From contig MWCL01000002.1 of the NCBI GenBank assembly GCA_002070025.1, forward strand, positions 1 through 64,000: a DNA stretch of 64,000 nt, read 5' to 3'. Source of the DNA: Spirochaetes bacterium ADurb.Bin215 (GTDB lineage: Bacteria > Spirochaetota > Spirochaetia > Treponematales > Treponemataceae). Positions 1 to 64,000 of the stretch are shown one piece after another. The notes beneath the pieces were generated by a model that saw nothing but the letters and a program-made list of their open reading frames with translations, was not told where the DNA came from and did not search any database. The translations under genes and the position numbers were made by a program. Position 1 is the first letter of the stretch; the number at the start of each line of letters is the position of its first letter.

Positions 1-728
1 CCATCAACAAGATAATCGGCAGCGAAGGCCGCTACCGCGATTTTGACAATCACTTTCTGCCCCGTTCCGGATACCTCCGCCAGCGGTGGGAACGGGTTGA
101 CCAGGCCCACCTGACCGACATTCCCCTGCCGCCCATACAATTGTATGAAATAGGCGGCATGTATTTTGTCCGGGACGGCAATCACCGGGTTTCGGTCGCG
201 AAGGCACAGGGAGTGGAGTTCATAGACGCGGAGATAATTTCCCTGAAAAGCGAGATTGTACTGCCGTCTTCGGTAACGCCGGAAACCATATTGGACGAGG
301 TTATCAAGTATGAAAAGCGGGTGTTTTACACGGAAACCGGGTTCGGCGACCTTACCGAAGACTGGAACCTCGATTTCACCTCTCCGGGACAATACGACGT
401 TATCTACAATCATATTCTTGTGCACAAATATTACATAAATGAAACGATACCGGAGGAGATTCCCTTTCCTGATGCCATGCTTTCCTGGTATCAAAATGTG
501 TATCAACCGGTTCTCCGGGTAATCCGCAAGAAAAAGCTCCTGAAAAAATTCAGGAAACGGACTGAAAGCGACCTGTATGTCTGGATTATCAAACGATGGG
601 ACGAACTGAAACACAAATATGGCGCTTCATTTCCTCTCGATGAAGCAACCCGCGGCATTGACGAGCCCGAAGTGCTGCCATTTCCCGCGTCAATTCTCCA
701 AAAGATCAAAAATTTCTTTCAAACTTGA
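1..728 (+). CDS. ParB/sulfiredoxin-fold-like protein, 5' end outside window
   Basis: Reading frame 3 is open from the first bases, so this gene begins upstream and only the last ~241 residues are visible. Near the start of the visible part is YFVRDGNHRVSVAKAQG, a GNHR-type signature of ParB N-terminal-like domains, where it sits in the nucleotide-binding pocket. The rest is mixed charged sequence with a basic helical stretch (VIRKKKLLKKFRKR) and no membrane segment. The first internal ATG at 141 falls after conserved-looking sequence and is not a credible start. The next gene follows after 15 nt, so the two are probably cotranscribed. The biochemical role is unknown; ParB-like folds can be CTP-dependent clamps, kinases or nucleases, and nothing here decides among them. 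Confidence 0.7.
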   Translation, partial: INKIIGSEGRYRDFDNHFLPRSGYLRQRWERVDQAHLTDIPLPPIQLYEIGGMYFVRDGNHRVSVAKAQGVEFIDAEIISLKSEIVLPSSVTPETILDEVIKYEKRVFYTETGFGDLTEDWNLDFTSPGQYDVIYNHILVHKYYINETIPEEIPFPDAMLSWYQNVYQPVLRVIRKKKLLKKFRKRTESDLYVWIIKRWDELKHKYGASFPLDEATRGIDEPEVLPFPASILQKIKNFFQT

Positions 729-743
729 CGACCTATAGTATCA

Positions 744-2417
744 ATGGTACACTTAAGTACAATGCAAACAGCACTTATTGATTCGTACGCCATCATACCT
801 TTGGCGGCAGGCATACTTGTTCAGGGAGTTACCGGATTTTTCCTCGCCCGAGTCGCCAGGAAAAACCGTGAAGTACTGCCCGGACCGGTCTTTTTCCGTC
901 TTTCGGCTGTGTTGGTCGGATTACTCGGACTGAGCAGCATTCTTGCCATCATTTTTCCGAGCCTGCTCGTGTATTCCTCCGGAATACTCCTTTCAAGCAT
1001 AATCCTGCTGTTGTATACCGTTTTCCTGGGTTCCGCGTCGGAACCGGTCCCGGCGGCCGTTGCCGATGAAGAAGCGGAGACCGACATTCAAGGCGAAGAA
1101 GAAGAAACCGAGGATCCGCTCATATCGATCGGCCAGGAATTTCTTACCCGGGTAAATGACTCGATGACCGGTGAAATCAACATTGTCCGGCTACTGGATT
1201 TTGTTAATGAAATATCTATAAAACATACCCGTGCGGACGGCGGAGTCGTGTTCCTTGTTGACGATTTTGAAGACAGTATCGCCGCCAAGTCTTTTTCCGG
1301 CCAGTTTCCCCCGCCCTACCAGCTTCCCGAAGATCTACCCCACAAACCGGTACGCGTAGAGACCAATTTCCGCTACGTTCAGTTCAATCTCGGTGAAACA
1401 ATATTCGGCGAAGTTGCGGCTTCCGGTAAACCGGTTCTTGTCCGCGACGGAAGCACGGACGAACGCATTTTCGCGAACGGTCCGGAGGATTTTCTCAAAC
1501 CGGGTAGTTACCTTTTTCTGCCGCTGCGGATCAAGGACCGCGTAGTCGGTGTAGCGGGTCTCGCCCGTCTTCCCGAAAACCCCCAGTTTACTGAGGAAGA
1601 TTTCCGCATTGGAACCTTTCTGGCGGACTATGCGGGTTCGGCCATCAACAATGTCTATTCAGTTCAGGAGATCCTGGAACATGCGGATCTTGAACGTGAA
1701 GCGAGTATCGCGTCTAAAATTCAGAAAACCATGCAGCCAAAGAGGCTTCCCGATCTTCCGGAAGTCGGATTCGGATTCTTTTTCAATCCCACCAAGGGCG
1801 TCTGCGGCGATTATTTCGACGTGATTCTCGCACGGCGGGACCGCATCGTTCTCGCCGTAGCCGATGTTGCGGGAAAGGGAATCCAGTCGAGCATGGTCAT
1901 GATGATGCTCCGTTCGGTTCTGCATCTTGTTACCAACACCACCAAGGATTCCGCAACCATTCTTGACTGGATCAACAAGGGTATTACCGGAAAGATCGAC
2001 ATGGATCATTATGCCACGCTTGCCTATGCAAGCTACTGTCCCGACACCCATGAACTCGACTTTGCCAGCGCCGGGCACCAGCCAATGTTGTACTGGAAGT
2101 CCAAGACCAGGGAAATCGAAGTGGTACAATCCAAATCAGATCCCATCGGCGTCGAGCGGAGTTCAAACTATAAAGGCACCAAGTTGACAGTGGAGAAAGG
2201 AGATATTATCATTCTCTTTACCGACGGCCTGGTTGAGACCTTGAATAGTGAAGGACATCAGTATGGTATTCAAACATTGTCCAATGTGATTAGTGAAAAC
2301 AATGCAAAATCTGCAAAAGATATCGCTACAGAAGTCAGGCAAAACCTACAGGCTTTTGTAGGTTCAGCCAGTATTCATGATGACCAGACGCTGCTAGTCA
2401 TGAAAATCAAGGCCTAA
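744..2417 (+). CDS. RsbU-like membrane PP2C serine phosphatase with GAF domain
   Basis: A 557-residue protein. Hydrophobic segments fill residues ~10-100, an acidic linker follows at ~105-125, a GAF-like sensor lies at ~135-310, and a SpoIIE/PP2C phosphatase domain at ~325-557. Phosphatase landmarks are GDYFDV, AVADVAGKGI, SAGHQPML, FTDGLVETLN and the terminal DDQTLLVMK, which supply the metal-binding aspartates. In partner-switching systems such enzymes dephosphorylate a STAS antagonist, and the STAS gene follows after 21 nt. The protein is membrane anchored with a cytoplasmic catalytic domain. The start is uncertain: neither ATG 744 nor ATG 762 has a clear Shine-Dalgarno. The gene name rsbU is functional analogy, not a claim of a sigma-B pathway. 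Confidence 0.9.
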   Translation: MVHLSTMQTALIDSYAIIPLAAGILVQGVTGFFLARVARKNREVLPGPVFFRLSAVLVGLLGLSSILAIIFPSLLVYSSGILLSSIILLLYTVFLGSASEPVPAAVADEEAETDIQGEEEETEDPLISIGQEFLTRVNDSMTGEINIVRLLDFVNEISIKHTRADGGVVFLVDDFEDSIAAKSFSGQFPPPYQLPEDLPHKPVRVETNFRYVQFNLGETIFGEVAASGKPVLVRDGSTDERIFANGPEDFLKPGSYLFLPLRIKDRVVGVAGLARLPENPQFTEEDFRIGTFLADYAGSAINNVYSVQEILEHADLEREASIASKIQKTMQPKRLPDLPEVGFGFFFNPTKGVCGDYFDVILARRDRIVLAVADVAGKGIQSSMVMMMLRSVLHLVTNTTKDSATILDWINKGITGKIDMDHYATLAYASYCPDTHELDFASAGHQPMLYWKSKTREIEVVQSKSDPIGVERSSNYKGTKLTVEKGDIIILFTDGLVETLNSEGHQYGIQTLSNVISENNAKSAKDIATEVRQNLQAFVGSASIHDDQTLLVMKIKA

Positions 2418-2438
2418 AGAGGAAGGAGCAACAGGAGT

Positions 2439-2777
2439 ATGGAACTTAAAATCAGGAAGAACGGAGATGTATACATCATAGATGTAAACGGGGAGATGGA
2501 CTTATACAATTCCTATAAACTCAAGGAACTCGTCATGAAGATGCTCGAGAAAAATGTACAGTCCTTTATCATAAATCTTGAACAAGTTGATTATATTGAC
2601 TCTTCCGGAATCGGAGCTCTTATTTATATCTGTTCCACGGTCAAGAAGATGAATCTTAAACTGGCCATAACAAATATACACGGATCAGTAAAAAAAGTTA
2701 TCGAGTTAACGAAACTGATGGGCTATTTCCCCATCACAAACAGCATAGAAGAAGCTCTTCAACAGATGGAAGGGTAA
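2439..2777 (+). CDS. STAS-domain anti-anti-sigma factor (RsbV/SpoIIAA-like)
   Basis: A 112-residue protein consisting of one STAS domain, the normal length for this family. The motif VDYIDSSGIGALIYI (about residues 50-64) carries the D-S-S-G phosphorylation site, at which the partner kinase modifies a serine and the PP2C phosphatase removes the phosphate. A strong ribosome site (GGAAGGAG) precedes ATG 2439. It lies between the phosphatase gene and the HATPase gene, giving a complete phosphatase-antagonist-kinase module. Unphosphorylated antagonist would sequester the kinase/anti-sigma partner. No cognate sigma factor is adjacent, so the output is unknown. Confidence 0.93.
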   Translation: MELKIRKNGDVYIIDVNGEMDLYNSYKLKELVMKMLEKNVQSFIINLEQVDYIDSSGIGALIYICSTVKKMNLKLAITNIHGSVKKVIELTKLMGYFPITNSIEEALQQMEG

Positions 2778-2802
2778 TCAGCATACACCAGGAGATGAGA
2801 AG

Positions 2803-3354
2803 ATGAATCCAGTAAAAGAATTGAGAGCAGATGGAAGCGACCCGTTGTTCGACAAAACAAATATGCTGTACAAGGAGTTCCCGTCGGATTTCCGACAGAT
2901 ACGCTATTTTACCCTTCTCATTGTACAGTCCGCTCCTCTTGAAATAAAAGAAATCAACCTGCTTGAACAGCAGATCAGCGAAGTTATCAAGAATGCCGTA
3001 AAACACGGTAATCAGTGCGACCTGAACAAGAAAGTACGGGTCTGGTATTCGTTCAGTTCGACTCATGCGCATCTCATTATTGAGGATGAGGGAGACGGAT
3101 TCAAGGACCTCGAGAAATGGAACGAGTTTAACCGCAAGCGCCTTGAATGCCTCTACCAGCAGGATTTTGAACATCTCGGATCCTACGTATCATTCCGTAC
3201 AAACCGCAGCGACGAACAGGATGGCGGCAACGCGCTTTTTGCCGCGCTTGAGTACTGGAACGGCGGTTTCGTTTTTAACGACAAACGGAACGGAGTTGCC
3301 GTTCTCAAGAAATACGCACAGCGCCGCCACGGCATTTCAATTGACGGTGAATAA
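2803..3354 (+). CDS. RsbW-like HATPase anti-sigma/serine kinase
   Basis: A 183-residue GHKL ATPase. The N box is ISEVIKNAVKHGN (E60, N64) and the G1 box is DEGDGF (about residues 95-100). There is no HisKA dimerisation domain, so it is not a two-component kinase. Known relatives bind either a sigma factor or a STAS antagonist and phosphorylate the latter. It is the last gene of the apparent operon and is followed after 3 nt by a strong terminator. The region around residues 110-150 after G1 is longer than in SpoIIAB, so partner specificity may differ. Family call is firm; target is unknown. Confidence 0.88.
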   Translation: MNPVKELRADGSDPLFDKTNMLYKEFPSDFRQIRYFTLLIVQSAPLEIKEINLLEQQISEVIKNAVKHGNQCDLNKKVRVWYSFSSTHAHLIIEDEGDGFKDLEKWNEFNRKRLECLYQQDFEHLGSYVSFRTNRSDEQDGGNALFAALEYWNGGFVFNDKRNGVAVLKKYAQRRHGISIDGE

Positions 3355-3357
3355 CAT

Positions 3358-3384
3358 AAAAGCTGCCTGACGGCAGCTTTTTTT
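3358..3384. terminator. Bidirectional rho-independent terminator
   Basis: Perfect inverted repeat AAAGCTGCC / TGAC loop / GGCAGCTTT followed by a T run on the plus strand and, read on the minus strand, by TTTTAT. It ends the rightward Rsb-like operon and the leftward gene at 3383, whose stop codon lies inside the T run. Confidence 0.9.
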
Positions 3385-4186
3385 ATTCGTTTCCGGTATA
3401 TTTTTCCGTATAGGCTGTTTCAAACAACAGACGCTTGTCTTCCTCCTGAACATCATCCATTCGTACCACCAGCAATTCCGAGTCCGCGGTTATCCGGAAA
3501 AAAGCGGCGAAGCGGACGGTAACGCTTAGAATGCGTTTGCCGCAGTGAATCGTGACAGGTACTGCGGTATCCCGGTCAAAAGTATTGATCGTACCTCCCG
3601 GAAAAACGACCATCAGTGTTTCATGATCACAATGAACGATCTGGGCGCAGTCATGGAGGGCGGGAGGCCGTATAGACCCTGCTTGTATTCGTTCCAGATA
3701 CGATTCCAGACTTGCGAGTGCCGGGAACGCGTCCCTGCTCAAACCCGTCTTTTTTCCGAGAACGGCATACCGTTCCGTCTTTCCTTCTCCAATCATGACG
3801 TTTCGGGAAACCCGAACCCGGCCCGGGGGATATTCCGCGTACCGGCTGCCGGCAAGATCCGGAAAAAAAACACGCATTTCCTTGTTTGTTATCCGGTCTT
3901 CCGGAAAAATGTCGGATGAAATAGGACAGACAATGCCGTTGACCGTATTGCGGAGCTCGGAAGAAAAACTGAGGATGCGCCGCTTGTGGGAAAAAAGGAC
4001 TTTCACCGTTCCTTTCAGGGGAAAATCCTGGTGCGGTTGTTTCACCCATGCAAGGGTTTTACCGTCACACTGGTAGTCCCGTACGGTATGAATACCGGAC
4101 TTCGTTATTATGGTCAGTTCCGGCAAGTCGGTACCGAGTGAGGTAAGTATGTATTCGCGTTCAATTCTTGAGAGTAATGGCGGCAT
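3383..4186 (-). CDS. Uncharacterised protein with YcgR-N-like N-terminus
   Basis: I do not recognise a named family. I chose ATG 4186 (MPPLLSRIEREYI) because upstream in-frame starts would overlap the preceding gene by more than 100 nt; with this start the overlap is 26 nt and the protein has 267 residues. The N-terminal ~90 residues resemble the N-terminal region of the PilZ protein at 43414: both begin with an IE[RK]E[YF] helix and continue into beta-rich sequence ending in a basic-aromatic strand (HKRRILSFSSELR here). The C-terminal half is beta-rich, but I see neither RxxxR nor DxSxxG, so c-di-GMP binding is not supported. No signal peptide or membrane segment. Translationally coupled to the secreted protein upstream. 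Confidence 0.6.
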   Translation of the reverse strand: MPPLLSRIEREYILTSLGTDLPELTIITKSGIHTVRDYQCDGKTLAWVKQPHQDFPLKGTVKVLFSHKRRILSFSSELRNTVNGIVCPISSDIFPEDRITNKEMRVFFPDLAGSRYAEYPPGRVRVSRNVMIGEGKTERYAVLGKKTGLSRDAFPALASLESYLERIQAGSIRPPALHDCAQIVHCDHETLMVVFPGGTINTFDRDTAVPVTIHCGKRILSVTVRFAAFFRITADSELLVVRMDDVQEEDKRLLFETAYTEKYTGNE

Positions 4187-4787
4187 AGGACTCACTGTCA
4201 AATATGATATCTGAAATTTTCCACAATCCGTTTTCAAACACTGTTTCAACGTATAGATACAGGATCTTTCGTTCACCCTGTCCGGTGGTTACATGAACGG
4301 CAATGGTCGAGTTTCGTAATCCCTGCGTTTCCCCCTCCGGACGGGAGTAGAATATCCGGTCCGGCTCCGGAACGCGTTCAAGGCGATAGGCGACTATGGT
4401 CGGCAGGAACCGCCGTGAATTGCTTACCAGCGTAGCGGCAACTTCCTTTTCGGCAAGGGACTCGCTCAGATCATTCAACAAGGCAAGGAGGCCTGAATCG
4501 ATCCCGTCGTACTGAAGTGTTCCAAGACCTTCAACACTGGGATAAATTCCCCCGGAAGTACTGGTACTGCTCAGAACAAGGGACGCATAGGCTTCATTTC
4601 CCCCCGGCAGTGCGTATCCGGGTAACGCCGAAGGTTGAACACTTTCATAATTACGGGTCCATTTGATGCGGTCAAAATAGTCCGAAGCGCGGGACCGCAC
4701 GGTGTCTGCAGGAGCGTGTGTCGGTAACATGGTCATCACGGCACCGGCGGTAAGTAACATACGGTACCAGCGTAATCCTCTTTTCAT
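4161..4787 (-). CDS. Uncharacterised secreted protein
   Basis: 208 residues with an apparent signal peptide: basic MKRGLRWYR, hydrophobic LLTAGAVMTMLPT, then HAPADT with an AxA-type cleavage region near residue 27. No cysteine follows, so it is not an obvious lipoprotein. The mature part is mixed alpha/beta and ends in strands (KILYLYVETVFENGLWKISDI) reminiscent of cystatin/NTF2-like folds, but I cannot assign a family. It is the first gene of a two-gene leftward unit; the downstream gene overlaps it by 26 nt. A promoter-like -10 box (TATACT with upstream TG) lies only 11 nt before the ATG, leaving a very short 5' leader. Confidence 0.65.
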   Translation of the reverse strand: MKRGLRWYRMLLTAGAVMTMLPTHAPADTVRSRASDYFDRIKWTRNYESVQPSALPGYALPGGNEAYASLVLSSTSTSGGIYPSVEGLGTLQYDGIDSGLLALLNDLSESLAEKEVAATLVSNSRRFLPTIVAYRLERVPEPDRIFYSRPEGETQGLRNSTIAVHVTTGQGERKILYLYVETVFENGLWKISDIIFDSESYAAITLKN

Positions 4788-4798
4788 TATGCCCTGAA

Positions 4799-4826
4799 GT
4801 ATAGCATGACGTCAGGATATGGACAA
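4799..4826 (-). promoter_or_regulatory. Predicted sigma-70 promoter for the 4787 gene
   Basis: On the minus strand TTGTCC (4821-4826) and TATACT (4799-4804) are separated by 16 nt, with TGC before the -10 (extended -10). The predicted start at about 4792 would leave a leader of only ~5 nt. Confidence 0.45.
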
Positions 4827-4882
4827 TCTCGGCATTAAAAAGTAACATGGCTCCAGTATATTTACGCTTCAAGGAGCCCGCT

Positions 4883-6841
4883 ATGCCGCTGACACTTACC
4901 GAAAAAATCCTTTCAGAACATCTGGTTGAACCCGCGTCCCTTCCCGCTCGCGGTACCGATATCGCTATCCGTATTGATCAGACACTCACCCAGGATGCAA
5001 CCGGAACCATGGCCTATCTCCAGTTCGAAACAATCGGCCTTGACCGGGTTCAGACAGAACTGTCCGTCTCATACATAGATCATAATACCATCCAGCAGGA
5101 CTACCGGAACATGGACGATCACCGGTACCTGCAGAGTATCGCCGCGAAATACGGCCTCTGGTTTTCACGCGCCGGCAACGGTATTTGCCATCAGGTACAT
5201 CTTGAACGCTTCGGCATCCCGGGAAAAACCCTTCTCGGCTCCGATTCCCACACACCCACCGGCGGCGGAATCGGCATGATCGCCATAGGTGCCGGCGGGC
5301 TCGATGTCGCCGTCGCCATGGGCGGCGGAGCGTTCCATCTGAGCATGCCGAAAGTGTTCGGCGTTAAACTCACCGGATCACTCAAGGGGGGTGTTGCCGC
5401 CAAGGATATCATTCTCGAAGTCCTCCGGCGCGAAACCGTAAAAGGCGGCGTTGGCGCCATTTATGAATACTTCGGCGACGGTGTCTCGACCCTGAGCGTT
5501 CCCCAGCGTGCGACCATTACCAACATGGGCGCTGAACTCGGCGCAACCTGCAGCGTATTCCCCTCCGATGAAACCACCCGTTCTTTCATGGAAGCCATGG
5601 GACGGGGAAGCGACTTCCGCGCCCTTTCCGCGGACGAAGGCGCAACCTATGATAAAATAATCGAAATTGATCTTTCCGCGCTTGAGCCCATGGCGGCACA
5701 GCCCCACTCTCCCGACGCGGTAGCCCCTATTTCCGCGCTCGCCGGCAAGAAGGTAACCCAGGTTGCCATCGGTTCCTGCACCAACAGTTCCCTGAGCGAT
5801 CTTGCGGCCGTCGCGGCCATCGTAAAGGGTAAACATGTCGCGGAGGGCGTTGAAGCGGGAATTTCACCCGGAAGCCGCCAGACCCTCATGCAGGCTGAAA
5901 AAACCGGCATTCTCGGAGAACTCATCCGGGCGGGCTTCCGCATTCTGGAAAGCGCTTGCGGACCCTGCATCGGCATGGGATTCGCGCCCAACTCCGGCGG
6001 CGTGTCGGTGCGGACATTCAACCGCAACTTCAAGGGACGCTCGGGCACCCCCGACGCGGAAGTGTACCTTGTTTCGCCGGAAACAGCCGCGCTCACCGCC
6101 ATTACCGGCGTTCTTTCCGATGCCCGCACGGCAGCCTCCGACATTACGGCGAATCTTTCCGCCTATCCCACCGGCGAATACAGCACTCTTCGCGACGACA
6201 ACATGCTCATCCCGCCGCTCGGCAGTACTGACGCATCCCGCGTGGAAATAATCCGCGGACCGAATATTAAACCCTGTCCCGCCTCGCCGGAGCTTCCTGA
6301 CAGCCTTTCCCTCCCCGTTCTGCTCAAGGCAGGTGACAACGTCTCGACGGACGATATCATGCCTGCGGGAGCGAAAGTTCTGCCGCTCCGTTCGAACATA
6401 CCGGAGATTTCCCGCTACACCTTTGAACGCCTCGACACCGGCTTTTACGACCGGGCGCAACAGGCCTCCGGATGCATGGTGCTCGGCGGTGAAAACTATG
6501 GTCAGGGTTCATCCCGGGAACACGCCGCGCTCGCGCCCATGTACCTCGGCGTTCGCGCAGTTATCGTAAAATCGTTCGCCCGCATTCACAAGGCAAACCT
6601 CGTAAACTACGGAATCCTCCCGCTCGTTCTTTCGGATCCGTCCGTGTACGACAAACTTGCAATGAACGACGAACTTACCCTGTCCGGCATTCACTCCGCC
6701 CTCAAAAACGGTACGCCGTTTACCCTGGTACGGAAAAGCGACGGGCTGTCCTTCGAGGCGACTAATGATCTCGACGAGCGGACCCGCAAGGTGCTTCTCG
6801 CCGGCGGTCTTGCCGCCTGGACCCGGCAGGGAGGCCAGTAA
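4883..6841 (+). CDS. acn: Aconitate hydratase, monomeric bacterial type
   Basis: 652 residues. ATG 4883 is chosen over the upstream 4847 because AAGGAG lies 6 nt before it. The [4Fe-4S] ligands are visible as GSCTNSS in the middle and ESACGPCIGMGF downstream, and the N-terminal catalytic region has GSDSHTPTGGGIGM. The C-terminal swivel domain is fused (DNVSTDDIMPAG, GGENYGQGSSREHAA), as in single-chain aconitases of ~640-650 residues rather than two-subunit LeuCD enzymes. It isomerises citrate and isocitrate via cis-aconitate in the cytoplasm. No citrate synthase or isocitrate dehydrogenase gene is in the window. The next gene follows after 9 nt. LeuC-like isopropylmalate activity is less likely given the fused swivel domain. 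Confidence 0.93.
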   Translation: MPLTLTEKILSEHLVEPASLPARGTDIAIRIDQTLTQDATGTMAYLQFETIGLDRVQTELSVSYIDHNTIQQDYRNMDDHRYLQSIAAKYGLWFSRAGNGICHQVHLERFGIPGKTLLGSDSHTPTGGGIGMIAIGAGGLDVAVAMGGGAFHLSMPKVFGVKLTGSLKGGVAAKDIILEVLRRETVKGGVGAIYEYFGDGVSTLSVPQRATITNMGAELGATCSVFPSDETTRSFMEAMGRGSDFRALSADEGATYDKIIEIDLSALEPMAAQPHSPDAVAPISALAGKKVTQVAIGSCTNSSLSDLAAVAAIVKGKHVAEGVEAGISPGSRQTLMQAEKTGILGELIRAGFRILESACGPCIGMGFAPNSGGVSVRTFNRNFKGRSGTPDAEVYLVSPETAALTAITGVLSDARTAASDITANLSAYPTGEYSTLRDDNMLIPPLGSTDASRVEIIRGPNIKPCPASPELPDSLSLPVLLKAGDNVSTDDIMPAGAKVLPLRSNIPEISRYTFERLDTGFYDRAQQASGCMVLGGENYGQGSSREHAALAPMYLGVRAVIVKSFARIHKANLVNYGILPLVLSDPSVYDKLAMNDELTLSGIHSALKNGTPFTLVRKSDGLSFEATNDLDERTRKVLLAGGLAAWTRQGGQ

Positions 6842-6850
6842 ACCCGCCCT

Positions 6851-8161
6851 ATGGCCGCGCCGGAAAGCGGATCCCGCTGGAATGTTGCAGTCCGGGATCC
6901 GGTATGGAAACATATCTGGATAACACCCGAACTGGAAGCCATTACCCGTACGGATCCGTTTTCGCGGCTCTACCGCATAAAACAACTCGGCCCCGCCGAA
7001 TATGTGTACCCCGGCGCGACACACTCCCGGGCATCGCATTCGTTCGGCGTTTTTCATCTTGCGCACCGCATGCTTTCAATACTTCTGGAAACCGGCGCGG
7101 ACCAATGGACCACCCGTGAAGGACGAGCATCGTTCCTCGCGGCGGCCCTCCTCCATGATCTTGGTCACTTCCCCTTTACCCATGCGCTCAAGGAACTTCC
7201 CCTGCTCGAACATGAGGAACTGACCGCCGGCATCATCCGTCAAAATCCCCTGAGCACCCTCATAGCGGCCTCCGGCGGCGATCCGGAGATGACCGCCGCA
7301 ATAATTCTTGGAATCGGCCAGGGAAACGCCGAGACGGACTTTTTCGCCCGCATCCTGTCGGGAGTTCTTGACCCGGACAAACTGGATTACCTGAACCGCG
7401 ACGCGTACTTTTGCGGAGTTCCCTACGGCATACAGGACACCGATTTCATTTTGTCCCACATACATGCCGACCGTGAGCGGGGAATCGTTCTGGACACGAG
7501 CGCCATCATGTCGGTGGAAAGTGTGCTCTTTTCAAAATACCTCATGTACCGTTCCGTCTACTGGCATCGAACCATCCGTATAGCCACCGCCATGATGAAG
7601 AAATTCCTCTTCGCGGCGCTTGACCGGTCCGTGCTGTGCCCGGAAGAAATCTATCCCTGTGACGACGAGGGAATTTTCACCCTTGCGGAAACAACGCGGA
7701 TACCGGAACGGGAACTGGCCCGATCGATCAGAAACCGGGACTTTTACCCGATCGTGTTTTCGTCACCCTTATCCGGAGAAGCGGAAACCGCACTCGAATC
7801 CCTTGACCAGCGTTCACACATTGAAGAGCGTATTGCAGCATACCTCGGCAGGGCAACAGGCAAACCGGTTGAAACCCGCCATGTCCTTCTCGACATCCCC
7901 GAACGCATTTCTTTCGAAAGCGATCTGTTTATCCGGGAGGAACAGGTTTCATTCAGTGAAAGTTCCACTGTCTTTTCCCGTTCGGTTGTTACGAACTTTG
8001 TGCGGTCATTGCGCAAGGTACGCATCGCGGTACATCCCGACTTCTTTGACGCGGTTGAGGCCATACCCGAACTGGGCGACAAACTTGCCAATTTGACCGG
8101 ACTGCATTACACTGTGGAGAAGGATTCGCGCGTTCCGGGAGGCATCAATGAATGTACATAA
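6851..8161 (+). CDS. HD-domain phosphohydrolase, dGTPase/YwfO-like
   Basis: 436 residues. Metal-site motifs are THSRASHSFGVFHLA (H63 region), HDLGHFPFTH (H102, D103) and LDPDKLDYLNRDA further on, an arrangement typical of COG1078 enzymes related to dNTP triphosphohydrolases and SAMHD1. Substrate cannot be read from sequence; the family includes dNTP hydrolases and enzymes acting on (p)ppGpp-like nucleotides. ATG 6851 has only a weak ribosome site and lies 9 nt after the aconitase stop, so translation is probably coupled. Its 3' end overlaps the ComFB-domain gene by 14 nt, suggesting the two proteins are made together. Confidence 0.88.
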   Translation: MAAPESGSRWNVAVRDPVWKHIWITPELEAITRTDPFSRLYRIKQLGPAEYVYPGATHSRASHSFGVFHLAHRMLSILLETGADQWTTREGRASFLAAALLHDLGHFPFTHALKELPLLEHEELTAGIIRQNPLSTLIAASGGDPEMTAAIILGIGQGNAETDFFARILSGVLDPDKLDYLNRDAYFCGVPYGIQDTDFILSHIHADRERGIVLDTSAIMSVESVLFSKYLMYRSVYWHRTIRIATAMMKKFLFAALDRSVLCPEEIYPCDDEGIFTLAETTRIPERELARSIRNRDFYPIVFSSPLSGEAETALESLDQRSHIEERIAAYLGRATGKPVETRHVLLDIPERISFESDLFIREEQVSFSESSTVFSRSVVTNFVRSLRKVRIAVHPDFFDAVEAIPELGDKLANLTGLHYTVEKDSRVPGGINECT

Positions 8162-8843
8162 TCTGATGGAAGAAATGGTCTACAGCGGTGTCAATGAACT
8201 ATTTGACACGGTTATCGAATCGAAAGCCGACTGGCTTACCTGCAGTTGTGAACAGTGCCGGCTGGATACCATTTGTTATGTACTCAACCGTCTGCCCCCG
8301 CATTACATCAAATCCGGCCGCGGTCTCGCCTATGCACAGAATGAAGACGCAATAGACAAGATGCAGCTGGTCGCGGACATTAACCGTATCGCCCTGGAAG
8401 GTATGAAACAGGTCCTTGCAAAAAAGCGGCCGAATCATGATCAGAGCGCGTCTCTTCCCAAAACTCCGGTATTCAACTTTCCTACCTTTGTTGGTCGCAT
8501 TCTGGACGGATGTACCTTTGAACCGGCGACAAACCTCCAGGTACAGCTGTTGATGGAAGGCGCACTGGCAGAATGCATCGACAGCACCTGGTCAAATCCC
8601 TTCACCATCGATCCGCATACCCCGGGAACCTTTACCTTTTGGGTTAAACCCGTGAGCGCGGACAAACCGGGCATACGCAAGGCTTTTTCCTTCGAAATTC
8701 TTGTTAATCGCGAAGGATTTGACACTATCCGCTATTATTTTGAAATCGCATCAACCAGCGAGTCAGTAATCCGTACGGCAGTGAATACCGATCATTCTCA
8801 TTTTCTGCCCGATCTTCACCTGTTCCCCTCCGGCCATCCTTGA
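8148..8843 (+). CDS. ComFB-domain protein with C-terminal beta-rich domain
   Basis: 231 residues. The N-terminal ~85 residues match the ComFB pattern: LTCSCEQCRLDTICYVLNRLPPHY with cysteines at 32, 34, 37 and 43, probably metal binding, followed by SGRGLAYA. ComFB domains have recently been described as cyclic-dinucleotide receptors in some bacteria. Residues ~105-205 form a second, beta-rich domain with a pattern like carboxypeptidase-regulatory or Ig-like folds (VGRILDGCTFEPATNLQVQL ... PGTFTFWVKP). No signal peptide. It overlaps the upstream HD hydrolase gene by 14 nt. Its TGA stop is inside the -35 box of the tRNA promoter. The ComFB call is good; function here is inferred. Confidence 0.78.
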   Translation: MNVHNLMEEMVYSGVNELFDTVIESKADWLTCSCEQCRLDTICYVLNRLPPHYIKSGRGLAYAQNEDAIDKMQLVADINRIALEGMKQVLAKKRPNHDQSASLPKTPVFNFPTFVGRILDGCTFEPATNLQVQLLMEGALAECIDSTWSNPFTIDPHTPGTFTFWVKPVSADKPGIRKAFSFEILVNREGFDTIRYYFEIASTSESVIRTAVNTDHSHFLPDLHLFPSGHP

Positions 8844-8869
8844 CAGGGGGGCGCTATTTTTCATACAAT
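8840..8869 (+). promoter_or_regulatory. Promoter of the tRNA-Pro/tRNA-Arg unit
   Basis: TTGACA at 8840-8845 and TACAAT at 8864-8869, spacer 18 nt. Predicted start is ~8876, five bases before the first tRNA. The -35 box includes the stop codon of the preceding gene. Confidence 0.7.
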
Positions 8870-8880
8870 GACCAGCATTA

Positions 8881-8953
8881 CGGGATGTAGCCTAGTGGCT
8901 AAGGCGTCTGGTTTGGGACCAGAAGATCGTAGGTTCGACTCCTATCATCCCGA
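8881..8953 (+). tRNA. tRNA-Pro (anticodon UGG)
   Basis: 73 nt cloverleaf. The acceptor CGGGATG pairs with CATCCCG at 8946-8952. The D stem is GCC/GGC and the anticodon stem TCTGG/CCAGA with loop TTTGGGA, giving anticodon TGG. The T stem GTAGG/CCTAT encloses loop TTCGACT; the discriminator is A. CCA is not encoded. Eight bases separate it from the next tRNA. Confidence 0.95.
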
Positions 8954-8961
8954 TAGTTCCG

Positions 8962-9035
8962 GGGATCGTAGCTCATCCGGATAGAGCAACTGCCTTCTAA
9001 GCAGTAGGTAGGGGGTTCGAGTCCCTCCGGTCCCG
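8962..9035 (+). tRNA. tRNA-Arg (anticodon UCU)
   Basis: 74 nt cloverleaf. The acceptor GGGATCG pairs with CGGTCCC (one G-U). The D stem is GCTC/GAGC, the anticodon stem ACTGC/GCAGT has loop CTTCTAA (anticodon TCT), and the T stem GGGGG/CCCTC encloses TTCGAGT. The discriminator is G; CCA is not encoded. No terminator follows before the nucleoside kinase gene 32 nt downstream. Confidence 0.95.
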
Positions 9036-9067
9036 ATACAAGCAAAAAAAAGTACCGGAGGCTTCCA

Positions 9068-10720
9068 GTGTCAACAGTCGAGATTACGTTCCCGGGCGGC
9101 ACAAAGAAAGTATTCGACAAACCGGTTACCGGATTGCAACTCCTTCCATTTTTACCCAAAACCTCCCGTCCGGTTGTCGCCATACAGGTGAACAACGAGC
9201 TTTTCTCCCTGACCCGCAGCATAGACGTGCGTGCCCATGTTGAACCCGTAACAAATGAAACAACCGAGGGCTCAAACGTATGCCGCAGAACCCTCTGTCT
9301 GGTTCTGGCGTCCGCCGCCCGCCAACTGTATCCTGATCTCCGTCTCCTCGTGGGACACAGTCTTGGCTATGGGTACTACTACACACTGGAATCGGGCGAC
9401 GAAAACATCGTTATCGATCTTGAGCGCCTTGAACAGCGCATGCGTAAAATAATTGAAGCGGACATGCCAATTACGTCCCGCTATGTTTCCTACGAAGAAG
9501 CGCTCGAGCTGTTCCGGGACGCGAACCAGCCGGACACCATGCGTCTTCTTGATCACACGTCCAAACCAAAAATTCTCATCAATACCCTGGATGACTATTC
9601 AGATCTCTACTTCCAGCCGCTTCTGGCGAGTACCGGAATTCTTACAGTATTTGAACTCAAGGCGTTCGGCGAAGGCTTCTTGCTGCGCTTCCCGCCAACG
9701 GCGCATCCGGACTTTCTCTGCGAATTCGAAGATAATCCCCATCTTTTTTCCGTACTCAGCGAAGGGAAAAAATGGGGGAAACTCATCGGTGTGTCCTCGG
9801 TTGGACAACTCAACGAACTGGTCAAACATAACCGTGGACGGGACTTTATCGATATTACCGAAACACTTCAGAACAAGAAGATCGCCGAAATAGCGGATCG
9901 CATCGCGGAACGCCAGACAGCCCGGGTTGTTCTTATCGCGGGTCCATCATCCTCGGGAAAAACGACCACGAGCAAGAAGCTTTCCATGCAGCTCCGGGTA
10001 CTCGGGTATGATCCGGTCGTTATCAGTATCGACGATTATTACCGCGGTGTGGATGGGACGCCCCTCGATGAGCACGGGAAACCGGACTTCGAGTGTCTTG
10101 AAGCGCTTGATGTACCCCTTCTCAACGAAATTCTTGTGTCACTTTTCAAAGGCGCCGAAGTACAGCTTCCCTCTTTTGATTTCAAGTCGGGGAAGCGCAA
10201 ATACACCGGCCGTACGCTCAAACTCAAGGACCGGACCATTCTCATCCTTGAAGGCATTCATGCCCTCAACGACAAGATGACGCCGCTTATCGCGCCGGAA
10301 CTGAAATACAAGATCTATCTGTCCGCACTCACACAGCTCAATCTCGACGACCACAACCGCATTCCGACCTCGGACAACCGTCTGATCCGCCGTATCGTCC
10401 GCGACGCGCAGTTCCGCGGCAAGGGAGCTTCGGGTACCATAGACATGTGGGAAAGCGTTCAGCGGGGAGAACGGAAACATATTTTCCCGTTCCAGGACAA
10501 GGCGGACATCATTCTCAATACTGCGCTTGACTACGAGCTTGCGGTTCTCAAGGTTTACGCCGAACCCCTGTTGCGCGCGGTAAAACCGCACCAGGTTGAA
10601 TACAGCCAGGCATCACGGCTGCTCATGTTCCTGAACAATTTCTCGCCCATACCGTCAACCTATGTACCGGGGCAGTCCATAATCCGCGAGTTTATCGGCG
10701 ACAGCGACTTCAAGTACTAG
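9068..10720 (+). CDS. Nucleoside (uridine) kinase with ThrRS-like TGS/SAD N-terminus
   Basis: 550 residues starting at GTG 9068, with GGAGG 6 nt upstream. Residues ~1-60 are a TGS-like beta-grasp (ITFPGGTKKVF), and ~75-150 resemble the second additional domain of threonyl-tRNA synthetase (LLVGHSLGYGYYYTLESGD). The C-terminal half is a phosphoribulokinase/uridine-kinase P-loop domain: Walker A GPSSSGKTTT at ~292-301, then VISIDDYYRG with the substrate-side aspartates, and RRIVRDAQFRGKGA (lid region). The family is annotated as nucleoside or uridine kinase and would feed pyrimidine salvage; true substrate is unproven. It lies directly downstream of two tRNA genes with no intervening terminator and converges on fliJ with an 11-nt overlap. 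Confidence 0.85.
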   Translation: MSTVEITFPGGTKKVFDKPVTGLQLLPFLPKTSRPVVAIQVNNELFSLTRSIDVRAHVEPVTNETTEGSNVCRRTLCLVLASAARQLYPDLRLLVGHSLGYGYYYTLESGDENIVIDLERLEQRMRKIIEADMPITSRYVSYEEALELFRDANQPDTMRLLDHTSKPKILINTLDDYSDLYFQPLLASTGILTVFELKAFGEGFLLRFPPTAHPDFLCEFEDNPHLFSVLSEGKKWGKLIGVSSVGQLNELVKHNRGRDFIDITETLQNKKIAEIADRIAERQTARVVLIAGPSSSGKTTTSKKLSMQLRVLGYDPVVISIDDYYRGVDGTPLDEHGKPDFECLEALDVPLLNEILVSLFKGAEVQLPSFDFKSGKRKYTGRTLKLKDRTILILEGIHALNDKMTPLIAPELKYKIYLSALTQLNLDDHNRIPTSDNRLIRRIVRDAQFRGKGASGTIDMWESVQRGERKHIFPFQDKADIILNTALDYELAVLKVYAEPLLRAVKPHQVEYSQASRLLMFLNNFSPIPSTYVPGQSIIREFIGDSDFKY

Positions 10721-11150
10721 ATTGATCATTCCGGTCACTGAAATTTGAAATGTCGTCAAGAACGGCGGCTTCCTCTTCTGTTACATATTTTTTCCACTCG
10801 TCGCTCTTTTTTTCCCGAAGTTTCGAAAGTACGCGACGCTCGCGGGTTGCCGTTATATATTTTTTCCGGGCTTTCTCAACTTCCATTTCAGCAAGAACCA
10901 GACGCTCAAGAAGCTGTTCCTTCGTGGTATCGAGACGGTTGATGTAGTGTTCTATCGCAAGAAGTTCAGGGACACTCAACCCCTGCCGCCGTTCCGCAGC
11001 CGTACGTACCCGTTTCAGGGCGATTGAATCAAGCTCTATCTGGAGGGCATCGCGGGCCGCGTTTGCCTTACCGAGATTAGTCTCGGCTTCTTTTTCGCGA
11101 AATTCGCGGTACTTGAGCAGTTTCTCGAGACGGAATGAAAACCGCTTCAT
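10710..11150 (-). CDS. fliJ: Flagellar export chaperone FliJ
   Basis: 146 residues, almost entirely predicted coiled coil, beginning MKRFSFRLEKLLKYREFREKE, which matches the FliJ N-terminus. FliJ sits in the FliI hexamer of the flagellar type III export apparatus, resembling the gamma subunit of F1-ATPase, and helps substrate delivery. It overlaps fliI by 4 nt (coupled translation) and is the last gene of the 22-kb leftward block. The 3' end overlaps the convergent kinase gene, leaving no room for a terminator. Confidence 0.9.
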   Translation of the reverse strand: MKRFSFRLEKLLKYREFREKEAETNLGKANAARDALQIELDSIALKRVRTAAERRQGLSVPELLAIEHYINRLDTTKEQLLERLVLAEMEVEKARKKYITATRERRVLSKLREKKSDEWKKYVTEEEAAVLDDISNFSDRNDQSST

Positions 11151-12514
11151 GAGTCATACGAGGGCGCGGGATCGGCGTGTTCGGCTTCTTCCGGAGGAAT
11201 TTCTATATCCGCGACTGCCGCAAGCTGTGCCAGTGTTTCTCCGATCGGAGCGGTGTCTCCCACTTCCTGACAAAGGAAGTTTTCTATTTTCGGGTGATGC
11301 TCCATGGATTCATCTATCGCCGGGTTTGATCCCTTTTGGTAGGCGCCAACAGCGATCATGTCTTCAGCGTCATCGTACACCGCCATCATGCGCCGTATTC
11401 GTGCAGCCGCTTCACGACTCTTCGCGCCGGATACCCGGTTCGCGAGACGCGATATGCTCGAAAGAACATCTATGGCCGGATAATGGTACTTTTGCGCCAG
11501 CTTCCGGCTGAGAATCACATGGCCGTCGAGAATTCCGCGCACGGTATCCGATATGGGTTCATCCATGTCGTCCCCGTCCACGAGAACGGTATAAAATCCG
11601 GTAATGGAACCCTTGTCCGACGTACCGCTTCGTTCCAACAATTTTGGTAGCAGTTCAAATACACTGGGGGTGTAACCACGGGTTGCCGGTGGTTCACCGA
11701 TGGCAAGCCCGATTTCCCGCTGTGCCTTCGCGAACCGGGTTACCGAGTCGAACATGAGCATGACATCGTTTCCCTGATCGCGGAAATACTCCGCTATGGC
11801 AGTCGCGACATAGGCACCCCGTATTCTCGCTATGGGCGACTGGTCAGAGGTAGCGGCAACAACGACGGAACGTTTCAACCCTTCCGGGCCCAGGTCGTTC
11901 TTGATAAAATCCACGACCTCACGGCCGCGTTCCCCGATAAGCGCGATAACGTTGACGTCGGCATTGGTATTGCGGGCAATCATGCCGAGCAAGGTGGATT
12001 TTCCCACACCTGATCCGGCGAAAATGCCGAGGCGCTGACCGCGTCCTACCGCCAACAGTCCGTCCAGGGCACGAACGCCGGTTACAATTCGGCGGGTAAT
12101 TGTTGCACGTTTCATGGGATCGGGAGCGGAGGCTAACGCGGGATAGTGTACGGAAGAAAGTATTTCAGGGCCGTCGTCTGCGGCTTTACCCATGGCATTG
12201 AGCACCCGACCAAGCAGGTGTTTTCCTACCGGAACCGAGAGGACCGACCCGCTCGCGATAACCGTACAGCCTATTTCTATGCCCTGTACATCGCCATAGC
12301 TCATGAGCTGGACGGTTCCTCCGTCAAGACCGACAACTTCGGCGAATACGGGTGCGTGACCCCGGGACAGCATGATCTGGCACACTTCACCGACCACAAC
12401 CTGCGGACCGCTGCTTTCTATGAGCATACCGCGTACCCGGGTAACCACACCGGTGTACCGGATGGGATCAAGTTCTTCTACCGCTGTACGATATTTTTCA
12501 AAAATATCAATCAT
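11147..12514 (-). CDS. fliI: Flagellum-specific ATPase FliI
   Basis: 455 residues, normal for the family. The Walker A motif AGSGVGKST lies at residues 166-174; ALIGERGREVVDF and the Walker B strand DVMLMFDSVTRFAKA follow. The C-terminal region contains RRMMAVYDDAEDMI. It is the F1-beta-like ATPase of the flagellar export gate, working with FliH (upstream, 2-nt gap) and FliJ (downstream, 4-nt overlap) on the cytoplasmic side of the basal body. Virulence-type SctN is excluded by the flagellar neighbours. Confidence 0.97.
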   Translation of the reverse strand: MIDIFEKYRTAVEELDPIRYTGVVTRVRGMLIESSGPQVVVGEVCQIMLSRGHAPVFAEVVGLDGGTVQLMSYGDVQGIEIGCTVIASGSVLSVPVGKHLLGRVLNAMGKAADDGPEILSSVHYPALASAPDPMKRATITRRIVTGVRALDGLLAVGRGQRLGIFAGSGVGKSTLLGMIARNTNADVNVIALIGERGREVVDFIKNDLGPEGLKRSVVVAATSDQSPIARIRGAYVATAIAEYFRDQGNDVMLMFDSVTRFAKAQREIGLAIGEPPATRGYTPSVFELLPKLLERSGTSDKGSITGFYTVLVDGDDMDEPISDTVRGILDGHVILSRKLAQKYHYPAIDVLSSISRLANRVSGAKSREAAARIRRMMAVYDDAEDMIAVGAYQKGSNPAIDESMEHHPKIENFLCQEVGDTAPIGETLAQLAAVADIEIPPEEAEHADPAPSYDS

Positions 12515-12516
12515 GG

Positions 12517-13452
12517 CTAATCCTGCGGCGTAGTGGTTGCCGTTTTAAGCCGTGTTTTTATGGGAGATACTTCAAGAATTCGTTGTTCCAGTTCATTAAG
12601 CTGACTGACAATGCGGGCATCTATCGCGCCGAAATCGGTTTCAATGACACAGCCGCCACGGTCAACAGAGGAATCTTCCACAACGGTTATGTTCTTCACA
12701 TTTTCCGCGGCGGAAAGGAAGTCCTTGGTATGCTGCGTAGTCATGCCCACATCATTGAGATTAACCCGGATTATAACGTCTCCACGGCCCTTGACCTTTC
12801 GGAGGGCTTGAATAACATTCGATACAACAACATTCCGCTGATTCTCTGAGATAACTTTTACGATCTTTCTTGTCATCAACAGGACAAGATCAACAATCTG
12901 CTGTTCGGTTTCGGAAAGGATTTCCTGACGCTTGTCCATGGTGCGTTCAATAATGACATGAAGACGTTCGACAAGCCGTTCTGCTTCGATATTTCCTTCA
13001 CGGAAGCCTTCTTCGCGGCCTTTTGCAAACCCTTCTTCGTATCCGTTCTTTTCCTGCTCGTCAACACGCTTTTTGGCTTCGGACAGTATTTCGTCCGCTT
13101 CCCTGCGTGCACTTGCCAGAAGCTCGTCTGCTGAATCCTGAGCTTCCTGACGCAGTATTTGCGACTGATCGGTCTTTCGTTTTACTTCTTCGAACGCGGC
13201 CTTTTCGGCTTCATCAACAATCCGCTGCGCTTCCTGTTCGGCCGCGGCGATCATGCGTTCTTTTTCAAGCTCCCATTCAGCTTTCCATTGTTCGGCCTCA
13301 CGACGAAGATCGTCTGCGGTGGGTCCTTCATATTCCGGAATTTCCACAACAGCTTCCTCCGGTTCATCCGGGACAAACGATTTTGACAGATGGAGCTGCA
13401 CATAATCGTTGGTGAGTTTCACTTCATTTGCACGAAAAACGTTTTTTCCCAT
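12517..13452 (-). CDS. fliH: Flagellar assembly protein FliH
   Basis: 311 residues. The N-terminal half is highly charged and coiled-coil forming (glutamate/lysine/arginine rich, residues ~50-150). [18 protein letters not shown], a glycine-repeat helix typical of FliH, lies near residue 150. The C-terminal domain ([22 protein letters not shown] onward) is the V-ATPase-E-like part that binds FliI. FliH regulates the export ATPase and links it to the C-ring. It is longer than the ~230 residues of enterobacterial FliH through an N-terminal extension. It lies 13 nt after fliG and 2 nt before fliI. Confidence 0.93.
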
Positions 13453-13465
13453 GATTTACCTGCCG

Positions 13466-14527
13466 TTATACAACCAGCTCGTCCTCGCCAGAACGTGCAA
13501 TAACAATTTCACCAGTGTCTTCAAGATGCCTGATTATGGACACAATCTTCTGCTGTGCTTCTTCTACGTCTTTCAGGCGGACCGGTCCCATGTACTCCAT
13601 GTCTTCCTTGAGCATTCCCGCGGCACGCTTGGACATGTTGCGGAATATCTTGTCCTGTACTTCGGTATCAACCGCCTTGAGTGCCTTGGCGAGTTCCTGG
13701 GTATCAACCTCACGCAGCACCTTCTGAATGGCGCGGTCGTCGAGCATGACGATATCTTCGAATACGAACATGCGTTTCTTGATCTCTTCCGCCAGATCCG
13801 GATCCTCATCCTCGAGTGCTTCGATAATCGACTTTTCGGACGACCGGTCTACAAGGTTGAGAATCTCGACGATGCTCTCTACACCGCCCGCCGCCGTGTA
13901 GTCTTCACTTGAAAGCGTTGACAGTTTCTTCTCGAGAACCCGTTCAACTTCACGGAGAACGTCCGGCGATGTACGGTCCATCGTGGCGATACGCCGGGCA
14001 ACCTCGCTCTGAATGTCATCCGGCAGATTCTGGAGGATAATGGAGGCTTTAGCCGGTTCAAGGTACGCAAGAATGAGCGCGATGGTCTGCGGATGCTCCT
14101 GCTGGATGAAGTTCAAAAGGTGCGCGGGGTCGGTACGACGGATAAAATCGAAGGGACGAACCTGCAGGGAACTGGTAAGGCGGTTAATTATATCGATTGC
14201 CTTCTGGCTGCCGACCGATTTTTCCAGAAGTTCGCGGGCATAGTCAATACCACCGGTAGTGATAAAGTTCTGCGCCATCATGAGGTCCTGGAACTCCTGG
14301 AGAATGGCGTCCTTGAACTCGGGTTCTACCGTTTCAAGACGGGCTATCTCGAAGGTCAGCGTTTCTATTTCATCTTCGCGGAGATGCTTGAATATTTCCG
14401 AGGATATTTCCGAGCCCAGGGATACAAGAAATATCGCGGCCTTTTGGCGTCCGGTTAGAGACTTGACGTCTTTTGCCTTCTTGGAGGAAGACGAGGACGA
14501 TTTGTCTTTTGCGGTTGAAACTGCCAT
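13466..14527 (-). CDS. fliG: Flagellar motor switch protein FliG
   Basis: 353 residues. After a serine/lysine-rich leader comes the N-terminal domain (LTGRQKAAIFLVSLGSE) that binds FliF. The middle domain carries the EHPQTIALILAYL motif (EHPQ-type), and the C-terminal domain VFEDIVMLDDRAIQKVLREVD holds the charged helix that contacts the stator. FliG is the rotor torque component of the C-ring. GGAGG lies upstream of ATG 14527, within the 3' end of fliF (3-nt gap). Spirochetes often carry two fliG copies; this one, beside fliF and fliH, is the motor copy. Confidence 0.97.
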   Translation of the reverse strand: MAVSTAKDKSSSSSSKKAKDVKSLTGRQKAAIFLVSLGSEISSEIFKHLREDEIETLTFEIARLETVEPEFKDAILQEFQDLMMAQNFITTGGIDYARELLEKSVGSQKAIDIINRLTSSLQVRPFDFIRRTDPAHLLNFIQQEHPQTIALILAYLEPAKASIILQNLPDDIQSEVARRIATMDRTSPDVLREVERVLEKKLSTLSSEDYTAAGGVESIVEILNLVDRSSEKSIIEALEDEDPDLAEEIKKRMFVFEDIVMLDDRAIQKVLREVDTQELAKALKAVDTEVQDKIFRNMSKRAAGMLKEDMEYMGPVRLKDVEEAQQKIVSIIRHLEDTGEIVIARSGEDELVV

Positions 14528-14530
14528 TGT

Positions 14531-16234
14531 TTATTCCTCCATCAACCAGGTACGGATCAGCAGGGCAACATCTTCCGGATGTTCCTTGGCCATGTTAATG
14601 GCGTTTTCCTGAAGTTCCAGCCGTTTTCGTTCTTCAACCGACATGGATACTTCCATTCCGGCCTGCTCGGCTTCCCAGAGTGTCTTTTCACGTTCCATCT
14701 GGTGCTTCCGCAGCAGCTCTTCTTCCTTGAGCCTCCTGCGGCGTTCCAGTTCGCGGGTAATCATGCGGTATACGATGAACGAAACCAGAATGATCGCAAG
14801 CGCAATGAGAGAATACAGTATGGTCTGTTCGGTTTGTTTTTTCTTGAGGTAAGCCAGGTCTTCTTTCGCGAACTCGGCTGACCGGTCGAACTGTATGTTC
14901 AGAACACTCACCGAGTCACCCCGGGCGCGGTCGAATCCGATTGCGTCCTGTACCGCTTTTTGCGCAGATTGCAGTTCCTCGTCCGAAATCGCGATATATT
15001 CTCGCTCAATTTCACCGTTGGTTACGACGAAATTACCGGTCTCGTCGCGCTTTTTCACCCAGATACCATCAATATTCACCGAAACGGTACGACGGCCCAT
15101 TGAAGGGCTGACGGTCTCGGATGTCTGACGTTCACCGACCAGTTCATTTTTCTTAACGATGGACTGCTCCGAAAGACCATAGAGGTTGGACATGTCCTTG
15201 TATGCGGGAGCCGTCTGTCCTTCAACTCCTGCAGGTCCTTCGGGATTGAATCCGCTCCCCTGCCAGCGTGTGGTTGAGGTTTCCGAAGAAAGGGTGACCG
15301 AGGGAACAATATCCGAGTCGTCGTACGGCGTTTCAGGATTGTCGGGGCGGATAACGGTGGGAAGATAGTCCTTGGTTACCACCTGTTTGTCCGACATGTC
15401 CATGTCTATCTTGAGGTTGAGGTCCCGTACCCGGTCCATGCCGTAAATCTGCTGAAGCGCGTTGAGTATCCGTACCCGGTACTGGGCTTCGAGCTGGGCA
15501 ATGAGTTTTTGTTCCTTTTCGATTCTGGTAAGCCGGTCCCATTCACGCATGCCCTCAAAGTCGTTCAAAACCATCCCGGTATTGTCCGCGATGGTGATGT
15601 TCTCGTCCTGGAGGCCTTCCACGGCGAATTTCAGGATCTTCTGGATACCTTCAACCTTGCCCCGGTTCCGGGCGATGTCGCTTCCGGGTTTGGGATAGAG
15701 CACGACGCTCGCGCTCACCGGTTTCTGGTCTTCCATGAACAGGGTGTCTTCGGGAATATTGACGACAACGCTCGCGTCGTCTATGTCGTCGAGGGCCTTG
15801 ATATGCTGGCGAACTTCTTCAATGATGGCGCGTCTTTTGTTAACGTTGCGCTCAAAGTCGGTTATGGTCCAGCGTTCAACATCGAAGATTGCCCAGGGAT
15901 CGGTTCCCTGGGGAATGAGGTCTTCACGGATAAGCATGGCCCGCATTCGACGCGCGGTAGCCTCATCCGGTACCTGTATCATGCCGTTCGCGGAAACGGA
16001 CGCACGAACGTTTTCTTCATTGAGACGGATAACAATCTTGTCGCGGAGAAACTCGTCGGCTATGGGCGTATCGATGAGCGGAACCATGGTCGTAGAAGCT
16101 GATACCGAAAAAAGCATTACAACCGCTACAACAGCGGCGACGGCAATTCCGGCAAAGATGATCTTTTGAACAACCGTCCATTTGGTCCACAGTGTTTGTA
16201 TGTGTGATAATAGCTTTTTAAGCCATTCGTTCAT
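14531..16234 (-). CDS. fliF: Flagellar MS-ring protein FliF
   Basis: 567 residues with two transmembrane segments: IIFAGIAVAAVVAVVMLF near residues 24-42 and ILYSLIALAIILVSFIVY near 478-495, enclosing the periplasmic YscJ/FliF ring-building domains. The cytoplasmic C-terminus, rich in glutamate and arginine, ends with HPEDVALLIRTWLMEE, the FliG-binding helix. It forms the MS ring, the base on which the periplasmic flagellum is assembled. The gap to fliE (82 nt) is the largest inside the flagellar part and contains promoter-like sequence; GGGAGGGGG precedes ATG 16234. Confidence 0.97.
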   Translation of the reverse strand: MNEWLKKLLSHIQTLWTKWTVVQKIIFAGIAVAAVVAVVMLFSVSASTTMVPLIDTPIADEFLRDKIVIRLNEENVRASVSANGMIQVPDEATARRMRAMLIREDLIPQGTDPWAIFDVERWTITDFERNVNKRRAIIEEVRQHIKALDDIDDASVVVNIPEDTLFMEDQKPVSASVVLYPKPGSDIARNRGKVEGIQKILKFAVEGLQDENITIADNTGMVLNDFEGMREWDRLTRIEKEQKLIAQLEAQYRVRILNALQQIYGMDRVRDLNLKIDMDMSDKQVVTKDYLPTVIRPDNPETPYDDSDIVPSVTLSSETSTTRWQGSGFNPEGPAGVEGQTAPAYKDMSNLYGLSEQSIVKKNELVGERQTSETVSPSMGRRTVSVNIDGIWVKKRDETGNFVVTNGEIEREYIAISDEELQSAQKAVQDAIGFDRARGDSVSVLNIQFDRSAEFAKEDLAYLKKKQTEQTILYSLIALAIILVSFIVYRMITRELERRRRLKEEELLRKHQMEREKTLWEAEQAGMEVSMSVEERKRLELQENAINMAKEHPEDVALLIRTWLMEE

Positions 16235-16290
16235 GTTCCCCCTCCCGTTACTGAACGAACCGGTTACATAGTATTTCTATATATTACCAC

Positions 16291-16320
16291 AGTATAGCAC
16301 AATATTACAGTATAAATTAA
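16291..16320 (-). promoter_or_regulatory. Candidate internal promoter upstream of fliF
   Basis: In the fliE-fliF gap the minus strand shows TTAATT (16315-16320), an 18-nt spacer and TATACT (16291-16296) preceded by TGC, an extended -10. A second TATACT lies at 16309-16314. It could let fliF and later genes be expressed apart from the division genes. Only the -10 is a good match. Confidence 0.35.
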
Positions 16321-16625
16321 CGGTTCGTCGTGATTTCATTCCAGCCGCGGATTACGCGGTCAATGACCGACTGGGCCAGTTTCAGCGACAGATTCGCCTC
16401 TGCCATGGCTATGGTTACATCATGAACATCCACGGAATCGGGATCAATCATCATCTGCTGCGAAAGCTCGCTGGTGTGGATCTGCTGCTGGTTCATCTTG
16501 TCGAAGGCTGCAAGAAGGGTTTGTTCGAAACTCGCGGTTTCTGCTCGGGTTGCGTTATCGATCAGGTTGCTGCCCGACACCATGCTTGAACGGAAATTCT
16601 CGACTGTTACCGGTGCGATCGTCAT
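16317..16625 (-). CDS. fliE: Flagellar hook-basal body adaptor FliE
   Basis: 102 residues, normal for FliE. The C-terminal signature PDSVDVHDVTIAMAEANLSL ... AQSVIDRVIRGWNEITT is the conserved helix pair that packs with proximal rod proteins. FliE joins the MS ring to the rod. Gene order flgB-flgC-fliE-fliF is the standard rod/MS-ring cassette; the gap to flgC is 5 nt. Confidence 0.95.
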   Translation of the reverse strand: MTIAPVTVENFRSSMVSGSNLIDNATRAETASFEQTLLAAFDKMNQQQIHTSELSQQMMIDPDSVDVHDVTIAMAEANLSLKLAQSVIDRVIRGWNEITTNR

Positions 16626-16630
16626 TTATT

Positions 16631-17086
16631 CTACCTTCCTATTTCAAGGGCACGCATGAACATTTCTTTCGAACCCTGGATTACCGATGAATTCGCTTCA
16701 TAGGAACGCGAAGCCGATATGAGATCAACCATTTCGGTCACGATGTTGACATTGGGATATTCCACATAGCCGGCTTTCGGACCGGACTGGATGGCGTCGG
16801 GATGGGTGGGGTCGTATACCATGCGCATATCGGCGGTATCTTTTTCTACGCCCATGACGCGGACGCCCTTGCCGGGGCCGCGCTCAATTTCAGAGGGAAT
16901 GAAGGGATTCCGCCAGTCCAGACCCGGTTCTTTCTGTGCGAGAAGAACCCGGCTACGTCGGAAAGCACCGCCTTCCTGGGTGCGGGTGGTGGTAGCATTG
17001 GCGATATTATCGGAAATGACATCGGTTCTGAGCCGTTCTGCCGCCATTCCGCTTGCCGCTATTTGTATGCTGGTAAAAAGTCCCAT
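16631..17086 (-). CDS. flgC: Flagellar basal-body rod protein FlgC
   Basis: 151 residues. The N-terminal rod motif GLFTSIQIAASGMAAERLR and DVISDNIANATTTRT (the ANNIANANT-type signature) and the C-terminal YPNVNIVTEMVDLISASRSYEAN are both intact. FlgC is a proximal rod subunit secreted by the flagellar export gate. It lies 17 nt after flgB and 5 nt before fliE. Confidence 0.96.
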   Translation of the reverse strand: MGLFTSIQIAASGMAAERLRTDVISDNIANATTTRTQEGGAFRRSRVLLAQKEPGLDWRNPFIPSEIERGPGKGVRVMGVEKDTADMRMVYDPTHPDAIQSGPKAGYVEYPNVNIVTEMVDLISASRSYEANSSVIQGSKEMFMRALEIGR

Positions 17087-17103
17087 GGTTTATGCTCCTT
17101 TTT

Positions 17104-17517
17104 TTACTTGAGTACCGAATTGACCTGCGAGAACTGGAAGCTCTGCATCTGGGTCAACAATTGATAATTGAGCTGAATCCGGAGAAGCTCCATGGCTTCC
17201 TGTTCCGGATCCACGTTGTTTCCGTTCGCTTTCGCGGTGGAGGTATAGTCAAGAACGCGGCGCGGTTCAACGGAGCGGTAATCGATTACGCCGTCCGACG
17301 CGATATGACGAGGATTGTTTACGGCAAGAGAAAACTGTCCCCGTGCCGATTTTTCGGAATCAAGCGCACGTTTGAGTTCAGTTTCAAAATTGACCATGGT
17401 ACGCTTGAAATTCGGAACGCCCGAGTTCGCGAGATTGTTGGCGGATACACCGTACCGCAGGGTATTCACATCCATCGCGCGGTGCAATAAGTCGATTGTT
17501 TTGGTAAAACTGTTCAT
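17104..17517 (-). CDS. flgB: Flagellar basal-body rod protein FlgB
   Basis: 137 residues. The N-terminal signature TLRYGVSANNLANSGVPNFKR and the C-terminal rod helix (EAMELLRIQLNYQLLTQ) are present. FlgB is a proximal rod subunit. It is the first flagellar gene of the block, 59 nt after hslU. No hairpin-plus-T-run terminator is seen in that gap, so read-through from the protease genes is likely. A strong purine-rich ribosome site (AGGGGAGGGGAGAGG) precedes the ATG. Confidence 0.95.
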   Translation of the reverse strand: MNSFTKTIDLLHRAMDVNTLRYGVSANNLANSGVPNFKRTMVNFETELKRALDSEKSARGQFSLAVNNPRHIASDGVIDYRSVEPRRVLDYTSTAKANGNNVDPEQEAMELLRIQLNYQLLTQMQSFQFSQVNSVLK

Positions 17518-17576
17518 ATATTGCCTCTCCCCTCCCCTAGAGTTTCGGCATATTGCACCGCCCGGTTTACTTTTTT

Positions 17577-18980
17577 CTACAGGATATACCGCGAAAGATC
17601 CTGATCCTTCACGATGTCCCCGAGGCGCTCGCGTACATAGCCGGTAGTAATTTTTATCGTTTCACCGGCATGTTCATCGGCATTGAACGAAATTTCTTCC
17701 AGCAGGGTTTCCATGATGGTATGCAAACGCCGTGCGCCGATGTTCTCCATCCTGGAATTCACCTCGGCGGCGAGTTCGCTCATCATGTTTATGGCATCGT
17801 CGTCGAATTCGATTGATACGTTTTCCGTCCCGAGAAGGGCGGTATATTGCCGTGTGAGGGCATTTTTGGGTTCAAGGAGTATTCTCTTGAAGTCTTCCGC
17901 ATTGAGGGATTCCAGCTCGACACGAAGCGGGAAACGGCCCTGGAGCTCGGGAATGAGGTCGCTCGGGCGGGATACGTTGAACGCCCCGGCGGCTATGAAG
18001 AGGATGTGGGCGGTATCCACAACACCGTACTTGGTATTCACCGTGGACCCTTCCACGATGGGAAGAATGTCACGCTGAACGCCCTCGCGCGAAACATCCT
18101 GATTGCTTCCCCGCTCGCCTTTCGAGGCGACCTTGTCGATTTCGTCGATAAATACGATTCCCATCTGTTCAACCCGCTTGCGGGCTTCTTCAGTTATCTT
18201 TTCATGATCAACCAACCGGTCAAGCTGTTCGGCCATGAGAATTTTCCGCGCTTCTCCCACCGGAACCTGTTTTCGCTTGTTCTTTCCGCCGGTTATCATG
18301 TTGGTGATGTTCTGCACGCTCATTTCGAGATCTTCCAGATTGGCCGAACCGGCGAAAAGTTCGAATGAGGGCATACCGGATTTCTGGACGGTAACTTCCA
18401 CCATGCGGTCCTCGAGCGAACCGTCCCGGAGCATCTTCCGGAATTTTTCACGGGTATCATTTTCTTTTCCGCCATCGTCGCCCGTCGGGGAAGAAAGTGC
18501 CGGAAGCATTTCTTCGCTCCGGGCCACGGCGGGAGAAGCCGGTTTTTTCCGGTTCAATCCCGGCAGCAGCAGATCCAGCAAAATTTCTTCGGTACGCTTC
18601 TCCGCTTCTCCCTGGAGCGCGCCCTGCATTTCACTCTTGACCATGGCGTACCCGACGGCCATGAGATCGCGAATCATGGATTCAACATCCCGGCCAACAT
18701 AGCCGACTTCGGTATATTTTGTGGCCTCAACCTTGAGGAAGGGCGCGCCGCAAAGTTTTGCGAGCCGTCGGGCTATCTCCGTTTTTCCCACACCGGTTGG
18801 TCCGATCATGAGAATGTTTTTCGGGGCAATCTCGTCCCGTACATCCTCGGGCAGCCGAAGCCGGCGGGTTCGGTTTCTCAGCGCGATTGCGACGGCGCGT
18901 TTGGCCTTTTTTTGTCCGATAATATACGTATCCAGTTCGGCCACAATGGCCTTGGGTGTAAGGTTTTCCAGTGCTTCCAT
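17577..18980 (-). CDS. hslU: HslU ATPase of the HslUV protease
   Basis: 467 residues. The Walker A motif GPTGVGKT is at residues 60-67 and Walker B is IVFIDEIDKVA. Between them lies the substrate-binding I domain, with an unconserved serine/proline/glycine-rich stretch around residues 150-185. The sensor/arginine regions follow, and the C-terminus is DLSRYIL, close to the usual HslV-docking tail. HslU hexamers unfold substrates and feed them to HslV. It starts 6 nt after hslV. As I recall T. pallidum lacks hslVU at the equivalent locus, so their presence here between xerC and flgB is informative about ancestry. Confidence 0.96.
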   Translation of the reverse strand: MEALENLTPKAIVAELDTYIIGQKKAKRAVAIALRNRTRRLRLPEDVRDEIAPKNILMIGPTGVGKTEIARRLAKLCGAPFLKVEATKYTEVGYVGRDVESMIRDLMAVGYAMVKSEMQGALQGEAEKRTEEILLDLLLPGLNRKKPASPAVARSEEMLPALSSPTGDDGGKENDTREKFRKMLRDGSLEDRMVEVTVQKSGMPSFELFAGSANLEDLEMSVQNITNMITGGKNKRKQVPVGEARKILMAEQLDRLVDHEKITEEARKRVEQMGIVFIDEIDKVASKGERGSNQDVSREGVQRDILPIVEGSTVNTKYGVVDTAHILFIAAGAFNVSRPSDLIPELQGRFPLRVELESLNAEDFKRILLEPKNALTRQYTALLGTENVSIEFDDDAINMMSELAAEVNSRMENIGARRLHTIMETLLEEISFNADEHAGETIKITTGYVRERLGDIVKDQDLSRYIL

Positions 18981-18986
18981 GACGGA

Positions 18987-19526
18987 TTACAACTCCTCGA
19001 CAGTTATTGATTCATTGGTATAAATACAGATTCTTCCCGCGATATGCAGGCTCTTTTCGGCAATTTCCCGTGCGGTAAGCGATCCGTTTTCCAGGTAGGC
19101 AAGCGCAGCCGCGTAGGCGTAGTTTCCCCCGGAACCGATGGCAAGCACATCTTCGGCCGGTTCTATTACATCGCCGGTGCCTGAAATGAGCAGGGTCTTC
19201 TCGCTATCCGCCACGAGGAGCAGGGCCTGCAGGTTCCGCAGCGCCTTGTCGGTTCTCCAGTCTTTTGCCAGCTCAACTGCCGAACGGACGAGATCGCCGG
19301 AATACTCCTTGACCCGTGTTTCAAACCGTTCAAGAAGGGTAAACGCGTCAGCGGTAGCTCCGGCGAATCCGGTCAGGATTTTACCGTCGTAAATGCGCCG
19401 TACCTTTTTCGCGTTCGGTTTCATGACGGTTTCTCCGAGCGTAACCTGCCCGTCCCCGGCCATGGCAACTTTACCGTCCTTACGGACGGCTATGATGGTA
19501 GTACTGCGGAATTTTTCATTTTTCAT
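18987..19526 (-). CDS. hslV: HslV threonine peptidase
   Basis: 179 residues from ATG 19526. GGAGG lies 6 nt upstream and includes part of the earlier in-frame ATG at 19538, which is therefore unlikely to be used. The mature N-terminus is [19 protein letters not shown]; Thr9 in this numbering corresponds to catalytic Thr1 of HslV. Eight residues (MKNEKFRS) must be removed to expose it, unlike E. coli HslV where only Met is removed. Paired with hslU downstream and 11 nt after xerC, as in the Bacillus codV-codW-codX order. Confidence 0.95.
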
Positions 19527-19537
19527 GATGTCCTCCA

Positions 19538-20440
19538 TTACCCGTGCGGATGGGCCTGATGATATAATTTATTCAGTTCGTCGCGGCTTACATGCGTATA
19601 CCGCTGCGTTGTCGAAATGCTTGAATGTCCGAGCATTTCCTGTACGGACCGTATGTCGACGCCCCTGCCAACCAGGGTTGTCGCAAAGCTGTGCCGGAGC
19701 GCATGAGGAGAAAGATGACGGGCATCGTCCGTGTATCGTTCGATAATGAACTGGATGCCGCGCACCGAAAGCGCGCGTCCCCGTTTGGAGATGAATAGCC
19801 GGTTCTTGCTCAAGTCCCGTTCCTGATGACGGGCCAGCACCGCGTTCCGTTCTGCAAGATAGTCAGCAAGCGCGGAGCGCGCCTCCCGCGAGAAAAAAAC
19901 TTTGCGCTGTTTTCGCCCTTTACCGGTAACAGTCGCCGATGTTCCTTCGGGATCCATGTCCGCAAGGGAAAGATTGACTATTTCTGATACACGGCAGCCG
20001 GTTGAATACAACATGGTTAACAGGGCCGTGTCCCGTGCGGGCCAGAGTATTCCGGCGGAATCCGGCTTTTTGCACAGGGCTGCAGCTTCTTCGGCGAATA
20101 AAAACGCCGGCATCCGTTGGTGAACTTTCAGATTGCGTACGGTAGCGGCCGGATTTGATTCGGTCAGACCGAAACGCACGGCATAGCGGTAGAATCCGCG
20201 CAGGGCGGACAATACGCGGTTTACCCCGGCGGGTTCCCGGCTTTTCTGACCAAGTTCCGCGGCGAACAGCCGCAAATCAGATTCAACGGCTTCAAACGGC
20301 GACATCCCGTCCAGAAAGGAATCGAAGAGGGCCAGATCCCGACGGTAGCCTTCTACAGTACGGGGGGAAAGTGCGCGTACCGACCGGATATATTCAAGGT
20401 ACTCTTCAAAATACCGGTTCATTCTGTGCCGTCCGGTCAC
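19538..20440 (-). CDS. xerC: Tyrosine recombinase XerC
   Basis: 300 residues if GTG 20440 is used (it overlaps the topA stop by 4 nt); ATG 20422 is the alternative. It has the N-terminal SAM-like DNA-binding domain and a catalytic domain with R150 ([10 protein letters not shown]), K174, H246 and R249 ([10 protein letters not shown]), H272 ([10 protein letters not shown]) and nucleophile Y281 (RYTH). All active residues are intact. With XerD it resolves chromosome dimers at dif before division. Assigned XerC rather than XerD by position after topA and before hslV, as in the Bacillus codV context. Confidence 0.9.
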
Positions 20441-22572
20441 TCTTCCCTGCCCGGTTCACCGCCATCATCCTGGCTATGCAGATAATCACATTCGGGATTG
20501 ATACAGGATTTGTAGGAACCGTTTTTCTTGTCGTATTTTTCCACCATGAACTGTCCGCATTTTGGACACGTTGCGTTTATGGGCTTGAAATGCGTAATAA
20601 AGTCGCACTCGGGATACCGGGTGCATCCGTAAAATTCCTTGCCGCGTCCCTTGGTTCTGCGCGCGACAATTTCTCCGTCACATCCCGGACGGGGACACCT
20701 GGCCAGGGGAATCGAGCGGGTGTTTCGGCACTCGGGGAACCCTGAACAGGCGAGAAAAAACCCGAATCTGCCGAGTTTTTTCAGCATCGGTTTACCACAT
20801 TTTTCGCATACATAATCGGTTTTCTCATCGAGGGTACCTTTCACGCTGTCCAGTGTCTCGGTAACCTCGTCAACACGTTTCTTGAAGGGAAAATAGAACT
20901 CGCCGATCATCTTGGGCCACTCGATGCGGTCTTCTTCAACTCCGTCGAGTTCGTTTTCCACATTCGCGGTAAAACTGACATCAACCACCGAAGAAAAGTA
21001 TTCAACAAGCATGTCGTTAATTATCCGGCCCAGCTGTGTCGGAACCAGCTGTTTGTTTGAACGTGTCACATAATACCGGTCCAGAAGAACAGATATGATT
21101 GGTGCGTAGGTGGAAGGACGGCCGATGCCCTTTTCCTCCAGGGTTTTAACGATCGACGCGTCGGTGTAGCGGGCCGGTCCCTGGGTAAAATGTTGTTCCG
21201 GATGGAACGTAACCAGATCCACTGTTTCGCCGCTTTTCATGTCCGGAAGGGGTTTTTGCCGATCTTCTTTCGCGGCAAGGGTCTTGATTACCTGATAAAA
21301 TCCTTTTTCAACTATTTTTGTAGACGAAACCCGAAAGACCGCTTCATCGATGGCGATATCGGTACTTACCGTGCGGCTTTTCGCGTTCGCCATCTGGCTT
21401 GAAACAAACCGTTCCCAGATGATGCTGTACAGACGGAGTTGATCCCGTGTCAGATATTCCTTGACATAGTCGGGTGTGTATTTCGTATAAGTCGGGCGGA
21501 TCGCTTCGTGCGCGTCCTGGGCCTTTTTTCCGACGGCATATTCATTTGCCGCCTCCGGCAGTTCATCCGGGTATTTTTCTCCGATCCAGGCACGAACTTC
21601 TTCCACGGCGGTTGCGGCGATACGTACCGAGTCGGTACGCATGTACGTAATGAGTCCCACGCGGGTTGAGCCGATATTGATACCTTCATAGAGCTGCTGG
21701 GCAATCTGCATGGTTTTCTTTGACGTATATCCCAGACGATTCGCCGCCATCTGCTGCAGCTTCGAGGTGGTGAACGGCGGTTTCGGACGGATTGTTTTAT
21801 CCAGCGACTTTGTTTCCAGAACCGATGCCGGCTTTCCGTTCAGGGTTTCCATGATTGCCTGTACCGCCGCTTCATTCGGCAACTCCGGTTTTTCTCCCCG
21901 GAACTGTACCAGCTGTGCGGTAAATTCATTTTTTCCCCGTTTGAAATCTCCATCAAGGGTCCAGTATTCTTCCGGTATAAAACTTTCAACTTCCTTCTCA
22001 CGCTCACAGATAAGACGCAGCGCGACAGACTGTACCCGTCCTGCTGAAAGTCCGTTCTTTACTTTTTTCCACAGAAGCGGCGAGAGATTGTATCCCACCA
22101 GACGGTCAAGTACCCGCCGGGCTTTCTGGGCGTTAACTTTTGACTCATCAATATCCATGGGATGCTTGATTGCTTCCTTGATTGCCTGGGGGGTTATTTC
22201 ATTGAATACAATCCGGTGTACCGGCACTTCGTACTTTGAAAGAATTGAATTACGGAGATGCCAGGCAATGGCTTCCCCCTCGCGGTCATTATCACTTGCG
22301 AGCAATACTTCAGAGGACTTTTTCGCGTCACTCTGCAGTTCTTTCAGAAGCTTCGCCCTGCCCCGAACGGTTATATACTCGGGAACAAAATTGTTGTCCA
22401 CATCGATCGCAATCCGCGACTTGGGCAGGTCTATAAGGTGACCCATGGATGCTTTTACCACAAAACCCTTGCCCAGGTATTTTTCGATAGTCTTGGCCTT
22501 CGCCGGAGATTCTACAATTACCAGTTTGTTTTTTGGTGCTTTTTTCTTAGCAGTTGCAGTTTTGGAAGCCAT
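20437..22572 (-). CDS. topA: DNA topoisomerase I
   Basis: 711 residues. A lysine/alanine-rich leader precedes the TOPRIM domain (VIVESPAKAKTIEKYLG; SDNDREGEAIAWH at ~93-105). The active-site tyrosine is Y310 in GLITYMRTDS. Three C-terminal tetracysteine zinc motifs follow: CEKCG...CSGFPEC, CPRPGC...CTRYPEC and CPKCG...CINPEC. The enzyme relaxes negative supercoils. It lies between dprA (12-nt gap) and xerC (4-nt overlap), the order also seen in Bacillus, but trmFO, which separates topA from codV there, is absent. Confidence 0.98.
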   Translation of the reverse strand: MASKTATAKKKAPKNKLVIVESPAKAKTIEKYLGKGFVVKASMGHLIDLPKSRIAIDVDNNFVPEYITVRGRAKLLKELQSDAKKSSEVLLASDNDREGEAIAWHLRNSILSKYEVPVHRIVFNEITPQAIKEAIKHPMDIDESKVNAQKARRVLDRLVGYNLSPLLWKKVKNGLSAGRVQSVALRLICEREKEVESFIPEEYWTLDGDFKRGKNEFTAQLVQFRGEKPELPNEAAVQAIMETLNGKPASVLETKSLDKTIRPKPPFTTSKLQQMAANRLGYTSKKTMQIAQQLYEGINIGSTRVGLITYMRTDSVRIAATAVEEVRAWIGEKYPDELPEAANEYAVGKKAQDAHEAIRPTYTKYTPDYVKEYLTRDQLRLYSIIWERFVSSQMANAKSRTVSTDIAIDEAVFRVSSTKIVEKGFYQVIKTLAAKEDRQKPLPDMKSGETVDLVTFHPEQHFTQGPARYTDASIVKTLEEKGIGRPSTYAPIISVLLDRYYVTRSNKQLVPTQLGRIINDMLVEYFSSVVDVSFTANVENELDGVEEDRIEWPKMIGEFYFPFKKRVDEVTETLDSVKGTLDEKTDYVCEKCGKPMLKKLGRFGFFLACSGFPECRNTRSIPLARCPRPGCDGEIVARRTKGRGKEFYGCTRYPECDFITHFKPINATCPKCGQFMVEKYDKKNGSYKSCINPECDYLHSQDDGGEPGREE

Positions 22573-22584
22573 TTTCCGTACTCC

Positions 22585-23589
22585 TCATTGTTTCTTCCCG
22601 TCTCTACCGGCGAATCCCTTGTCAAATACAAAATCGCACTGACCGCCGCTGGATGCCGGAAACCCCAAACCCGGGGTTTTTCGTCGTTTTGCCGCAGTCA
22701 TGGCAGGAATGTCATTATTCGCAAAACCCCATGAATCCAGAACATCCCTGGCGGTTTGAACAGCTTGAGCGCCCTCGTTATAGAGGGACAGTGTTCCATG
22801 CGCCCGTGGTGAACCGAGCGTTTCCCGGGCAACAAAAAGATCCCGCCCCTGTTCAAGGGCAAAGTCGGCTGTTATAAGCGCACCGGATTTCTCCGGAGCT
22901 TCCACCACGATCACCGAACGGGACAAACCCGAAATAAGGCGGTTCCGCTGGGGGAAATGAAACTGCAGCGGATCGTCTCCCGGAGGATATTCGCCTGCGA
23001 TACAGCCGTCATTTTCAAGTATTTTTCCGGCAAGGACCGTATTGCTCCGGGGATAGATGCGTTCCAGTCCGCAAGCAAGCACGGCTATTGCCTTTCCCCG
23101 GGAAACTACAGTTCCCCGGTGCGCGAATGCGTCAATGCCCCGCGCCAGACCCGATGCTACCGGAATACCCAGTCCGGCAAATTCACGCCCCAGCCGCTCG
23201 GCACAGAGCGCACCGGTACCGGAAGGAGCACGCGTTCCCACTATCGCTACAACCGGAGTATCCGGATCCGGGAGTGTTCCCCGCCAAAAGAGGGCAAAGG
23301 GCGGTTCATGGAGTTCCCGAAGCAACGGCGGATACCGGGACGAGAGAACCGTCACCATACCGATACGATAGCGTTCCATTAGTACCAGCGCCCGGTCTAC
23401 CTTTTTTTCAATCTCTTCCGCATGCCACCGTGTAGTCCTGATCGGTCGAAACAGCATGCGTGATACAGCTTCTATTGAAAGTACCGTAAGGGATTCACTA
23501 TTGTCAAGTTTTTCCACCAGCTGCTCTTTTTCGCGGCATCGTAAAAAGGGGCAAAATGACAACGCAAGAGCAAGCCGGGTTTTATTCAT
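22585..23589 (-). CDS. dprA: DNA processing protein DprA (Smf)
   Basis: 334 residues from ATG 23589. This start is chosen because it overlaps the preceding stop as ATGAATAA, whereas longer in-frame starts run through the preceding gene. An N-terminal helical region precedes the Rossmann-like domain: VAIVGTRAPSGTG, ASGLARGIDAFAH, AVLACGLERIYPRSN, GEYPPGDDP, FPQRNRLISGLSRSVIVVEAP, KSGALITADFALEQGRDLF. DprA loads RecA on incoming single-stranded DNA. Nearby ComFB is not evidence of competence. The C-terminus is short, without a clear winged-helix domain. Confidence 0.94.
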   Translation of the reverse strand: MNKTRLALALSFCPFLRCREKEQLVEKLDNSESLTVLSIEAVSRMLFRPIRTTRWHAEEIEKKVDRALVLMERYRIGMVTVLSSRYPPLLRELHEPPFALFWRGTLPDPDTPVVAIVGTRAPSGTGALCAERLGREFAGLGIPVASGLARGIDAFAHRGTVVSRGKAIAVLACGLERIYPRSNTVLAGKILENDGCIAGEYPPGDDPLQFHFPQRNRLISGLSRSVIVVEAPEKSGALITADFALEQGRDLFVARETLGSPRAHGTLSLYNEGAQAVQTARDVLDSWGFANNDIPAMTAAKRRKTPGLGFPASSGGQCDFVFDKGFAGRDGKKQ

Positions 23590-24307
23590 ACGCCTGTCCC
23601 AGAACGAATGCCTTGTTCTCCTCGGCGCGCTTTTTTGTTCCGTCATCCCGGGTTTCACCGATTATCCGGTCATATACGTCCACGGCCTCGTCGTAACTGC
23701 CGGTTTCATAGAGCGCCCGCGCATAGACAAACATGGCGTCCAGGTTCCGTTTTTCAATTTCCATGATTTTTTCAAGATACGGTAGCGCGTCATCGGAACG
23801 GGAAAGCTCGAACACATAGAGCACAGAAAGACCGTAGAGCGCCCGTACATACCGCGGCTCCAGTTCGATTGCCCTGAGGTAGGCCGACTCGGCAAGTTCG
23901 TAATACCGCAGTTGATCGCGGTTTGTTCCGGTAAGCTCATAATCCAGGGAAGACTTTGCCATGTATCCGGCGCAAACGCCAACATAGTAGAAAAGGTTCT
24001 GGTTAGTGGGATAATACTCCGTAGCAGTCCTGAAATTCTCGAGCGCCTTACCGTACATCTTGTTGTCCAGATACCGGGTCGCGAGAATCTTGTACCATAT
24101 TCCGATCCGGATGTCGGCATTGAGAACATCTTCTATCCGGTGCTGATACTTTCCGATAGCCTCGGTGAGCTCCTCGATGGTCGTAGGGCTGTCCACCCCT
24201 TCCTCAAGAGCCTGCATTCGCCGGACAACGGCGGTATTCGGACCGCAAGAGGTCAGGAGAAACCCGGCAACGAGTACCGATACAACAATCAACTTGTACG
24301 TTTTCAC
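23582..24307 (-). CDS. TPR-repeat lipoprotein
   Basis: 241 residues from GTG 24307, preceded by GGAGG at 7-nt spacing. With this start the N-terminus is a lipoprotein signal (VKTYKLIVVSVLVAGFLLTSCG, first residue Met), with lipobox LLTSC. The long upstream extension of the open frame has no ribosome site and overlaps xerD. The mature part is helical with several tetratricopeptide-like repeats (for example YVGVCAGYMAKSSLDYE, AYLRAIELEPRYVRALYGLS, ALPYLEKIMEIEKRNLDAMF). It is probably anchored to a membrane in the periplasm as a scaffold. Partner unknown. It lies between xerD and dprA and overlaps dprA by 8 nt. Confidence 0.85.
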   Translation of the reverse strand: MKTYKLIVVSVLVAGFLLTSCGPNTAVVRRMQALEEGVDSPTTIEELTEAIGKYQHRIEDVLNADIRIGIWYKILATRYLDNKMYGKALENFRTATEYYPTNQNLFYYVGVCAGYMAKSSLDYELTGTNRDQLRYYELAESAYLRAIELEPRYVRALYGLSVLYVFELSRSDDALPYLEKIMEIEKRNLDAMFVYARALYETGSYDEAVDVYDRIIGETRDDGTKKRAEENKAFVLGQAYE

Positions 24308-24332
24308 GATATACCTCCAGACCGCATATGCG

Positions 24333-25223
24333 TCAAATATCGCTTTCTGCCCCGAAATTGTCAAACACTTCCCGGTGAAAGTCGTGCAGGGCAGCCTCTT
24401 CCACATGGGTATACACCTGGGTCGTCGTTATATCCGAATGCCCCAGCAATTCCTGTACCGATCGCAGATCGGCTCCGCCGGCAAGAAGATGCGTGGCAAA
24501 AGAATGACGGAGCGTATGGATCTTCGCAGTGATGCCGGCGTGTATGCACAGTTCATTGAACCGTTTCCATATGCCTTTTCGGGTAATGCGTTGTCCGCGG
24601 TAATTTACAAAAACAGCCCGCTCGGGGCGGCTTTGTACGAGCGTTAAACGGGCCTCGGACAAATACCGGTACAACCACTCACGTGCAGTAGTACCAAAAG
24701 GAACAAACCGTTCTTTCCCGCCTTTCCCGTGAACCAGAATCATCTGTTCCTCGAGGTATACGTCATCCAGCGAAAGGTTCACCGCTTCACTGACCCTGAG
24801 CCCGCAGGAATAAATCAGTTCGAAGAGTGTCCGGTCGCGGACACCCACCGGTTTGTCAAGAGAAATGGCGGCAAGAAAGAGTTCTATTTGGTCAGTGCTC
24901 AGGACCAGCGGCAGGTTTTTCTCCCGAACGGGGGATTCCAGAAGATCGGCGGGATTATCATCCCGGACCCGTTCAATCATGAGATACCGGTACAATGAAC
25001 GGAGCGCGGCCACATCTTTGGCAACCGTTTTACCAGTAATCCCCGTACTGCTCCGGTCAAGTATGAAATAAATCAAATCCCGGGTACCGGCGGTTTCAAC
25101 CGCTAGTTGCCTGCGTTCGCACCAGGCAAGAAAGAGTGAAACCGTTTGCAGATAGGTACTGGCGGTGAGTTTTGCCCGGGCCTCACCGGTTACAAGAAAA
25201 GCATAGAATTTTCGTTCCAGCAA
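24333..25223 (-). CDS. xerD: Tyrosine recombinase XerD
   Basis: 296 residues. Catalytic set: R143 (YSCGLRVSEAVNL), K167 (GKGGKERFVP), H236 and R239 (HTLRHSFATHLLAGGADLRS), H262 (LLGHSDITTTQ) and Y271 (VYTH). The THLLAGGADLRSVQELLGH stretch is typical of XerD. It starts 5 nt after the ftsZ stop, so division and dimer resolution genes are joined. The partner xerC is about 3.9 kb further along the same strand, past the TPR lipoprotein, dprA and topA. Confidence 0.93.
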   Translation of the reverse strand: MLERKFYAFLVTGEARAKLTASTYLQTVSLFLAWCERRQLAVETAGTRDLIYFILDRSSTGITGKTVAKDVAALRSLYRYLMIERVRDDNPADLLESPVREKNLPLVLSTDQIELFLAAISLDKPVGVRDRTLFELIYSCGLRVSEAVNLSLDDVYLEEQMILVHGKGGKERFVPFGTTAREWLYRYLSEARLTLVQSRPERAVFVNYRGQRITRKGIWKRFNELCIHAGITAKIHTLRHSFATHLLAGGADLRSVQELLGHSDITTTQVYTHVEEAALHDFHREVFDNFGAESDI

Positions 25224-25228
25224 CGAAT

Positions 25229-26440
25229 TCAGTTTTCTACCTTTTGCTGCTGCAGCCGTACCACAGTCGGGGTATCAAGATCATCGCGGGAGACGGAAAC
25301 GGGAACCGGTCCGGGCGTCGTGGCACCGTTTCGTGTCCCAAGACCTGAAACCGGTTTGGAGGTCCGTTCATTGAGCTGTTTCCATTCGGAACCGGAAAGG
25401 AATTCTCCGGCAGAGTCCTTCTTCTCCCGGGCGGAAGCCGTATGGAGGAAACTGCGATCTATCGCGATCTGATACTTTGACGATACAAATCCTGTAGCAA
25501 TTACCGTTACGCTGATACTGTCTCCGAGTGTGTTATCCGTCGCGGTACCGTAGATGATGAGCGCGTCGGGATCGGCGTTCGCGGTAACAATCTTCACGAT
25601 TTCTTCAATTTCCAGCAGGGTCATGTCCTCATTGCCGGTAATATTGATGAGAATATGGTTGGCGCCCTCAATATGGGAATCTTCAAGCAAGGGATTGTTG
25701 ATTGCGTTGGTCGCGGCATCCACGGCGCGATTGTCGCCTTCCCCGGTTCCGATGCCCATTATCGCGTCGCCTTGTCCTTCCATGGTCGTTTTTACGTCGG
25801 CAAAATCAATATTGATTATACCCGGTACCGTAATGAGATCGGAAATACCCTGTACTGCCTGACGGAGCACATCGTCCGCCATGATAAAGGCCTGCTTGAT
25901 GGGCGTTTTACGGTCAACCAGCTTCAGAAGATGCTGATTCGGGATGACAATGAGGGTATCAACCGATTTCCGGAGTTTTTCGATTCCCTCTTCGGCAAGT
26001 TTTTGTTTGACACTACCTTCAAAGTCGAAGGGTTTGGTAACCACGCCGACCGTAAGGGAACCCTGATCACGGGCAATCTGGGCAATCACCGGAACGGCTC
26101 CGGTACCGGTACCGCCGCCCATTCCCGCGGTAACGAAGACCATATCGGCGCCGCGGAGCGCATTGGCGATCATCTCGGTATCTTCCATGGCCGCCTGTTC
26201 GCCTACCTGCGGTTTCCCGCCGGCACCGAGTCCGCCGGTCAGTTTGGAACCGATGGCAAGCTTGGTGGGCGCATTGGAATAATTGAGCGCCTGCAGATCG
26301 GTGTTCGCGACAAGAAAATCAACATTCTGCAAACCGCATTCCATCATCCGGTTTACCGCATTTGATCCGCCGCCTCCGGCACCAACCACCTTGATCACTG
26401 TTGGATTTATTTCACGCTGGTTCATTACCTCAAAATTCAT
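25229..26440 (-). CDS. ftsZ: Cell division GTPase FtsZ
   Basis: 403 residues. GTP-binding motifs are [15 protein letters not shown] (~18-32) and the T-loop [15 protein letters not shown] (~105-119). [20 protein letters not shown] and the T7-loop region are present. A variable linker (~315-385) leads to the C-terminal tail [18 protein letters not shown], the FtsA-binding peptide. It polymerises into the Z ring at midcell. It follows ftsA after 50 nt; GGGAGGGG precedes ATG 26440. Confidence 0.98.
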
Positions 26441-26490
26441 TTCTTCCCCTCCCAGAAAAGCAACGGACTTCTATATCCTTACCACAGGTT

Positions 26491-27732
26491 CTAAAAAAAT
26501 TCTTTCAGCCAGCCCTTTATCCTTCCGAAAACCGGCTTTTCTATCCGTTCGGAAGCGGCTACGCCCTGATTCGTGCTCTTTTGCTGCTCCCACTGGGAAA
26601 GCACCAAACCGATAACGGTTGCATAGTCAGGACTCCGGTATTCTCCGGTCAGTCCGCCAAGATTACCGGGAATTCCGGTACGTACCGCCTGCGTGTTGAA
26701 CACCTCGCTGGCAAGTTCTACCACACCGGGCATCAACGATCCGCCGCCGGTCAGCACAACATTGCCGGAAAGCTGACGGTTCTTTGTTACCGGCGCTATC
26801 TTGTCGCGTATCATGGTGAATATCTCTTCCATGCGCGGTTGTATGATTTCACATATTTCGGTTCTCGGAATAACCACGGGGGGCCTTCCGCCTACTCCCG
26901 GCAGGATTACTTCTTCATTTTCTTCTATGAGCGGCATCCAGCAGCAACCGGTATCCAGTTTTATCCGTTCGGCGGTTTCCACCGAAATGCCTTTTACAAT
27001 GGAAAGATCTCCGGTTACCTGTATTCCGCCGACGGGAAGCACCGCGGTCAAAAGGGGCGCGCCGTCCGCCATTACGAGAACATCCGTTGTACCGCCACCT
27101 ATGTCTATCAGGATTGATCCGAGTTCTTTTTCTTCTTCGGTCATTACCGATTGCACCGACGCGAGGGAATGGAGCATGTACGCGTCCACTTCAAGGGCCG
27201 CGCGGTTCACGCATTTCACCATATTCTGAACCGACGTAACCGATCCGGTGATGATATGCACTTCCGCTTCAAGCCGAACGCCGATCATGTTCCGGGGATC
27301 CTTGACTCCCCGCTGTTCGTCTACAATGTAGGACTGGGGAATAACGTGCAAAACTTGCCGGTCCATGGGGATAACCACCGCCTTGGCGGCGTCTATAACG
27401 CGCGAAATGTCGTCATTTCCAATCTCGCGGTTATCACGACCCTTGCCGGTAACCGCCACAACGCCGCGTGAATTGAGACCGTCGATATGGGTTCCGCCCA
27501 CTCCGATCATGCAACGGGATACTTCAATGCCGCTCATCATTTCGGCGGCTTCAACCGCCTGGGAGACCGCGCGGACGGTATTTTCTATATTGACCACAAC
27601 GCCCTTGCGTAAACCGTTGGACGGACTCGTACCTACTCCGGTTATCTGCAACACACCGTTTTCAGAGATTTCTCCGATTACTGCGCGGATTCGGCTGGTA
27701 CCGATATCTAGTCCAACGACGGCGTCACTCAA
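26491..27732 (-). CDS. ftsA: Cell division actin-like protein FtsA
   Basis: 413 residues. Actin-fold nucleotide motifs are VVGLDIGTSRIRAVIGEI at the start, ILIDIGGGTTDVLV in the middle and VVLTGGGSLMPGV later. The C-terminal amphipathic helix KPVFGRIKGWLKEFF is the membrane-targeting sequence. FtsA tethers FtsZ to the membrane and recruits later divisome proteins. It overlaps ftsQ by 4 nt. Confidence 0.97.
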   Translation of the reverse strand: MSDAVVGLDIGTSRIRAVIGEISENGVLQITGVGTSPSNGLRKGVVVNIENTVRAVSQAVEAAEMMSGIEVSRCMIGVGGTHIDGLNSRGVVAVTGKGRDNREIGNDDISRVIDAAKAVVIPMDRQVLHVIPQSYIVDEQRGVKDPRNMIGVRLEAEVHIITGSVTSVQNMVKCVNRAALEVDAYMLHSLASVQSVMTEEEKELGSILIDIGGGTTDVLVMADGAPLLTAVLPVGGIQVTGDLSIVKGISVETAERIKLDTGCCWMPLIEENEEVILPGVGGRPPVVIPRTEICEIIQPRMEEIFTMIRDKIAPVTKNRQLSGNVVLTGGGSLMPGVVELASEVFNTQAVRTGIPGNLGGLTGEYRSPDYATVIGLVLSQWEQQKSTNQGVAASERIEKPVFGRIKGWLKEFF

Positions 27733-28532
27733 AGCACTTCCTCCCTTACCCGGTACGCGACAGTCCCGGCACGGATATCGATTTCCTCGACATCCAGTTC
27801 AAGATCCTGAACAACATCCAGTACGAGCATCATATACTGTAAGGCGTCTTCATTCAACGCCCCGTCAGTCTTGACACGTACCGGCAGATGAACCGGATAG
27901 ATAACCAGATCGTAGCCGCCATAGGGTTTGGGTACTATTTTAATCTCTGATACTGAAGATAACAACACGGAATTGTGCGATTCGAGCTCATGGAGCTGTT
28001 TCAAAAGGGGTGTCAGTTGTTCATGAAGCCGCATTCCGGCATGCGGATCGTCAAATTCGATACCGGTAAGTACCGGGAGGTTCTTTTGCTCGGGAAGGGT
28101 TCCTACACGGAACACGACGCCATTGCGGTCAATGGCAACCGGAACGGTTTTTCCGTTCATGGTTCCGAATCCGACCGCAACGGGAACCCGTTCGGTAACC
28201 GAAACGACAACCTTGTCGGGAAACTGTTTTTCGACCCGGACCTGTTCAAACAGGGGATTCGAAGCCAGACGCGCTGCGGTGCCCACGGTATCGAAGGAAA
28301 ACCATTTTTCGCGCCCGGTAATGCCGGTGATCGCGCACACCTCATCATATCCGACCCGGGCGGAACCCTGAATTGAAAGACGAATGGTCGACGTAGCGGG
28401 GATTACCAGCAGATAAAACGCAAATTCGGCAACCAGAAACACAACGAGAACCGCTATCAATATTTTGAGGATAACCGGTTTCCATGAGACCTGTTCTGCC
28501 TGTTCTTCCCCGAATACATACATGTCAGACAT
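27729..28532 (-). CDS. ftsQ: Divisome protein FtsQ/DivIB
   Basis: 267 residues from ATG 28532, which overlaps the ftsW stop (ATGTCTGA) and has GGAGG 9 nt upstream. A cytoplasmic tail precedes one transmembrane segment (ILIAVLVVFLVAEFAFYLLVI), then a POTRA-type domain (STIRLSIQGSARVGYDEVCAITGI) and a beta domain. FtsQ bridges early and late divisome proteins in the periplasm. Assignment rests on fold pattern and position between ftsW and ftsA. Confidence 0.9.
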   Translation of the reverse strand: MSDMYVFGEEQAEQVSWKPVILKILIAVLVVFLVAEFAFYLLVIPATSTIRLSIQGSARVGYDEVCAITGITGREKWFSFDTVGTAARLASNPLFEQVRVEKQFPDKVVVSVTERVPVAVGFGTMNGKTVPVAIDRNGVVFRVGTLPEQKNLPVLTGIEFDDPHAGMRLHEQLTPLLKQLHELESHNSVLLSSVSEIKIVPKPYGGYDLVIYPVHLPVRVKTDGALNEDALQYMMLVLDVVQDLELDVEEIDIRAGTVAYRVREEVL

Positions 28533-29673
28533 AATCCGCATCCTCCCCGATTTTTCCCCGGGATACATTTATTACTAATCCGCATAAACACAGCGTTATC
28601 AACAGTGACGAACCTCCAGAGGAGAAGAACGGCAATGGAACACCGGTTACGGGAAATACGCGAACAACAACGCCGCAGTTCATTAACGACTGCAACAGAA
28701 TGATTGTGGTACAACCGAAAGACAGGAAGGCGCCAAACCGGTCGCGGGAACGAACGGCTATCCGGTATCCCCTGATGGAAAAGAACAGCAAAATACCGAA
28801 ATATATCAGCACCCCGAAAAATCCCATTTCCTCGGCCCATACGGCAAAAATGAAGTCCGACTGCACTTCCGGAATGCTGGACAGCTTACGTATGCCGTTT
28901 CCAAGTCCTCGTCCCCAGAAATCTCCCTCACGAAGCGCGGTAAGCGCGGCATTTACCTGGTAACCGGCACCGAGCGGGTCTTTCTTGGGATCAATAAAAG
29001 AAAGAATGCGCTCCACACGGTATTCTTCAGTGAGCACCATGAGGGCGACAAAGGGAACGGTGAGAAAACACAGTTTCGCAAACCAGTGAAGTTTAACCCC
29101 GGCAATAAAAAACATGATCAAGACAATGATCATGATAAACAGTGCGGTGGAAAAGTCGTTTTGAAGATACACAAGAGCAATCATGATGAAGGACATGATT
29201 GTTGCCGGATACACGGAAACCTCGGGTTCATCGAGACGGTCATGCTTCTTGTCAAAAAGATTCGCAAGAAAGAGCACTACGGTCAACTTCATGAGCTCGG
29301 AGGGTTGGAAGGTAAACGAGGCAAAATGTATCCAGCGGGAAGCGCCGTTTTTTGTGACACCGATTCCGGGAATAAACGGCAGAAGCGAGAGAATAAGGGT
29401 GAGGACTACGAATTGGGGAAGAATTTTCCGGATAAAACTCAGCCGTACCGTGGCACAAAGAATACTTGCTACGATACCGACCGCCAGCGTCAGTCCCTGA
29501 CGGCGTACAAAGTAGAGTTGATCATCGAACAATCGCTCCGCATACGCCATTGAACCGGTATACAAGGCCACAAAACCGAGTCCGGTCATGAGGACCATGA
29601 GCAGGAGATAGGCAACATCGATTTTTTCGGGGCGGCTGTTTCTTTCAGCGGTGAATAATCCCTGCTGCATCAT
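28525..29673 (-). CDS. ftsW: SEDS peptidoglycan glycosyltransferase FtsW
   Basis: 382 residues with about ten transmembrane segments. SEDS landmarks are KNGASRWIHFASFTFQPSEL, LQNDFSTALFIMI, GAGYQVNAALTALREGDFWG-type loop and the C-terminal GVPLPFFSSGGSSLLITL. It polymerises lipid II at the septum, normally with a class B PBP. No ftsI/PBP gene is adjacent, so the partner must be encoded elsewhere. It overlaps murF by 4 nt. RodA is the alternative, but the dcw context favours FtsW. Confidence 0.93.
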   Translation of the reverse strand: MMQQGLFTAERNSRPEKIDVAYLLLMVLMTGLGFVALYTGSMAYAERLFDDQLYFVRRQGLTLAVGIVASILCATVRLSFIRKILPQFVVLTLILSLLPFIPGIGVTKNGASRWIHFASFTFQPSELMKLTVVLFLANLFDKKHDRLDEPEVSVYPATIMSFIMIALVYLQNDFSTALFIMIIVLIMFFIAGVKLHWFAKLCFLTVPFVALMVLTEEYRVERILSFIDPKKDPLGAGYQVNAALTALREGDFWGRGLGNGIRKLSSIPEVQSDFIFAVWAEEMGFFGVLIYFGILLFFSIRGYRIAVRSRDRFGAFLSFGCTTIILLQSLMNCGVVVRVFPVTGVPLPFFSSGGSSLLITLCLCGLVINVSRGKIGEDADYV

Positions 29674-31088
29674 GACCGCGCCTCCCCGGAAGAAAAATGC
29701 TCAAGAACCGGACGAAGACGTTCGAGCGCCATGCCTCTCGAGCCTTTTATAAAAACCATCGCACCTTTCTGTAAAATTGACGATACCTTTTCCGCAAGAT
29801 CTTCCATTGTTTCCGCGAAATACACGGAGTCATGATTCCAGTTCATGGACTTCCCCGCACGGATCATGTCTTCACCAAAAAGCAGGATATGCGCGGCGGT
29901 GGATCGGTCAGCAATTTCACAAACGGCCCGATGTGCCGCATTAGTTGTTTCACCCAATTCGAGCATGGAGCCGAGGATGAAAATTTTTTCGCCCTGCCAG
30001 GGCAGCTCATCGCAAAAGCGCATTGCTTCTTCCATGGATTGGGGATTTGCATTGTAATAATCAAAAATTGTCGTAACCGCGCCCCGTACAATTTCTGTTC
30101 GGCCGAATAACGTTTGTATTGACTCAAGACCTTCCCGTATCGTGGCCGGGTCTATCGAGAAGCTCCGCGCGAGTGAAATGGCCGCGAAGGCATTTTCAAG
30201 ATTATAGGGGCCGGGCATGGGAAAATGGATTTCTTCAGTCTCATACCGGATAATCCAACCCTCCAGCCCGAGTGATTCAGTTCCCAGAATTCCCTGTGTA
30301 GAAGAAGGGCCAAAAAACGAGAACGAACCGGGAACGCCTGATACAAGAAAATCACGAAAATCGTCGGTCTCAGAAACAAATCCGGAAGATTCCCCGGAAA
30401 AAAGCGAGAAAACCGCCTTTTTTTCTTCAGCTATCGCTTCCCTGCTGCCGAGAATTCCGATATGGGCAGTCCCGATGTTTGTAATGAGCGCAGTGTCAGG
30501 ATCAAGTACTTCAGCTATTTCGCGCATTTCACCTCGCCGGTTCATACCGAGTTCAAAAATGCCCACTTCATGCTCATCGCGTATCCTGAACACCGAAAGC
30601 GGCAAGCCTGTTTCCGAATTCAAATTTCCGGCATTGGCGACAACCCGATACTTTCGTGAAAAAATCGCCGCAGTGAGTTCCTTGGTTGTAGTTTTTCCGC
30701 TTGAACCCGTTATTGCCACTCTGCGCAATCCGGGAAATTTGCGTACGTATGCCTTTGCCGCGTCCTGAAGCGCCGTGAGGGTATTTTCAACCATGATTAT
30801 TGCGGCACCGTGCTGTTTTGCGAGCAGCGAAAACATGTTTGCGGACCCTTCCCCGTGCGCCGCATCAACAAAGACTACACGAGCACCCGAATCGAGCGCT
30901 TCGGGTATAAACCGGTGACCGTCCTGATTTTCTCCCATAAGCGGCACAAAGAGCGCACCCTCTATTACGGAACGACTGTCGGTAACAACAGAACTGCACC
31001 CTGAATCGGGTGCAAAGTTTCCCGGACAGCTTCCTCCGGTGGCCTGCGTGAGTTCTTCCACTGTCATGAGAATGCGTTCATTACCCAC
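29670..31088 (-). CDS. murF: UDP-MurNAc-tripeptide:D-Ala-D-Ala ligase MurF
   Basis: 472 residues in the three-domain Mur ligase layout. The N-terminal substrate domain contains VVTDSRSVIEGALFVPLMGEN. The ATPase domain has the P-loop AITGSSGKTTTKELTAAI, then NAGNLNSETGLPLS and ELGMNRRGEMREIAEVLDPD. The C-terminal domain includes DYYNANPQSMEEAMRF and FIKGSRGMALERL, typical of MurF. It adds D-Ala-D-Ala to the peptidoglycan precursor in the cytoplasm. The only mur gene in this division cluster. It overlaps the ftsL-like gene by 8 nt and ftsW by 4 nt. Confidence 0.95.
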   Translation of the reverse strand: MGNERILMTVEELTQATGGSCPGNFAPDSGCSSVVTDSRSVIEGALFVPLMGENQDGHRFIPEALDSGARVVFVDAAHGEGSANMFSLLAKQHGAAIIMVENTLTALQDAAKAYVRKFPGLRRVAITGSSGKTTTKELTAAIFSRKYRVVANAGNLNSETGLPLSVFRIRDEHEVGIFELGMNRRGEMREIAEVLDPDTALITNIGTAHIGILGSREAIAEEKKAVFSLFSGESSGFVSETDDFRDFLVSGVPGSFSFFGPSSTQGILGTESLGLEGWIIRYETEEIHFPMPGPYNLENAFAAISLARSFSIDPATIREGLESIQTLFGRTEIVRGAVTTIFDYYNANPQSMEEAMRFCDELPWQGEKIFILGSMLELGETTNAAHRAVCEIADRSTAAHILLFGEDMIRAGKSMNWNHDSVYFAETMEDLAEKVSSILQKGAMVFIKGSRGMALERLRPVLEHFSSGEARS

Positions 31089-31368
31089 CGAGACCTCCCC
31101 GCGAAATGGAGATCCTCAGAATTTCTTTTGTTTCGGCCTTGCGCATACCCAGGTCTTCTACCGCGACACTGCTTATTCGTTCCGGGGTAGAAAGAACGGA
31201 AATACCTGAAATAAGGCGACGATTTTCATCTATAATTTCATATTGCTGCTGTTCAATACGAGCTATTTCCCGTTCAAGCTGCGAATACCGATAGGATTGC
31301 CACACCATTGCAAAAAGTATTACGGGAATCATGAGGGACAATATCAGGGCGCATGCGTTTTTTATCAT
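31081..31368 (-). CDS. ftsL: FtsL-like divisome protein
   Basis: 95 residues: one N-terminal transmembrane helix (CALILSLMIPVILFAMVW), then a periplasmic coiled coil (YSQLEREIARIEQQQYEIIDENRRLISGISVL) and a short tail with PERISSVAVEDLGMRKA, the FtsL/DivIC pattern. Sequence conservation in this family is poor, so the call depends on size, topology and position directly after rsmH. FtsL forms a complex with FtsB and FtsQ in the septal membrane. It overlaps rsmH by 4 nt and murF by 8 nt. Confidence 0.82.
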   Translation of the reverse strand: MIKNACALILSLMIPVILFAMVWQSYRYSQLEREIARIEQQQYEIIDENRRLISGISVLSTPERISSVAVEDLGMRKAETKEILRISISRGGLGG

Positions 31369-32324
31369 GTCTTCTTCTCTCCGGCTGCAATTTTTCGCAC
31401 TACCCGCAACCGCGCGCTGCGCGATGGTGAATTCCGCGAAATTTCCTCTTTCGACGGGGAAACCGGCTTACGGGTGAGCAATTCAACCCGGACGCGGCCG
31501 CCACACTTACATATCGGCACTTCCGGCGGACAAATACACTCTTTGCTTGCGTCACGAAACAAGTTTTTCACGATTCTGTCTTCAAGGGAATGGAACGTGA
31601 TAACACCGAACTTTCCGCCTGTTTCAAGCACGGATAGCGCTGCGTTTATCAAACCGGGAAGTCGGGACAATTCGCCGTTAACGGCAATTCTGAGCGCCTG
31701 GAAGGTTTTGGTCGCGGGATGAATATGCCCATGCCGGTATGCTGCGGGAACCGCATTATACACACAATCGGCAAGCGATCGTGCCGTGGCGAACGGAGCA
31801 TTCCTGCGGGCCTGTACGATTGCAGCGGCGATACGGCGCGAATATCGTTCTTCGCCGTTCTGGAAAATCAGATCGGCGAGATCCCGCTCTCCGAGCCCGT
31901 TTACCAGGTCAGCGGCACTATCTCCGCTGTGAGGATCCAGACGCATATCAAGAGGTTCATTCGTCCGAAAACTGAAGCCGCGCCCGGATAGTTCGTAATG
32001 GAATATGGAAATACCGAGATCAAGAAGAATGATGTCGGGTTTCTTTTCATTTTCAGGGTAATCGGTAAAAAAAGAATCGGCCCATCCGGGAAAAAAACAG
32101 ATCCGGTCGCCAAACGGCGCCAGTCGTTCCCGTGCGCGGGCCTGAATACGAACATCGGCGTCAACACCGATAACCCGCAGGTTTGGAAACTTTTCCAGGA
32201 ACGCTTCCGAATGTCCGCCCTCGCCAAGGGTACCGTCCACCATGAGGGGTCGATCCGTCTCCGGCGCGAGATATTCGAGACATTCCGCTAATAATACCGA
32301 CGTATGGACTGCTTCCATGGCCAT
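31365..32324 (-). CDS. rsmH: 16S rRNA m4C1402 methyltransferase RsmH (MraW)
   Basis: 319 residues from ATG 32324, which overlaps the mraZ stop by one base (TGATG). TTG 32327 or ATG 32318 are alternatives. It begins AMEAVHTSVLLAECLEYL, and the SAM-binding motif MVDGTLGEGGHSEAFL follows. DIILLDLGISIFHYELSGRGFSF and LDMRLDP match the family, and HPATKTFQALRIAVNGEL and GVITFHSLEDRIVKNLFR are conserved C-terminal motifs. It N4-methylates C1402 of 16S rRNA. mraZ-rsmH-ftsL is the universal start of dcw clusters. Confidence 0.97.
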   Translation of the reverse strand: MAMEAVHTSVLLAECLEYLAPETDRPLMVDGTLGEGGHSEAFLEKFPNLRVIGVDADVRIQARARERLAPFGDRICFFPGWADSFFTDYPENEKKPDIILLDLGISIFHYELSGRGFSFRTNEPLDMRLDPHSGDSAADLVNGLGERDLADLIFQNGEERYSRRIAAAIVQARRNAPFATARSLADCVYNAVPAAYRHGHIHPATKTFQALRIAVNGELSRLPGLINAALSVLETGGKFGVITFHSLEDRIVKNLFRDASKECICPPEVPICKCGGRVRVELLTRKPVSPSKEEISRNSPSRSARLRVVRKIAAGEKKT

Positions 32325-32773
32325 CAAAGACAGATATTCCCGAGGCCTTCAGTTGCCTCACGGAAATCAGCTTCGCTCCCCCCCAGATAGTTTTCGTATT
32401 CCTGCGAATCCCACAATTCAAAATACTTGTTGATCCCCAGAAAAACACAGTTTTTCCCGAGCCCGGCGAATTCACGCAGACTCTGGGGAATCGAAATCCG
32501 GCCGGTCTTGTCGAATTCCACCACCTGGGCGGGAGCGACAAGACGGCGCAGAACCGAACGTGACTGTGACTGGAACAGGGAGGCAGATTCCATAACCTTG
32601 TCGGAAAGGACCTGCCACTGTTCCGGCGGGAAAAGCCAAAGACAGCGGTCTATCCCGCGTGTCAGAATCAGGGACGACCCGGTAAGCTCAGTCCGCAACT
32701 TGACCGGGAACATGATCCGTCCCTTCTCATCAAGCGTATTGCGGTACTCTCCGGTCAACAAGGTCGTATCCAC
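32324..32773 (-). CDS. mraZ: Transcriptional regulator MraZ
   Basis: 149 residues with two AbrB-like MraZ repeats: GEYRNTLDEKGRIMFPVKLR (~8-27) and the second, VVEFDKTGRISIPQSLREFA (~84-103), each with the DxxGR...P loop. MraZ forms a ring that binds tandem TGGG-type boxes and represses its own dcw operon. The start is GTG 32773, since no ATG is available near the conserved N-terminus. That GTG and its AGGA ribosome site lie inside the operator repeats. First gene of a 22-kb leftward block. Confidence 0.96.
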   Translation of the reverse strand: MDTTLLTGEYRNTLDEKGRIMFPVKLRTELTGSSLILTRGIDRCLWLFPPEQWQVLSDKVMESASLFQSQSRSVLRRLVAPAQVVEFDKTGRISIPQSLREFAGLGKNCVFLGINKYFELWDSQEYENYLGGSEADFREATEGLGNICL

Positions 32774-32813
32774 TTTTTCCTACTTTTCCCCACTTTTTAC
32801 CACGTTTACCCTA
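32768..32813 (-). promoter_or_regulatory. MraZ operator: five TGG-type boxes
   Basis: On the minus strand, boxes of form T(G/A)GNN begin at 32802, 32792, 32782 and 32772, exactly 10 nt apart (TGGTA, TGGGG, TAGGA, TGGAT), with a fifth, TAGGG, at 32813. Known MraZ sites are TGGG-type repeats with 10-bp period. The last two boxes contain the ribosome site and the GTG start of mraZ, so bound MraZ would cover the translation start region of the DNA. Confidence 0.8.
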
Positions 32814-32840
32814 TTCTAGCATTAAAATTCCCCTTGTCAA
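32813..32840 (-). promoter_or_regulatory. dcw operon promoter
   Basis: Minus strand TTGACA (32835-32840), spacer 16, TAGAAT (32813-32818) with TGC before it (extended -10). The predicted start near 32806 places four MraZ boxes in the transcribed leader. Confidence 0.75.
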
Positions 32841-32886
32841 TCTTTTTTTGCACTTTTTTATGGAAATCGTATCAGGCATGAATTTG

Positions 32887-32916
32887 TTTACAGAAAGGGT
32901 TGATTACCTCTATAGT
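32887..32916 (+). promoter_or_regulatory. Promoter for the 32923 gene
   Basis: TTTACA (32887-32892), spacer 18, TATAGT (32911-32916). The ATG at 32923 is 7 bases past the -10, at the predicted start of transcription, and no Shine-Dalgarno precedes it. The transcript may be leaderless. Confidence 0.5.
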
Positions 32917-32922
32917 GGTTGC

Positions 32923-33162
32923 ATGACCCTGTTTGAGTATCACATCGTGTATCCTGAAGGCGAAACCCGGGAAATAACCCATGAGCTCGCGATGAGCGAT
33001 ATTGTGGACATAAACGGTAATCCCCTTTCCCGGCCCCTGCCGACAAACCGCATGATCGCGTACCATGTTTGCCGCAAACGTATCGCCGAAGAAAAAGGAC
33101 TGACGGTTACCTGGTATTTTCTTGAACAGCTGAACGCCGTTGAATTACTGGAATACACATGA
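32923..33162 (+). CDS. Small uncharacterised protein
   Basis: 79 residues from ATG 32923 (MTLFEYHIVYPEGETREITH). The open frame extends upstream to 32848, but the extra residues are rich in rare-looking hydrophobics and no ribosome site is present there. The sequence predicts an N-terminal beta hairpin then helices (NRMIAYHVCRKRIAEEKGL, WYFLEQLNAVELLEY). No cysteine pair, membrane segment or known motif. It overlaps the next gene by 4 nt (ATGA), so the pair is translationally coupled. It is divergent from mraZ. I do not recognise the family. Confidence 0.7.
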   Translation: MTLFEYHIVYPEGETREITHELAMSDIVDINGNPLSRPLPTNRMIAYHVCRKRIAEEKGLTVTWYFLEQLNAVELLEYT

Positions 33163-33824
33163 TCAATACCTGGAACGAATCCGCGTTGCATGAAACTCTC
33201 AAAACCGAATGGTGCGGTCCGCACGGTTCCGTAGAGGTACCCATGCACGGCGTTATTTGTGATGCAGTTCGCCAGGATGGATCAATCGTGGAAATACAAA
33301 CGACCGGATTCGGCAAGATCCGGAAAAAGCTGGAACTGCTGTTGTGCGGCAACCAGGTAGAACTGGTATACCCCATCGCGGTTAATCTCCGGATCCAGAC
33401 CTGTGCCGCGGACGGCACGCCGATAGCCTGCAGAAAAAGTCCCAAACATGGATCGGTCTATCAACTGTTCGGGGAACTGACCGGGATTTGCGACCTTGTG
33501 GGACACCCCAATCTTTGCATAACCGCCGTATTCGCCGATGTTCTGGAACGACGTGTCAACGATGGAACCGGAAGCTGGCGTCGAAAGGGTGTCCGCATAG
33601 ACAGCAGGGAGCTTGAGACCATCAGGGATACACGGACATTCCGTTCATTGTCGGATTTTTCCGACTTGTTGCCGGAAAATCTCCCGCAGCCATTTACCGT
33701 GGCCGACTTGAACAAAGCCGGGGCCGGCAGACACGCAGGCAAAATGGCCTGGGTTCTCAGAAAACGGGGATGTATTGTACAGACCGGAAAGAATAAAAAC
33801 GCTTTTCTCTACATGAAATCTTAA
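33159..33824 (+). CDS. PD-(D/E)XK-like protein with C-terminal winged-helix region
   Basis: 221 residues. The N-terminal half has E12, E26, then MHGVICDAVRQDGSIVEIQT, where D35 and E45-x-Q47 fit the (D/E)...(D/E)xK/Q active-site pattern of restriction-endonuclease-like folds, followed by the helix FGKIRKKLELLL. The middle, SPKHGSVYQLFGELT, and the C-terminal PFTVADLNKAGAGRHAGKMA / WVLRKRGCI look like a helix-turn-helix or winged helix. I believe this is a widespread family of unknown function annotated with a domain of unknown function. Nuclease activity is inference; the usual lysine is a glutamine. It is coupled to the 79-residue protein upstream and its stop overlaps the convergent gene by 4 nt. 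Confidence 0.7.
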   Translation: MINTWNESALHETLKTEWCGPHGSVEVPMHGVICDAVRQDGSIVEIQTTGFGKIRKKLELLLCGNQVELVYPIAVNLRIQTCAADGTPIACRKSPKHGSVYQLFGELTGICDLVGHPNLCITAVFADVLERRVNDGTGSWRRKGVRIDSRELETIRDTRTFRSLSDFSDLLPENLPQPFTVADLNKAGAGRHAGKMAWVLRKRGCIVQTGKNKNAFLYMKS

Positions 33825-35008
33825 TGCGTCAACGGCAGGGACAATGTGATCGTGGTTCCCTCACCGGGAACAGAATCCACCTCGATTGCGCCTTTGTGCG
33901 CTTCCATGATTGATTTTATTATGAGCATGCCGAGACCGGTTCCGCCGGAGGAGGCAGAATAGAACGGCTTGAAAATATTATCGAGTATTTCCCTGCTCAT
34001 TCCCCGGCCGGTATCACGAACGCGTATAACCAGAGAATCACCCCGCTCCTGCGCGGAAACATGGATGTCGCCGCCGGAAGGCATCGCGGCGCAGGCATTC
34101 TCTGCAGCGTTTATAAGGACGCGCAGCATCCGGTGTTGATCCATGATCACCGGCCGCAACATGTCCGATTCGATGTGAAGTGTGACACCTGATGCCTCAA
34201 GGCGCGGAGCAATGGCCTCCGAGAACCTCGCAAACAGATCATCCACCGCGACAATTTCCATATCCAGCCGGATCTCGCCGCGGGCGTAGTCAAGAAACTC
34301 GGCCGCAAGAGATTCCATCCGCGAAATATCCCGGTTTATCCGCTCCACAGCCGATTCAAGATAGTTCTCGTCATCACGATTTTTTACAAGAAGCTGTACA
34401 CGGCTTTTCAACGCAGAAAGAGGATTACGGATATCATGAAGTATGAGGGAGGAGAACTTGCCGATAACAGAAAGCCGCTCACGGCTCAACAATTCATCCT
34501 GAAGAGCTTTAAGTTCAGCATACGCACGACTCAATTCGCGGTTTTGCTTGTCCAGGTCCTGCAGATGATATTCATTTGAACGCCGGACCATCATGGTAAC
34601 AGCTTTGAGGAGCGCCAGACACATGGCATTGTCAGTTGACAGGAGCGAAAGAAAATCACTAGCCTGTATGCAATAGACCCTGACCGGGGTTTTTGCCCGT
34701 ACCGTTGCACTCCTCGGGCGTTCGTCAATAAGCGCCATTTCCCCCAGAGGTTGTCCTTTTGAACTGACACCCAAAAGAACCGCATCCGCAGTCCCATATC
34801 GTTTCCAGATTTCCAGCTCGCCCTCAAGGATTATGAAAAAACTGTCTCCGCTCATGTCTTCGAAAAACAGGATGTCGCCGGTATCATACGTCCGCTCGGT
34901 ACACAGGGCGGCAATCTTGTTCAGGGACTCTTCCGGCATGGTGTGAAAAAAGTAAATATTCTTAAGAAAATCGTTTCCGTCCGGCCGGAGACTGCGTTCC
35001 GTATTCAT
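33821..35008 (-). CDS. Cyclic-nucleotide-binding-domain histidine kinase
   Basis: 395 residues from ATG 35008 (AGGA upstream); the longer open frame would run across the terminator at 35028 and into flaA. Residues ~12-140 form a cNMP-binding domain with an intact phosphate cassette (PLGEMALIDERPRSATVRA, 87-105). A coiled coil (~145-178) follows. HisKA carries phospho-acceptor H191 (SSLILHDIRNPLSAL). The HATPase has N box VLINAAENACAAMPSGG, G1 DTGRGM and G2 GGTGLGMLIIK. No transmembrane segment, so it is a soluble sensor kinase. No response regulator is adjacent. Its position behind the flaA genes is recalled from other treponemes. Confidence 0.88.
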   Translation of the reverse strand: MNTERSLRPDGNDFLKNIYFFHTMPEESLNKIAALCTERTYDTGDILFFEDMSGDSFFIILEGELEIWKRYGTADAVLLGVSSKGQPLGEMALIDERPRSATVRAKTPVRVYCIQASDFLSLLSTDNAMCLALLKAVTMMVRRSNEYHLQDLDKQNRELSRAYAELKALQDELLSRERLSVIGKFSSLILHDIRNPLSALKSRVQLLVKNRDDENYLESAVERINRDISRMESLAAEFLDYARGEIRLDMEIVAVDDLFARFSEAIAPRLEASGVTLHIESDMLRPVIMDQHRMLRVLINAAENACAAMPSGGDIHVSAQERGDSLVIRVRDTGRGMSREILDNIFKPFYSASSGGTGLGMLIIKSIMEAHKGAIEVDSVPGEGTTITLSLPLTH

Positions 35009-35027
35009 TACGCCATCCTGTTCTGAT

Positions 35028-35052
35028 AAAAAAGGCCGCCATAGAGGCGGCC
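35028..35052 (-). terminator. Terminator of the flaA operon
   Basis: Minus strand stem GGCCGCC / TCTAT loop / GGCGGCC followed directly by six Ts (35028-35033). It lies between the second flaA gene and the histidine kinase, so the kinase probably needs read-through or its own promoter. Confidence 0.88.
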
Positions 35053-35075
35053 TGTTCCTTGAATTATGCTTCGTA

Positions 35076-35810
35076 TCACCAGTTGTCGAACATGTCGTCA
35101 ATGTCCCGCGCTTCCATTTCATACAGATCGGAAACAGCACGAAGATCATCGAAATAAATGTAATAACTTCCGTATGCGTCGGTAGGATCACATTCAATGC
35201 GGTATCCGACGATCTTGAGACCCATTCGGGTACTGTAATGATAGTCTTTCTGGATGATACCGGAACGTCCGTCGGGACTCTGGGGAGGTATGGCAACACT
35301 CATCTTCTTCCAGCCGGAATGATTCAGCTTGCCCATGTAGAGCTCAAACGGGGTTCCCCAGTAATCTTCAAGCATGAGCTTGAGAGTATGGTTATAATTC
35401 CGTCCGACAACCCATACGTTAACTACCTTCGCAATTCCTTCAACGGGAAGCGGTTTAACGGCATTAACCGTGAACGTGTTGTAACCGCGGCGGAAAAAAT
35501 CAACCCGAACGCCGAGTACCTTTTCATCAGGCATCTCCAGCCCTTCTTCCTCGGGAATGGGTTCCTTGCCGGCGGGCGAGCCGTTAAAGAGACGGGCCCG
35601 GATAACACCTTCGTCCGGAGACATCGCAGCAACCCAGGTTCCTTCGCTTTCATACTTGTCGATGGAAATTTCCTTGAGTTTCTGCTCGGCAGAATCAGCT
35701 CCGATCCTGTTCGGGTCGGGCGAATCAAGATCCAGATCCTCGGAAGCAGTCTGCGCGAAAACTCCCAGCACCAACAAGCAAATGATTACACCAATTAGCA
35801 ACTTCTTCAT
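35076..35810 (-). CDS. flaA2: FlaA-family periplasmic flagellar sheath protein
   Basis: 244 residues with a signal peptide (MKKLLIGVIICLLVLGVFAQ, cleavage near FA-Q). The mature part shares with its neighbour the beta-rich FlaA pattern: VDFFRRGYNTFTV, KVVNVWVVGRNYNHTLKLML, LNHSGWKKMSVAIPP, YHYSTRMGLKIVGYRI and YYIYFDDLRAVSDLY. FlaA proteins coat the flagellar core in the spirochete periplasm. It starts immediately after the upstream flaA stop (TAA then ATG, no gap), with AAGGAG inside the upstream gene. The numbering flaA2 is by position and resemblance, not proven. Confidence 0.85.
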   Translation of the reverse strand: MKKLLIGVIICLLVLGVFAQTASEDLDLDSPDPNRIGADSAEQKLKEISIDKYESEGTWVAAMSPDEGVIRARLFNGSPAGKEPIPEEEGLEMPDEKVLGVRVDFFRRGYNTFTVNAVKPLPVEGIAKVVNVWVVGRNYNHTLKLMLEDYWGTPFELYMGKLNHSGWKKMSVAIPPQSPDGRSGIIQKDYHYSTRMGLKIVGYRIECDPTDAYGSYYIYFDDLRAVSDLYEMEARDIDDMFDNW

Positions 35811-36560
35811 TTACTGTGCTCCTTGTTGTGCAGTGTCTGATTTTACATCCGAGAAGTCCGCGCCAACAAGCTCGAAACCGTCGTAGGACGGCATGAAGGT
35901 ATCGGTAAGCGCCTTGAACTGATCAAAAAAGATGTAAAATGCGTCTACCCGTTCGGTGGGCATGGTCCTGAGACGGAATGCCACGAAAGACATCTGCTGG
36001 ACGCCGTTCAGATACGGAGACGCCTGTTGAATATTGGAAGGAACATTGACCGACATGTTCTTCCATCCCTCATGATTGACCAACCCGAAGGAAATGGTGT
36101 GAACACGACCGTTACAGTCCCGGACAAGCGCCTGAAGCTCATAGTTGTAATTCGCTCCCCAAACCCACAGGTCAAGGCGAGCAATCCGTCCCTTGAACGG
36201 AATTTCCTTCAGAACGACTTCGTCACCGGAATTCGGATCAACCGGCACTATATCCAACCAATTGTCGCCCTTGCGGTCGAACTTGGTTTCCAGGCCCATA
36301 AACTTGTATCCGGTACCTTCTTCTGTCTGCATGACCCGTATTGCATTGGGCATACCGTCGAAGTACTTGGTAACAGGATATCCTTTAGTTGTAAATTTGC
36401 TACCAGCAGCAAACCATGCCCATTCGGACGCATCGGGATTGTCGAAGTCATCCACAATGTACGTCTCATAGTTCACAGACCTGCTTTGAGCCGCGAGCGG
36501 CGCCATACACAGGGAGAACAAAAGGACAAGGCCCGCGATGATTAAACCGCCTTGTTTCAT
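35811..36560 (-). CDS. flaA1: FlaA-family periplasmic flagellar sheath protein
   Basis: 249 residues with a signal peptide (GGLIIAGLVLLFSLCMAPLAAQS, AxA cleavage near residue 25). The body has the FlaA features ARLDLWVWGANYNYELQALV, GLVNHEGWKNMSVNVPSNIQ and DAFYIFFDQFKALTDTF, clearly paralogous to the downstream gene. It is secreted to the periplasm as an outer-layer filament protein. It is driven by a near-perfect sigma-70 promoter with a ~50-nt leader and AAAGGAG ribosome site, consistent with very high expression. Divergent from fructose-bisphosphate aldolase. Confidence 0.87.
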   Translation of the reverse strand: MKQGGLIIAGLVLLFSLCMAPLAAQSRSVNYETYIVDDFDNPDASEWAWFAAGSKFTTKGYPVTKYFDGMPNAIRVMQTEEGTGYKFMGLETKFDRKGDNWLDIVPVDPNSGDEVVLKEIPFKGRIARLDLWVWGANYNYELQALVRDCNGRVHTISFGLVNHEGWKNMSVNVPSNIQQASPYLNGVQQMSFVAFRLRTMPTERVDAFYIFFDQFKALTDTFMPSYDGFELVGADFSDVKSDTAQQGAQ

Positions 36561-36614
36561 CCCTAACTCCTTTTAACTACTCTATCATCATCGGAAAGAA
36601 TACAGCCAGTCCTT

Positions 36615-36643
36615 ATTATATGTTGAAGAAAATGCTTTGTCAA
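36615..36643 (-). promoter_or_regulatory. Consensus promoter of the flaA operon
   Basis: Minus strand TTGACA (36638-36643), 17-nt spacer, TATAAT (36615-36620): a perfect sigma-70 match, with no sigma-28-type sequence seen. It suggests strong constitutive transcription of the sheath proteins. Confidence 0.9.
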
Positions 36644-36661
36644 ACCGTTTATTTTGTCGTA

Positions 36662-36690
36662 TTGACCAAAAAGAACGTTATCCTTACTAT
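36662..36690 (+). promoter_or_regulatory. Promoter of fba
   Basis: TTGACC (36662-36667), 17-nt spacer, TACTAT (36685-36690). Its -35 box is 18 bp from the -35 box of the divergent flaA promoter. Confidence 0.75.
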
Positions 36691-36721
36691 ATGACATCTT
36701 TAATTAACCAAGGAGTTACAT

Positions 36722-37714
36722 GTGACAAACTATAAAGACCTCGGTCTTGTAAACACCCGTGACATGTTTGCAAAAGCGGTCAAGGGAGGCTATGCCATCC
36801 CCGCGTACAACTTCAACAATCTGGAACAGCTTCAGGCCATTATCCAGGCATGCGTTGAAACAAAATCACCGGTTATCCTGCAGGTTTCCTCCGGAGCCCG
36901 CAAGTATGCCAACTCGAACCTTCTGCGCAATATGGCCCGCGGAGCCGTGGAATATGCCCACGAGCTCGGCTACGATATCCCGGTAGTACTTCATCTTGAC
37001 CACGGCGACAGCTTCGAGCTGTGCAAGGACTGCATCGAAAACGGATTTTCCTCGGTCATGATCGACGGATCCCACCTTTCGTACGACGAAAACGTCGCGC
37101 TTACCAAGAAAGTCTGTGAATACGCACACCAGTACGATGTAACCGTTGAAGGCGAACTCGGCGTTCTCGCCGGCGTGGAAGACGATGTATCCTCTGAAGT
37201 AAGCCACTACACCATGCCCGACGAAGTTGAAGACTTCGTAAAGAAAACCGGCGTTGATTCCCTGGCAATTTCCATCGGAACCAGTCACGGCCGCACCAAG
37301 TTCACTCCCGAACAGTGCACCAAAAATGCCGACGGCGTGCTCATTCCCCCTCCCCTCCGTTTCGATATCCTCGAAGAAATCGAAAAGCGCATCCCCGGAT
37401 TCCCCATCGTTCTCCACGGCTCATCGTCCGTGCCGATCGAATACGTAAAGATGATCGAACAGTACGGTGGAAGCCTCCCCAACTCTGTCGGTATCCCTGA
37501 AGAACAGCTCCGCAAAGCCGCAAAGAGCGCTGTTTGCAAGATTAACATCGACTCCGACGGACGCCTGGCCATGACCGCGGCGATTCGCAAGGTTCTCTCC
37601 GAGAAACCGGAAGAATTCGATCCCCGCAAGTACCTCGGCCCGGCACGTGACGAACTCAAGAAGCTCTACAGCCACAAGAATACCAACGTTCTTGGAAGCG
37701 CCGGACAGGCGTAA
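36722..37714 (+). CDS. fba: Class II fructose-1,6-bisphosphate aldolase
   Basis: 330 residues from GTG 36722, with AAGGAG 6 nt upstream. Class II features: AIPAYNFNNLEQLQAI at the start, zinc-ligand region VVLHLDHGDSFELC, VTVEGELGVLAG, DSLAISIGTSHGRTKF and the later FPIVLHGSSSVP with a zinc-binding histidine, then VCKINIDSDGRLAMTAAI for phosphate binding. It cleaves fructose-1,6-bisphosphate to DHAP and glyceraldehyde-3-phosphate in glycolysis. It has its own promoter and a terminator 22 nt after the stop, so it is probably monocistronic. Adjacent to flaA genes as I recall from T. pallidum. Confidence 0.96.
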   Translation: MTNYKDLGLVNTRDMFAKAVKGGYAIPAYNFNNLEQLQAIIQACVETKSPVILQVSSGARKYANSNLLRNMARGAVEYAHELGYDIPVVLHLDHGDSFELCKDCIENGFSSVMIDGSHLSYDENVALTKKVCEYAHQYDVTVEGELGVLAGVEDDVSSEVSHYTMPDEVEDFVKKTGVDSLAISIGTSHGRTKFTPEQCTKNADGVLIPPPLRFDILEEIEKRIPGFPIVLHGSSSVPIEYVKMIEQYGGSLPNSVGIPEEQLRKAAKSAVCKINIDSDGRLAMTAAIRKVLSEKPEEFDPRKYLGPARDELKKLYSHKNTNVLGSAGQA

Positions 37715-37736
37715 GCCTCCGGACCATAAAAAAAGG

Positions 37737-37773
37737 GGCTGTCTGGCAAGTAGTGTCAGACAGCCTTTTTTTT
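37737..37773. terminator. Bidirectional terminator after fba
   Basis: Stem GGCTGTCTG / 11-nt loop / CAGACAGCC flanked by an A run on the left and a T run on the right, so it can act for fba and for the convergent gene ending at 37796. Confidence 0.9.
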
Positions 37774-37795
37774 CAACAATTTTGGTAGCAGTATC

Positions 37796-38428
37796 CTAGA
37801 TATACTTTTTGATACGCATTCCCGCTGAAATCCCGGTTACACCCAGAGACGGAATCCAGTAGAATAACGGATGAAAGCAGAAATGCCACAGCACTACCAG
37901 AACCGGTAGAACCACAAGAGAAACAAGTACCGGAAGCAGGGCAAAAAGAACTCCCTCAAACGTAGGCCCCAATCGTATTGTAAATAAATAGCGTTTCAGA
38001 CAACTATCCGCAAGAAAAATCAGCGCAACAATCAGAACCGGCACCATGATGAGTATCCATACATCGGGAAGAGGGTACCGGACAATGAGTATATAAGGAA
38101 GATAAACGGAAAGAATCCCGAACAGCTGGGGTATGGTCCGGTGAAGGCGCTCCCTTGCCGGCGACAAAAACAGAAGATTGAGCAGGGCCGGTCCAAGAAC
38201 GAAGGGAAACAGCACCAGAGAAAGCAATACAACCGGATACAGAACCGCACCATGCGCGGTATTCCAGGGAAGGAAACCGGATATCAGACCGTGAAGAAGC
38301 GCAATTACAATTCCGCATACCAGACCGGTTCCATATGCCATACGATAGGCCGGAAGGTTGGAAAAACGGTTGCCGGCGGAGTAATAGACAAATGCTGCGG
38401 GCATTAGTAAAACTGTGAGTAGTTCCAT
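37796..38428 (-). CDS. Uncharacterised multi-pass membrane protein
   Basis: 210 residues, very hydrophobic, with about six membrane segments (for example MELLTVLLMPAAFVYYSA, GTGLVCGIVIALLHGLISGF, GAVLYPVVLLSLVLFPFVLG, YLPYILIVRYPLPDVWILIM, LFALLPVLVSLVVLPVLVVL). I recognise no family or catalytic motif. The ATG has no Shine-Dalgarno. A GATAAT box lies 8 nt before it, so the mRNA may be nearly leaderless. It is transcribed alone, away from infC, and ends at the bidirectional terminator. Confidence 0.7.
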   Translation of the reverse strand: MELLTVLLMPAAFVYYSAGNRFSNLPAYRMAYGTGLVCGIVIALLHGLISGFLPWNTAHGAVLYPVVLLSLVLFPFVLGPALLNLLFLSPARERLHRTIPQLFGILSVYLPYILIVRYPLPDVWILIMVPVLIVALIFLADSCLKRYLFTIRLGPTFEGVLFALLPVLVSLVVLPVLVVLWHFCFHPLFYWIPSLGVTGISAGMRIKKYI

Positions 38429-38436
38429 GCAATCAA

Positions 38437-38464
38437 ATTATCATAGTGTACAACCAAGATGCAA
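38437..38464 (-). promoter_or_regulatory. Promoter for the 38428 membrane protein gene
   Basis: Minus strand TTGCAT (38459-38464), 16-nt spacer, GATAAT (38437-38442). Predicted start is ~2 nt before the ATG. Confidence 0.45.
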
Positions 38465-38479
38465 GCTGGTTAGGTGTCC

Positions 38480-38509
38480 TTGACAGGAAACAACAATAAT
38501 TGCTATAGT
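38480..38509 (+). promoter_or_regulatory. Promoter of the infC operon
   Basis: TTGACA (38480-38485), 18-nt spacer, TATAGT (38504-38509). Predicted start near 38516 gives a leader of about 65 nt before infC. Confidence 0.7.
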
Positions 38510-38547
38510 CGCTGTTGAACTTTGATTGAGAAATTCGTGCATAAACG

Positions 38548-38563
38548 GCTTCTTCGGGGAAGC
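38548..38563 (+). promoter_or_regulatory. Hairpin in the infC leader
   Basis: GCTTCT / TCGG / GGAAGC forms a tetraloop hairpin 8 nt before the AGGGGG ribosome site of infC. infC operons are often controlled in their leaders by L20 or IF3; this hairpin is a candidate element but is too short to call a known L20 leader. Confidence 0.35.
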
Positions 38564-38580
38564 TGGCACAAGGGGGATCG

Positions 38581-39102
38581 TTGGCGGACAATAGAGGTTT
38601 ACGAATTAACGAACAAATTCGTGTACGAGAGGTACGACTGATTGACGAGAAGGGCGAACAAAAGGGTATAGTCCCTACTCTTGAAGCGCTCAACATGGCT
38701 CGGGAATCTGGTCTTGACCTGGTAGAAGTTGCACCGCAGGCAAACCCGCCCGCATGCAAGATTCTTGACTACGGCAAATATCGTTTCGAAATGGAAAAGA
38801 AGCTCCGTGATTCCAAGAAGAAACAGAAATTGCAGATGCTCAAGGAAATCCGTATGCAGCCGAAAATCGACAGTCACGATCTCGATTTCAAGGCAAAGCA
38901 TGTACGTGAGTTTCTTGCTGGGGGAGACAAAGTAAAGGTTACGATCCGGTTTCGCGGACGCGAGCTGGCTCACACCGAACTTGGTCTTGTTGTTCTCAAT
39001 AATGTATTAAGCAGGCTAGGTGAAGATTATATTGTCGAAAAGCCGCCGGCTATGGAAGGCCGCTTCATGTCGATGACTGTCGCACCAAAAGCCAAAAAAT
39101 GA
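38581..39102 (+). CDS. infC: Translation initiation factor IF-3
   Basis: 173 residues from TTG 38581 ([20 protein letters not shown]), with AGGGGG 5 nt upstream. It has both IF3 domains joined by the basic helix ([20 protein letters not shown]). Conserved motifs include [40 protein letters not shown] and [17 protein letters not shown]3 prevents premature subunit joining and rejects non-canonical starts. A non-AUG start is typical of infC and fits self-regulation. First gene of the infC-rpmI-rplT operon. Confidence 0.97.
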
Positions 39103-39117
39103 TGAGGTAGTGATACT

Positions 39118-39318
39118 ATGCCCAAAATGAAAAGCAAGCGATGCGCTGCAAAGCGTTTCTCATTTACCGCGAACGGTAAAGTAAAGTACAAGAAGATGAA
39201 TCTTCGCCACATTCTCACGAAGAAATCTGCCAAGCGCAAGAGAAATCTCCGCCACGCGGGAATTGCCTCGGAAGCTGATTCGGCAAAGATCAGAAAGCAA
39301 CTTTTACCGTACGGTTAA
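39118..39318 (+). CDS. rpmI: Ribosomal protein bL35
   Basis: 66 residues, very basic, beginning [20 protein letters not shown] and containing [20 protein letters not shown], as in bL35. Part of the 50S subunit. It follows infC after 15 nt and precedes rplT by 18 nt, the universal order. Confidence 0.97.
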
Positions 39319-39336
39319 CAAGTCAGGAGTAATACA

Positions 39337-39696
39337 ATGGCAAGAGCTATAGATGGAAGCAAACGAAAGGACCGGCGCAAGAAGATCCTGAAGCTGGCAA
39401 AAGGGTTCCGCGGACGCCGTGGAACGAACTATAAGGCCGCCAAAGACGCCGTTACAAAGGCGCTGGTTCATGGATATGTATCCCGCCGCGACCGGAAAGG
39501 CGATATGCGGACTCTGTGGATTTCACGTATCAACGCAGCGGTTCGTCCCGAAGGAATTACCTATTCCCGCTTCATACAGGGATTGACCAAAGCCGGTGTG
39601 GAAATTAACCGCAAAGCTTTGTCCAACATGGCTATTGAAGATCCCGCAGCATTCAATGCGGTAGTTACCATGGCCAAAAAGGCACTGGAAGCCTAA
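39337..39696 (+). CDS. rplT: Ribosomal protein bL20
   Basis: 119 residues with the long basic N-terminal tail (DRRKKILKLAKGFRGRRGTN) and globular part (DMRTLWISRINAAVRPEGIT, YSRFIQGLTKAGVEINRKAL) of bL20. It is needed for early 50S assembly and is the usual autoregulator of this operon. The next gene begins only 3 nt after its stop, so later genes may be cotranscribed with ribosomal proteins. Confidence 0.97.
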   Translation: MARAIDGSKRKDRRKKILKLAKGFRGRRGTNYKAAKDAVTKALVHGYVSRRDRKGDMRTLWISRINAAVRPEGITYSRFIQGLTKAGVEINRKALSNMAIEDPAAFNAVVTMAKKALEA

Positions 39697-39699
39697 CGT

Positions 39700-40095
39700 A
39701 TGCTCAGCCTCGATCAAGTCCGTCTTCTGGAAAACCGCGTTGAAAAGGCAGTAGGCAAGATAAGCTCGCTTACCGCAGAAAACGAAAACCTTCGTGCACA
39801 GCTTGGCACGCTTCAACAGCGTGTTCGTGAACTGGAGGGTTTTGTAAACGGTTTCAAGGATGACCAGGGCAAGATCGAGGCCGGAATTCTCAACGCGCTC
39901 GAACAGCTGGGCGCGCTTGAAAGCGCCATTACCAGTGAACCGGTTCAGGAACAACCCGCCCCTTCCATTGAAGAAGCGATTGAGCCTGAACCTGATCCGG
40001 CGCCGTACAATGATAGTGTATCAGAAGAACCTGAACCGGACAGCAATGACATCGAAGACTCTGTTCAGGACGACGGCCAGATAGATATTTTCTAG
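39700..40095 (+). CDS. Coiled-coil protein with acidic tail (possible ZapB-like partner)
   Basis: 131 residues. Residues ~1-75 have a strong heptad pattern (LLENRVEKAVGKISSLTAEN, ENLRAQLGTLQQRVRELEGF). Residues ~80-125 are proline/glutamate/aspartate rich and probably disordered, ending in DDGQIDIF. No signal peptide. It is 13 nt upstream of zapA. Small coiled-coil proteins of this kind (ZapB in enterobacteria) interact with ZapA at the Z ring, so a divisome role is inferred from context and shape only; sequence similarity to ZapB is not demonstrable by eye. The final acidic peptide could be a docking motif. Confidence 0.7.
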   Translation: MLSLDQVRLLENRVEKAVGKISSLTAENENLRAQLGTLQQRVRELEGFVNGFKDDQGKIEAGILNALEQLGALESAITSEPVQEQPAPSIEEAIEPEPDPAPYNDSVSEEPEPDSNDIEDSVQDDGQIDIF

Positions 40096-40108
40096 CAAGG
40101 CGGATACC

Positions 40109-40405
40109 ATGGCAAAGGGTAATTTGCAAATTGATTTGCTGGGAGCCTCCTTCGCCATACAGGCCGATGAAAAGCCCGAATATCTTGAAGCGATCTATTC
40201 CCATTATAAAAAAACTGTCTCACGGATTGAATCCTCGGCGAAGCTGACGGATCCCCTGAAAATCGCAATTCTGGCAGGTATCCTTGCCGCAGACGAGTAC
40301 TACAAAGAAAAAATGAAACATACCGACGAGGATTCAGATATCGATTTGTCCGAGGCTGAAAAGCTCGCCCTCAGGATGATATCGCGCATCGATCAGGTTA
40401 TATAG
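40109..40405 (+). CDS. zapA: Cell division protein ZapA
   Basis: 98 residues. The N-terminal beta domain LQIDLLGASFAIQADEKPEYLEAI matches ZapA (GxxFxI...E...YL), and a C-terminal helix follows (LKIAILAGILAADEYYKEKM and LSEAEKLALRMISRIDQVI). ZapA bundles FtsZ filaments at midcell. It lies next to a coiled-coil protein gene, far from ftsZ. The manA start follows 2 nt after its stop. Confidence 0.88.
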   Translation: MAKGNLQIDLLGASFAIQADEKPEYLEAIYSHYKKTVSRIESSAKLTDPLKIAILAGILAADEYYKEKMKHTDEDSDIDLSEAEKLALRMISRIDQVI

Positions 40406-40407
40406 TT

Positions 40408-41631
40408 TTGACTGAAGAATGGTTTTTTCTTGAAAATACGTTTCAACACTACCCCTGGGGCTCAAAGGACGGAATATCCACCCTGTTGAATTTCCGGAAT
40501 TCCGAAAACCTGCCGATCGCCGAACTCTGGATGGGCGCTCATCAATCCGCCCCGAGCAGGATAAAAACCTCTGACGGTCCGGTCGCACTGAACGAAGCGA
40601 TACGCAGTGATCCCGACCGATTTCTGGGGCAGTCCTGCAGAAAGCGCTTTGGCGATACCCTCCCCTATCTTTTCAAGGTCCTCTCGGCGGCTCATCCGCT
40701 TTCTATACAGGTACATCCGGGAAAAGCACAGGCCCGTAGCGGATTTGAGCGTGAAAACAGACTGGGCATCCCGCTTACATCTCCTGAACGCAATTACCGC
40801 GATCCGAACCATAAACCAGAGGTAATTCTGGCACTTACCCCATTCACCGCCATGTGCGGATTCCGTCCTGTTCAGGAAACCGCTGACCTGATCCGGCAAA
40901 CCGGAATCCGCGAGCTTGTTTCATCCGTGGCCTCGCTCGAAGCCAATGGTGACTACCGGGTGTTCCTGCAAGAATTGTGGTCGCTTCCGGATGCAAGCAA
41001 ACGGATTATACTGGACGATCTGTCCAGCCTCCTGGAGACTGTTCCCGGAAAGGATTTGTCTGACGCTTCCCGCCATCCACTCTCGGCGGTGCGCTTGCTG
41101 TCAGACGAATATCCCGGAGATATCGGAATAGTATCGCCCCTGTATCTCAATACTGTAAACTTGAACAGCGGAGAGGCCCTTTATTTATCCGAAGGTATTC
41201 TCCATGCCTATCTTTCCGGTACCGGAATTGAACTCATGGCAAATTCCGACAATGTCCTTCGGGGCGGACTGACCCAAAAACACATTGATGTGCCTGAACT
41301 TTTATCCGTTGTATCATCCGATCCCCATACGCCCCGGCGCCTTGTTCCGGTATCCGATACTACGCGCTCCCGCTACCCGTCACCTGCGGAAGAATTCGAG
41401 CTGCAACTTCTACAGCTTGAGGGCGATTCCCTGACAACAGACTTCTCCGCTCCCACTATTGTACTGGTTACTCACGGAAAGCTCGATATTGCCGATGCAT
41501 CCGGCTGCACCTCCCCGCTCCCGCGGGGAAGTTCAATATTCATTCCAGCAGAATCGGGATCACTTACTTTCTCCGGTGAAGGAATCGCGTATCTCGCAAC
41601 CGTTCCCCATACCAGGACCGGTGCTGCATGA
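40408..41631 (+). CDS. manA: Mannose-6-phosphate isomerase, class I
   Basis: 407 residues from TTG 40408, 2 nt after zapA. The N-terminal NTFQHYPWGS and the type I PMI zinc-site motifs are present: LSIQVHPGKAQA, DPNHKPEVILAL and LYLSEGILHAYLSGTGIELM followed by NSDNVLRGGLTQKHID. It interconverts mannose-6-phosphate and fructose-6-phosphate, feeding glycolysis or mannosylation. No ribosome site precedes the TTG, so it is likely coupled to zapA. The C-terminal cupin end is normal. It overlaps the next gene by 4 nt. Confidence 0.93.
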   Translation: MTEEWFFLENTFQHYPWGSKDGISTLLNFRNSENLPIAELWMGAHQSAPSRIKTSDGPVALNEAIRSDPDRFLGQSCRKRFGDTLPYLFKVLSAAHPLSIQVHPGKAQARSGFERENRLGIPLTSPERNYRDPNHKPEVILALTPFTAMCGFRPVQETADLIRQTGIRELVSSVASLEANGDYRVFLQELWSLPDASKRIILDDLSSLLETVPGKDLSDASRHPLSAVRLLSDEYPGDIGIVSPLYLNTVNLNSGEALYLSEGILHAYLSGTGIELMANSDNVLRGGLTQKHIDVPELLSVVSSDPHTPRRLVPVSDTTRSRYPSPAEEFELQLLQLEGDSLTTDFSAPTIVLVTHGKLDIADASGCTSPLPRGSSIFIPAESGSLTFSGEGIAYLATVPHTRTGAA

Positions 41632-42110
41632 TACTTTGGGTTGACGCCGATTCCTGCCCGGTCCCGGTACGGGACATGATCTGCAGGACCGGAAAACGTC
41701 TCGAGCTGACGGTTTGCTATGTCGCGAATCGCGATATCCCGCGGGATGCCGACACACCAGTGCGCATGGTTATCGCCGATACCACACCCGATGCCGCGGA
41801 TGACTACATTGTGGAGAATTCCGCACCCGGCGACCTGGTCATTACCCGGGACATACCGCTTGCGCGTCGGCTGGTGGACAATCAAATACGGGTGATTAAC
41901 GACCGCGGAACCGTGTATACGGATGAAAACATCCGAGAACGGTTGGCGATGAGAAATCTTATGCTGGAACTGTACACCAGTGGTCTCGCTCCGGAAAAAA
42001 CCGGTCAATTCGGGAAAAAAGAACTCAACAATTTCGCGAACGCGTTGGACCGGGAAATTACCCGCCTTCTCAGGCAGTCTCTTCCACGTCCGGGAAACGT
42101 TCCTGAATAG
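41628..42110 (+). CDS. YaiI/YqxD (UPF0178) family protein
   Basis: 160 residues. Family signatures: ILWVDADSCPVPVRDMICR at the start, VRMVIADTTPDAADDYIVEN, APGDLVITRDIPLARRLVDN and NDRGTVYTDENIRERLAMRN. The pattern of aspartates suggests a PIN/NYN-like nuclease fold, but activity is not established. Cytoplasmic. Start ATG overlaps the manA stop (ATGA). Its 3' end overlaps the convergent HD-GYP gene by 41 nt, an unusually long convergent overlap in which both proteins still look complete. Confidence 0.88.
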   Translation: MILWVDADSCPVPVRDMICRTGKRLELTVCYVANRDIPRDADTPVRMVIADTTPDAADDYIVENSAPGDLVITRDIPLARRLVDNQIRVINDRGTVYTDENIRERLAMRNLMLELYTSGLAPEKTGQFGKKELNNFANALDREITRLLRQSLPRPGNVPE

Positions 42111-43320
42111 CCTTTATGCTGGGCAATATTTCGAAGAAGGCATCGACTACACCCGGATCGAATTTCTTGCCACGCTGACTTTTGATCTCTTCCAGGACTT
42201 TGTCTTCCGCCCAGGGTTCCTTGTAAACACGCTTGCAGGACAAGGCGTCGTACACATCGGCAAGCGCGACGATTCTTCCGGAAATGGGTATTTCTTCGCC
42301 CTTCAGACCTTTGGTTTTGCCTTTTTTCTTTCCGTCGGAAGGAGCTCCGTTATCAACATTGACATTACCGGGATATCCTGTTCCGTCCCAGTTTTCATGA
42401 TGGGTAAGCGCGACTTCACGAGCGACTCGGTCAACCGGGGACTCAATTTCGTTAAAGAGCTTCGCGCCAAGCCAGGTGTGGCCCTGCATGATGAGGTACT
42501 CCTCTTCCGTAAATCGCGCGGGTTTTTTCAGAATAAGATCAGATATGGCAACCTTGCCCACATCATGGAGCATGGCGGCGATTTTCAGGGTATCGCGGAA
42601 CTTCTTGCTTTCGTTTTCATCTATCGAGTTGTTGAACGCCCAGCGGTCATAGATTTCCACCGCGTAACTTGACACACGATTGACATGGGGACCTGTTTCC
42701 TTGGGATCACGAAGCTCGGACATCCTGATCATGCGGAGAACCATGGAACGGGTTAAATGAGCATGTTCAAGCGCAACAGTCGCGTTGGACGCGAAATGGC
42801 TTATGTACAGTTCGTCGTCCTTGTCAAAAAACGTGACATTTCCGTCGTCATCCAGAGCATTCAGCACCTGAAGAACACCAAGAATCCGTCCGGCCGACGT
42901 ACGAAGCGGGATGGTCAGGTTGGACTTGGTGCGGTACCCCGATACGGCATCGCTTTGCCGTCCGAATTTGTAGGGTTTGTCCGGTGATATCTCGTATACA
43001 TCGTGTTCGTTCACCAGTGAATTGGTCAACGCACTGTAGCCGGCGATAGTCGTTTCATTTATTGGAAAGGAAAAATACGAATGAACAATTTTTTGTCCTG
43101 GAGGAAGCTGTTTTTGCAGGGTATCATTCTGGGCATAATGAATGGCCAGCCGGTCCCCGTCACGTACATAAATAGACCCGGCATCAGCCTGTACAACTTT
43201 TCGTGCTTCGGTAAGAATCTGCTCCATGAGAACATCAACGTCCTGAATCTTGTTGAGCAGTGTTTCTGTTTCGATTATTCCGGACAGGATCTCTTCTCTG
43301 GTTAGCTTTTTGTTCGACAT
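42070..43320 (-). CDS. GAF-HD-GYP cyclic-di-GMP phosphodiesterase
   Basis: 416 residues. An N-terminal GAF domain (~20-195) contains DAGSIYVRDGDRLAIHYAQN and NLTIPLRTSAGRILGVLQVL. The HD-GYP domain (~205-405) has MLHDVGKVAISDLIL, HTWLGAKLF, ALTHHENWDGTGYPG, RIVALADVYDALSCKR and RGKKFDPGVVDAF, so the metal ligands and the GYP signature are intact. A lysine/glycine-rich insert of ~20 residues (SDGKKKGKTKGLKG) follows GYP. It is expected to hydrolyse c-di-GMP to GMP in response to a GAF signal. Soluble. It is divergent from the PilZ protein at 43414 over a 93-bp region. Confidence 0.93.
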   Translation of the reverse strand: MSNKKLTREEILSGIIETETLLNKIQDVDVLMEQILTEARKVVQADAGSIYVRDGDRLAIHYAQNDTLQKQLPPGQKIVHSYFSFPINETTIAGYSALTNSLVNEHDVYEISPDKPYKFGRQSDAVSGYRTKSNLTIPLRTSAGRILGVLQVLNALDDDGNVTFFDKDDELYISHFASNATVALEHAHLTRSMVLRMIRMSELRDPKETGPHVNRVSSYAVEIYDRWAFNNSIDENESKKFRDTLKIAAMLHDVGKVAISDLILKKPARFTEEEYLIMQGHTWLGAKLFNEIESPVDRVAREVALTHHENWDGTGYPGNVNVDNGAPSDGKKKGKTKGLKGEEIPISGRIVALADVYDALSCKRVYKEPWAEDKVLEEIKSQRGKKFDPGVVDAFFEILPSIKAIQERFPDVEETA

Positions 43321-43376
43321 CGGGAACTACTCCTGTGTGCATCGGGTCTGGACCCCATTCTAGTATACTTTTTTTT

Positions 43377-43406
43377 TTGCGTCCAGTATGCTTGTCGTGA
43401 TATACT
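43377..43406 (+). promoter_or_regulatory. Promoter for the PilZ gene
   Basis: TTGCGT (43377-43382), 18-nt spacer, TATACT (43401-43406) preceded by TGA (extended -10). The ATG at 43414 lies 7 nt after the -10, at the predicted transcription start. Confidence 0.55.
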
Positions 43407-43413
43407 CTACACC

Positions 43414-44646
43414 ATGATACAGAATGTTTCACACATAGAAAAAGAATTTTTATTCAAATCCGTCGTACAGAATGAACATCCTGTCCGCTTCCATGGTGTA
43501 TCCACCGCAGGAACCGGGGTTATCCGGGACTACGGGCGCAATGCGCTCAGCGTTACACTGCTTGATACCATGGACAATACCTGTTTTTCCATTTGCGAGC
43601 GTATTATCGGATACTTTGACTGTCATGGTAAAACCTACGCATTCGAAACAACCGTTCGGGATGCCCGCGACCGGGATGTTCGGCTTGATTGTCCGAATCA
43701 GCTCATACGCAGTCTTCAGAGGAAATTTATCCGGGTAAAAAAACCCCGTGATATCCAGGTTCTTTTCCGCCTCGCAAATGAAGATATCAATCTCTCCTAC
43801 CCCGTCTGTCCCGAGTATATCAGTATCGACGAAATTGAACTTACTTCCAACTTTCGCGACAGAACACTTCCGGATGTTATAAACCGATTCAAGAAAGATG
43901 TGTCCCTGCGATCAAGTGAAAACACCATCATAATGTTCAGAACAAAAACACCGGCCCGGTTTGAAGAGAAACTGGTTAGCAAGACCGGCAAGGTGCTCTT
44001 CATTCCCTCGACCGCTTCTACGCTCCCCAAATCGGATCCCTATCCCGAGGGAAGAATCATTACCGAGGCAATCGAAGAAACATTCGAGGACCCCAATTAT
44101 TTCATTGAAGGATCACATTTTGAAAAGCTTTTACGAGATAAACAAAACCAGGGTATTTCCTCGGAGATCTGGTGTCCCATTGTCTACTATCAGTATGTAG
44201 TTGGCTACATTTACATAGCAAACAGGAACGGAGAATCATTCGATATCGGTATGGTCGACTATCTCTGGGATTTTTCCCGCATACTCGCCTGGTATCTGAA
44301 AGATACCGGCTATTTTTCCACGGAAGTCGAACAAAAACAGGTTCCGGGACATGAACCGAGAATTCTGGACATGAGTCCCGGCGGTATGCTGATGTCCCTG
44401 CCCCGCACGGAAATACGTACTCCGATCCGCGAAGGTTCCCTCTTTTCCGTAGAAATTCAAATGAAAAAACGTGATGCGCCCATTGTATGCTCCGCACGGG
44501 TTATCCGCCGTTTTGAAGAACCGGATGCCATTACCTATGGAACGAGCTTTGTCAATCTCTCGGCCCAGGATATGATGGGTTTATATGAAGTACTGTACCG
44601 GCGGCCGTATCAAAGCGGAGAAAACCTCGGATTCGAGAAAGCATAA
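43414..44646 (+). CDS. PilZ-type c-di-GMP effector with GAF-like insertion
   Basis: 410 residues. Residues ~1-95 resemble a YcgR N-terminal domain (SHIEKEFLFKS ... GKTYAFETTVRDARDR). RKFIRVKKP supplies the PilZ RxxxR arms (R103, R107). The second PilZ motif, DMSPGG, is not reached until residues 319-324, and is followed by typical PilZ strands to residue ~395. Between them lie ~210 residues ending in WCPIVYYQYVVGYIYIANRN and a helix, which look like a GAF domain. PilZ proteins bind c-di-GMP and act on motility or exopolysaccharide. No membrane segment. No Shine-Dalgarno precedes ATG 43414. Confidence 0.8.
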   Translation: MIQNVSHIEKEFLFKSVVQNEHPVRFHGVSTAGTGVIRDYGRNALSVTLLDTMDNTCFSICERIIGYFDCHGKTYAFETTVRDARDRDVRLDCPNQLIRSLQRKFIRVKKPRDIQVLFRLANEDINLSYPVCPEYISIDEIELTSNFRDRTLPDVINRFKKDVSLRSSENTIIMFRTKTPARFEEKLVSKTGKVLFIPSTASTLPKSDPYPEGRIITEAIEETFEDPNYFIEGSHFEKLLRDKQNQGISSEIWCPIVYYQYVVGYIYIANRNGESFDIGMVDYLWDFSRILAWYLKDTGYFSTEVEQKQVPGHEPRILDMSPGGMLMSLPRTEIRTPIREGSLFSVEIQMKKRDAPIVCSARVIRRFEEPDAITYGTSFVNLSAQDMMGLYEVLYRRPYQSGENLGFEKA

Positions 44647-45450
44647 CTATCGGTTTTTTTTCACCAGCGCAAAGTACAGGGGCCCGGAACCGGAAGAACT
44701 GTCCGGCATGATCATTGTTCCGAAGTCGGTTTTTTCCGGAACATGATGCGCCAGATCCGGATGGCTGTCCGCCTCCGGGAAAATGATGGACACGTCGGGA
44801 TATTTTTTTACCAGTTTTCGCACTACTCCGTCATTTTCTTCAGGAGACAACGCGCAGGTCGCATACACCAGATATCCGTCCGGTGCGAGAACGAGCCATG
44901 CGCCGGAAAGAAGTGCCCATTGTCTGAAAACCAGGTTCCGTATTCTGGCGGGCGACCAGGCGGCAAGATGTTGTTCCGATGCGAGCACATGCCGCTCGGA
45001 CGAACAGGGAACATCGAGCAGAATCCGGTCCCGGCAAAGGGTTTCAAACCGCGACCATCGGCTGCCGTCGTAACCGGTTATCCGTACCCGGGCCGCTGTT
45101 TCAGGCGGCAAATACCGCTCTACAACTGTTGCAAGACGCGCACGCCGCTCCCGGGAATACTCGTTCGCGGTAAGCTCGCCATCTGCATCCAGGGAACCGG
45201 CAAGAACGAGCGTTTTCCCGCCCGGTGCCGCGCAGAGATCAAGGACATTCTTGCCACCTGGAGGTAGTGCACGAGCGGCGGCGACACTGCCGGTGTCAAG
45301 ATAATACGGTTCAACAAGATGCTCCGCCCATCCGGTTTGCCGCGGATCGCCGAGAAGCGCCTGGCGAAGAGAGGGCCATCGGGAACCGAATATGTCCGAA
45401 TAGTAGAGTTCAAAGGCATCGCGACCCGTGGGTGCTTTTTTCCTGGCCAT
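44647..45450 (-). CDS. RNA m5C methyltransferase, NOP2/Sun (RsmB/RsmF) family
   Basis: 267 residues from ATG 45450, which overlaps the upstream stop (TAATG); a longer in-frame start to 45477 is unlikely. SAM-binding VLDLCAAPGGKTLVLAG, the catalytic motif ILLDVPCSSERHVLAS with its cysteine, and the second cysteine region GYLVYATCALSPEEND are intact. It lacks the N-terminal NusB-like or C-terminal PUA extensions of RsmB and RsmF, so its rRNA or tRNA target is unknown. It abuts the convergent PilZ gene with no intergenic base. Confidence 0.9.
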   Translation of the reverse strand: MARKKAPTGRDAFELYYSDIFGSRWPSLRQALLGDPRQTGWAEHLVEPYYLDTGSVAAARALPPGGKNVLDLCAAPGGKTLVLAGSLDADGELTANEYSRERRARLATVVERYLPPETAARVRITGYDGSRWSRFETLCRDRILLDVPCSSERHVLASEQHLAAWSPARIRNLVFRQWALLSGAWLVLAPDGYLVYATCALSPEENDGVVRKLVKKYPDVSIIFPEADSHPDLAHHVPEKTDFGTMIMPDSSSGSGPLYFALVKKNR

Positions 45451-46148
45451 TACCGGTCTCCGGGAAAGGCGGACCACAGGGCATCGGGAGCTTCAACCGG
45501 AACGGTTACGGTAACAACATCTCCGGTAACCGGATGCGCGAATTGAATTCTGCTTGCATGGAGACGAATGCCTCCGTTCCGCTCACTGCGACGCGCGCCG
45601 TATTTGAGATCTCCCTTGATCGGCATTCCCGCCGCCGCCAGTTGGGCCCGTATCTGATGCGTTCGTCCGGTTTCCGGATATACATGAAGACACGCATACC
45701 GGTCGGTCATTCCGGCGGTTTCCCAGGTGAGAACCGCACGCTTGAAACCGTTCTTTTGCTTGCCATCCGGGCTCACGACGGATTTTTGTTTTTTACGGTT
45801 AAAGAGCAAATAGTGCTCGAGCCGACCTCCCGAAGTTAACCGTGCGGGATCACGGATCTCCACGATCGCGTCGTAGCGCTTCTTGACAGTCCCGTGAGCA
45901 AATTGTTGTGCAAGGTTCGCCGCGGAATCCGGGTTACAGGCCAAAAGAACGCACCCGCTTACCGGACGGTCTATCCGGTGCACCGCCTCAAGAAACGGCA
46001 GCGTCATTTCCAGTTTTTTTTCAAGAAGCGGTTTCACTGCATCTACAACCGAGTGTTCGCAGCCGCTTTCGCACACTTCGCCAATTCTCTTGGTTACCAC
46101 GGCGAACTCGTTGGTAACCAGTACTATGCGCGTATCGGTATCACTCAT
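45450..46148 (-). CDS. RluA-family pseudouridine synthase
   Basis: 232 residues from ATG 46148, which overlaps the nagZ stop as ATGAGTGA. The active-site motif is HRIDRPVSGCVLLACN (catalytic aspartate in RID), with KRYDAIVE and GRTHQIRAQLAAAGMPIKGD downstream. There is no S4 RNA-binding domain, as in RluA/TruC-type enzymes. It isomerises uridine in rRNA or tRNA; the site cannot be read from sequence. Forms an operon with the m5C methyltransferase. Confidence 0.92.
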   Translation of the reverse strand: MSDTDTRIVLVTNEFAVVTKRIGEVCESGCEHSVVDAVKPLLEKKLEMTLPFLEAVHRIDRPVSGCVLLACNPDSAANLAQQFAHGTVKKRYDAIVEIRDPARLTSGGRLEHYLLFNRKKQKSVVSPDGKQKNGFKRAVLTWETAGMTDRYACLHVYPETGRTHQIRAQLAAAGMPIKGDLKYGARRSERNGGIRLHASRIQFAHPVTGDVVTVTVPVEAPDALWSAFPGDR

Positions 46149-47418
46149 ACACATTCTCCAGAACTGCCGTGCTTTTTCGTACAGCATCGGCAAAAGTGTT
46201 ATTGTCAAAGGAAGTAACAACGGTTGATCCTGATTGTCCCGCCCGGGAACGGGCATGGGTTTGACGTGCCGACAAAACGACACCCGATTCAAGTTTGAGT
46301 CTCATGATTGTTGTTACCGCATTTTCAAGCCGACGGGCAAAGTCGGGATATTGTTCAGCTTCGTCGGCTATATCGGCAACAATCCGGTCGATATCGGTAT
46401 CAGAAGTCATGATCATGTCACAGCCTGAGCGAAGCGCCCGGACGGCTTTTTCGGATGATGATCCGGCACCCTCTACAAGGGCATCCATTGAAATGTCATC
46501 AGTGAGTACCAGACCGGAGAACGAGTCTGTTTGGCGGAGCAATCCGGATACACCGGTCGATGAAAGACAAAACGGATTTTCGGTATCTATGGACGGTACC
46601 CGTACATGGGAAAGAAGTACGGCAGGTGCGCCCATGGTGAATGCGTGACGGAATACGGGCAGATAGGTGGTTTCAAGAGTCTCCCGCGTAACTGCAAGAG
46701 TGCTGATGCCATCATGCGGGTCGGTTCCTGAATTGCCGGGGTAGTGTTTTACTACCGGGAGCACACCCGCAGTCCGGTATCCCCGGACTGCGGCCGAGAC
46801 ATAGCGGGATACGATTGCGAAATCACTACCATAGGACCGTGATGATAAAAAAGACGTATTATCTCCGGTCAGAATTTCCGCGACCGGGGCAAGATTCATG
46901 GTAATACCGAGCGCACGGAGCTGTCGTCCGTTCTGATAATACAACTCTTCCGCTTCTTCAGGCGCAAGTGTGTTCGCGACCCTGCCGGCAGAAGGCAGCG
47001 GGCCGGTAATTCCCCTGAGCCGGTTCACCATTCCCCCCTCATGGTCAATCGCGATAAAGGGCGGTACCAGTCCGCCCATTGTTTGAAAAGCCCGATAACA
47101 GGAGACTATATAGGTATGAATTTTCTCGGGAGTATCAGCGATATTGTAACCGAAAAGAAGCACGGCTCCGGGTACGATGCCGTCAAAATGCCGCCAGAGA
47201 TGATCAGGAAAGGTCGTAGTACCGTCAATGCCCGTCATGAGCACCTGGGACGCCTGTTCACGTATGGAAAGAGTTTTTGCAAGTGCTTCTGCTTCACCCT
47301 GAAGCCACTGTTCACGGGTCAGGGTTTCAGGAGGAACCGGCGATGGTAAAACCGGCTCCCGTGAACAGCAGGCAAGCACCATGAGAAAAAGAAGTGTCAA
47401 ACAAGGCAATGGCTTCAT
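46141..47418 (-). CDS. nagZ: Beta-N-acetylhexosaminidase, GH3 (NagZ-like) lipoprotein
   Basis: 425 residues with a lipoprotein signal (LPCLTLLFLMVLACCSREP). GH3 motifs: FIAIDHEGGMVNRLRG, the KHYPGNSGTDPHDGIS loop and FSGLVLTDDISMDALV. The D-H of the loop, which supplies the NagZ general acid/base histidine, is present, but the usual HFPGHG reads HYPGNS. It removes GlcNAc from peptidoglycan fragments. As a predicted lipoprotein it acts in the periplasm, unlike cytoplasmic E. coli NagZ and like some Gram-positive enzymes. The gene is first of a three-gene leftward unit. Confidence 0.87.
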   Translation of the reverse strand: MKPLPCLTLLFLMVLACCSREPVLPSPVPPETLTREQWLQGEAEALAKTLSIREQASQVLMTGIDGTTTFPDHLWRHFDGIVPGAVLLFGYNIADTPEKIHTYIVSCYRAFQTMGGLVPPFIAIDHEGGMVNRLRGITGPLPSAGRVANTLAPEEAEELYYQNGRQLRALGITMNLAPVAEILTGDNTSFLSSRSYGSDFAIVSRYVSAAVRGYRTAGVLPVVKHYPGNSGTDPHDGISTLAVTRETLETTYLPVFRHAFTMGAPAVLLSHVRVPSIDTENPFCLSSTGVSGLLRQTDSFSGLVLTDDISMDALVEGAGSSSEKAVRALRSGCDMIMTSDTDIDRIVADIADEAEQYPDFARRLENAVTTIMRLKLESGVVLSARQTHARSRAGQSGSTVVTSFDNNTFADAVRKSTAVLENVYE

Positions 47419-47442
47419 GTGCAGACACGCGTCCTTTGTTTG

Positions 47443-47505
47443 AAAAAAAAGGCCGCCCGTTCGATCTGGTCACCTGAAAGTGCGAACATTCAGGTGATCA
47501 GGCCG
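47443..47505 (-). terminator. Probable terminator after oadB
   Basis: Minus strand hairpin CTGATCACCTGAA / 10-nt loop / TTCAGGTGACCAG (one mismatch), then 15 nt including CGAACGGGCGGCC, then eight Ts. The T run is not adjacent to the main stem. An outer GGCC/GGCC pairing, or pairing of GTTCG in the loop with CGAAC, could complete it. Confidence 0.5.
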
Positions 47506-47547
47506 CCGGACAGCCTTGTCGGTTGTTAACCGGGAGGTAACCCCGTA

Positions 47548-48960
47548 TTAGTGCGCGACCTGTGCAAGCACCTTTGCGGCAGCTTCAGCGTAGGTCGAGA
47601 TGAACACACCGGCCGCTATGGCGGTACCGATAACACCGGCAACGTTCGGACCCATGGCATGCATGAGGAGGAAGTTGCCCGGGTCATACTCGAGACCGAC
47701 CTTGTTTGACACACGGGCGGCCATGGGTACCGCGGATACACCGGCAGAGCCTATGAGCGGATTGATCTTTTCCTTGAGGAAGAGGTTCATGAACTTGGCC
47801 ATGAGCACACCACCCGCAGTTGCAACACAGAATGCAACCAGACCGAGAATGATAATTCCAACCGCGTTGGGATTCATGATCTTTTCCGGGGTCATCTGCG
47901 AACCGACACCGAGGGAAAGAAGAATTGATACGATGTTGAGAAGTTCATTCTCCATGGTCTTCGCTATGCGGTCCACCGTTCCGAGCTGCTTGACGAAGTT
48001 TCCGAACGCGAGCATACCGATGAGCGGCGCTGCGGGAGGAATGAGCAGAACACTGAGTACAAGCAGCGAAATGGGGAAGAGAATCTTTTCCGCACGGGAT
48101 ACGTGGCGGAGCTGTTTCATCTTGAACATTCGCTCCTTCTTCGTGGTAAGCGCCTTCATGATGGGCGGCTGGATCATGGGAACCAGGGCCATATACGAGT
48201 ACGCCGCTACCGCGATAACCGCCATCATGTGGGGAGCGAGCTTTCCGGCAAGATAGATTGAGGTGGGACCGTCAGCGCCACCGATGATGGCGATGGCGGA
48301 AGCCTCAAACATGTTGTAGCTGATCCCGGGTGCGAGGTTGAGCACAGCCACACCGAAGAGGGTGGCGAACACACCGAGCTGCGCGGCGCCGCCGAGAAGG
48401 GCCGTCTTGGGATTCGCGATGAGCGGACCGAAGTCGGTCATGGCACCGATACCCATGAAGATGAGCATGGGGAAGAACTCGTTCCCGACACCGGCGTCGT
48501 AGATGATCCTGAGCATACCGGAATGTTCGTTGTACATGCCCGCTCCGGGAATGTTGACGAACACGGTTCCGAATCCGATCGGAATGAGAAGCAGCGGCTC
48601 AAAGCCCTTCGCGGCACCCAGATAGATGATCAGGAATCCGATTGCCATCATGACCAGGCGCTGCCAGCCGGGAACCGTTGTTGTGACTGCGGGATCGATA
48701 AGGTCCGGAACTTCTTCCGATCCATTAACAATGGCATTCACACCGGTATTTTCAACCGTGTTTCCCAGAAATTCACCAATGGATACATTCGGGATATTCT
48801 CCGACCCCGGAATCTCCACATCAAGATTGAAGATTGACGGATGCGGGGCGTCCGAATCGGACGCGAACACGGTGCCAGCCAGGGAATAGACCAGGGCAAT
48901 CGCGAGAATTGCGACCGTGATGTTCAGTATCCGTCTTTTTGACGTATTGTTGCCTAACAT
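47548..48960 (-). CDS. oadB: Na+-translocating decarboxylase beta subunit
   Basis: 470 residues. The conserved core begins near residue 98 ([20 protein letters not shown]) and includes [60 protein letters not shown] and [20 protein letters not shown], where the Na+-site aspartate and asparagines lie. It decarboxylates carboxybiotin and pumps Na+ outward. Ahead of the core is an extra N-terminal hydrophobic segment ([20 protein letters not shown], possibly a signal anchor) and ~65 extracytoplasmic residues not found in Klebsiella OadB. Last gene of the oadGAB operon. Confidence 0.95.
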
Positions 48961-48971
48961 GTATACCCGCC

Positions 48972-51014
48972 TTATTTGATTTCCGCGAGGGTTTGGCCTG
49001 CGGAAATTTGCGTTCCGGTAGCTGCGAGGAAATGGACGGTACCAGCGGCCGTCGCCTTGATTTCCAGTTCCATCTTCATAGATTCGATAATGATTACCGT
49101 CTGACCGACAGACACGGAGCTTCCCTCGGAAACAACGTGCTTGAGCAGGGTTCCGGCAACCGGAGCGGGAATTCCCACTCCACCTGATGCGGCCGCAGCG
49201 GGCGCAGCACTTGCTGCGGGTGCCGGAGCTGCTACAGGAGCAGCAGGGGCGCCCGAACCGATGACGGCAAGTTCCTGACCCGCGGTGATCGCGGTTCCGG
49301 GCTGTACCTTGAAGTGCACAGGACCGTCGGCGGTTGCCTTGACCTCAAGTTCCATCTTCATGGATTCAACCATGATGATGGTCTGACCGGACTTGACGTC
49401 CGCTCCGTCGGCAACGACATGCTTGAGCAGGGTGCCCGCAACGGGAGCGGCAATGGTCGCGCCGCCGGAAGTCGCGGGGGCTGCGGCGGAGGCTGAACCG
49501 GCTGCCTTGAACGCAACGTTGTAGGCGGCTCCGTTAACATTGACACTCATGGTGTCACCGGCAGGACCGGAGACAACATTGTAGTCGGTACCATTGACGT
49601 TGATCACATAGGATCCGCCGTTTGAGGAAGCAGCGGCAGATTCGGTTTCCGCTTCGAAGCTTACCGGGCCCTTTGCACGTTCCTTGAAGAACTTGGGCGC
49701 TACCTTGGGGAACATTGCGTAGGTAAGGACATCTTCAACCGAGTCGCCGGCGCCGTTCTGGCGGGCTTCTTCGGCCATCTTGTCGAATTCGTTGGTAATG
49801 AGGTCGGCCGGGCGCTGGGAAATAACCGCGTCCATCTTGCTTTCCGCGAGCGCTTTTTTGACGAGCTCGGGGTTGCAGGCGGCCGGAGTCTGTCCGTACT
49901 TGCCGGTGAGCAGGTCACGGGTTTCTCCGGTGAGCTTGTTGTAGCGTCCGAACAGAACGTTGAATACTGCCTGGGTTCCGACGATCTGGCTGGTCGGGGT
50001 TACGAGCGGGATATATCCGCAGTCCTTCTGGACAATCGGAATTTCCTTGAGAACTTCGTCAATCTTGTCCGCGGCGCCCTGTTCCTTGAGCTGTCCTTCC
50101 AGGTTGGAAAGCATGCCTCCGGGAACCTGTGAAACGAGAATACGGGTATCCGCGCCGAGGAACTTGGATTCGAACTTGGCGTACTTCTTGCGAACTTCGC
50201 GGAAATAGGCAGCGATTTCGAGAAGAGCCTTGATATCGAGACCGGTATCGAATTCGGTTCCCTTCAGGATCTCTACGATGGTTTCGGTCGGGCTGTGGGA
50301 CGTACCCATGGACATTGAAGAAATAACGGTGTCGAGGGTATCGGCACCGGCTTCAGCGGCCTTGGTGAGGGTCGCGACCGACATGCCGGTGGTTGAGTGC
50401 GAGTGCACCTGTACGGGAATGTCGACCTTGCTCTTGATGGCTTTTACAAGCTCGTAGGCGTCGAAGGGCTTGAGGAGTCCGGCCATATCCTTGATACAGA
50501 TGGAATCCGCACCGAAGTCGAGGTACGCTTTCGCGAGCTCGGCATATTTTTCGTTGGTATGGTACGGCGTAGTCGCGAAAGAAATCGCCATCTGGACGTG
50601 TTTGCCGGTTTTCTTGGCGGCCTCTGCGGCGCGCTTGAGGTTCCGGGGATCGTTGAGCGCATCGAAGATGCGGAACACACCGACACCGTTTTTGGCTGCG
50701 GCTTCAACAAACTTGTCGACAACGTCGTCGGCATAGTGGCGGTAGCCAAGCAGGTTCTGTCCACGGAGGAGCATCATGATCGGAGTATTGGGGAGCTCCT
50801 TCTTGAGGGTGCGGAGGCGGTCCCACGGATCTTCGTTCAGGAAGCGGATACAGGAGTCGAAGGTCGCTCCGCCCCAGGCTTCGAGGCTACGATAGCCGAT
50901 TTTATCGAGCATGGAACATGCGGGAAGCATGTCCTTGGTAGTCATACGGGTTGCTTGAAGGGACTGATGCGCGTCGCGGAGGACGAGATCAGATATGGAT
51001 ACTTTCCTGGCCAT
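48972..51014 (-). CDS. oadA: Oxaloacetate decarboxylase alpha subunit with two biotinyl domains
   Basis: 680 residues. The HMGL-like carboxyltransferase domain (~5-270) has [32 protein letters not shown] with the reactive lysine, and VHSHSTTGM metal ligands. The PYC_OADA domain follows (~285-465). After an alanine-rich region with a domain of beta strands come two biotinyl domains, each with ESMKME: biotin lysines K553 and K647, joined by an Ala/Pro linker of ~25 residues. OadA normally has one. It transfers the carboxyl of oxaloacetate to biotin, and OadB then releases CO2 coupled to Na+ export. Confidence 0.95.
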
Positions 51015-51025
51015 GAATGGTCTCC

Positions 51026-51271
51026 TTATCGTGTTTGCTTTGCTTTAAGTGCTGCCGCGATCGCTGCAATCACTGTCTTTTCGTTGCCGGCGGCCATTGG
51101 TGCCGCGCCGGAATGTGCCTGTGTTTCATTTTCCTTGTCGAGCCCGGTAACGCGTACCAGAATTTCCACCAGCTTCATGACGCCGACGAGGATGACAAGA
51201 AAAATGAATACAACACCTAAACCGAGAAGAGTCAAAATTCCGCTTTGACTCAGCATTTCGGGTATTGTCAT
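51026..51271 (-). CDS. oadG: Na+-translocating decarboxylase gamma subunit
   Basis: 81 residues: one N-terminal transmembrane helix (ILTLLGLGVVFIFLVILVGV), then a linker and a C-terminal helix (KTVIAAIAAALKAKQTR), the OadG pattern. It anchors the alpha subunit to the membrane beta subunit. First gene of the operon, with GGAGG 5 nt before ATG 51271, followed by oadA after 11 nt. The usual histidine-rich Zn tail is reduced. Confidence 0.9.
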   Translation of the reverse strand: MTIPEMLSQSGILTLLGLGVVFIFLVILVGVMKLVEILVRVTGLDKENETQAHSGAAPMAAGNEKTVIAAIAAALKAKQTR

Positions 51272-51305
51272 AATGCCTCCAATAAGTTAGTGCGTTTCAA
51301 CATTG

Positions 51306-51334
51306 ATAGTACTGAAAAGGCCGTCCTTGTTCAA
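51306..51334 (-). promoter_or_regulatory. oadGAB promoter
   Basis: Minus strand TTGAAC (51329-51334), 17-nt spacer, TACTAT (51306-51311). Its -35 box overlaps that of the divergent pgm promoter by four bases. Confidence 0.65.
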
Positions 51335-51355
51335 GTGGAAAGAATTGTCTATACT
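51327..51355 (+). promoter_or_regulatory. pgm promoter
   Basis: TTGTTC (51327-51332), 17-nt spacer, TATACT (51350-51355). The -35 shares bases with the minus-strand -35 of oadGAB inside TTGTTCAA. Confidence 0.65.
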
Positions 51356-51397
51356 GGAACTGATACCATAATTACCTGTGATTCTGAGGAGAAACCC

Positions 51398-53170
51398 ATG
51401 GAAAAAGATACCATATTTGCCCGTGCCGAAGCCTATTGCGCCGCTGAAAAAGACCCCCGTTTTGCCGACGAGGTGCGGTCGCTCGTGAATGATAAAAACC
51501 TGTCTGAACTTGAAGACCGGTTCTACCGCGATCTCGAATTCGGTACCGGCGGGCTGCGCGGCCTCATCGGCGGCGGTACCAACCGCATGAATACCCATGT
51601 AATCAATCGCGCAACCCAGGGTCTCGCCAACTATTTTATCAAAACCTTTCCGGACAAGGCGAAAAACGGAAGCCTCAAGGCGGTAATTGCCCACGATTCC
51701 CGCCGTTATTCGGACGTATTCGCCGAGGCAACCGCGCTCATTTTCGCGGCGAACGGCTTTACCACCTACCTCTTTACCTCGCTCCGCCCTACTCCCGAAC
51801 TTTCGTACGCCATCCGGACTCTCGGCTGCGACACCGGGGTCGTGGTAACCGCCTCGCACAATCCGCCCGCGTACAACGGCTACAAGGCCTACTGGAACGA
51901 CGGATCCCAGCTCATTGAACCGCACGACGAAGGCGTCATAACCGAAGTGAACGCGATAACCGCCGTGAAAACCATGTCGCGTGAAGAAGCGCTTGCTTCG
52001 GGCAAGCTCGTACTCATCGACAAAACCGTAGACGAACCCTACTGGGAGATGGTCAAGAAACAGCTCTTCCGCCCCGAACTGATCCGTGAAAAGGCGAAAG
52101 AAGTAAAGGTCGTCTACACCCCGCTCCACGGGACCGGCGCCATGCATGTGGAAAAGGTCCTCGGCGATCTCGGACTCACCGTAATCACCGTACCCGAACA
52201 GCGGGAACCGGACGGGAACTTCCCTACAGTTGACTATCCGAATCCGGAAGAAGCGGCCGCCCTCAAGATGGCAATCGAACTCGGCAAGAAGGAAAAGGCC
52301 GACGTGGTCATGGCGACCGATCCGGACGCCGACCGCTTTGCCGCGGCCGTTCCCGACGGTACGGGAGACTTCACCCTCATTACCGGTAACCAGATGGGCG
52401 CCCTTCTCGCCGACTACATCTGCCTTTCCCGGAAGGAACTCGGCGCAATGCCGAAAAACCCCGGCATGATCCGTTCGATCGTTACGTCGGCCTTCAGCGA
52501 CCGCATCGCCGCGTCGTACGGCGTCTACAGCGAAGAATGTCTCACCGGATTCAAGTGGATTGCCGCCGTGATGGCCAATTTTGAACAAACCGGCTCACAC
52601 GAATACATCTTCGGTTTTGAGGAAAGCTACGGCTACAATGTTGAAACCGATGTCCGCGACAAGGACGGGGTCTCGGCCGCGGCCATGTGCGCCGAGATGA
52701 CCCTGTACTGGAGAAGCAAGGGAAAAGGCCTCATCGACCGCCTCAACGAACTCTTCCTGGAACACGGGTACTTTGAAGAAAAGTCCATCAGCAAGAACTT
52801 CCCCGGTCCGACCGGCGGCGAGACCATGAAAAACCTCATGGCCGCGCTTCGGAAAGACGGGCTCACCACCGTTGCCGGGAAAAAGGTATCCAAAATCCGC
52901 GACGTTCAGGAAAACACCGTCTATGATCCGGCCAGTCCCGCAAACCGCCAGAGCGCGGGGCTTCCGAAAAGCAATGTACTCCAGTTCTTCCTTGAAGACG
53001 GCACCGTACTGAGCGCACGGCCGAGCGGGACCGAACCCAAGATCAAGTTTTACGTATCCTGTCCGGTTACGGTGCAAAACGGCGATCTCGCCGGAGCAAA
53101 AGCCGCTGCGGGCGCGCTCATAGCGGCCATTACCGAAGAAATTCAGGCAATCCTCGCCAGGGCTTCCTGA
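51398..53170 (+). CDS. pgm: Phosphohexomutase (phosphoglucomutase/phosphomannomutase)
   Basis: 590 residues from ATG 51398 (GAGGAG upstream); the longer frame from 51245 overlaps oadG and has no ribosome site. Active phosphoserine S153 lies in VVVTASHNPPAYNGYK, the Mg2+ loop is ATDPDADRFA, the sugar loop FGFEESYGYNV, and the phosphate loop ARPSGTEPKIKFYV. Length and the GTGGLRG start match the PgcA-like alpha-D-phosphohexomutases. It interconverts hexose-1- and 6-phosphates; glucose versus mannose preference cannot be decided. The dnaQ-like gene follows after 4 nt. Confidence 0.93.
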   Translation: MEKDTIFARAEAYCAAEKDPRFADEVRSLVNDKNLSELEDRFYRDLEFGTGGLRGLIGGGTNRMNTHVINRATQGLANYFIKTFPDKAKNGSLKAVIAHDSRRYSDVFAEATALIFAANGFTTYLFTSLRPTPELSYAIRTLGCDTGVVVTASHNPPAYNGYKAYWNDGSQLIEPHDEGVITEVNAITAVKTMSREEALASGKLVLIDKTVDEPYWEMVKKQLFRPELIREKAKEVKVVYTPLHGTGAMHVEKVLGDLGLTVITVPEQREPDGNFPTVDYPNPEEAAALKMAIELGKKEKADVVMATDPDADRFAAAVPDGTGDFTLITGNQMGALLADYICLSRKELGAMPKNPGMIRSIVTSAFSDRIAASYGVYSEECLTGFKWIAAVMANFEQTGSHEYIFGFEESYGYNVETDVRDKDGVSAAAMCAEMTLYWRSKGKGLIDRLNELFLEHGYFEEKSISKNFPGPTGGETMKNLMAALRKDGLTTVAGKKVSKIRDVQENTVYDPASPANRQSAGLPKSNVLQFFLEDGTVLSARPSGTEPKIKFYVSCPVTVQNGDLAGAKAAAGALIAAITEEIQAILARAS

Positions 53171-53174
53171 GGGT

Positions 53175-53720
53175 ATGGGACAGTATGACTGGCTCCGCGC
53201 CGCTGACCCATCCGTAATCTTTACGGCGTTCGATACTGAAACCACCGGGCTTGATCCCAAGCAAAACCGGGTCATCGAGATCGGGGCGATACGCTTTGAC
53301 TCGTCCGGTGTAATGGCGCGGTTTTCCGTGCTCATACACCCGGAACGGCCCATGCCGGCGGAAGCATCACGCATAAACGGCATCACCGACGCCATGCTCG
53401 CGGGGAAACCCGTGGCGGCGGAAGTGCTGCCGGATTTTCTTTCTTTTATTGGAAACTCGGTATTGGTGGCGCACAACGCGCCGTTCGACATCAGCTTCAT
53501 GAACGAAGAACTGTCCCGGCTTATGCTGCCGCCGCTTTCAAACCGCGTGGTGGACACCCGCATTCTCGCAAAAGATGTCTTTCCCGGCCTCCCCCGCTAC
53601 GCACTCCAGGATCTCGCAAAACACTTCGGAATAGAAGCAATAGACGCCCACCGGGCTGAAGATGACGCGCGGGTCTGCTATGAGTTGTTCCGGGTGTGCA
53701 GGAAAAATCAGTCGCGATAG
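53175..53720 (+). CDS. DnaQ-family 3'-5' exonuclease
   Basis: 181 residues. Exonuclease motifs I to III are intact: FDTETTG (D20, E22), VLVAHNAPFDISFM and HRAEDDARVCYELF. It resembles the stand-alone epsilon subunit of DNA polymerase III and also PolC-type proofreading exonucleases. Spirochete replicases lack an internal proofreading site in some lineages, so this could be the proofreader, but a repair exonuclease is equally possible. It follows pgm after 4 nt and overlaps the convergent sigma-factor gene by 13 nt. Confidence 0.87.
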   Translation: MGQYDWLRAADPSVIFTAFDTETTGLDPKQNRVIEIGAIRFDSSGVMARFSVLIHPERPMPAEASRINGITDAMLAGKPVAAEVLPDFLSFIGNSVLVAHNAPFDISFMNEELSRLMLPPLSNRVVDTRILAKDVFPGLPRYALQDLAKHFGIEAIDAHRAEDDARVCYELFRVCRKNQSR

Positions 53721-54748
53721 AGAGCTTCGAGCAGGGTGTGATTGCGCAGTTTGCCAATCGCCTTGCCCTGTATCTGACGGACACGTTCCCGGGTAATACC
53801 GAGAAGCTTTCCGGTTTCTTCCAGGGTAAGCGGGCCCTTGTCCGTGAGACCGAACCTGAGTTTTATGATCTTCATTTCGCGCTCGGTGAGTTCATTGAGC
53901 ACATCTTCCATGGTATCCTGTAGCGTGGCGGTAAATACCAGCTCAAACGGTTCAACCAGCGTATCGTCGCTTATGAGATCGGCAAGCCGGGTATTGTTGT
54001 CGTCGTCAACACTCGTATCAAGGCTCGTGGTTTCCTGGGACAGATTCATGATTTCCTGAATACGCTCCGGCGGAATCTGAAGATATTCGGACAATTCCTC
54101 CGGACTCGGATCGCGGCCCAAGTCCTGGGTAAGCTGTTTAGCCACAAAGAAGCATTTACTGATGGTATTGAGCATGTGAATGGGAATGCGGATAATCCGT
54201 CCCTTGTCCGCAAGACTTTTTATAATCGCCTGACGGATCCACCAGGTACCATAGGTTGAAAAACGGCACCCCCGGGTGTAGTCAAACCGTTCCACGGCTT
54301 CTATAAGCCCGATATTGCCCTCGTCTATGAGATCCAGAAGCCCGAGGCCCCGATGCTGGTAATTCTTCGCGATTGAAACAACGAGGCGGAGATTCGCGGT
54401 TATCATGCGGTTTTTCAAGTCGCGGAGCATGGACTCAAGTTTTTCCGCTTCACTGACATAGGCCGGATCGGACAAACGTTCGCCGTAGGATTCTTTGAGC
54501 GATATGAGGGACAGCCGGATGTGCTGGATTTTTTGTCCAATCTCGCGTTCATCGTCAATTGACAGGAGCGGATAACGGGAAATTTGCTTGAGATACAACG
54601 CAAGCGGATCGACGTCATGATCCGGCACTTTCTTCTTTGCAGGAGTTCGCCGCACCGCCTTTTTGCCCGGGGATTTTTCCTTTTTTTTCCCGTTCGCAGT
54701 CTTTTCCGTTTTCATGTTGTCCTGTTCGGTCCGGGAAGAAATACTCAC
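53708..54748 (-). CDS. rpoS: RpoS/RpoD-type sigma-70 factor
   Basis: 346 residues from GTG 54748 (overlaps the preceding stop as GTGA); ATG 54715 with AGGA upstream is a good alternative (335 residues). After a lysine-rich leader come region 1.2 (DPLALYLKQISRYPLLSIDD), region 2 (LGLLDLIDEGNIGLIEAVER, RFSTYGTWWIRQAI), region 3 and region 4 (LTLEETGKLLGITRERVRQIQ). Its small size, lack of region 1.1 and an upstream LysM/M23 gene, as in nlpD-rpoS of gammaproteobacteria, support an RpoS-like alternative factor rather than the ~600-residue RpoD. Confidence 0.88.
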   Translation of the reverse strand: MSISSRTEQDNMKTEKTANGKKKEKSPGKKAVRRTPAKKKVPDHDVDPLALYLKQISRYPLLSIDDEREIGQKIQHIRLSLISLKESYGERLSDPAYVSEAEKLESMLRDLKNRMITANLRLVVSIAKNYQHRGLGLLDLIDEGNIGLIEAVERFDYTRGCRFSTYGTWWIRQAIIKSLADKGRIIRIPIHMLNTISKCFFVAKQLTQDLGRDPSPEELSEYLQIPPERIQEIMNLSQETTSLDTSVDDDNNTRLADLISDDTLVEPFELVFTATLQDTMEDVLNELTEREMKIIKLRFGLTDKGPLTLEETGKLLGITRERVRQIQGKAIGKLRNHTLLEALYRD

Positions 54749-55587
54749 CCCCGGGGAGCCTTTGCCGGATCAACCGGCTTGTCCTTGTTGTACACCATAA
54801 AGTACAGTTGCGGTTTCCCCGACAGGGAATCGGCGCCGAGTGTTCCAAGCGAATCTCCAAAGGAAATTTTTTCCCCGGAGCGTACATTCATCCGTGACAA
54901 ACCGCCGTACACATATATGTAGCCGTTCTTTGACTGTATGAACACCACTTGACCAAAGCCGCGGTACGGGCCGGTTGAAAGAACCGTGCCGGACGCGATT
55001 GTCTTTACCTCGCTGTTCCGGTCAGCGGTAATGGAAACACCGTAGAGCTTCCCGGAAAGATATGCTATCTCGCTGGCTTCAACCGGCCAGATAACGGTAC
55101 TGTCAAGTTTTCCGGTCTTGTAGGTGCGGGGATCTTCGAGCGGAACGGTCGGGGCTGCCGTAACCACGACGGGATTGTCCGGTTTTGAATCACCGGACGA
55201 TTTGCCGGGTAAATACAACACATCGCCGATCCTGATGGTGGAATTTCGTGCAAGTTTGTTCGCCGAAAGAAGTTCTTCTACAGGGATGGAAAAGCGACGG
55301 GCAATTCCGTACAGGGTATCACCGCGCGCGACCGTATAGACCCCGGGGATGCGGATTTTCTGACCTTCCCTGAGGCGGTCGGGATTGTCCAGATTGTTGT
55401 ACTCCATGATCGCATCCGCAGGAACGTTGTACTGCCGGCTTATTCCATACAGGGTTTCTCCCCGCTTGAGTATGTGTATCAAATCCTCTGCATGCAGCAA
55501 CGATGACGCACACATGACGATGAGGGGCAGAGCCATTGTCCGTATAGTTTTTCTGGTGTCCATCTGCTTGATTGTCGGCGTTTTCAT
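54745..55587 (-). CDS. LysM plus degenerate M23 (NlpD-like) envelope protein
   Basis: 280 residues from ATG 55587 (AAGGA upstream); ATG 55563 would give a more compact signal peptide. A signal peptide (TMALPLIVMCASSLLHA) is followed by two LysM domains: HILKRGETLYGISRQYNVPA and YTVARGDTLYGIARRFSIPV. A linker leads to an M23/LytM fold (TIASGTVLSTGPYRGFGQVV, GYIYVYGGLSRMNVRSGEKI). The catalytic HxH and metal histidines are replaced (YGGLS for YaHLS, QLYF for HLHF), so it is probably an inactive regulator like NlpD or EnvC. Coupled to rpoS by a 4-nt overlap. Confidence 0.87.
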   Translation of the reverse strand: MKTPTIKQMDTRKTIRTMALPLIVMCASSLLHAEDLIHILKRGETLYGISRQYNVPADAIMEYNNLDNPDRLREGQKIRIPGVYTVARGDTLYGIARRFSIPVEELLSANKLARNSTIRIGDVLYLPGKSSGDSKPDNPVVVTAAPTVPLEDPRTYKTGKLDSTVIWPVEASEIAYLSGKLYGVSITADRNSEVKTIASGTVLSTGPYRGFGQVVFIQSKNGYIYVYGGLSRMNVRSGEKISFGDSLGTLGADSLSGKPQLYFMVYNKDKPVDPAKAPRG

Positions 55588-55627
55588 CACCAATCCTTAT
55601 ACGGTCCTGAAAGAATTCCTGACAGAG

Positions 55628-56182
55628 TTACAGACCGGAGGACAGAATTTCATCCACCGTGGGCGGGAAAAGACTCTTCATCGCCTCGAGATCGTCGGAA
55701 CTGACGAGGAATTCCTTGTCCTGGGCAATCAGTTCGTTTGACGAACGAAGCTTTTCCAGAAGTCCGAAGACAATGTAGGTCATCATGACCAAACCCGCGC
55801 GGGGGTGCATATTGATGTATGTGGTGAATTTGTCACGGGACAAGGCCATAACCAGGGACAAGTCCGTGGCACGGACAGTCGCGGTACTCGGCTCGTTTTT
55901 GAAGATGGACGTTTCTCCAAATGTGGCGCCCATGGTCAGGGTATTTATCTTGATTTCATCTTTCTCATGGCCCTTCTTGAGTATTTCAACCTCACCGGAC
56001 AGCAGGGTGAATATGCTGGTTGATACCTGGCCTTCCACGATTATTTTCTCCCCGCTTTCGTAGGAGTACAAATCGCAAATTGCAGGCAGATCATCAAGAT
56101 CCGTCCGGTCTATTTGTGAAAACATGGGAATGTCTATCAGACTCGCAAACATTGCCTCAGGAAAAATCTCAACCTTTTTCAT
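55628..56182 (-). CDS. Cyclic-nucleotide-binding-domain protein
   Basis: 184 residues. One cNMP-binding fold: EKIIVEGQVSTSIFTLLSGE then TFGETSIFKNEPSTATVRA, where the phosphate-binding arginine of the PRxAT motif is replaced by serine, so classic cAMP binding is doubtful. After the C-helix there is no helix-turn-helix, so it is not a DNA-binding CRP. The tail is acidic. AGGAG precedes ATG 56182. It lies 40 nt upstream of the LysM gene and may be cotranscribed with it and rpoS. Confidence 0.85.
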   Translation of the reverse strand: MKKVEIFPEAMFASLIDIPMFSQIDRTDLDDLPAICDLYSYESGEKIIVEGQVSTSIFTLLSGEVEILKKGHEKDEIKINTLTMGATFGETSIFKNEPSTATVRATDLSLVMALSRDKFTTYINMHPRAGLVMMTYIVFGLLEKLRSSNELIAQDKEFLVSSDDLEAMKSLFPPTVDEILSSGL

Positions 56183-56240
56183 GCTTACTCCTGCAGTACT
56201 TCTTGTTCCTCATAGTAGCACATTTTTATATAAAAAATGA

Positions 56241-56246
56241 TATAAT
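56241..56246 (+). promoter_or_regulatory. Extended -10 box for the OmpA-like gene
   Basis: TATAAT at 56241-56246 preceded by TGA. No convincing -35. The ATG at 56255 is 8 nt after the -10 and no Shine-Dalgarno is present, so the mRNA may be leaderless. Confidence 0.5.
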
Positions 56247-56254
56247 TGACAATT

Positions 56255-57613
56255 ATGAGGCAGAATTTTCTCGCTGTTTCCGCAATTCTACTGTTCGCAG
56301 CGCAATCAACCCTTCCGTGCCCGGCGGAACCGGTCAGCATTGCCCAGTCAATGACCGGGAAGTGGTATCAGGTAGAGCGGTCAAACTGGTCGCAATACCG
56401 CAACGGAAAGTATATCGGTTTGACACACCGGGAAACCAGGACCACCCTTACCGCCGAACCGGCAGGCGGACGGACAAGCCGGTTTGCCGGTTTTTGCTAT
56501 GTACTTGAAGAAACGCTCCGGGACATGCGTAACTCTGCACAAGGTCTTGATGATGTTCACCCCGTTTCGTTTATCCTTGCATCCGACGGCAGGATGACCA
56601 TCAAGGAAACCGATTCCGGCTATCCGCGACTCAGGAACTTTCCGCTTCTTCCCGCCGATCCCGTAGTACCGGGAGACCGCTGGGAGGGAGAATCCCTCCG
56701 GATCATCGATCCGCGCAACTCCGGCAAAACAACCAGGATGCCCATACAGGTTGCCTACGAATTTGTGGGCGAGGAACAGTATAAGGGACACGATGTCTTC
56801 CGGATCAAGGCCAAATACGCAACGCGCATCAACAAGTTTCGCAAACTGCGAAGCGACGATGCGGATCTCGAATCGGCCACCGGCACTCATGATATCGATA
56901 TACTGATCGCCCGTGAAAGCGGCGCCATGGTTCTCATGCTCGACATTCAGGATGAAACGTTTTTCTATGCTGACGGATCATCCGTCCGATACCGGGGAAG
57001 TACGGCGGTTTTCGGGGAGGTTCCCGCGCCAGTAGACCGCGCGGCCATTATCCGGGCAGCCGCTCCCTACGGCGTCGCCGAACCGTCACGCGAAACCTTT
57101 TCGTTGCGGGACACTCCGCCGCAACCCGGGAAAAAACCTTCCGGAGAAGACCTGCCCGCCGCAGGCCGTGAACCGCCAGCGGTCGCGAATCCCCGCGGCG
57201 GTCTCCCGGAGGATGCTGCGACGGACGGAGCGTCCGCTGCCGCTCCATTCATGATGGAGGAAACCGAACAGGGCGTCCGTCTTTCACTGCGGGATATCCG
57301 CTTTGTGGCGGACAGCGCCGATATTCTTCCCGAAGAAGCATGGCGGCTCGACGCTATTGCCGAAACCCTGCGAGCCATTCCCGGAGGACGTTTTCTTGTG
57401 GAAGGACATACCGCGGATGTAGGAAATCCCGCGGGAGAAAAGGCGCTGTCCGTTGAACGCGCCGAACGGATCATTCGGGAACTTTCCCGCCGGGGGATTC
57501 CGGAAGACCAGTGCATTTTCACCGGTTACGGGGGAACCCGCCCGGTCGCGGATAACAGTACCGCGGAAGGACGCGCCCAGAATCGTCGGGTGGAGATTAC
57601 GATTCTCGACTAG
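56255..57613 (+). CDS. Secreted OmpA-family C-terminal protein
   Basis: 452 residues from ATG 56255 (an upstream TTG at 56246 overlaps the -10 box). Signal peptide MRQNFLAVSAILLFAAQ. The N-terminal ~280 residues form an uncharacterised beta-rich region; a proline-rich linker (~285-325) follows. The OmpA peptidoglycan-binding domain occupies ~340-452, with FVADSADILPEEAWRLDAIA, FLVEGHTADVGNPAGEKALS, SVERAERIIRELSRRGIPED and GRAQNRRVEITILD. The N-terminal part is probably soluble, not a beta-barrel. The protein likely links the envelope to peptidoglycan in the periplasm. As I recall, T. pallidum has a similar protein. Confidence 0.87.
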   Translation: MRQNFLAVSAILLFAAQSTLPCPAEPVSIAQSMTGKWYQVERSNWSQYRNGKYIGLTHRETRTTLTAEPAGGRTSRFAGFCYVLEETLRDMRNSAQGLDDVHPVSFILASDGRMTIKETDSGYPRLRNFPLLPADPVVPGDRWEGESLRIIDPRNSGKTTRMPIQVAYEFVGEEQYKGHDVFRIKAKYATRINKFRKLRSDDADLESATGTHDIDILIARESGAMVLMLDIQDETFFYADGSSVRYRGSTAVFGEVPAPVDRAAIIRAAAPYGVAEPSRETFSLRDTPPQPGKKPSGEDLPAAGREPPAVANPRGGLPEDAATDGASAAAPFMMEETEQGVRLSLRDIRFVADSADILPEEAWRLDAIAETLRAIPGGRFLVEGHTADVGNPAGEKALSVERAERIIRELSRRGIPEDQCIFTGYGGTRPVADNSTAEGRAQNRRVEITILD

Positions 57614-57620
57614 ATTTCCG

Positions 57621-58847
57621 TTACCCGTCCCGGGAGAAAGAGGCAAAAAACGAGCCGATATCATGACCGTTGATGACGGTGGGATCGGGATACAGCGATA
57701 GAATCTTGTTTCTTCCGTCCCGGAGATGTACCGAGGTAATACCGTAGGAAATGGAGCTGTCCGCTTCCACAAAAGCCGCAATATGATCCGCGGCCCGTAT
57801 GAGGCGTCCGTCGACCGGTTTGAACCGCACATCATTATACGGTCCCTGCAAATCGTCAAATGACACAAATGCGGTATGTCCCGTGTTGTCGATTATGCGG
57901 TTCTCGAATTCATTGGCCGTAAAAAATACCAGCTCATCTCGATAGCAGTCGTGCATGAGGGGCAATAATTCCTTCTCGACAACTCGATCCTCGATTCTTT
58001 TTACGATAGCGGAGAGGTGATCGGTTGCCTGTTTTACCGGCGAAATGATGTCCCTGGTTACCGCTTCGGGAAGGTCATGAAAGAGCGCGGAAAAAAAGTT
58101 GTTGTACCGGCGGGCCGGGCAAAATCCGAGGGATTCACCCATGAGCAACACCATGGTCGCAACAAAGAACGAATGACCGAGCACACTGGTCCGGGGAACC
58201 CGCGGCGTCTGGTTCCAGCGTGTCTGAAACCGGAGCTGTTCAATCTTGGTAATGAATTGATACAGTTTTCCATGCCCGTAAATTTCTGAAACTCCGGCCA
58301 GATCGGCGAATTCCGCCAGTTCAGCCGCGAGCTGTCTGCTGATCGGTTCAACCCGAAACGGTTCATTTACCCGTGCTATCATTTCAAGCTCGCGGATGGC
58401 GGAGTACTTGTGGGCGGCGCGCATGATCCGCCAGGTAGTATCCCTGTTTTCATCAGCTGACTGCAGATACGCCGAAAGGGCATCAAGGAGCGGGCCCTGG
58501 CCAAGAAGCGCCGCATAGCCCTCGACTATCCACCCGTTCAATTTCGCATATTCGTGGGGGTATTCGGTCCGGAGCATCCGCTGAACCGGGGACTTTATAT
58601 CGCTCAGGGCAATCTTGCGCAGAAGATCGAAAAAGAGTGCATAGATAACACGGTCCCAGTCAACCGCATTTCCCCGGTCTTCCTCAAGCTTTCCCAGAAC
58701 ATAGGCAAGGACCGCAGTCTGCGCAGCCTTGTCCATCTCCACAACCTCGAAGGGCCGGACCAGATCATTCCACCGTTCAATGGAAAAGGCCTCAAAGAGC
58801 TTGAGAACCATTTCCCGCGAGAACGGACCATTCACGGCAGTTTTCAA
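57621..58847 (-). CDS. HD-domain hydrolase (YfbR/COG1896-like)
   Basis: 408 residues from TTG 58847, which overlaps the permease stop (TTGA) and has AAGGG upstream; GTG 58835 or ATG 58811 are possible. The open frame continues far upstream inside the permease gene, but that part is not coding. HD-site residues: GHSFFVATMVLLMGE, SALFHDLPEAVTRDIISPVK and RAADHIAAFVEAD. This HD family includes YfbR 5'-deoxynucleotidases. Last gene of a nucleoside-transporter operon, so a role in nucleotide turnover is plausible but unproven. N-terminal ~150 residues are helical and unassigned. Confidence 0.8.
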   Translation of the reverse strand: MKTAVNGPFSREMVLKLFEAFSIERWNDLVRPFEVVEMDKAAQTAVLAYVLGKLEEDRGNAVDWDRVIYALFFDLLRKIALSDIKSPVQRMLRTEYPHEYAKLNGWIVEGYAALLGQGPLLDALSAYLQSADENRDTTWRIMRAAHKYSAIRELEMIARVNEPFRVEPISRQLAAELAEFADLAGVSEIYGHGKLYQFITKIEQLRFQTRWNQTPRVPRTSVLGHSFFVATMVLLMGESLGFCPARRYNNFFSALFHDLPEAVTRDIISPVKQATDHLSAIVKRIEDRVVEKELLPLMHDCYRDELVFFTANEFENRIIDNTGHTAFVSFDDLQGPYNDVRFKPVDGRLIRAADHIAAFVEADSSISYGITSVHLRDGRNKILSLYPDPTVINGHDIGSFFASFSRDG

Positions 58848-59749
58848 CTTGCGCCCTTCTCGTAGGGTTTGCCCGCAGAACGGGGCGCGTAGTCCTTGCC
58901 GCTGAATATGACCAGGGTAAGAAGCGTAATCGCGTACGGCATGATATTGAATATTTCGGTGGGCAGACTCCGCAACAACGTAAAGTCGGTAGCGATGATC
59001 GAGAACGCGAGGGCCGTACCGAAGAGAAGCGAGGCACCCGTTATGCCGAGCGGCTTCCATCGTCCGAACGATACAACCGCAAGCGCGATGAATCCATGTC
59101 CGTTCACCGTGGTCGAATTGAACTGTGTATTCGTGGTGAGAACGAGACAGCCGCCCGCGAGACCGGCAAGAATACCGGACAAAAGAACAGCGGTATACCG
59201 CATGTTTCTCACATTCACCCCGACCGACGCGGCCGCATGCGGGTTTTCCCCGCAGGCCCGGAGCCTGAGACCGAACGGACGCTTGTAGAGCATGAACCAG
59301 GTCAGGGCAATTACCGCGAGTGCGATGAACGCGGTGGGATATATTCCCCCGGGACCCGGCATCATGCCGAGACGGAACTGACGGGTCCGGTCCATTCTGA
59401 ACAGGATTTGCGAGAGGAAGATGGTCACGCCGGTCGCAAGGAGATTGATACCGGTACCTGAAACGGTCTGGTCTGCGTTGAGTGAAATGGCCGCAAATGC
59501 GTGTATTAACGAGAACAGCATGCCGAACAGGGCCCCCGCGGTGAGGGCTATCCAGATGGATTGAGCTCCCATCACCGGTTCCAGGAAAAAGTGCACGGTG
59601 GCTGCGGCAAACGCGCCGAACACCATGAGCCCTTCGAGCGCGATATTCACCACACCGGATCGCTCACAAATCATTCCCCCGGTAGCCGTAATCAGGATGG
59701 GAGAGACAAGCATGAGAATGGTCGGAATCTTGCCAAGAAGCTCATTCAT
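58844..59749 (-). CDS. ABC transporter permease, BMP/nucleoside type (second)
   Basis: 301 residues from ATG 59749, which overlaps the upstream stop (ATGAATGA); TTG 59755 is too close to the GGAGG. The BPD_transp_2 pattern is MICERSGVVNIALEGLMVFG near residue 28, with 8-9 membrane segments, RLRACGENPHAAASVGVNVR and GFIALAVVSFGRWKP. With the other permease it forms the channel of a nucleoside importer. Confidence 0.92.
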   Translation of the reverse strand: MNELLGKIPTILMLVSPILITATGGMICERSGVVNIALEGLMVFGAFAAATVHFFLEPVMGAQSIWIALTAGALFGMLFSLIHAFAAISLNADQTVSGTGINLLATGVTIFLSQILFRMDRTRQFRLGMMPGPGGIYPTAFIALAVIALTWFMLYKRPFGLRLRACGENPHAAASVGVNVRNMRYTAVLLSGILAGLAGGCLVLTTNTQFNSTTVNGHGFIALAVVSFGRWKPLGITGASLLFGTALAFSIIATDFTLLRSLPTEIFNIMPYAITLLTLVIFSGKDYAPRSAGKPYEKGAS

Positions 59750-60863
59750 GGTCAACTACCTCCTGTACTACCTTCTTTCTTTGCGAATATCTGATAAAAA
59801 TCCTGATACCGGTACGCACTGCAATGAATACGACAACAAGACCCTGAATAATAAACGTGATTTCCTTCGGTATCCGGTTTGATTCCATGAGCGGCTGTGC
59901 GCTCGCGAGCATGCCGAACAGGAGACCTGAAAGCATGGTTCCGAACGCGGTGCTGTTGCCCACAAGAGCAACGGCGATGCCCGCAAAGCCGTATCCGTCA
60001 TTTCCCGCGAGAACCCGTCCGAACCGGAAGGATCCCAGTGCGACGATACCGCCGGCAAGACCGGCGAATGCGCCGGCGATTGCCATGGAAAGGATGATGC
60101 TCCGAATTACCGGAATACCGCTCGCCCGGGCGGCTTCCTTGTTGAACCCGGTCGCCCGGAGTGCAAAACCGGTCCGGGTTTTTTCCATGATGAACCAGTA
60201 CACCAGAACAGCGAGGAACACGAAGATAATGCCGAGATTCAGCATGGACCCGCCGGTCAGCTTCTCGAGAACCGACGAACGAAGCAACGCGGTTTCAGGG
60301 AACGAGGGCGTCCGATAGGTATTGGTGCCGGGGATCCGCATGACGAGAATCCGCGACGCATATAATGCTATGTAGTTGAGCATGATGGTGGCGACGACTT
60401 CAGATACCTGGTATTTCGCCTTGAGAAACCCGACGATGGCACCCCAGAATGCCCCCGCGAGAACGGCGAGCAGGAGCGCAGCAAACCAGTGTACGCCGGG
60501 AATTTGCGGTCCCAGAATAGCCACGAACTGGGCAACGGTGAGTCCGACGACATACTGCCCTTCACCGCCGATATTGAAGAGGCCGCAACGCGCGGCGAAT
60601 CCCATGGAAAGACCGCAAAGTATGAAGGGCATTGACTGCGCAAGCCACTCGCCCACATACCGGATATAAAACCGGTTGCGATCAAGATTGTATCCGGTGA
60701 GTACCTGCAGGATTGCCTTGTACATGCCGGCGGGGTTTCTCCCGACTATCACGATTAGTATGGTCCCGCACAGGAATCCGAGCAGAACCACCAGGACCGA
60801 AAGCGCTCCGTCGGATGTCATGAGAAGCTCGCGGATTGTTCGTCGTTTTTTGTCCGTACTCAT
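59742..60863 (-). CDS. ABC transporter permease, BMP/nucleoside type (first)
   Basis: 373 residues with 9-10 membrane helices; starts ATG 60863, overlapping the ATPase stop by 4 nt. The family loop AARCGLFNIGGEGQYVVGLT and FALRATGFNKEAARASGIPV (EAA-like contact with the ATPase) are present, then YGFAGIAVALVGNSTAFGTM. Longer N-terminus than its partner. It overlaps the second permease gene by 8 nt. Confidence 0.92.
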   Translation of the reverse strand: MSTDKKRRTIRELLMTSDGALSVLVVLLGFLCGTILIVIVGRNPAGMYKAILQVLTGYNLDRNRFYIRYVGEWLAQSMPFILCGLSMGFAARCGLFNIGGEGQYVVGLTVAQFVAILGPQIPGVHWFAALLLAVLAGAFWGAIVGFLKAKYQVSEVVATIMLNYIALYASRILVMRIPGTNTYRTPSFPETALLRSSVLEKLTGGSMLNLGIIFVFLAVLVYWFIMEKTRTGFALRATGFNKEAARASGIPVIRSIILSMAIAGAFAGLAGGIVALGSFRFGRVLAGNDGYGFAGIAVALVGNSTAFGTMLSGLLFGMLASAQPLMESNRIPKEITFIIQGLVVVFIAVRTGIRIFIRYSQRKKVVQEVVDHE

Positions 60864-62407
60864 GAAACTGTTTCCTCCGTTTGCTTCTCCCGTTTTGAAC
60901 CGGCCATCATGAAGCCGATCTCCTGTTCATTAACCTCGCCTTCATTGAAAATGCCCGCAATCTCTCCGTGTGAAATGATGGCGATGCGGTCGCAGAGATT
61001 CATTATCTCGTCCAGTTCAAAGGATACGAGGAGAACCGCCCGGCCCTTGTCCCGCTCTGCGACAATCCGTTTCCGGATGTATTCTATCGCGCCGACATCC
61101 AGACCACGGGTCGGCTGGGCAATGATGAGCACATCGGGAGAGAGATCGATCTCGCGCGCGATGATGGCTTTTTGCTGATTGCCGCCGGACATGTTCTTGA
61201 CCGGCATGAGCGGACCCTCGCCGGCCCTGATATCATATTCACCGATAAGTTTTTCCGCGTGATCATACATGACCGCGTAATCGAGTACGCCCAGCGGTGT
61301 GGAATACGGCGAGCGGTCGTAGTTTTTTATTACGAGGTTTTCAGCGATGCTGAAATCCATGACAAGCCCGTGCCGCTGCCGGTCTTCCGGAATATGCCCG
61401 AGCCCGGCTGCGATGCGTCCTTTAATTGAAAGGGAAGCAATATCCTTTCCCCGGATACGTATTGAACCCGATTCAAGAGGAAGCATGCCGGTTATGCCGT
61501 AAATAAGTTCAGTCTGGCCGTTTCCGTCCACACCGGCGATACCCAGGATTTCTCCTGAGCGGACCGAAAGGGAAATATCTTTTACGGCGATGAGGCCGCG
61601 GCTGTTCTTTACCGAGATGTTCCTCAATTCAAGAAGCGTTTCTCCCGGTTTGGCCGGCTCCCGGTCAATATCGAAACGGACGGCGCGGCCTACCATCATT
61701 TCTGCAAGCTGTTCTTCGCTCACATCGGCAACCGTAACCGTATCTATACTCTTTCCCCGGCGGAGGACGGTACAGCGGTCCGCAACTTCCTTTATCTCGC
61801 GCAACTTGTGCGTGATCAGGATGACGGTTTTACCCTCGCTCTTGAGCCGCCGGATAATGTCCATGAGTTCGTCTATTTCCTGGGGCGTAAGGACGGCGGT
61901 TGGCTCGTCCAGAATGAGAATTTGCGCGTCCCGATAGAGGGTCTTGAGGATTTCAACCCGCTGCTGCATGCCGACACTGATGTCTTCGATTTTATCGGTC
62001 GGGTTAACGCTGAGCCCGTACTGCTCTGAAAGTTTGGCGACCCGCTTTTCGGCCGCCGCCAGATCAAGCATTCCAAAACGGTGCGTACATTCCATCCCCA
62101 GGATAATGTTTTCGGTTACGGTATAGTTATGCACCAGTTTGAAGTGCTGGTGTACCATGCCGATACCAAGACGGGTTGCCGCGTTGGGATCCTTGATCTC
62201 CACTTCCTCGCCCCGTACCCGGATGGTACCGTCGTCGGGGTCATAAATGCCGAAAAGAACCGACATGAGCGTCGATTTGCCCGCGCCGTTTTCTCCGAGC
62301 AGGGCGTGGACCTCATTGTCAAGAACAGTCAGATTGATGTGGTCATTCGCCACCACACCGGGAAATATCTTGGTTATTCCGCGCAACTCTATCGCTGCAG
62401 ATTCCAT
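60860..62407 (-). CDS. ABC transporter ATPase, BMP/nucleoside type
   Basis: 515 residues from ATG 62407 (AAGGAG upstream). Two tandem ATPase domains. The first has Walker A LLGENGAGKSTLMSVL, signature DISVGMQQRVEIL and Walker B ILILDEPTAVLTPQE. The second has the degenerate Walker A IAGVDGNGQTELI and signature NMSGGNQQKAIIARE with LIIAQPTRGLDVGAI. This is the RbsA/YufO layout. It powers import, probably of nucleosides. The terminator-like hairpin upstream separates it from the binding-protein gene. Confidence 0.94.
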   Translation of the reverse strand: MESAAIELRGITKIFPGVVANDHINLTVLDNEVHALLGENGAGKSTLMSVLFGIYDPDDGTIRVRGEEVEIKDPNAATRLGIGMVHQHFKLVHNYTVTENIILGMECTHRFGMLDLAAAEKRVAKLSEQYGLSVNPTDKIEDISVGMQQRVEILKTLYRDAQILILDEPTAVLTPQEIDELMDIIRRLKSEGKTVILITHKLREIKEVADRCTVLRRGKSIDTVTVADVSEEQLAEMMVGRAVRFDIDREPAKPGETLLELRNISVKNSRGLIAVKDISLSVRSGEILGIAGVDGNGQTELIYGITGMLPLESGSIRIRGKDIASLSIKGRIAAGLGHIPEDRQRHGLVMDFSIAENLVIKNYDRSPYSTPLGVLDYAVMYDHAEKLIGEYDIRAGEGPLMPVKNMSGGNQQKAIIAREIDLSPDVLIIAQPTRGLDVGAIEYIRKRIVAERDKGRAVLLVSFELDEIMNLCDRIAIISHGEIAGIFNEGEVNEQEIGFMMAGSKREKQTEETVS

Positions 62408-62433
62408 TGGTTTCTCCTTGCGGGATACAGTGC

Positions 62434-62470
62434 AAAAAAAGAGCTGTCCGGTGTATTGCAACCGGACAGC
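62434..62470 (-). terminator. Intercistronic terminator/attenuator after the BMP gene
   Basis: Minus strand GCTGTCCGGT / 8-nt loop / ACCGGACAGC, then TCTTTTTTT. It lies between the binding-protein gene and the ATPase gene and probably lets more binding protein be made than transporter. Confidence 0.88.
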
Positions 62471-62489
62471 CCGTACTAACGATCAGAAA

Positions 62490-63590
62490 TCAATTATCCT
62501 TGGCTCCGAGTCCGGCGGGAACCGCCTTGGCGGCAAGCGCTTCGCGGTAGGTCGCGTACAGCTTGATTTTGCCGTTGATAACGTCGCGCTTGATTTTCTC
62601 GACTTCGCCGACGATGTCGGAACCGAGCGCCTTGTTGCGGGAAGAATACCCCACACCGCCGGCCTTCATGTCCAGTACGACGACCTTGGATTCGTAGGTA
62701 CCGTCCTGAACGGACTTGAGGGCATATTCCGTGGACGCCTCAACCTTCTTGAGCATGGAGGTCAGTACGGCGGATTCTCCGTCCGTATATACTCCTTCCT
62801 CATACTGGTCGGAATCGACACCGATGGCCCATACGTTGCGTCCCTGGCTGCGGTATTCCTTGGCCTGGGCGATGGTACCGTTACCGGTTCCGCCGGCCGC
62901 TGAATAGATGGCGTATACACCGGAATCATACCAGTTTTTGGCCTGGGCTTTTGCCAGTTCGGGCTTGCCCCAGTCGTTCGCATAGTAGTCGACGATCTCG
63001 GCTTCGGGAGTTACGGAAAGAATACCCTGTACGTACCCGACTTCGAATTTGGTGATAACCGCGCCGGGAACACCGCCGATAAAGCCGAATTTAGGATTCT
63101 TGATGCCGTCTGCTTTTGCCTTGAGCGCGGCAATCACACCGACGAGGTAGGAACCTTCGTGTTCGGCGAAGGTGAACTGCATGACATTCGGCAGTGCGAC
63201 CCAGTCAACGTCCACGATCATGTATTTCTGATCGGGATACAGGGGAGCTACTTCGCCAAGAGCATCAGCGAAAGTAAAGCCGGTAACACAGATGAGATCA
63301 TAGCCTTCATCTGAAGCTTGCTTCAGGGTAGGAATGTACCGGTCCTGGGTTTGACAGGTAACCACATCGTACTTCACGCCGCGGCTTTTCTGGTTATCCC
63401 AGGTGTCGCCGTAGAAGGAGAGAATTCCGCGCCATGCGGCAGCATTGAACGACTTGTCGTCAATACCGGTAGCATCGGTAATGAGCCGGATTGTCGGACG
63501 ATCGTCATTGGCAGCGGCATCCTGACCGCCGGCCGCGAAGAGGGAAAACGCCATGAGCACAACGAGCGCAAACGCCAGTATCTTTTTCAT
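62490..63590 (-). CDS. BMP/PnrA-family nucleoside-binding protein
   Basis: 366 residues from ATG 63590 (CAGGAGGCCTT upstream). Signal peptide MKKILAFALVVLMAFSLFA, with no cysteine in the lipobox region (SLFAAGGQ), so it appears to be a soluble periplasmic protein although most BMP relatives are lipoproteins. Family features: LITDATGIDDKSFNAAAWRG, DLICVTGFTFADALGEVAPL, NVMQFTFAEHEGSYLVGVIA, FGFIGGVPGAVITKFEVGYV, IYSAAGGTGNGTIAQAKEYR and AIGVDSDQYEEG. These match the purine-nucleoside-binding PnrA/TmpC type. Confidence 0.92.
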   Translation of the reverse strand: MKKILAFALVVLMAFSLFAAGGQDAAANDDRPTIRLITDATGIDDKSFNAAAWRGILSFYGDTWDNQKSRGVKYDVVTCQTQDRYIPTLKQASDEGYDLICVTGFTFADALGEVAPLYPDQKYMIVDVDWVALPNVMQFTFAEHEGSYLVGVIAALKAKADGIKNPKFGFIGGVPGAVITKFEVGYVQGILSVTPEAEIVDYYANDWGKPELAKAQAKNWYDSGVYAIYSAAGGTGNGTIAQAKEYRSQGRNVWAIGVDSDQYEEGVYTDGESAVLTSMLKKVEASTEYALKSVQDGTYESKVVVLDMKAGGVGYSSRNKALGSDIVGEVEKIKRDVINGKIKLYATYREALAAKAVPAGLGAKDN

Positions 63591-63641
63591 AAGGCCTCCT
63601 GATTTTTCTTGACGCGGCGGAATGCCGCGCCCACAATGTTG

Positions 63642-63670
63642 AGTATAATTGCTTTCCTGCGATAACTCAA
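63642..63670 (-). promoter_or_regulatory. Promoter of the BMP transporter operon
   Basis: Minus strand TTGAGT (63665-63670), 17-nt spacer, TATACT (63642-63647). Downstream in the leader is a 6-bp hairpin CGCGGC/ATTCC/GCCGCG (63613-63629). The -10 overlaps a plus-strand TATAAT (63644-63649). Confidence 0.65.
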
Positions 63671-63689
63671 GAGAAAGGAGCACCATAAC

Positions 63690-64000
63690 ATGTTTGACAT
63701 GTACCTTGTCGCCGGCAGTATCAATACTGACTACAATGTCCGCCTTCCCGTCCTGCCCGTTCCGGGTGAAACCGTAACCGGAACATCATTTTCACGGGCG
63801 TTTGGCGGTAAAGGCGCGAACCAGGCGGTGGCCCTGGGCCGTCTGCTCGCCGGAAGCGACAAACCGGTATATTTCGCGGGAAAACGGGGCAACGATGATG
63901 ATGGCAGACGGGCGAAAGAAAATCTCGAATCAAATGGAGTGGATACCCGCCTTGTCGACACTGCTGAAAGCCATACCGGCATGGCCCTCATTGAAATTGA
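63690..64000 (+). CDS. rbsK: Ribokinase (PfkB family), 3' end outside window
   Basis: 103 residues visible from ATG 63690, with AAAGGAG 9 nt upstream. It begins MYLVAGSINTDYNVRLPVLP (after MFD) and has VPGETVTGTSFSRAFGGKGA followed by NQAVALGRL, the first PfkB signature; AGKRGNDDDGRRAKENLESN fits ribokinase. It phosphorylates ribose (or a related sugar) to ribose-5-phosphate. Divergent from the nucleoside transporter operon, consistent with use of ribose freed from imported nucleosides. The C-terminal catalytic aspartate lies outside the window, so the exact PfkB subclass is not proven. Confidence 0.85.
   Translation, partial: MFDMYLVAGSINTDYNVRLPVLPVPGETVTGTSFSRAFGGKGANQAVALGRLLAGSDKPVYFAGKRGNDDDGRRAKENLESNGVDTRLVDTAESHTGMALIEI

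Follow-up and report, generated by a model that had tools for sequence, protein, structure and literature searches.

Background

The tetA/tetR genes of Tn10 are classical divergent operons, with back-to-back overlapping promoters in one short region, and in operons of this kind one of the genes usually encodes the shared regulator. In the Escherichia coli bidirectional promoters of Warman et al., two divergent RNAs arise from pseudo-symmetric DNA with a shared -10 element, with starts that commonly lie 18 bp from each other, 10 and 23 bp also being seen, and a single polymerase is expected to be bound at a time (PMC12825309). At the Pc/Pr pair of plasmid pLS20, divergent sigma-A-type promoters overlap such that, in the interpretation preferred by the authors, each -10 falls on the -35 of the opposite promoter; the polymerase itself is a potential regulator there, and the switch involves the regulator RcoLS20 and looping (PMC4207663).

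The oadG-pgm locus described here differs from classical divergent operons in that both genes are metabolic and the region between them encodes no regulator. It resembles the promoters of Warman et al. in its pseudo-symmetric DNA, its two expected divergent RNAs and the expectation of a single bound polymerase. However, it is the -35 boxes that are shared, each side has a -10 of its own and the predicted starts lie 63 bp apart, so that a shared symmetric -10 with starts about 10-23 bp apart was not found at this locus. With pLS20 it has in common overlapping divergent promoters at which the polymerase itself could be the regulator, but not the coincidence of each -10 with the opposite -35, and neither a regulator nor looping is known at oadG-pgm. 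A literature search, with most subscription journals outside its coverage, listed no account of this locus or of oad promoters in Treponema and, among the papers listed, none treating shared -35 geometry by that name.

Results

Gene content and promoter geometry of the locus

The window, by which we mean the whole stretch of 64,000 nt that was analysed, belongs to a draft assembly that comprises 2.6 Mb on 189 contigs. From an intergenic region of 126 bp (51272-51397, start codon to start codon), oadG, oadA and oadB run leftward and a four-domain phosphohexomutase, named pgm, runs rightward (Table 1). The gene assignments of the initial annotation were borne out by Pfam (OAD_gamma, PYC_OADA with Biotin_lipoyl, OAD_beta and PGM_PMM I-IV), and gamma, alpha and beta subunits were found encoded together, which identifies a Na+-translocating oxaloacetate decarboxylase operon. 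The flanking genes are first oadA and an exonuclease on either side, then oadB and a sigma-70-family factor; the latter (regions 1.2-4, 53708-54748, minus strand) is situated 2.4 kb from the promoter pair.

The alpha subunit, OadA, has a tandem pair of biotinyl domains (two Biotin_lipoyl stretches in Pfam). When its last 201 aa were used as query, near full-length matches were obtained in genera g1-g5 of the family, and matches to the last 90-100 aa only in the sister-family genomes G028, G031 and G034. Judging by these alignments, duplication of the biotin domain appears to be characteristic of the family.

Table 1 Coordinates of genes and putative promoter elements around the oadG-pgm intergenic region
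Feature	Position	Strand	Basis
oadB, beta subunit, 470 aa	47548..48960	-	Pfam OAD_beta 501 bits
oadA, alpha subunit, two biotinyl domains, 680 aa	48972..51014	-	Pfam HMGL-like, PYC_OADA, Biotin_lipoyl (2 stretches)
oadG, oxaloacetate decarboxylase gamma, 81 aa	51026..51271	-	Pfam OAD_gamma 52.8 bits
GGAGGC, likely ribosome-binding site of oadG	51275..51280	-	from sequence
Predicted oadG transcription start, 7 nt past -10, leader 28 nt	51299	-	inferred from geometry
-10 box of oadGAB promoter, TACTAT	51306..51311	-	complement of ATAGTA
CTTGTTCAAG, quasi-palindrome from two overlapping -35 boxes	51326..51335		invariant in 12/12 aligned genomes
-35 box of pgm promoter, TTGTTC	51327..51332	+	invariant in 12/12 aligned genomes
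-35 box of oadGAB promoter, TTGAAC	51329..51334	-	invariant in 12/12 aligned genomes
-10 box of pgm promoter, TATACT	51350..51355	+	TATAnT, same spacing, 12/12 genomes
Predicted pgm transcription start, 7 nt past -10, leader 36 nt	51362	+	inferred from geometry
GAGGAG, likely ribosome-binding site of pgm	51386..51391	+	from sequence
pgm, phosphohexomutase, 590 aa	51398..53170	+	Pfam PGM_PMM I-IV

Each strand of the intergenic region has a putative promoter with a 17-nt spacer (51333-51349 for pgm, 51312-51328 for oadGAB). Seen on the plus strand, the oadGAB -35 box is GTTCAA (51329-51334), and the bases GTTC (51329-51332) are common to both -35 boxes, making this, from sequence only, a divergent pair whose opposed core elements overlap. 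The two -10 boxes are separate, with 38 bases between them (51312-51349). CTTGTTCAAG has the symmetry CTTG-TT-CAAG. The coordinates, the spacers and the four-base overlap given in the initial annotation proved exact to the base, while its description of the -10 boxes as good is generous for TACTAT on the minus strand (4/6, versus 5/6 for TATACT on the plus strand).

We consider it very likely that the gap holds two back-to-back housekeeping-type promoters, whose -35 boxes overlap by four bases and each of which serves its own operon, with mild competition between them at most. These would be sigma-70-like promoters overlapping in TTGTTCAA, each driving its own operon. With the shared box filled by sigma region 4 of one polymerase, the promoters would, we infer, be occupied singly, and at ordinary initiation rates this would cause only mild competition at most and no reciprocal switching. 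The need of both strands for a -35 at this one position would explain the conservation of the decamer as well as its palindromic appearance.

Conservation of the shared box among relatives

Adjacent and divergent oadG and pgm genes were present in 9 of 12 same-genus genomes. The three genomes that did not show this arrangement were G005, where no convincing match to either gene was obtained; G006, with the two genes on different contigs; and G009, in which pgm is truncated by a contig end. CTTGTTCAAG was invariant in all nine adjacent same-genus loci and in G043, which belongs to another genus, and the same loci have TATAnT 17 nt past TTGTTC. The run of ten contiguous invariant columns over the nine same-genus genomes was equalled in length in 0 of 20000 column permutations, with a mean pairwise identity of ~47% in the surrounding DNA.

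The top-scoring site on each strand sat at the shared box in 10/10 genomes (the nine and G043), with minus-strand spacers ranging from 15 to 18. Of the two -10 boxes, that on the minus strand varies more (TATCTT in G008; a spacer of 18 nt in G011 and an alternative of 15 nt in G004). These deviations, and the three same-genus genomes that do not show the arrangement, count against the two-promoter reading. The comparison of the motif in related genomes, which the initial annotation had proposed as a check, thus found the decamer kept in 9/9 adjacent same-genus loci with both -10 boxes near register, and conserved -35/-10 modules on both strands argue for the two genuine promoters it had put forward. 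On these alignments, the overlapping two-promoter arrangement is conserved and is probably a real feature.

Independent loss and retention of promoter modules

G061 and G019 have retained both promoters, of which the rightward one now stands before a yhhN-family membrane protein gene that precedes pgm (Pfam YhhN, E = 1e-23, for the gene in G061). The same kind of insertion before pgm was seen in G083 and G077 (YhhN by Pfam in G083; Pfam was run on the YhhN-like genes of G061 and G083 only). G083 and G077 have both lost the rightward (plus) -10, yet their oadG promoter (TTGAAC-17-TATACT) and the full decamer are intact. A YhhN-like gene between oadG and pgm was found in four genomes of two genera (L194, L195, L196 and L065), and by position it takes the rightward promoter in two of the four.

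Loss on the other side was found in G006 (L011, L067), which has given up the oadG-pgm linkage: its pgm, away from oadG, has kept CCTTGTTCAAT and the module TTGTTC-17-TATACT, and no minus-strand -10 was present at the expected position upstream of it. The oadG gene of this genome is only 53% identical to that of the window, a TAA is reported in the matched stretch and the upstream region differs; this suggests replacement or decay.

For the sister family, 17 of 20 fetched stretches were read, the other three being cut short by contig ends. Adjacency outside the genus was read by eye from tables, so that counts are lower bounds: oadG and pgm are neighbours in at least six sister-family genomes (G034, G053, G284, G286, G277 and G226), and in these six the promoter-like sequence for pgm lies further downstream. 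Three of them (G284, G286 and G277) have kept TTGTTCAA as part of the oadG promoter but lack a correspondingly spaced plus -10. By this comparison the oadG-pgm neighbourhood is old, and only some lineages have the overlap.

Each putative -35/-10 module is thus shown by comparison to be conserved and to be lost or retained independently of its partner, and no other evidence speaks as strongly for both promoters being real. The locus provides a naturally replicated, clean case of core promoters sharing a -35, of which relatives have lost one side or the other.

Base constraints and probable origin of the overlap

Among non-overlapping oadG promoters, TTG was present in 24/26 genomes and TTGAA in 20/26, often with AA next. 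The pgm promoters that lie apart from oadG were less uniform, with TTG in 12/20 and 8 of the 20 top sites lacking it. In the 12/12 overlapping cases the sixth hexamer base was C on both strands, whereas it was C in only 8/26 oadG and 1/20 pgm non-overlapping promoters (p = 5e-5 and p = 6e-8, respectively; the genomes are related and these values overstate their independence). A sixth base C in each hexamer would be expected because the box on the opposite strand needs G, and the bias runs, as far as these sequences go, in the direction predicted by dual use.

The reverse complement of TTGAAYAA is TTRTTCAA, which with Y = C already contains a TTG-type -35 for the opposite direction. The overlap probably arose easily, since the oadG motif TTGAAYAA is one base from a usable opposite TTG-type -35. 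The decamer of G083 and G077, retained in full although the plus -10 is gone, speaks against pure dual use. A reading based purely on two -35 boxes would cover the surviving decamer, or TTGTTCAA, only through the AA that oadG itself has after its hexamer or through common descent.

Does polymerase exclusion couple the two operons?

RNA polymerase footprints extend from -40 to +20 or from -55 to +20, and on these two extents the predicted footprints of the promoters share 18 bp or 48 bp, respectively. One polymerase at a time would therefore be the likely rule, and it is plausible, given the predicted footprints, that simultaneous binding of RNA polymerase at both promoters is sterically unlikely. 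The initial annotation had gone further and expected transcription of the two operons to be mutually exclusive. As stated, this is unsupported: a promoter is blocked only for as long as a polymerase sits on it and can be bound again after that polymerase has left, so exclusive occupancy does not amount to exclusive expression.

An unlikely reading, if a conceivable one, is that the shared -35 has been selected as a competition switch, in which more transcription for Na+-pumping decarboxylation lowers hexose-phosphate interconversion by polymerase exclusion alone. The 18-48 bp shared by the predicted footprints would fit such a switch, as would the preservation of the overlap in 9/9 adjacent same-genus loci and in G043, but plain dual use of the bases predicts the same conservation. 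The E. coli bidirectional promoters bear on it in two ways: the opposite RNA is repressed only after one side has been improved or strongly activated, and none of the five promoters shows competition at basal activity, which is too low (PMC12825309). By analogy, and as both promoters here are mediocre, weak coupling at most would be expected. Furthermore, the partner has been replaced by yhhN in G061 and G019, and the promoters stand apart in other Treponemataceae and in sister-family genomes, which argues that coupling is not generally required. The broader idea of regulator-free coupling, in which a shared -35 preserved to the base throughout a spirochaete genus forces the polymerase to choose and activation of the sodium-pump operon or of the mutase damps the other, we regard as decidedly unlikely. 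The locus makes coupling through -35 sharing testable by single-base changes.

Is the shared box an operator?

That CTTGTTCAAG serves chiefly as an operator at which a dimeric regulator controls both operons, its likeness to -35 boxes being secondary, appears highly improbable. Such an operator would account for a quasi-palindrome, CTTG-TT-CAAG, with 10/10 bases invariant in 12 genomes, and for the persistence of the decamer in G083 and G077, where the plus -10 has gone. However, two opposed -35 boxes also account for the palindrome, which makes a separate operator unnecessary. The decamer occurs 11 times in the genome of the window versus 8 times for the reversed control, and the other 10 copies all lie within stop-free frames of at least 114 aa. 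The oadG genes elsewhere hold TTGAA, with TTGAAT and TTGAAA common, and mostly without the palindrome.

A search of the 12 same-genus genomes for CCTTGTTCAAG gave 34 matches, of which 30 were fetched and four, in G004, were left out; among the 30, eight were the oadG-pgm locus and six were one other conserved site. This site, the only other to recur among the 30, is an inverted repeat after a zinc-ribbon-like gene and was rejected as a regulon. With the decamers of the window's genome and the next genes on both sides of the promoter pair checked, neither regulon copies nor a linked regulator gene, as would mark a divergon, were found. The proposal that one regulator controls both operons is conceivable but unsupported, the palindrome being explained by the opposed -35 boxes and the other genomic copies lying in stop-free frames, and nothing at the locus calls for a regulator.

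The recurring site is itself of some interest. GCCTTGAACAAGGC is a conserved short inverted repeat found right after the stop codon of a small gene labelled by eye as zinc-ribbon-like (protein MGGASKNSRT...RRPKDFK), at six loci (L088, L089, L093, L094, L095 and L109) in five same-genus genomes plus one more, and it contains the promoter decamer by coincidence or as a short hairpin.

Promoter strength and the possibility of chance resemblance

Measured against the E. coli consensus, which may not be that of the host, the pgm promoter matches at 3/6 + 5/6 = 8/12 positions and the oadGAB promoter at 4/6 + 4/6 = 8/12. A stock promoter scan with a threshold of 9/12 consensus matches reported neither shared-box site, and over 13 kb it gave 11 promoter-like sites versus 7.1 expected. 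The best site it found nearby (51245, TTGACT-18-CATAAT, 10/12) was rejected, as it lies mostly inside the oadG coding sequence and its first hexamer is unconserved in relatives. Conservation can reveal Treponemataceae promoters that are missed by a consensus scanner.

Under spacing-aware score matrices (approximate E. coli values), each shared-box site ranked first on its own strand within the intergenic region. An alternative plus-strand site at 51345 (TTGTCT-16-CATAAT) scored 8.5 compared to 9.8 for the shared-box site and was absent from the top sites of relatives. Dinucleotide shuffles yielded an equally good divergent pair overlapping by at least 4 bases in 0/400 cases for the window region, and an equally good overlapping divergent pair in 1/3600 across nine same-genus genomes.

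It is scarcely credible that the hexamers merely resemble promoters by chance: the 8/12 matches, the scan counts and a published warning that most promoter-like boxes are inert (PMC11661796) would allow it, but the boxes are conserved with fixed spacing on both strands, the modules are lost and retained independently and the composite is unique to the locus. The last point comes from a search of the 12 same-genus genomes for both -10 frames, TTGNNCAA and the 17-nt spacers, with the reversed pattern as control. Seven exact matches were obtained, all at the oadG-pgm locus, versus two for the reversed control, and the five genomes without the exact composite include G008 and G011, in which the locus is present and the minus -10 deviates.
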